21,347 bases of DNA from Rhizobium sp. Q54 (GTDB lineage: Bacteria; Pseudomonadota; Alphaproteobacteria; SMXS01): the NCBI GenBank assembly GCA_945872035.1, contig CAMBYA010000003.1:1-21347 (forward strand), given 5' to 3'. This document shows positions 1 to 21,347 of this stretch, in pieces. Each line of letters starts with the position of its first letter. The first letter of the stretch is position 1. A model generated the notes under the pieces. That model saw nothing but the letters and a program-made list of their open reading frames with translations, had not been told where the DNA came from and searched no databases. Made by a program: the position numbers and the translations under genes.

Positions 1-824
1 GCCAGGTCGGTGCCGGACGCCTTGCCCATGGCCTCGCGGGCGGCCTTACCCTCGGGCGTGTCCGAGCTCATGATCTTCATGGTCTCGTACCAGGCGCCCG
101 CCAGCGCGCGGCCGAAATTGGGATTGTCCTTCAGCGTCTGGGTGTTGACCACCGACAGGTCCATGATCTCGCCGGGGATCTGGCTGGAATCGAAAACCTT
201 GTGGGCGTTCTTGTCGGCGAGGATCTCGGCGACCAGCGGGTTCCAGGTGACCACCGAGGTGACGTCCTTGGTCTTCCAGGCGGCGACCATGTCGGCGTCC
301 GAGGTGTTGACCACGGTGACGTCCTTCTCGGTCTTGCCGATCGACTGCAGCGCGCGGGCCATCAGGTAGTGGGACACGGACAGCTCGACCAGATTGACCT
401 TCTGGCCGACGAGGTCGGGCAGCTTGGTCTTGCCCTTCAGGATGATCGCGTCGTTGCCGTTGGAGAAGTCGCCGACGATCAGCGCCGTGGTGTCGACACC
501 GCCGACCGACGGGATGGCGAGCGTGTCCATGTTGGTGGCGACCACGCCGTCATAGGCGCCGGCGGTGTACTGGTTGATCGATTCCACGTAGTCGTTGAAC
601 TGCACCACATCGATCTTGATGCCGTATTTGTCGGCCCACTTCTTGACGATGCCGTTGTCGGCGGCCCAGCCCCACGGCATCCAGCCGGCATAGATCGACC
701 ACGCGAACTTGAATTCGGTCTTCTTGGCGGCGCTCGCCGGCGCGGCGAACGCGGTCAGCGTCATGGCGGCGATGGCAAGCGCGGCGACGAGTTTTGATGC
801 TTTCTGCCCAAACGTTTTCTGCAT
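1..824 (-). CDS. ABC transporter substrate-binding protein, guanidine/'urea carboxylase-region' type (3' end outside window)
   Basis: The first 274 codons are present and the gene runs off the left edge. The start is ATG at 824, with GGAGG at 838-834 (9-base spacer). Residues 1-32 form a signal peptide (basic start, Ala-rich core, cleavage near APASA), so the product is periplasmic. The mature part begins FKFAWSIYAGWMPWGW and continues with VQFNDYVESINQY, GVVATNMDTLAIP and a VNTSDADMVAAW segment, a pattern typical of NitT/TauT-type binding proteins. The closest family I recall is the binding protein found beside urea carboxylase genes and usually named a putative urea transporter component. 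The guanidine-I riboswitch in its leader, and the known reassignment of many such carboxylases to guanidine, make guanidine or a derivative the likelier ligand (inference). Permease, ATPase and carboxylase genes would be expected beyond the left edge. Confidence 0.9.
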   Translation of the reverse strand, partial: MQKTFGQKASKLVAALAIAAMTLTAFAAPASAAKKTEFKFAWSIYAGWMPWGWAADNGIVKKWADKYGIKIDVVQFNDYVESINQYTAGAYDGVVATNMDTLAIPSVGGVDTTALIVGDFSNGNDAIILKGKTKLPDLVGQKVNLVELSVSHYLMARALQSIGKTEKDVTVVNTSDADMVAAWKTKDVTSVVTWNPLVAEILADKNAHKVFDSSQIPGEIMDLSVVNTQTLKDNPNFGRALAGAWYETMKIMSSDTPEGKAAREAMGKASGTDL

Positions 825-899
825 AGTCCCAATCCTCCAAAACGAGTGCTGATCCGAGGATTGGCGAGGCCGCAGGTATGATGCCAATCCTAGCATCAT
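825..899 (-). promoter_or_regulatory. Riboswitch expression platform with competing pairings to the Shine-Dalgarno
   Basis: Three related elements lie between aptamer and start codon on the minus strand. AGGATTGGC is at 891-883, its complement GCCAATCCTC at 865-856, and GAGGATTGG, which contains the Shine-Dalgarno, at 837-829. The middle element can pair with nine bases of either flank, so the two pairings exclude each other. A further 7-bp hairpin ATGATGC (899-893) / GCATCAT (884-878) would cage the first element in its loop. I see no hairpin followed by a T run, so control is probably at translation rather than termination. Which fold is ligand-bound is inference. Confidence 0.65.
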
Positions 900-1009
900 G
901 GTGACCTCCCGGGCTTTTGTCCCGCCGTGTACTCGGCCGCTGTTCACCGGACGAGCGGCGGCTCTCGGACCAGTCGCGCGGAACATCCGCGCCGGAACCC
1001 TAGCCGCCC
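900..1009 (-). ncRNA. Guanidine-I (ykkC-I) riboswitch aptamer
   Basis: Read on the minus strand, the leader carries the hallmark conserved blocks of this class in order: CTAGGGTTCCG (1003-993), a stem GCGCGG/CCGCGC closing a short loop, ACTGGTCCGAGAGC (974-961), a variable hairpin GCCGCT/AGCGGC, and ACACGGCGGGACAAAAGCCC (930-911) followed by GGGAGG. A P1 helix can form between about 1008-1003 and 905-900, with one C-A mismatch and one wobble. The class binds guanidinium and turns on guanidine exporters, carboxylases and their transporters. Here it sits 76 bases upstream of the binding-protein start codon, on the same strand. The match of several invariant blocks in correct order leaves little room for chance. 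Confidence 0.96.
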
Positions 1010-1017
1010 TATGCCAT

Positions 1018-1048
1018 GTAATAAGCAACTCCCGTGCCAGCGGCACAA
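1018..1048 (-). promoter_or_regulatory. Possible promoter for the riboswitch leader
   Basis: On the minus strand a TTGTGC box (1048-1043) is followed after 19 bases by TATTAC (1023-1018). The predicted start near 1011-1010 falls just before riboswitch helix P1 at about 1008, which is the main reason to favour it. Both boxes match the sigma-70 consensus only partly and the spacer is long. Confidence 0.35.
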
Positions 1049-1171
1049 ACGCGGGCTTTCGCATCCGCGCGACGGTGCATGTCGGCCACTTCGGCCAATC
1101 CATGGGCAGGAATTGGGCACTTTTTAATCATATTCCACACGCGCTCAATATTTGGACACTTGGCTGCGCGC

Positions 1172-1200
1172 TTGGCCAGTCGCGGCCGGTGCATTACATA
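1172..1200 (+). promoter_or_regulatory. Possible promoter for the leucyl aminopeptidase gene
   Basis: TTGGCC (1172-1177) and TACATA (1195-1200) are separated by 17 bases and would give a start near 1207, about 27 bases before the GTG at 1234. Box matches are weak (4/6 and 3/6). Position is the main argument. Confidence 0.25.
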
Positions 1201-1233
1201 CGGGATCGACCATTCCTCTTGGCAGAGACGCCC

Positions 1234-2631
<1,398 letters not shown>

Positions 2632-2681
2632 ATTTGTTGGGGGGCGCTTGTAATCAATGACCGGAAACCGATACTCTTTCT

Positions 2682-3029
2682 ATGACGTTGCAACTGACAA
2701 ATCCCCAGGCACTGAGCCTTTGGCTGAACACCGTAAGCACGCTGGTCCGCGGCGAGGAAACGCACGATCTGACCTCGCGTCAGATGGCGATCCTGCTTAC
2801 CGTCTATCTCAATCCCGGTCCGCACACGGTGCGCGGTCTCGCCGCCGAGCTGGATATCACCAAGCCGGTGGTGACGCGGGCGCTGGATACGCTCGGCAGG
2901 CTGGGCCTGCTGAAACGCCGGCGCGACATGACGGACAAGCGGAACGTGCTGATCGAGCGGACGCCGCGCGGCGCCAACTATCTGGGCCAGCTCTCGGACA
3001 TCATCGTCACGGCGGGCTGCGACGCCTGA
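2682..3029 (+). CDS. Small MarR-like winged-helix DNA-binding protein
   Basis: The 115-residue protein reads as a compact winged helix. Helix-turn-helix is at about 46-76 (TVRGLAAELDITKPVVTRAL) and the wing at about 78-95 (KRRRDMTDKRNVLIERT), with a D-x-R-N type motif typical of MarR proteins. It is shorter than usual MarR regulators (about 140-160 residues), lacking much of the dimerisation helices. The start at 2682 is the first possible one in frame, because TGA lies at 2658-2660. No Shine-Dalgarno precedes it. It lies between a peptidase and a cell-wall hydrolase and may regulate them, but no operator is evident. Confidence 0.8.
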   Translation: MTLQLTNPQALSLWLNTVSTLVRGEETHDLTSRQMAILLTVYLNPGPHTVRGLAAELDITKPVVTRALDTLGRLGLLKRRRDMTDKRNVLIERTPRGANYLGQLSDIIVTAGCDA

Positions 3030-3036
3030 CGCGGCC

Positions 3037-3891
3037 TTGGCCGTGAAGGGCGATCCACGTATCACGCCGGCCCGCGAGGACCTGGCCGCCGATTATCTGC
3101 GCGCAGTGGTCAAGGTCGCCAGCTACGCCAAGGGCGTGCCGAAGCAGGTGCGGCTGCCCTATGCGCCGCTGCACAAACTGCCCGACACTGCTACCGGCCG
3201 GCTGACCGAAGCGCTGATGGGGGAAGCCGTCACGGTCTATGAGGAAAAGGGCGGCTGGTCGTGGTGCCAGCTCGCCGCCGACGGCTACGTCGGCTATATG
3301 CCGAGCGTGGCCTTGGGCGAGCCCGGCCCGGAGCCGACCCACAAGGTGGCCGCGCTGCGCACCTTCATCTACCGCCAGCCCGATCTGAAATCCCCTGTCC
3401 TGGGCGCCGCCAGCCTGGGCGTGACCGTCGCCGCCACCGGAGAAGAAGGCGAGTTCACCGCCATCGATGGCGGCGGCTGGGTGTTCACCGGCCATCTGAA
3501 GCCGGTGGACGAGGTTGAATCCGATTACCTGACCACCGCCATCCGCTTCATCGGCGTGCCCTATCTGTGGGGCGGCAACACCAGCATGGGCCTGGACTGC
3601 TCGGGCCTGGTGCAGACCTCGCTGCGCTTCGCCGGCATCCTCAATTGCCCGCGCGACAGCGACATGCAGGCGGCCGGCCTGGGCGAGCCCGTCGAGCCCG
3701 ACGCGCGCCTCGCCCGGCGCGGCGACCTGGTGTTCTTTCCCGGTCATGTGGGCCTGGTGATCGACGACGGCGTGCTGCTCCACGCCAACGCCTGGGACAT
3801 GATGGTCTCGCCGCACCCGCTGCGCTACGTGGTCGCCGAGATCGCCAAGAAGAACCCGACCCCGATCACGGCGATCCGGCGGCTGGTCTAG
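3037..3891 (+). CDS. NlpC/P60 (C40) peptidase with SH3-like domains
   Basis: The protein has 284 residues from TTG at 3037; GTG at 3043 is equally possible, and neither has a strong Shine-Dalgarno. Residues about 30-155 are two bacterial SH3-like repeats (LMGEAVTVYEEKGGWSWCQL, DGYVGYMPSVAL). Residues about 160-284 are the NlpC/P60 cysteine peptidase domain, with Cys188 in LDCSGLVQ, His237 in FFPGHVGLVID and His249 in LLHANAWDM. Family members cut gamma-D-glutamyl-diaminoacid bonds in murein peptides. There is no signal peptide or lipobox, so it probably acts on muropeptides in the cytosol (inference), fitting the aminopeptidase upstream. It starts 7 bases after the winged-helix gene and ends 12 bases before the convergent yejF. 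Confidence 0.9.
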   Translation: MAVKGDPRITPAREDLAADYLRAVVKVASYAKGVPKQVRLPYAPLHKLPDTATGRLTEALMGEAVTVYEEKGGWSWCQLAADGYVGYMPSVALGEPGPEPTHKVAALRTFIYRQPDLKSPVLGAASLGVTVAATGEEGEFTAIDGGGWVFTGHLKPVDEVESDYLTTAIRFIGVPYLWGGNTSMGLDCSGLVQTSLRFAGILNCPRDSDMQAAGLGEPVEPDARLARRGDLVFFPGHVGLVIDDGVLLHANAWDMMVSPHPLRYVVAEIAKKNPTPITAIRRLV

Positions 3892-3903
3892 GGCTGCGGT
3901 TCG

Positions 3904-5526
3904 TCAGGTCCCCACCGCCTCGGCGTGCGCCACCTCCAGGTTGAAGGCGGCGGCCATCAGCGCCTTGGTGTAGTCGGTTTCCGGATGATCGAAAATGCGG
4001 TCGGCGGGGCCGTGCTCGACCACCTTGCCGTCCTTGAGCACCAGCACCTGGTCGGACAGGGCGCGCACGACACGCAGATCGTGGCTGATGAACATGTAGG
4101 TGAGGTCGTGGCGCGCCTGCAAATCGCGCAGCAGATCGACGATCTGGGCCTGCACCGACATGTCGAGCGCCGAGGTCGGCTCGTCCAGCACCAGGAAGCG
4201 CGGCTTGAGCACCAGGGCCCGGGCAATCGAGATGCGCTGGCGCTGGCCGCCGGAGAATTCGTGGGGATAGCGGTTGCGCATGTCCGGGTCGAGGCCGACC
4301 TCGCCCATCACCTCGACCACGCGCCCGTCGCGCTCGGCCTCGGTCAGCTGCTTCTCGTGGATGGTCAGGCCTTCCTCGATGATCTGGGCGACGGACAGCC
4401 GCGGGCTGAGCGAGCCGAACGGATCCTGGAAGACGATCTGCATCTCGCGCCGCAGCGGGCGCATGTCGTCGAACGAGCGTCCCGCCACGTCCTGGCCGGC
4501 GAAGCGGATCGGCCCATCGCTGGAGATCAGCCGCAGGATGGCGAGACCCAGCGTGGTCTTGCCCGAGCCGGATTCGCCGACGACGCCGAGCGTGGTGCCG
4601 GACCGGACCGAGATGGTGACGTCGTCGACCGCCTTCACGTTGTCGATAGTCTTGCGCAGCAGGCCGCCCTTGATCGGGAAATACACCTTCAGATGGTCGG
4701 TCTCGACCAGCACCGGCAGGTTATCCGGCTTGGGCGCGGGCCGCCCACGCGGCGCGGACGCAAGCAGTTTCCGGGTATAGGGATGCTGGGGATCGGCGAA
4801 CAACGCCTTAGACGGGCCGCTCTCGACGATCTCGCCGCCGGTCATGACGCAGACCCGGTCGGTGAATTTTTCGACGATGCCGAGGTCGTGGGTGATCATC
4901 AGGATCGCCATGCCCATGCGCTGCTGCAGGTCGCGCAGCAGCGCCAGGATCTGGGCCTGGATGGTGACGTCGAGCGCCGTGGTCGGCTCGTCGGCGATCA
5001 GCAGGTCCGGCTCGTTGGCGAGCGCCATGGCGATCATCACCCGCTGCCGTTGGCCGCCGGACAGCTCGTGCGGATAGGCCTTGAGCCGCTGGGTGACGTT
5101 GCCGAGCCCGACGAGGTTGAGCAGCTCGACGATGCGGGCGCGGGCCTGCGCGCCGCGCATGCCCTTGTGGATCGCCAGCACCTCGCCGATCTGCCGCTCG
5201 ACCGTGTGCAGCGGGTTGAGCGAGGTCAGCGGTTCCTGGAACACCATGGAGATGCGGTTGCCGCGGATCGACCGCAGCGTCTGTTCGTCGGCGCCAACGA
5301 GTTCGCGCCCCTCGAAGGTGATCGAGCCCGTCGGATGGAACGCCGTCGGATAGGGCAGCAACTGCAGCACCGACAGCGCGCTGACCGACTTTCCCGAGCC
5401 GGATTCGCCCACCAGGGCCAGGGTCTCGCCCTTGCCGATCGAGAACGAGACGCCGCGCACCGCCTCGACGATCCGGTCCTCGGCCCGGAAGTGCACCGAC
5501 AGATTGGTCACCTCGAGCAGGCTCAT
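3904..5526 (-). CDS. yejF: Peptide ABC importer ATPase with two nucleotide-binding domains (YejF)
   Basis: A 540-residue fusion of two ATPase domains energises the YejBE permease on the cytoplasmic side. Domain 1 has Walker A GESGSGKS (40-47), signature LSGGQRQR (155-162) and Walker B LLIADEP (175-181). An oligopeptide-transporter C-terminal segment follows ([17 protein letters not shown], about 245-261). Domain 2 has Walker A GESGSGKT (317-324), signature [10 protein letters not shown] (424-433) and Walker B FLVLDEP (444-450). Both domains look intact, with the H-loop histidines in ITHD and ISHD. The start ATG at 5526 overlaps the yejE stop (ATGA). The frame is open upstream to 5640, but that stretch is inside yejE. 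It is the last gene of the operon, and I see no terminator before the convergent neighbour. Confidence 0.95.
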
Positions 5527-6596
5527 TTGCGCCCGCCCACGGTCTTGCGCGGATCGAATGCGTCGCGCACCGCCTCGCCGATGAAGATCAGCAGGCTCAG
5601 CATGAGGGCGAGCACCAGGAAGGCCGAGATGCCGAGCCACGGCGCCTGGAGGTTGTTCTTGCCCTGCTTCAACAGCTCGCCCAGCGAGGCAGAGCCCGGC
5701 GGCAGGCCGAAACCCAGGAAGTCGAGGGCTGTCAGCGTGGTGATCGAGCCGTTGAGGATGAACGGCATGAAGGTGAGGGTCGCCACCATGGCGTTGGGCA
5801 GCACATGCTTGACCATGATCCGGCCGTCACCGAGGCCAAGCGCGCGGGCGGCGCGGACATAGTCGAAGTTGCGGGCGCGCAGGAACTCGGCGCGCACCAC
5901 GTCCACCAGGCTGGTCCACCGGAACAGCACCATGATGCCCAGCAGCCACCAGAAATTAGGGGTGACGATGCTGGCCAGGATGATCAGCATGAACAGCTCG
6001 GGCAGGCCGCCCCATATCTCGATGAACCGCTGGCCGGCCAGGTCGACCTTGCCGCCGAAATAGCCCTGCATGGCGCCCGCCCAGACGCCGATGATCGACG
6101 AGAACACGGTGAGCAGCAGGCCGAACAGCACCGAGATGCGAAAGCCGTAGATCACCCGCGCCGCTACGTCGCGCGCCTGGTCGTCGGTGCCCAGCGGATT
6201 GTCCCAGCTGGGCGGCGCGGGCGCCGGCACCGGGATATTCCGGTTGATGGTGTTCTCGCTGTAGGGGATCAGCGGCCAGACGATCCAGCCGCCGGTTTCC
6301 TTGATCAGGTTCTGGACATAGGGATCGCGGTAATCCGTCGGCGTCTCGAAGAAGCCGCCGAACTCCGTTTCCGGGTAATCCTTCACCACCGGAAAATAGA
6401 GCTCGTTCTTGTACTCGAGCACCAGCGGCCGCTCGTTGGCGATGAACTCGGCGAACAGCGACAGGACGAACAGCACGCCGAATATCCACAGCGACCAGTA
6501 GCCGCGACGGTTGCGCTTGAACACGGTCCAACGGCGCTCGTTCAGCGGGGTCATCTTCCACAACAGGAAGCGGCGGGCGGCGGGCTGTGCGGTCAT
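5523..6596 (-). CDS. yejE: Peptide ABC importer permease (YejE)
   Basis: The 357-residue inner-membrane permease has an OppC/DppC-type layout. There is a short basic cytoplasmic start, a first membrane segment at about 35-52, a long periplasmic loop holding [17 protein letters not shown], then the five-helix transporter core. The coupling (EAA-type) loop is readable as [20 protein letters not shown] followed by HVLPNA. It pairs with YejB to form the channel and contacts YejF through the coupling loop. The ATG at 6596 overlaps the yejB stop by the ATGA arrangement and its own stop overlaps yejF, so translation is probably coupled along the operon. Length is close to the E. coli protein (about 340). 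Confidence 0.94.
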
Positions 6597-7714
6597 CCGA
6601 CGTCCCGCGTGGCGAAGTCGATGCGCGGGTCGACCCACACATAGGTCAGGTCGCCGATCAGCTTCACGATCAGGCCGATCAGGGTGAAGACGTAGAGCGA
6701 GCCGAACATGATCGGATAGTCGCGCTGGATCAGCGCCTCGAAGGTCAGCAGGCCCAGACCGTCGAGCGAGAAGATGTATTCGATCAGCAGTGAGTTGGCG
6801 AACAGGATCGAGACGAACAGGCCCGGGAAGCCGGCGATGACGATCAGCATGGCGTTGCGGAACACGTGGCCGTAGAGCACCCGGTGCTCGGTCAGGCCCT
6901 TGGCACGGGCGGTCATGACATACTGCTTGTTGATCTCGTCGAGGAACGAGTTCTTGGTCAGCATGGTCAGGCTGGCGAAGCCGCCGATGGTCATGGCGAG
7001 CACCGGCAGGCAGATGTGCCAGAGATAATCGAGCGTCTTGCCGAACCAGGTCAGCTGGTCCCAGTTGTCCGACGTCAGTCCGCGCAACGGGAAGATGTCC
7101 CAATAGGAGCCGCCCGCGAACAACACGATCAGCAGCACCGCGAACAGGAAGCCGGGGATGGCGTAGCCGACGATGATGGCGGCGCTGGTCCAGGTGTCGA
7201 AGCGGGTGCCGTCGCGCACCGCCTTGCGGATGCCGAGCGGGATCGACACCAGGTAGACGATCAGCGTGGTCCACAGGCCCAAGGTGATGGACACCGGCAG
7301 CTTTTCCAGGATCAGGTCGAGCACCGGCCTGCCCTTGAAGAAGCTCTCGCCGAAATTGAAGGTCGCGTAGTCGCGCACCATGATGAAGAAGCGCTCATGG
7401 GCCGGCTTGTCGAAGCCGAACTGCTTCTCGATACGGGCGATCAGCGCCGGATCGAGCCCCTGCGCGCCGCGGTACTTCACGTCGGCGCCCGCGCCCTGCC
7501 CGGCCACGTCGGCCTGGCGCGCGGCCGAGCCCATGTCGCCGCCGGTGCCGCCGCCCAGGCGCGCGGTCGAGCCTGCGTCGGTGCCGGTGATCTGGGCGAT
7601 CATCTGCTCCACCGGACCGCCCGGCGCCACCTGCACGATGGCGAAGTTGATGACCAGGATGCCGAGCAGGGTCGGGATGATCAGCAGCAGGCGGCGCAGG
7701 ATATAGGCGGCCAT
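6593..7714 (-). CDS. yejB: Peptide ABC importer permease (YejB)
   Basis: This 373-residue OppB/DppB-type permease closely resembles E. coli YejB as I remember it: start [20 protein letters not shown], then [23 protein letters not shown] [37 protein letters not shown] coupling loop, and end [13 protein letters not shown]. Between the first membrane helix and the core is a Gly/Ala-rich periplasmic insert (about residues 45-80) that also occurs, in other sequence, in enterobacterial YejB. The ATG at 7714 shares one base with the stop of the upstream binding-protein gene (TGATG). The reading frame continues upstream to 8032 but overlaps the binding protein and is not used. Confidence 0.95.
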
Positions 7715-9585
7715 CAGCGTCCCCGCGCGGCGGTCAGCGCCTTGGCCCTGGCCGGGTCGAACCACCAGAGGTCCTGCACGCCCCGCTCGAATGGGGGCTT
7801 GACCTTCGGCCGTCCGAACTTGTCCCACCAGGCGATGGTGTGGCTGCCCTTGTAGTACTGCGGCACCATGTAGTGGTTGAACATGATCACCCGGTCGAGC
7901 GCCCGCGCGGCGGCGATCAGCGCCGGCCGGTCGCGCGCGTCCAGGATCGCCTTGATCATGGCATCGACCACCGGATTCTTGATGCCGGCCAGGTTGAAGC
8001 TGCCCTTCAAGTCGGCGGCAGCCGACGACCAATAGGCACGCTGCTCCACGCCCGGGGTGTTCGGCCAGGCGATGCGCTCCATGGTCAGGTCGAAGTCGAA
8101 GTCCTTGACCCGCTGCTCGTACTGGGCCGGGTCGACGGTGCGCAGGCTGGCCTGCACGCCGATCCGCTTCAGGCTCTCGATATAGGGCAGAAGCACCCGC
8201 TCGAAGCCGGGCTCGTAGTTCAGCAACTCCACGGTGAGCGGTTTGCCGTCCTTGCCGGTCAGGATGCCGCCTTTCATGGTGTAGCCTGCCTGCTGGAGCA
8301 AGGTCACGGCCTTGCGCAGGTTCTGGCGGTTGCCACCCTGGCCGTCGCTCTTCGGCGGCTCGAACGCGGTGCCGAACACCTCGGGCAGCAACTGCTTGCG
8401 ATACGGCTCGAGCAGCGCCACTTCAGCAGGGCCGGGCATGCCGGTCGAGGCGAGCTCCGAATTCTCGAACACGCTGCCGGTGCGGCCGTAGGCGCCGTAG
8501 AAGATCGCCCGATTGGTCCATTCGAAATCGAACGCCAGGTCGAGCGCCTCGCGCACCCGCACGTCCTTGAACTGGTTGCGGCGCAGATTGATGAAGAAGA
8601 ACTGGGCGCCGGACGGCCGGTTGTCCTTCAGCGTATCGCGCAAGATCCATTTCCGGTCGATGCCGGGGCCCTTGTATTCGGTGGCCCAGGTCTTCGATGT
8701 GAATTCCTCGCGGAAGTCGTAGGCGCCGGCCAGGAACGCCTCCATGGCGATGGCGCGGTCCTGGAAGTATTCGAGCCGGATGGTGTCGAAGTTCATCCGG
8801 CCGACGCTGACCGGCAGGTCTTTCGCCCAGTAATCCTTGACTCGCTCGTAGCTCACCGAACGGTTCGGCACGACCTTGCCGATCCTGTAAGGGCCACTGG
8901 TCAGGGGCGGCTCAAGCGAAGGCTTGGTGAACTCGTGCTTCGTGTACCAGGCCTTCGACAGGATCGGCAACTGGGCGACGGTCATCGGCAGGTCGCGGAC
9001 CGCGCCCTTTGGGTCGAAGCTGAACTTCACCTGCGACGGCGACAGGGCGACGGCGTCCTTCACGTCGGCGAGCACAACGGCAAAGCGCGGGTGGCCCTTC
9101 TCCTTGAGCGCCTTGAAGGTGAAGGCCACGTCGGCGGCGGTGATCGGCGTGCCGTCGTGCCACCGGGCCTGCTTACGGATATTGAACACCACCCAGGTCC
9201 GGTCGGGCGCCACCTCGGCGCTTTCAGCGACCAGGCCATAGACCGCGTCGGGCTCGTCATAGGCCCGCACCATCAGGGAGTCGTAAACCAGGCTGCGCGG
9301 GTCCTCGTTGTCGATGAACTCGGCGCCGGTGCCCGCCAGGATGAAAGGGTTCAGGCTATCGAAGGTGGTCTTGCCGCTCGACCCCATCAGCGCCATGGAA
9401 CCGCCCTTGGGCGCCTGCGGGTTCACATAGTCGAAGTGCTTGAAATCCGGCTTGTATTTGAGCGCGCCGAATGCCGACAGACCGTGGACCGGCGCTGCTT
9501 CGGCCGGGCCGCCGCCAGCAAGATTGGCAAACACGCTGCCGATGGACAGGAAGGCCGCGACCGCGGCAGTGGCTAAGGCTCTCAT
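7714..9585 (-). CDS. yejA: Periplasmic oligopeptide-binding protein, YejA-type (second copy in operon)
   Basis: A 623-residue member of the SBP_bac_5 family. Residues 1-31 are a signal peptide (cleavage near AEAA). The mature protein starts with [20 protein letters not shown] and [12 protein letters not shown], characteristic of YejA, and later has [20 protein letters not shown], the SBP_bac_5 hallmark region, and SGPYRIGKV. It ends [13 protein letters not shown]...WWFDPA. It would deliver peptides to YejBE. It starts 57 bases after the other yejA copy and overlaps yejB by one base. No good Shine-Dalgarno precedes the ATG at 9585, so expression may depend on readthrough from the upstream gene. 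Relative to the first copy it is clearly homologous along its whole length but diverged, so ligand range may differ. Confidence 0.93.
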
Positions 9586-9642
9586 GCCACGATCATAACG
9601 GCATCGGCGGGCGGTGCCAGCATGTTGCGCGCGCGAAGTGCG

Positions 9643-11484
9643 TCACTTCATCTTCGCCTTGAGCGCGGCGTCCTTGGCCGGATCGAGCCACCAGATCACC
9701 GGGAAGCCGTGATGATGTGCGGGCATCTTGGCGGGGCGGCCGAACTTGTCCCACCAGGCGATGCGGAAAACCCGGGTGTGCCACATGGGGATGACGTAGT
9801 AATTATTGAGCAGCACCCGGTCGAGCGCCCGCGTCGCGGCGACCAGACCGGCACGGTCCGGCGCGTAGATGACCTTGTCGATCAGCGCGTCGACCGCCGG
9901 GTTGCGGATGCCGATGATGTTGCGGCTGCCGGTACGCGTGGACGCGGCGCTGCTCCAGAATTCGCGCTGCTCGTTGCCGGGCGATTCCGACTGCGGGAAG
10001 GTCTCGACCGTCATGTCGAAGTCGAAGTCCTTCATCCTCTGTTCGTATTGCGCCGGATCGACGGAGCGGATGTTGGCGTCGATGCCGAGCCGCTTCAGCG
10101 CCTCGACATAGGGCAGCATGATCCGCTCGAACGCCGGCTGGGCGTTGAGGATCTCGAACGTCAGCGGTTTGCCGGTCTGCTTGTTGACCAGCGCCTTGCC
10201 CTTGATCTCATAGCCGGCCTGCTGCAGCAGCGCGACCGCCTGACGCAGATTGTCGCGGTTGTTGCCGGTGCCGTCGGTCGCGGGCGCCTTGAAAGGCTGG
10301 GTGAACACCGACGCCGGGATCTTGCCCTTGAGCGGGTTGAGCAGCGCCAGTTCGGCCGGCGACGGCAGGCCGCTGCTGGCCAGGTCCGAGTTGGAGAAGA
10401 AGCTCTCTGTCCTCGCGTACTGGCCGTAGAACATGTTCCTGTTGGTCCACTCGAAATCGAACGCCAGGCCGAGCGCCTGGCGGACGCGGACGTCCTTGAA
10501 CACGTCGCGGCGGATGTTGAAGGCGAAGGCCTGCATACCGGTCGGGTTCTGGTGGCGCAGCTCCTCCTTTTTCACCAGGCCAGCCTTGAGCGCCGGAAAG
10601 CTCTCCGGGGTGTACTGGGTAGCCCAGGTCTTGGCGGTGTTCTCGCTGATGAAGTCGAACTTGTAGGTCTTCAGCGCCTCCAGCTCGACGGTCTCGTCCT
10701 GAAAGAATTCGTAGGTGATGCGGTCGAAGTTGTAGAAGCCCTTGTTCACCGGCAGGTCGGCGCCCCAGTAGTCCTTGACCCGCTCATAGGTGATGGAGCG
10801 CCCCGGCTTCACCTCGGAGATCCTGTACGGCCCGCTGCCCAGCGGCGGATCCTGGGTGACCTTGTCGAACGCCCTTCCCTGCCAGTAGTGCTTCGGCAGC
10901 ACGGGAAGCTGGCCCATGATCATCGGCAGTTCGCGGTTGCCGGCCTGGTCGAAGCTGAACTTCACTTTGCGCGGCCCGGTTTTCTCGGCCTTCTTCACGT
11001 TGTGATAATACTGCGCCCAGAATGGCGTGCCTTTCTCCATCAGCGTGTTGAACGAGAAGATCACATCCTCGGGCGTGATGGGCTTGCCGTCATGCCACTT
11101 CGCCTTCGGATTGAGCGTGTACTCGACCCAGGAATTGTCCGACGGCACGGTGATGCTCTCGGCGATCAGGCCATAGGCGGTCGACGGTTCACCGATGCTG
11201 TCCTGGGTCAGGCTCTCGAACACGAGGCCGATGCCCTGCGGCGGCGTGCCCGCGACGATATAGGGATTGAGGCTGTCGAAGGTGCCGGGTGCGACGCTGA
11301 GCCTGGCGGTGCCCCCCTTCGGCGCGTTCGGGTTGACGAAGTCGAAATGGTCGAAGCCGGACTTGTATCTGGGCTCGCCGATCAGCGACAGGGCGTTGAC
11401 GGTTTTTGTCGACACGGGCTGCTGTGCCATCGCCGGGACCATGGCGGCAAGAAACAGCGCCGTGGCAAGAATCACTTTCTTCAT
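9643..11484 (-). CDS. yejA: Periplasmic oligopeptide-binding protein, YejA-type (first copy in operon)
   Basis: The 613-residue protein is made from ATG at 11484, chosen because GGGAGG at 11500-11495 stands 10 bases before it and a compact signal peptide follows at once (MKKVILATALFLAAMVPAMA, cut before QQ). The open frame reaches 11520, but the extra 12 residues would spoil the signal peptide. The mature start carries ALSLIGEPRYKSGFDHFDFV and NPNAPKGGTARL, and later KWHDGKPITPEDVIFSFNTL and GSGPYRISEV, as expected for the SBP_bac_5 peptide binders. It is first in the operon, directly behind a candidate promoter. Known YejABEF systems import microcin C-type and other peptides and affect antimicrobial-peptide sensitivity; the ligand here cannot be read from sequence. 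Confidence 0.94.
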   Translation of the reverse strand: MKKVILATALFLAAMVPAMAQQPVSTKTVNALSLIGEPRYKSGFDHFDFVNPNAPKGGTARLSVAPGTFDSLNPYIVAGTPPQGIGLVFESLTQDSIGEPSTAYGLIAESITVPSDNSWVEYTLNPKAKWHDGKPITPEDVIFSFNTLMEKGTPFWAQYYHNVKKAEKTGPRKVKFSFDQAGNRELPMIMGQLPVLPKHYWQGRAFDKVTQDPPLGSGPYRISEVKPGRSITYERVKDYWGADLPVNKGFYNFDRITYEFFQDETVELEALKTYKFDFISENTAKTWATQYTPESFPALKAGLVKKEELRHQNPTGMQAFAFNIRRDVFKDVRVRQALGLAFDFEWTNRNMFYGQYARTESFFSNSDLASSGLPSPAELALLNPLKGKIPASVFTQPFKAPATDGTGNNRDNLRQAVALLQQAGYEIKGKALVNKQTGKPLTFEILNAQPAFERIMLPYVEALKRLGIDANIRSVDPAQYEQRMKDFDFDMTVETFPQSESPGNEQREFWSSAASTRTGSRNIIGIRNPAVDALIDKVIYAPDRAGLVAATRALDRVLLNNYYVIPMWHTRVFRIAWWDKFGRPAKMPAHHHGFPVIWWLDPAKDAALKAKMK

Positions 11485-11494
11485 CGGTATGTCG

Positions 11495-11500
11495 CCTCCC
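11495..11500 (-). promoter_or_regulatory. Ribosome binding site of the first yejA
   Basis: GGGAGG on the minus strand lies 10 bases before the ATG at 11484. It settles the start, since no comparable site precedes the upstream in-frame codon. Confidence 0.75.
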
Positions 11501-11520
11501 TGTCCCAACCCGTCCCGCAA

Positions 11521-11548
11521 GATATAACACCCGCGTCACCGGGCGCAA
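11521..11548 (-). promoter_or_regulatory. Candidate promoter of the yej operon
   Basis: On the minus strand TTGCGC (11548-11543), a 16-base spacer and TATATC (11526-11521) would start transcription near 11514, about 30 bases before the first yejA start codon. The -10 box is reasonable and the -35 poor. The -35 overlaps the T run of the terminator of the upstream cytochrome gene, so terminator and promoter are packed back to back. Confidence 0.4.
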
Positions 11549-11571
11549 AAAAAGGGCCGCCGAAGCGGCCC
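11547..11571 (-). terminator. Rho-independent terminator of the cytochrome c gene
   Basis: On the minus strand GGGCCGC, loop TTCG, GCGGCCC is followed directly by seven T (11553-11547). The perfect 7-bp GC stem with a UUCG tetraloop starts 25 bases after the cytochrome c stop codon. Confidence 0.93.
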
Positions 11572-11596
11572 CTCGATGACTGAGTGTCGTTGATGA

Positions 11597-12262
11597 TCAA
11601 CCGTGCGGCGCGGGCGCGGCGGGAGCCGCCGGAGCGGCGCCCTCGGCCGGGGCGGCCCCATCCGCAGGAGCAGCCCCTTCAGCCGGAGCGGCACCTTCGG
11701 CCGGGGCGGCCGCGGGCGCTTCGGCCGGCGCTGCCGGGAGCGGCGGCGCGTTCTCGGCGTTGGCGCGCATGTACAGGATCACGTCGGCGCGGTCCTGGGC
11801 GTCCGGGATGCCGGCGAAGCCCATCTTGTTGCCCGCGATGTAGGCGCGCGGGCTGGTCAGCCAATGATCGAGCTCCTCATAGCCCCAGGTGCCGCCATGG
11901 GCCTTGACCGGCTCGGAATAGGCGAAGCCTTCCATGTGGGCGAAACGGTTGCCGACGGTGTTGTACAGATTCGGGCCGACCTTGTTGGCGCCGCCCTTCT
12001 CGATCGTGTGGCAGGCCATGCACTTCTTGAACACCTTGGCGCCGTTGTCGGCGCTGCCCTTGGCCAGCAGCACCGCCAGCGGCTCTTCCTTAGGCGCCTC
12101 GGCGCCGGCGGTCTCGGTTGCCTCGACGCCGGGAACCTGCCAGCCCTTCACGGCCACTTCCGGCTCGTGATTGACAATGCTGTTGACCTCGCGAATGCCC
12201 ATCACCACGAGCAACGCGAACAGCACCGCGCCAGCGATCTTGTTCCACTCAAAACTGTCCAC
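11597..12262 (-). CDS. Membrane-anchored cytochrome c (CycM-type) with Ala/Pro-rich tail
   Basis: This 221-residue class I cytochrome c carries electrons in the periplasm while tethered to the inner membrane. The N-terminus (about 9-30, IAGAVLFALLVVMGIREV) is an uncleaved signal anchor. The haem motif is CMACH (C81, C84, H85), with VGPNLYN after it and the likely axial Met147 in GNKMGFAGI. Architecture and N-terminus (FEWNKIAGAVL) match the CycM/cytochrome c552 type common in alphaproteobacteria, usually linked to terminal oxidases. After residue 172 comes an unusual low-complexity tail built on AAPAEG-like repeats. Translation starts with GTG at 12262 behind GAAGGGCGG-like sequence. It is divergent from pheA and ends in a strong terminator, so it is a single-gene unit. 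Confidence 0.94.
   Translation of the reverse strand: MDSFEWNKIAGAVLFALLVVMGIREVNSIVNHEPEVAVKGWQVPGVEATETAGAEAPKEEPLAVLLAKGSADNGAKVFKKCMACHTIEKGGANKVGPNLYNTVGNRFAHMEGFAYSEPVKAHGGTWGYEELDHWLTSPRAYIAGNKMGFAGIPDAQDRADVILYMRANAENAPPLPAAPAEAPAAAPAEGAAPAEGAAPADGAAPAEGAAPAAPAAPAPHG
11600..11740 (-). repeat. Low-complexity Ala/Pro/Glu repeat coding the cytochrome tail
   Basis: Imperfect 18-base units translate to repeated AAPAEG or AAPADG blocks (about residues 174-218 of the cytochrome). The DNA is almost all G and C, and such tracts tend to change copy number by slippage. Confidence 0.75.
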
Positions 12263-12322
12263 TGTTTCCGCCCTTCTTCTTCAGGCCGTGCTCCAGGCCC
12301 CTGAGGTCCGAAATTTGCGCGG

Positions 12323-12352
12323 AATTTAGCCGCTTCCCCCGTTCCTTTGCAA
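12323..12352 (-). promoter_or_regulatory. Candidate promoter of the cytochrome c gene
   Basis: Minus strand TTGCAA (12352-12347), 18-base spacer, TAAATT (12328-12323); each box matches 4 of 6 consensus positions. The start would be near 12316, some 54 bases before the GTG. Confidence 0.4.
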
Positions 12353-12362
12353 GCCGTATAAC
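12334..12362 (+). promoter_or_regulatory. Candidate promoter of pheA
   Basis: TATAAC (12357-12362) matches the -10 consensus at 5 of 6 positions. A weak TTCCCC lies 17 bases upstream. The predicted start is near 12369. The element interleaves with the divergent cytochrome promoter, so the two may interfere. Confidence 0.4.
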
Positions 12363-12416
12363 CGGCCACCTGTCCGCACATTTACGCGGCCGAGGAATGC
12401 ACGAAACGAGCCGAAC

Positions 12417-13280
12417 GTGAGTACCCGGGAAGGCACGAGCCCCGCCGACACCATCGCCTTCCAGGGCGAGCCCGGCGCCTATTCGCACCTGTCGTGCCGC
12501 AACGCCCGGCCCGGCATGACCCCGCTCCCCTGCGCCACCTTCGAGGATGCCTATCAGGCGGTGACGGACGGACGCGCGGCGCTGGCGATGATCCCGATCG
12601 AGAACTCGCTGGCCGGCCGCGTCGCCGACAACCACTACCTGCTGCCGGATTCCGGCCTGCATATCGTCGGCGAGCATTTCCAGCGGGTGAACCACAAACT
12701 GCTCGGCGTGAAGGGTGCCGCCATCGGCGACCTGCGCGAGGTGCACAGCCACGTCCAGGCGCTGGGCCAGTGCCGCGAGCGGCTGCGCGGGCTGGGCCTG
12801 AAGCCGGTCGCCAATGCCGATACGGCGGGCGCGGCGAAGATGATCGCCGAGCGCGGCGACCGCCATCTGGGTGCGCTGGCTTCGTCGCTCGCCGCCGAAA
12901 TCTACGGCCTCGACATCCTGCTGGAGGAGGCCGAGGACGCCGGCCACAACACCACCCGCTTCGTGATGCTGTCGCGCGAGCCGGCGGTGCCGGCGCCGGG
13001 AACGCCGACCATGACGAGCTTCGTGTTCCAGGTGCGCAACGTGCCGGCGGCGCTCTACAAGAGCCTCGGCGGCTTCGCCACCAACGGCGTCAACATGACC
13101 AAGCTGGAAAGCTACCAGCTCGAGGGCAGCTTCAAGGCCACCATGTTCTATGCCGACATCGAGGGCCACCCCGAGGACCGGGCGGTCCAGTTGGCCATGG
13201 AGGAACTCAGGTTCTTCTCGACCACGGTGAAGGTGCTGGGCGCCTACCCGAAGAATTCTTTCCGCGACACCCTGGACTAG
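12417..13280 (+). CDS. pheA: Prephenate dehydratase with ACT regulatory domain
   Basis: The 287-residue cytosolic enzyme converts prephenate to phenylpyruvate in phenylalanine synthesis. The catalytic part (about 10-190) shows IAFQGEPGAYSH, MIPIENSLAGRV and the catalytic Thr-Arg-Phe motif in HNTTRFVML (T180, R181, F182). The ACT domain (about 200-280) carries the phenylalanine-binding ESYQ motif at 231-234 and GSFKATMFYADIEGH. There is no chorismate mutase domain, as usual for the stand-alone alphaproteobacterial enzyme. The start is GTG at 12417; the nearby ATG at 12397 is out of frame. Feedback inhibition by phenylalanine is expected from the intact ACT site. Confidence 0.95.
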   Translation: MSTREGTSPADTIAFQGEPGAYSHLSCRNARPGMTPLPCATFEDAYQAVTDGRAALAMIPIENSLAGRVADNHYLLPDSGLHIVGEHFQRVNHKLLGVKGAAIGDLREVHSHVQALGQCRERLRGLGLKPVANADTAGAAKMIAERGDRHLGALASSLAAEIYGLDILLEEAEDAGHNTTRFVMLSREPAVPAPGTPTMTSFVFQVRNVPAALYKSLGGFATNGVNMTKLESYQLEGSFKATMFYADIEGHPEDRAVQLAMEELRFFSTTVKVLGAYPKNSFRDTLD

Positions 13281-13337
13281 AAACCTCTCCCCGCGGTTAC
13301 CCCGACCTGTTCCGGCGCGTGACGGCATGTCAGACAA

Positions 13338-13367
13338 CGAACCCGCGCGCCCCCACGTGGGTTCGAG
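13338..13367 (+). other. Stem-loop 3' of pheA
   Basis: CGAACCCGCG (13338-13347) can pair with CGTGGGTTCG (13356-13365), giving 10 bp with one wobble and an 8-base loop. It lies 57 bases after the pheA stop. No T run follows, so it may be an mRNA-stabilising hairpin or part of a factor-dependent stop rather than a classical terminator. Confidence 0.45.
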
Positions 13368-13467
13368 GACCGGCCGCCACAACCCCAAGGTCTCCCGGCT
13401 TCTCACCGAGATTCGCCCGTGCTAGCGTCTATCTCTCGAAGAAAGCGATGCGTTCATCCGTTCGGGA

Positions 13468-15483
13468 ATGTTGGAAGTCATGCTTTCACGGATTATTGCG
13501 CCCGTTTGCCTCAGCTTGTTCTTGCTGATACCAGGCGCTCGCGCCCAGGAGCCCCTCCCCGTCGAACTGTTCGCGAAGCTGCCCATGATCGGCGGACCGA
13601 GCGATTCGACCTCGGTCACCCTGTCGCCGGATGGCGCCCATTACGCGGCGGTGATGTCGATCAATGGCGAACCGGCCCTGGTGGCCGTACCGACCGACGG
13701 CTCCAAGGACATCAAGGCCGCGATGTTCGGGGACTACCAGCCCCGCTGGGTCGAATGGGCGACGAACCAGCATATTCTCGTCAGTTCGGCGTTTCCGGCG
13801 CAACGATATGGGTACGACACGTTGGAGACCCGACTTGCATTCTTCGATATCGAATCGGGCGCGCTTGAAAACCTGTTGCGGTTCAAGCTCTTCGGAGCTC
13901 GCGATGTGCCGCCCTTCAACCCCCAGTTTCAGGACGGGCTCGTCAGCAGGCTGCCCCTCAAGGGTGATCAGGTCCTCGTCGCACTGAACCGCGAAGACCC
14001 GGGTCTACCGACGATCTATGGATTTTCCCTGGGACCGCGCGTAACTGGCTACAAGGTGATGCGTTATCGGGCCGGCATCCACAACTGGCGGCAGGACGCG
14101 GCCGGCGCCGTCAGACTGGGTTATGGCTTTGAGCGAGGCATGGGCAGCTATCTCAAGCCGAAGTTGCGCCTCATCTTCCGAGCATCCGAGGCCGAAGACT
14201 TCAAGACCGTGGCAACCTTCGACCCGCGCGACCTCGCAGGCGATGCATTTGGCATTGTCGGCTTTACAGAAGACCCCAACGTCATCCTGATCAACGATCT
14301 CAACGAACACGGACGTACGGCCCTCTACAAGTTCGACATGGTGAAATCGGAAGTCGTCGGGACCGTATTCTCTCACGAGAAATATGATGTCAGCCGCGCG
14401 ATGTTCGAGGATGGCACCGACCGTCTGATCGGTGTGGCGTATATGGCTGACGAACCTGTGCTGGTCTACTTCGACGAAAAGGAAAAGGAAGATCAGGCGG
14501 GGCTTGATCGCGGATTCCCAGGCCTGCGGGCGCACATCGTCAGCCGAAGCCTTGATGGTGACAAGGCTATCGCACGCACGGAAAGCGCCTCGAGCCCTCC
14601 ACAGTATCACTATATGGATCTGGCCAACGGCAAGTATGTCGACCTAGGCAGCGCCTATCCTCAACTCAAGGGACTAACCCTGTCGGAAACCCGGCCGATT
14701 TCCTACGCGGCGCGCGACGGCCTGCAGATCGATGGATATTTGACCGTACCCAAAGGTTCCGACGCAAGAAACCTGCCGCTTGTCGTTCATCCACATGGTG
14801 GGCCGGCCAGCCGGGACTCCTTGCGCTACGATTACTGGGTCCAGTACTTCGCGAGCCGCGGCTGGGCCGTGCTCCAGATGAACTTCAGGGGTTCTACGGG
14901 ATATGGAGATGCTCTGAAGTCGGCTGGCGATCACGAGTGGGGCAGGGCCATGCAGGATGACATAACGGACGGCGTCCGCTGGGCCATAGACCAACGCTTC
15001 GCCGATCCTGCCCGCATCTGCATCGTGGGCGCCAGCTACGGCGGTTATGCGGCGCTGCAGGGAGCAGCGAGTACACCCGAACTCTACCGGTGCATCGTAG
15101 CGTTGAACGGGGTGTCCGATATCAAGGGGCTGATCAGTGATGAAAAGTACTACACGAACTTCATGTTCAGCCGCGACTATCTCTCGCAGGACGATCCTGG
15201 CGCGGTGTCGCCGGCCAATCATGCGGAAAAGGTCGTTGCCCCGGTCCTGGTCGCCTACAGCACCAAGGACCGGAACGTGAAGTACGACCAGAGCACGGGG
15301 ATGATCGCGGCGCTGCGGCGCGCCGGGAAGAGCGTGGTCGAGGTGAAGCTGGAAGATGCCGATCACTACCTGACCCACGAACGGCACCGAATCGCCTTTT
15401 TTCAAGCCATGGATGCGTTCCTGATAGAAAACCTGGGCCTTGGCCTTGTCCCTTCGCCGGAGGCCGCCGGCACCGGACGATGA
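13468..15483 (+). CDS. Secreted prolyl oligopeptidase family (S9) serine peptidase
   Basis: The 671-residue protein has a signal peptide (about 5-26, cut near ARAQ), a beta-propeller-like N-terminal half (about 40-400, with SPDG and TDG-type blades) and a C-terminal alpha/beta-hydrolase domain. Catalytic residues are recognisable: Ser523 in GASYGGYAA, Asp601 in YSTKDRNVK, His633 in DADHYLTH. HPHGGPASRD (441-450) supplies the oxyanion region. Family members cleave oligopeptides or dipeptides from the N-terminus, and this one is probably periplasmic. Both ATG 13468 and ATG 13480 are possible starts; the second gives a tighter signal peptide. GC content is visibly lower than in the flanking genes, with more A/T-ending codons, a hint of separate ancestry. 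It ends 25 bases from the convergent lipoprotein gene. Confidence 0.9.
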   Translation: MLEVMLSRIIAPVCLSLFLLIPGARAQEPLPVELFAKLPMIGGPSDSTSVTLSPDGAHYAAVMSINGEPALVAVPTDGSKDIKAAMFGDYQPRWVEWATNQHILVSSAFPAQRYGYDTLETRLAFFDIESGALENLLRFKLFGARDVPPFNPQFQDGLVSRLPLKGDQVLVALNREDPGLPTIYGFSLGPRVTGYKVMRYRAGIHNWRQDAAGAVRLGYGFERGMGSYLKPKLRLIFRASEAEDFKTVATFDPRDLAGDAFGIVGFTEDPNVILINDLNEHGRTALYKFDMVKSEVVGTVFSHEKYDVSRAMFEDGTDRLIGVAYMADEPVLVYFDEKEKEDQAGLDRGFPGLRAHIVSRSLDGDKAIARTESASSPPQYHYMDLANGKYVDLGSAYPQLKGLTLSETRPISYAARDGLQIDGYLTVPKGSDARNLPLVVHPHGGPASRDSLRYDYWVQYFASRGWAVLQMNFRGSTGYGDALKSAGDHEWGRAMQDDITDGVRWAIDQRFADPARICIVGASYGGYAALQGAASTPELYRCIVALNGVSDIKGLISDEKYYTNFMFSRDYLSQDDPGAVSPANHAEKVVAPVLVAYSTKDRNVKYDQSTGMIAALRRAGKSVVEVKLEDADHYLTHERHRIAFFQAMDAFLIENLGLGLVPSPEAAGTGR

Positions 15484-15507
15484 GTCAGTATCGCGCGATC
15501 GCGCCGA

Positions 15508-16131
15508 TCAGCGATCCGCCCTGGTCTTGAACGTCTCCGGCTCCCAGCCGCTGAGCCACGATTCCGCCGTGACCACATCGGCGGGTTCGCCGTTGGCGCC
15601 GAACCAGGAGTCGATCACCCACTGCACGCCGGTCGTCGTGTCCGTCACCGTCGCGGTGTTGTGGAACCATCTGTCGATGACGTGGCCGCGGATGATCGGC
15701 TGGCCGACCTTATGCCATTTCAGCAGATGGTCGCGCTCGATCAGGTGCAGGTAGACCGAGGTGTTGTGCGACTCGTCGATGCAGTCCATCTGGCCGTTGG
15801 TGCGGGTAGTCAGGATGGTGGCGCCGGGCCTGTCCTTCATCGTGTTGGTCTTCGGCCCGACGATGCGCTCGATCTGGCCGATGGCGAGGGATACCTGCCT
15901 GCGTTCGGCGGCCGGATCGGCGGCGGGCGGGTCGAAGAACGCGCGCACCCTCGCCCACTCGGCGTCGGTCATGACCACGTTATGGCGAGCGGTGCACTGG
16001 TAGTTGGCGCAGACGACGAAACTGCCGGTCGTGACCTTGTCCACATGGTCCTCGAGCAGCCCGATCGTCGGCGACGGGCCGCAACTGGCCAGGGCCAGCG
16101 TCGCGAGCAGGGTCACGGTGCGGCGTTTCAT
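15508..16131 (-). CDS. Unrecognised lipoprotein, possible transglutaminase-like cysteine peptidase fold
   Basis: A 207-residue protein starts at ATG 16131 behind AAGGA. The N-terminus MKRRTVTLLATLALASC is a lipoprotein signal with Cys17 as the lipidated residue, so it is membrane-anchored in the periplasm or on the outer membrane. I do not recognise the family with certainty. The conserved-looking features are GQMDCIDESHNTSVYL (C117), DRWFHNTATV (H157) and WVIDSWFG (D174). The order Cys, His, Asp with spacings of 40 and 17 residues is what transglutaminase-like domains show (inference). The function is unknown. It is divergent from pabB and convergent with the S9 peptidase, so it is probably transcribed alone. 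Confidence 0.8.
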   Translation of the reverse strand: MKRRTVTLLATLALASCGPSPTIGLLEDHVDKVTTGSFVVCANYQCTARHNVVMTDAEWARVRAFFDPPAADPAAERRQVSLAIGQIERIVGPKTNTMKDRPGATILTTRTNGQMDCIDESHNTSVYLHLIERDHLLKWHKVGQPIIRGHVIDRWFHNTATVTDTTTGVQWVIDSWFGANGEPADVVTAESWLSGWEPETFKTRADR

Positions 16132-16231
16132 GCGGATCCTTCAGCCCGAAGCATCCGCTCCAGCATACGGAACGCCGCCCGCGCGGTCGAGGCGTCTTCC
16201 CGGCGCGGACGCGATGGGCTAGACACGCGGC

Positions 16232-18058
16232 ATGACCACGCTGATGCCCAACGACCCGTTCGTGCTGCTCGAAAACAGCCGCGATCCGCGCGCGGCCTCG
16301 CTGCTGTTCGAGAAGCCCGAGCGCATCGTCCGCTGCGACGATCCCGCCGGCATCGGCGCCGCGCTGGCGGCGATCCAGCAGGGACTGGACGATGGCCTGC
16401 ACGCCGCCGGCTGGCTGTCCTACGAGGTCGGCTACGCGCTGGAGAAACGGCTTGTGCCGCTGATGCCGGCCGATCGCCGCGAACCGCTGGTCTGGTTCGG
16501 GCTGTTCAGCCGCCGCCGGCGGCTTGAGCAGGCGGAGGTGGACATCTTCTGGCGCGAGCGGACGCAGGGCACGTCCTATGCCCTGTCGCCGTTGCGCCCG
16601 TCCATCACCCGCGACGACTATCTGGCGGCGTTCGCCAGGGTTCAGGATTTCCTGGCGGCGGGCGACGTCTACCAGATCAACCTGACCATGGACGCGGTCG
16701 CCGATTTCTCCGGCGACCCGATGAAGCTGCACGCGGCGCTGCGCCAGGCCCAGCCGGTCGCCCATGGCGGCTTCATCACGGCGGGCGACTGGTGCGTGTC
16801 GTCCCATTCGCCCGAGCTGTTCCTCGAGCGGCGCGGCAACCGCCTGACGGTGAAGCCGATGAAGGGCACCGCGCGGCGCGGCCGCTCCTTCGCCGAGGAC
16901 GAGGCGGCGGCCCGCGCGCTCAGGGACGATCCCAAGTCCCGCGCCGAGAACCTGATGATCGTCGACCTGGAACGCAACGACCTGTCGCGGATCGCGCGGC
17001 CCGGTTCGGTGACCGTCGACGGCCTGTTCGAGGTAGAGGCCTATCCCACGGTGCTGCAGCTGGTCTCGACCGTCCGCGCCGAGGTGGCGGACGGCGTGCG
17101 CAGCCTCGATGTGCTGAGGTCCATCTTCCCCTGCGGCTCGGTCACCGGCGCGCCAAAGATCCGCGCCATGGAGATCATCGCCGCGCTGGAGGGCCGGGCG
17201 CGCGGCGTCTACACCGGCGCGATCGGCCACATCGCGCCGGATGGCGACGCCGCGTTCAGCGTGCCGATCCGCACCCTCGTGATCGCCGATGGAATCGCGC
17301 GCATGGGTATCGGCAGCGGCGTGGTCGCGGATTCCGACGGGCCCGGCGAGTGGGACGAATCCCTGCTGAAGGCCGCCTTCCTGGAAGACCCGAAGGATCG
17401 CCCCAGCCTGATCGAGACCCTGCTGTGGGAACGCGCCGGCGGCCACTGGCTGCTGGATCAGCATCTGGACCGCCTGCGGGAGTCGGCGGCCTATTTCGTC
17501 TATCCGTTCGACGATGCGACGATCCGCGACGCCCTCGCGCTCGCCGCCGAAAGCTATTCCCCGGACACGGACCAACGGGTGCGCCTGCTGCTTGCGCCGT
17601 CCGGCGAGGTTTCGGTCACCGCCGCGGCGGTCGACGTGGAAGGCGGCCGCGCGGCGCTACGCGCCGAACCGCCGACGGTCGCCTGGGCGGCGGGCGCGGT
17701 GAATTCGGCCAATCCCTACCTGGCCCACAAGACCACGCGGCGCGGCGCCTATGACCGGGCGCTGAAGGCGGCAACCGCCGCCGGCCACTGGGACCTGCTG
17801 TTCGTCAACGAACGCGGCGAGGTGACCGAAGGCGCGCGCAGCACCCTGTTCCTGCACAAGGACGGCCGCTGGCTGACGCCGCCGGTGTCGAGCGGCCTGC
17901 TGCCCGGCGTGTTCCGGCGGCATTTCATGACCGGCACCCATGTCGAAGTCCGGCCGCTCACGCCGGAAGACGTCCGGGCAGCCGACAGGGTCTGCCTCGC
18001 CAACGCCGTCTGGGGCATGGTCGACGTGCGCCTGGACGAGTCGGAACTTCCCTTTTAG
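16232..18058 (+). CDS. pabB: Aminodeoxychorismate synthase component I fused to aminodeoxychorismate lyase (PabB-PabC)
   Basis: The 608-residue bifunctional enzyme makes p-aminobenzoate for folate. Residues about 1-385 are the chorismate-binding PabB part: VYQINLT (146-152), the conserved Lys211 in KPMKGT, AENLMIVDLERNDLSR (238-253) and PCGSVTGAPKIRAMEII (300-316). Residues about 390-608 are the class IV aminotransferase-like PabC part, with the pyridoxal-phosphate lysine most likely K500 in YLAHKTTRR, NERGEVTEGARSTLF (526-540) and SSGLLPGVFR (553-562). The fused enzyme still needs a glutamine amidotransferase (PabA), which is not in this window. ATG 16232 is taken as the start; ATG 16244 is an in-frame alternative, and neither has a strong Shine-Dalgarno. 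Both halves look intact. Confidence 0.94.
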   Translation: MTTLMPNDPFVLLENSRDPRAASLLFEKPERIVRCDDPAGIGAALAAIQQGLDDGLHAAGWLSYEVGYALEKRLVPLMPADRREPLVWFGLFSRRRRLEQAEVDIFWRERTQGTSYALSPLRPSITRDDYLAAFARVQDFLAAGDVYQINLTMDAVADFSGDPMKLHAALRQAQPVAHGGFITAGDWCVSSHSPELFLERRGNRLTVKPMKGTARRGRSFAEDEAAARALRDDPKSRAENLMIVDLERNDLSRIARPGSVTVDGLFEVEAYPTVLQLVSTVRAEVADGVRSLDVLRSIFPCGSVTGAPKIRAMEIIAALEGRARGVYTGAIGHIAPDGDAAFSVPIRTLVIADGIARMGIGSGVVADSDGPGEWDESLLKAAFLEDPKDRPSLIETLLWERAGGHWLLDQHLDRLRESAAYFVYPFDDATIRDALALAAESYSPDTDQRVRLLLAPSGEVSVTAAAVDVEGGRAALRAEPPTVAWAAGAVNSANPYLAHKTTRRGAYDRALKAATAAGHWDLLFVNERGEVTEGARSTLFLHKDGRWLTPPVSSGLLPGVFRRHFMTGTHVEVRPLTPEDVRAADRVCLANAVWGMVDVRLDESELPF

Positions 18059-18099
18059 CGCCATAGACCTGCGCGAATTCGGTGACGCGGCCTCTGGAC

Positions 18100-18130
18100 G
18101 GCCGGTCGTTTCGGCGGTACAGAACCGGCC
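18100..18130 (+). promoter_or_regulatory. Inverted repeat abutting the DUF2946-like gene
   Basis: GGCCGGT (18100-18106) and ACCGGCC (18124-18130) form a perfect 7-base inverted repeat with a 17-base gap, ending directly at the ATG at 18131. It could be an operator or an mRNA hairpin. Its presence where a ribosome site should be speaks for the downstream start at 18161. Confidence 0.35.
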
Positions 18131-18550
18131 ATGGCTTTCGCATCGTCGACCAGGGGCTGGATGTCGCGCGTCTTCACGGCGCTGACCGTGCTCGCGCTCG
18201 CGGTGCGCTTCGCCATCCCGGCCGGCATCATGCTGGAAAAGCCGGCGGAAGACGGCGACCTCCCGGCTCTGGTGCTTTGTACCTCGGCCGGCATGATCAC
18301 CGTGAAGGCCGATGGCTACGGCATCCCCGGCAAGACCGATCCGGCCAGGCACGACGACAGCAGCAAGTCCGGCGAGCCCTGCGTGTTCGCCGCCGTCGCC
18401 GCCCACGTCGCGCCGCCCGCGCCGGCGGAGCTCGATCTGCCCGCGCCGGTCGCCGTGCCCGTGCCATTCTGGGCCGCCGTACAGCAACGCCCCGGCGAAG
18501 GCCTCGCCGCCCCGCCGCCTCCCGCCACCGGACCACCCTCCCTCGTCTGA
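18131..18550 (+). CDS. DUF2946-like small membrane/secreted protein
   Basis: The product has 139 residues from ATG 18131, or 129 from ATG 18161, which has AGGGG a few bases before it and gives a cleaner start (MSRVFTALTVLALAVRFAIP). The N-terminal hydrophobic segment with AVRFAIPAGIM resembles the DUF2946 family. So do the two spaced cysteines, C50 in LVLCTSAG and C84 in EPCVFAA. The second half is Ala/Pro-rich (AAHVAPPAPAELDLPAPVAV, then PPPPATGPP). In the family as I know it, members sit beside TonB-dependent receptors and copper proteins, as here. The biochemical role is unknown; periplasmic metal handling is a guess from context. Confidence 0.7.
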   Translation: MAFASSTRGWMSRVFTALTVLALAVRFAIPAGIMLEKPAEDGDLPALVLCTSAGMITVKADGYGIPGKTDPARHDDSSKSGEPCVFAAVAAHVAPPAPAELDLPAPVAVPVPFWAAVQQRPGEGLAAPPPPATGPPSLV

Positions 18551-18601
18551 CACGACCTTGCCGCCGGCCGCTCCCGCGTGCCGGCTCGCCTTCGTCAGAT
18601 T

Positions 18602-18607
18602 AGGGAG
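18602..18607 (+). promoter_or_regulatory. Ribosome binding site fixing the GTG start of the receptor
   Basis: AGGGAG lies 8 bases before GTG 18616, and a signal peptide follows at once, so the GTG is the likely start. Confidence 0.65.
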
Positions 18608-18615
18608 TCCGTTTC

Positions 18616-20694
18616 GTGATCTCGTCCCCGACCGCCGCCTCCGCGCGCGCACTGCTCTGCCTGCTTGCCTTCTCCACGCCCGCCTTCGCCGATGACGTTC
18701 GGGACGCCTCTGAAGCGGCCGAGATGGACAGCGTCATCGTCAGCGCCAATCCCATCCCCGGCGAGCCGCCCATCGTCGCCGACGCGCGCAAGCGCCTGTC
18801 GCGCACGCCGGGCGCCGTGGCGGCCGTGTCCGCCGAGAGCTACGACAACCGGCTCGCCACCGGCTTCGCCGACATCCTGCGCGACGTGCCGGGCGTACTT
18901 GCCCAGAAGCGCTATGGCGAGGAGTCGCGGCTGTCGATCCGCGGTTCCGGCATCGACCAGTCCTACCACCAGCGGGGCGTGCTGATCGCCCAGGACGGCG
19001 TGCCTTTCGCCGATGCCGATGGCTTTTCGGACTTCCAGAAGGTCGATGCCCTCGGCGCCCGCTATGTCGAAGTCTACAAGGGCGGCAATGCGTTGCGTTT
19101 CGGCGGCGCCCAGCTCGGCGGCGCGGTCAACCTGGTCACGCCGAACGGCAAGACCGCCGAGGCCGAGAACGAACTCCGCCTGGAAGGCGGTTCGTTCGGC
19201 AGCTTTCGAGGCCGTGCCGCCTTCGCCCGGCAACTCGGCAACTGGGACATCTACGCCGCCGGCAGCGGCCTGACCGCCGACGGCTGGCGCGACCACAGCG
19301 CGCAGAGCCAGGGCCGCGGCACGCTCAACGTCGGCTACAGCTTCGGCGAGGACCGGGAGATCCGCGCCATCGGCTCCTACGCCGATATCAAGCAGGAGGT
19401 GCCGGGCACGCTGACGCTCGCCGACGCGCTGACCGTGCCGCGCAACGCCGGCGCCGGCATCATCGCTAACGACTGGGCCCGCGACCAGACCGTGGCGAGG
19501 GGCTCGCTGCAAACCCGCTGGCGGTTCAACGAGGAACTGGTGTTCGAGGGCGGCTTCTATGCCACGGCCACGAAAATCCATCACCCCATCGTCATTGTCA
19601 TCGATCAGGACATCGAGACCCAGGGCGCCTTCGGCCGTTTCGACTGGGCCGGCGACATCGCCGGGATGAAGGCCGACCTGTTCTGGGGCGTGTCGTACCG
19701 CCAGGGCACCAACAAGCAGCAGCTCTATGTCAACATGGGCGGCAGCAGCGGCTTCCAGTTCGGCGATTCCCGGCAGAAGGCCACCGGTTTGGACGTGTTC
19801 GCCGAAGGCCGCCTGTTCGTCATCGAACCGCTCGCGATCGTTGTCGGCGGCTCCTACGGCCGCGCGACGCGCGATTACACCGACTACCTCAACCCGGGGA
19901 ACGCCGCCTCGAAGAACTTCGACTGGTTCTCGCCCCGCGTCGGCCTGCTGTGGGCGTTCGCGGGCGGCGCCCAGGTCTACGCCAACGTCACGCGTTCGGT
20001 GGAACCGCCGCATTACGGCGCGCTGGTGCAGGCACCCAATCCCGGCTTCGTGCCCGTCGACGCGCAGCGCGCCTGGACCGGCGAGGTCGGCGCCCGCGGC
20101 CGCACCGGCGACCTGGCGTGGGACGTCACCTTCTACCGCGCTTGGGTCAAGGGCGAGCTGCTCAGCTTCCGGCTCGTCACCGGCGTGCCCGCCAGCTTCT
20201 TCAACGCCGACAAGACCATCCACCAGGGCATCGAGGCCGCGCTGGACTGGACCATCCTGCGCGACGCGCCGGGCGGGGGCAGCCTGTCGCTCAAGCAGAG
20301 CTACACCTTCAGCGACTTCACCTTCGACGGCGACCCGATCTACGGCGACAACCGCCTTCCGGTCGCGCCCAGGCACCAGTACCGCGCCGAGCTGACCTAC
20401 CGGCATCCGGCCGGCTGGTACATCGCCCCGGCGGTCGACTGGCGCCCCGAAGCGGTCTGGGCGGACTACGCCAACACCATGAAGGTGCCGGGCTATGCGC
20501 TGCTGTCCATCGGCGCCGGCATCGACATCGGCGAGCACGTCACCCTCTATCTCGACGGACGCAACCTCACCGGCAAGCGCTATGTGGGCGAGTTCGGCGC
20601 GATGACCAACGCCGCCGATCCGGCGGTCGCCAAGGACGTGTTCTTTCCCGGCGAGGGCCGTTCGGTGTTCGCCGGTCTGACCGTCAGGCTCTAG
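18616..20694 (+). CDS. TonB-dependent outer-membrane receptor (metal or metal-chelate uptake likely)
   Basis: The 692-residue receptor starts with GTG behind AGGGAG. Signal peptide is about 1-26 (cut near AFADD). A TonB-box-like DSVIVSA follows (38-44). The plug domain spans about 60-175, with SRLSIRGSGIDQSYHQRGV (105-122) and YVEVYKGGNALRFGGAQLGG (150-169), a pattern I associate with FecA-like receptors. The rest is the beta barrel, with repeated aromatic strands and DGRNLTGKRYVGEFG near the C-terminus; it ends in VRL rather than the usual aromatic residue. Neighbours (DUF2946-like before, PCu(A)C chaperone 38 bases after) suggest copper or a copper chelate as substrate, but the sequence alone does not show this. 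Confidence 0.9.
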   Translation: MISSPTAASARALLCLLAFSTPAFADDVRDASEAAEMDSVIVSANPIPGEPPIVADARKRLSRTPGAVAAVSAESYDNRLATGFADILRDVPGVLAQKRYGEESRLSIRGSGIDQSYHQRGVLIAQDGVPFADADGFSDFQKVDALGARYVEVYKGGNALRFGGAQLGGAVNLVTPNGKTAEAENELRLEGGSFGSFRGRAAFARQLGNWDIYAAGSGLTADGWRDHSAQSQGRGTLNVGYSFGEDREIRAIGSYADIKQEVPGTLTLADALTVPRNAGAGIIANDWARDQTVARGSLQTRWRFNEELVFEGGFYATATKIHHPIVIVIDQDIETQGAFGRFDWAGDIAGMKADLFWGVSYRQGTNKQQLYVNMGGSSGFQFGDSRQKATGLDVFAEGRLFVIEPLAIVVGGSYGRATRDYTDYLNPGNAASKNFDWFSPRVGLLWAFAGGAQVYANVTRSVEPPHYGALVQAPNPGFVPVDAQRAWTGEVGARGRTGDLAWDVTFYRAWVKGELLSFRLVTGVPASFFNADKTIHQGIEAALDWTILRDAPGGGSLSLKQSYTFSDFTFDGDPIYGDNRLPVAPRHQYRAELTYRHPAGWYIAPAVDWRPEAVWADYANTMKVPGYALLSIGAGIDIGEHVTLYLDGRNLTGKRYVGEFGAMTNAADPAVAKDVFFPGEGRSVFAGLTVRL

Positions 20695-20719
20695 CCAGAA
20701 TCCGTCGTCCAACCATCGC

Positions 20720-20724
20720 AAGGG
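20720..20724 (+). promoter_or_regulatory. Ribosome binding site of the PCu(A)C gene
   Basis: AAGGG lies 8 bases before ATG 20733 and selects that start; the frame is open far upstream through the receptor gene in another frame. Confidence 0.6.
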
Positions 20725-20732
20725 AAACAACC

Positions 20733-21236
20733 ATGTTCCGTACCGCCACCGCCGCGCTGTTCCTGCTCGCCTGTGCCCTGCCGGGCACCGCCGCCGCCGC
20801 TGAATACAAGGCTGGACCGCTCACCATCCAGGACCCCTGGTCGCGCGCCACGCCCGATGGCGCCAAGGTCGGCGCCGGCTACCTGACCGTCGTCAACACC
20901 GCCGCCGAGGATCGCCTGGTGGCCGCCGAAGCACCGGCGGTTGCCGGCAGGGTCGAGCTGCACGAAGGCGGGATGAAGGACGGGGTGATGACCATGCGGC
21001 ACCTGCCCGAGGGCATGACGGTGCCCGCCAACGGCACGCTGACCCTGAAGCCTCGCTCGTTCCACATCATGTTCATGGACCTCAAGCGGCCGCTGAAGCA
21101 GGACGAGTCCTTCGCGGGCACGCTGCGCTTCGAGAAAGCCGGCAAGGTCGAGGTCCGGTTCGAGGTGCAGCCGGTCGGCGCCATGGCGCCGGCCCCAGGC
21201 CATGACGCGCACGATCATTCGAACAAGGCGCACTGA
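20733..21236 (+). CDS. Periplasmic copper chaperone PCu(A)C family protein
   Basis: The 167-residue protein has a signal peptide (about 1-23, cut near TAAAAE). The single domain begins LTIQDPWSRATPDGAKVGAGY, typical of PCu(A)C, and carries the copper-binding set His77 (VELHEGGM), Met88 (VMTMRHL), His111 and Met113 (SFHIMFMDL), close to the family pattern H-x10-M-x21-H-x-M with one extra residue in the long spacer. The C-terminus adds a His-rich tail (GHDAHDHSNKAH), a probable extra metal site. Family members pass Cu(I) to the CuA centre of cytochrome oxidase or help copper supply. It lies 38 bases after the receptor and 19 bases or less before the next gene, so the three look co-transcribed. 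Confidence 0.92.
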   Translation: MFRTATAALFLLACALPGTAAAAEYKAGPLTIQDPWSRATPDGAKVGAGYLTVVNTAAEDRLVAAEAPAVAGRVELHEGGMKDGVMTMRHLPEGMTVPANGTLTLKPRSFHIMFMDLKRPLKQDESFAGTLRFEKAGKVEVRFEVQPVGAMAPAPGHDAHDHSNKAH

Positions 21237-21255
21237 CATGAGAAAGGGGGGAGCC

Positions 21256-21347
21256 ATGTTGAAGTCAATGCTCGGCGCGGCGGCCATCGTCGCCGCGCTG
21301 CCTGCCGCGGCCGGCGCCGAGGAGCCGGCCGAAAGGCAGGGGTGGAC
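21256..21347 (+). CDS. Start of a secreted protein, unidentified (3' end outside window)
   Basis: Only about 30 codons are visible. ATG 21256 follows AAAGGGGGGAG and begins a signal peptide (MLKSMLGAAAIVAALPAAAG, then AEEPAERQG). An in-frame ATG at 21238, one base after the PCu(A)C stop and preceded by AAGG, is an equally possible start. The close spacing puts it in the same operon as the receptor and copper chaperone. Too little is left to name a family. Confidence 0.65.
   Translation, partial: MLKSMLGAAAIVAALPAAAGAEEPAERQGW

Follow-up and report, generated by a model that had tools for sequence, protein, structure and literature searches.

A short RNA leader near the left end of the 21,347-nucleotide stretch of Rhizobium sp. 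Q54 DNA analysed here (the window) raises the question of what the ABC transporter gene behind it imports, urea as the name of its protein family has it or guanidine, and of how the leader may control this gene. A preliminary description had placed a Guanidine-I riboswitch at 900-1009 on the minus strand, upstream of a NitT/TauT-type binding protein, and had read the transporter as an importer of guanidine or a close derivative. Our sequence comparisons indicate that this is very probably the head of a guanidine-assimilation operon, in which a guanidine-responsive aptamer would turn on the importer and the breakdown enzymes.

Aptamer and first gene

The Rfam search of the window returned RF00442 (Guanidine-I) at 1014-904 (-), covering positions 1-107 of 107 in the model and scoring 100.6 bits (gathering score 63, E 1.1e-17). 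This covariance-model search had been proposed as a check and came out positive; the feature itself is present, and the limits first given for it were off by 4-5 bases. RF00442 was the sole Rfam family above its cut-off in the window, and no second family was listed within 780-1100 at E up to 1.

904..1014, minus strand: Guanidine-I (ykkC subtype 1) riboswitch aptamer; RF00442 100.6 bits, home-made model R1 (training set includes this aptamer) 112.1 bits

The three invariant blocks announced for the minus strand were found exactly and in order, with CTAGGGTTCCG at 1003-993, GGTCCGAGAGC at 971-961 and ACACGGCGGGACAAAAGCCC at 930-911, an arrangement seen in none of 200 first-order Markov replicas of the window searched on both strands. 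The assembly to which the window belongs (78% complete) yielded no other Guanidine-I copy. Within the aptamer, the GAGAG run carries an A at 963 (-), presumably the A46 equivalent of the Guanidine-I aptamer. The A46 adenosine separates guanidine switches from the PRPP and ppGpp variants, according to the part of the source available to us (PMC6031431). Assignment to ykkC subtype 2 (PRPP, ppGpp) was set aside because of the single Rfam family at E up to 1 and the guanidine-related gene context. The motif and its neighbours suggest a genuine guanidine-sensing RNA switch heading a guanidine uptake-and-breakdown operon, with guanidine as its probable ligand.

The gene behind the aptamer starts with ATG at 824 (-), preceded by GGAGG at 838-834, and is truncated by the left end of the window.

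3..824, minus strand: ABC substrate-binding protein, 5' part (274 aa), TIGR03427, 410.9 bits, cut-off 333.9

This fragment lies above the curated cut-off of TIGR03427, a family named 'putative urea ABC transporter substrate-binding protein'. NMT1 domains are present in the frame 824-3 (-), and the SsuA and taurine families score far under their cut-offs. The TIGR03427 profile is split over two contigs of the same assembly (G000), with positions 1-240 on the window's contig C3 and 243-326 on contig C91, where the remainder of the protein is found (L025:1-261). The binding-protein gene of the relative G001 (L028) is 96% identical in DNA to that of the window over 807 bases, and the predicted structure of its full product (357 aa, mean pLDDT 86.4) gave TauA and SsuA as best matches. 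With these taurine and sulfonate binding proteins the model shares the predicted fold (Foldseek E 2.6e-19 to 6ssy) but only 15-19% identity, and the gene context differs. The proposed NitT/TauT-type gene downstream of the riboswitch is therefore borne out as a TauA-like member of TIGR03427.

A divergent M17 aminopeptidase gene (898-2631, plus strand) has the intergenic region in common with the binding-protein gene; its frame begins inside the leader, and our guess is that the true start is probably near 1234. Elsewhere in the window we noted an ABC transporter cluster of the oligopeptide type that includes two family-5 binding proteins in a row (3904-11520, minus strand), a fused chorismate-binding and class IV aminotransferase gene (16232-18058, plus strand) and a TonB-dependent receptor (18616-20694, plus strand).

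Operon content and transported compound

The window comprises contig C3 in full and therefore does not contain the genes to the left of the binding protein. One contig of the relative G001 (L012) bridges the window leader and C91 with 4 bases between them: in its reverse complement, positions 1-3254 match the window and 3259-11471 match C91, at 94-95% identity. From this contig of G001 we infer that C3 and C91 are joined in the genome. The order on C91 is the end of the binding protein, permease, ATPase, two deiminase subunits, carboxylase (1193 residues, 97% identical to that of the relative) and allophanate hydrolase, of which residues 1-402 of 610 precede the contig end. The permease (L025:272-1106) is either broken in the assembly or affected by an assembly error, because its matches fall in two reading frames (residues 1-105 and 111-283); the permeases of relatives (L012 and others) read in one frame. 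Both PF09347 deiminase subunits and the allophanate hydrolase were matched in L025. The families found in relatives are PF00528 for the permease, PF00005 for the ATPase, PF09347 with TIGR03425 and TIGR03424 for the deiminases, TIGR02712 for the carboxylase and TIGR02713 for the hydrolase. Guanidine carboxylase and allophanate hydrolase genes, which the preliminary description had suggested looking for on the left, are thus both on C91, and the placement of these guanidine-related genes downstream of the riboswitch depends on the joining deduced from G001. Acting together, importer, carboxylase, deiminase and allophanate hydrolase would convert guanidine to ammonia and CO2. Further carboxylase matches in the same genome lie on C293 (residues 1-435, 50%) and C155 (residues 1-305, 55%), with a weak one on C6.

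Guanidine carboxylases are reported to require Asp at K. lactis positions 1584 and 1330, the latter separating them from urea carboxylase (PMC11410670, seen in part), and the accessible portion of a second source likewise gives the distinction as Asp against Asn (PMC12186494). In an alignment to K. lactis urea carboxylase 5i8i, the only urea carboxylase used as reference and one with Asn at 1330, the carboxylase of Rhizobium sp. Q54 (L025) has Asp at the equivalents of both positions. So do all eight relatives' operons that were checked, two of which are also survey records, and all 51 carboxylases of the survey described below. No urease above the family cut-off was found in the window's own assembly (78% complete). 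Among ten genomes of the bacterial family, riboswitch and TIGR03427 protein are both present in eight and both missing in two.

We surveyed the 80 closest loci, all from named genomes, of at least 583 related loci; as these are the closest ones and many are from Rhizobium, they do not reflect the proportions in the family at large. Some survey records overlap our set of G genomes (for example L012/L028, L018/L048, L148/L093 and L150/L029). Model R1 was built from 30 aptamers and matches 79 of the 80 loci, 21 of which match by construction as their aptamers were used in training; L093 has no match and L082 a weak one at 39.5 bits. An earlier regular-expression search had missed loci that R1 later caught. 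Rfam, run on 22 of the 80 loci, confirmed 19 and did not report L074, L082 and L093. In 77 loci the aptamer directly precedes the binding protein, at a distance of up to about 250 bases, and in L100 and L107 it lies about 7.3 kb upstream, ahead of deiminase and carboxylase genes. A permease match was found in 79/80 loci and an ATPase match in 78/80. By enzyme type, 51 loci have a guanidine-type carboxylase and 26 an arginase-family (guanidinase-like) enzyme, and three end too early.

The arginase-family enzyme of L093 matched 7esr/7oi1 and 9fek with 537 and 522 bits (next solved chain, 173), both of which are labelled agmatinase 2. We take 7esr/7oi1 to be the Synechocystis guanidinase and 9fek the Nitrospira guanidinase. 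Through these identities, together with the available part of PMC8390497, the arginase-family enzymes are read as guanidinases. One transporter family thus accompanies either of two enzyme types, both with guanidine as substrate. Several loci depart from the common arrangement. L044 (1302-2463) is a carboxylase-type locus with a deiminase directly after the binding protein and no permease or ATPase match. L102 has two divergent Guanidine-I aptamers, at 2957-3054 (-) and 3340-3451 (+), of which one faces the binding protein and the other the guanidinase-like gene. Guanidine-II riboswitches occur additionally inside the Guanidine-I operons of L031 (8278-8327) and L095 (13616-13663).

A more balanced picture came from 289 genomes taken evenly across the class, of which 21 had TIGR03427 entries above the cut-off, 24 in all. 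The riboswitch lies directly upstream in 15 of the 24 entries, two of which (G000, G004) are split over two contigs, and about 2.6 kb upstream with another reading frame between in the G253 entry; one entry sits at a contig end. Seven have no riboswitch nearby, so the proposition that every TIGR03427 protein is riboswitch-linked was rejected. Five of these seven belong to a dioxygenase group, and the other two are G104 and G251, which have no riboswitch anywhere in the genome. With the dioxygenase group excluded, 16 of 18 judged entries are riboswitch-linked. The dioxygenase-linked paralogues come from four genomes, in clusters with one or two 2-oxoglutarate/Fe(II) dioxygenases:

L113:4927-7076, paralogue cluster of G003
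L143:3769-8100, paralogue cluster of G050, with two binding proteins
L144:5305-8500, paralogue cluster of G176
L145:7194-10406, paralogue cluster of G272

Searches of these four clusters found neither a Guanidine-I aptamer nor a permease or ATPase of the importer kind. Two of the seven dioxygenases were compared with structures, and the best solved match of both was 9ovh, labelled ethylene/succinate-forming enzyme. G050, G176 and G272 do have a Guanidine-I operon, with no binding-protein match between riboswitch and permease, and the binding proteins listed above the cut-off in these genomes are the dioxygenase-linked ones only. Ethylene-forming enzyme releases guanidine from arginine, and MgdH starts from methylguanidine, as described in the part of PMC12508155 at our disposal. 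By analogy, and boldly read, the dioxygenase-linked binding proteins could deliver their ligand to the same permease, with the dioxygenases freeing guanidine from a larger molecule.

These results bear on the compound that the window's importer carries. Guanidine import is supported at the genome level because of the operon content and the pairing of riboswitch and enzymes in the survey loci, and the Asp signature points the same way. The TIGR03427 protein of the window is most likely a guanidine-binding protein and not a urea-binding one, and the 'urea transporter' label on the first gene, doubted from the outset, is most likely wrong; the protein belongs to the family by sequence, but unlike the family's 'urea' name the genomic context points to guanidine. 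We suspect that this name goes back to the adjoining 'urea' carboxylase. A transporter that truly carries urea, for example in urea recapture, with a riboswitch that only coordinates it with guanidine breakdown, would fit the curated family name, and in guanidinase-type loci urea is the enzyme product (PMC11410670, in the part available). We regard it as most improbable: the carboxylase pathway of this operon yields allophanate and not urea (pathway from the same part of PMC11410670), the assembly (78% complete) has no urease above the cut-off, two unrelated guanidine enzymes are each accompanied by this transporter family, and TauA and SsuA are the best structural matches, with no urea-binding protein among the matches listed. 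An importer of methylguanidine or a broader guanidino set, with guanidine as one of several substrates, seems unlikely to us but deserves more weight. A riboswitch operon of similar kind serves methylguanidine according to the accessible text of PMC12508155, and four relatives have binding-protein paralogues beside dioxygenases related to ethylene-forming enzyme. No dioxygenase relative was found on C91, however, nor any dioxygenase among the 18 scanned reading frames of the window, and the same part of PMC12508155 reports the class I switch as guanidine-specific.

Leader layout and predicted switching

Guanidine import being the preferred reading, the question is how the aptamer may act on the gene behind it. 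The following elements were recognized between the aptamer and the start codon:

903..908, minus strand: aptamer 3' edge GAGGUC, pairs with GGCCUC 871-866 (anti-P3 helix), pairing probability 0.96 unconstrained
866..871, minus strand: anti-P3 helix partner GGCCUC, from the fold
878..899, minus strand: hairpin AUGAUGC-UAGGAUUG-GCAUCAU hiding the Shine-Dalgarno (SD) mimic, 0.975 in the unconstrained fold
883..891, minus strand: element 1, SD mimic (anti-anti-SD) AGGAUUGGC, 9 bp complementary to element 2
856..865, minus strand: element 2, anti-SD GCCAAUCCUC, pairs with element 1 or the SD
828..838, minus strand: element 3, ribosome-binding site GGAGGAUUGGG, 4-14 bases before ATG 824, 9-bp complement to element 2

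Pairing of the anti-SD with the mimic and pairing with the SD are mutually exclusive, as judged by sequence complementarity only. We compared the best three-element set of each leader with 200 randomizations in which the sequence 5' of the SD was shuffled. The score of the window's set was reached by 0/200 shuffles. The leaders scored were the 77 from the survey and that of the window minus three that were too short (in L060 the wrong start had been picked), 75 in all. With p-values that ignore relatedness, 51/75 leaders had p<=0.05 and 45/75 had p<=0.01. At p<=0.05, 42/50 carboxylase-type leaders passed against 9/25 others, a comparison whose p-values and Fisher test likewise ignore relatedness. 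The 42 passing carboxylase-type leaders have 28 distinct sequence combinations, the set of L095 being unlike the rest. Eight of the 50 fail, among them a member of the bacterial family, G007 (L018, L048; scored as L048), which keeps mimic and anti-SD.

The leaders of six genus relatives (L012-L017) retain the layout of the window. Across leaders the three elements change together, for example: GGAUUGG / CCAAUCC / GGAUUGG in the window corresponds to GGGUUGG / CCAACCC / GGGUUGG in L072 and to GGAAUUGGC / GCCAAUUCC / GGAAUUGGC in L071. This pattern suggests that a three-strand platform of SD mimic, anti-SD and SD is maintained by compensating changes. By eye, guanidinase-type leaders (e.g. L082, L091, L092) have TCTCCCGG complementary to the aptamer's CCCGGGAGA, a platform unlike that of the window.

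In the unconstrained fold the anti-P3 helix has a probability of 0.96, the mimic hairpin 0.975 and the anti-SD on the SD 0.997. In the same fold, the first modelled bases of the leader, GCAUAG at 1014-1009 (-), pair with CUAUGC at 826-821 (-) at the start codon. Enforcing the aptamer pairs alone left the anti-P3 helix at 0.99. It dropped to 0.01 once aptamer bases down to 907 were also barred, which removes two of its six pairs by construction; this 'closed' aptamer, with its pairs enforced and other bases down to 907 barred, is an assumption about the ligand. For RNA 3' ends from 850 to 835, elements 1 and 2 did not pair in the free RNA (0.00), and holding the aptamer closed brought their pairing to 0.81-0.98. 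The effect is narrow, with 0.11-0.18 at 3' ends 857-855 and 0.05 at 832. In the full-length RNA the SD stays covered (P about 1.0) whether or not the aptamer is formed, and a simple equilibrium switch was rejected for this reason. Since the SD is covered in every full-length fold, the model needs folding during transcription. When the aptamer was left out, the mean gain in pairing of elements 1 and 2 exceeded 0.3 in 16 of 51 leaders, and no leader showed a loss of that size. Eight of these 16 are from Rhizobium, Agrobacterium or Mesorhizobium, and the eight others include the window. The strongest effects of aptamer removal (from 0.15 or less) were seen in the window, L028, L046, L071, L072 and L094.

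Intracellular guanidine would bind the leader aptamer and thereby turn on the ABC importer, guanidine carboxylase, carboxyguanidine deiminase and allophanate hydrolase. In the OFF state, without guanidine, the 3' edge of the aptamer would pair with GGCCUC and the hairpin would hold the SD mimic, so that the anti-SD would be free to cover the true SD. In the ON state, with guanidine, the aptamer would retain its 3' edge and the mimic may sequester the anti-SD before synthesis of the SD has finished, so that the SD stays accessible. Both the direction of switching and its kinetic nature are predicted from these folds. It is reasonably probable that the output of the leader is translational.

Most Guanidine-I switches work through a terminator (PMC12186494, as far as available), and a leader acting on transcription in that way is a rival reading. 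Within 700-1300 of the window, however, no terminator-like site was found 3' of the aptamer; the sole site in that range, at 1049-1031, lies ahead of the aptamer and is at chance level (1 against a shuffle mean of 0.6), and the helix 865-829 is followed by GGGACUAUG with no T run. A terminator platform was rejected because no such site follows the aptamer, and we regard it as improbable here. Rho-dependent termination may occur in the leader. A different arrangement would place the start codon at ATG 899 with GGGAGG of the aptamer as its SD, so that the aptamer itself covers the ribosome site. This GGGAGG lies 5 bases upstream, and the ATG shares the reading frame of the binding protein in the window and in two of six genus relatives. 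In three of the six it stands in another frame, in one no upstream ATG was found, and the binding proteins of relatives align from the Met at 824. This start was set aside because its frame is not kept across relatives, and it appears barely credible.

Relation to published operons

Published examples exist of ABC importers grouped with guanidine carboxylase or guanidinase genes and controlled by guanidine riboswitches (PMC12186494, PMC11410670 and PMC12508155, each available in part). The operon of the window is of this published kind, and the reading of such transporters as guanidine importers is already general in print. Guanidine carboxylase operons of Pseudomonas syringae, Klebsiella, Raoultella and Vreelandella may be named for comparison; importer, carboxylase, two deiminase subunits, allophanate hydrolase and guanidine riboswitch are shared, according to the same parts of these three sources. 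The reviewed enterobacterial and Vreelandella operons add a Guanidine-II switch (PMC12186494, PMC12508155, in the portions at hand), whereas here a single Guanidine-I switch was found at the head. As regards Guanidine-I itself (RF00442), the window has a full-length match, all conserved blocks and guanidine-linked genes downstream, but its platform looks translational with an SD mimic where a terminator is usual (accessible part of PMC12186494). The 'anti-anti-RBS' is a textbook riboswitch scheme (PMC7266159, part of the text).

Added here are the proposed three-strand translational platform, and riboswitch-free binding-protein paralogues beside dioxygenases in four relatives. We found neither a link between TIGR03427 and guanidine nor this platform in the small part of the open-licence literature covered, and we do not claim that they are absent from it. 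As a tentative possibility, a Guanidine-I switch that works co-transcriptionally on translation, toggling an SD mimic through the edge of its aptamer, might be kept across many alphaproteobacterial guanidine carboxylase operons, and in some relatives the binding protein might have moved to a riboswitch-free cluster. Since it would there stand beside dioxygenases like ethylene-forming enzyme, the same permease may import larger guanidino compounds that release guanidine. For riboswitch-linked loci, the comparisons presented here support reading the TIGR03427 'urea' transporter as a guanidine importer. This re-reading would alter predictions of nitrogen metabolism for the alphaproteobacteria that carry the family, and the leader may serve as a compact and testable model for the control of translation by a Guanidine-I aptamer.
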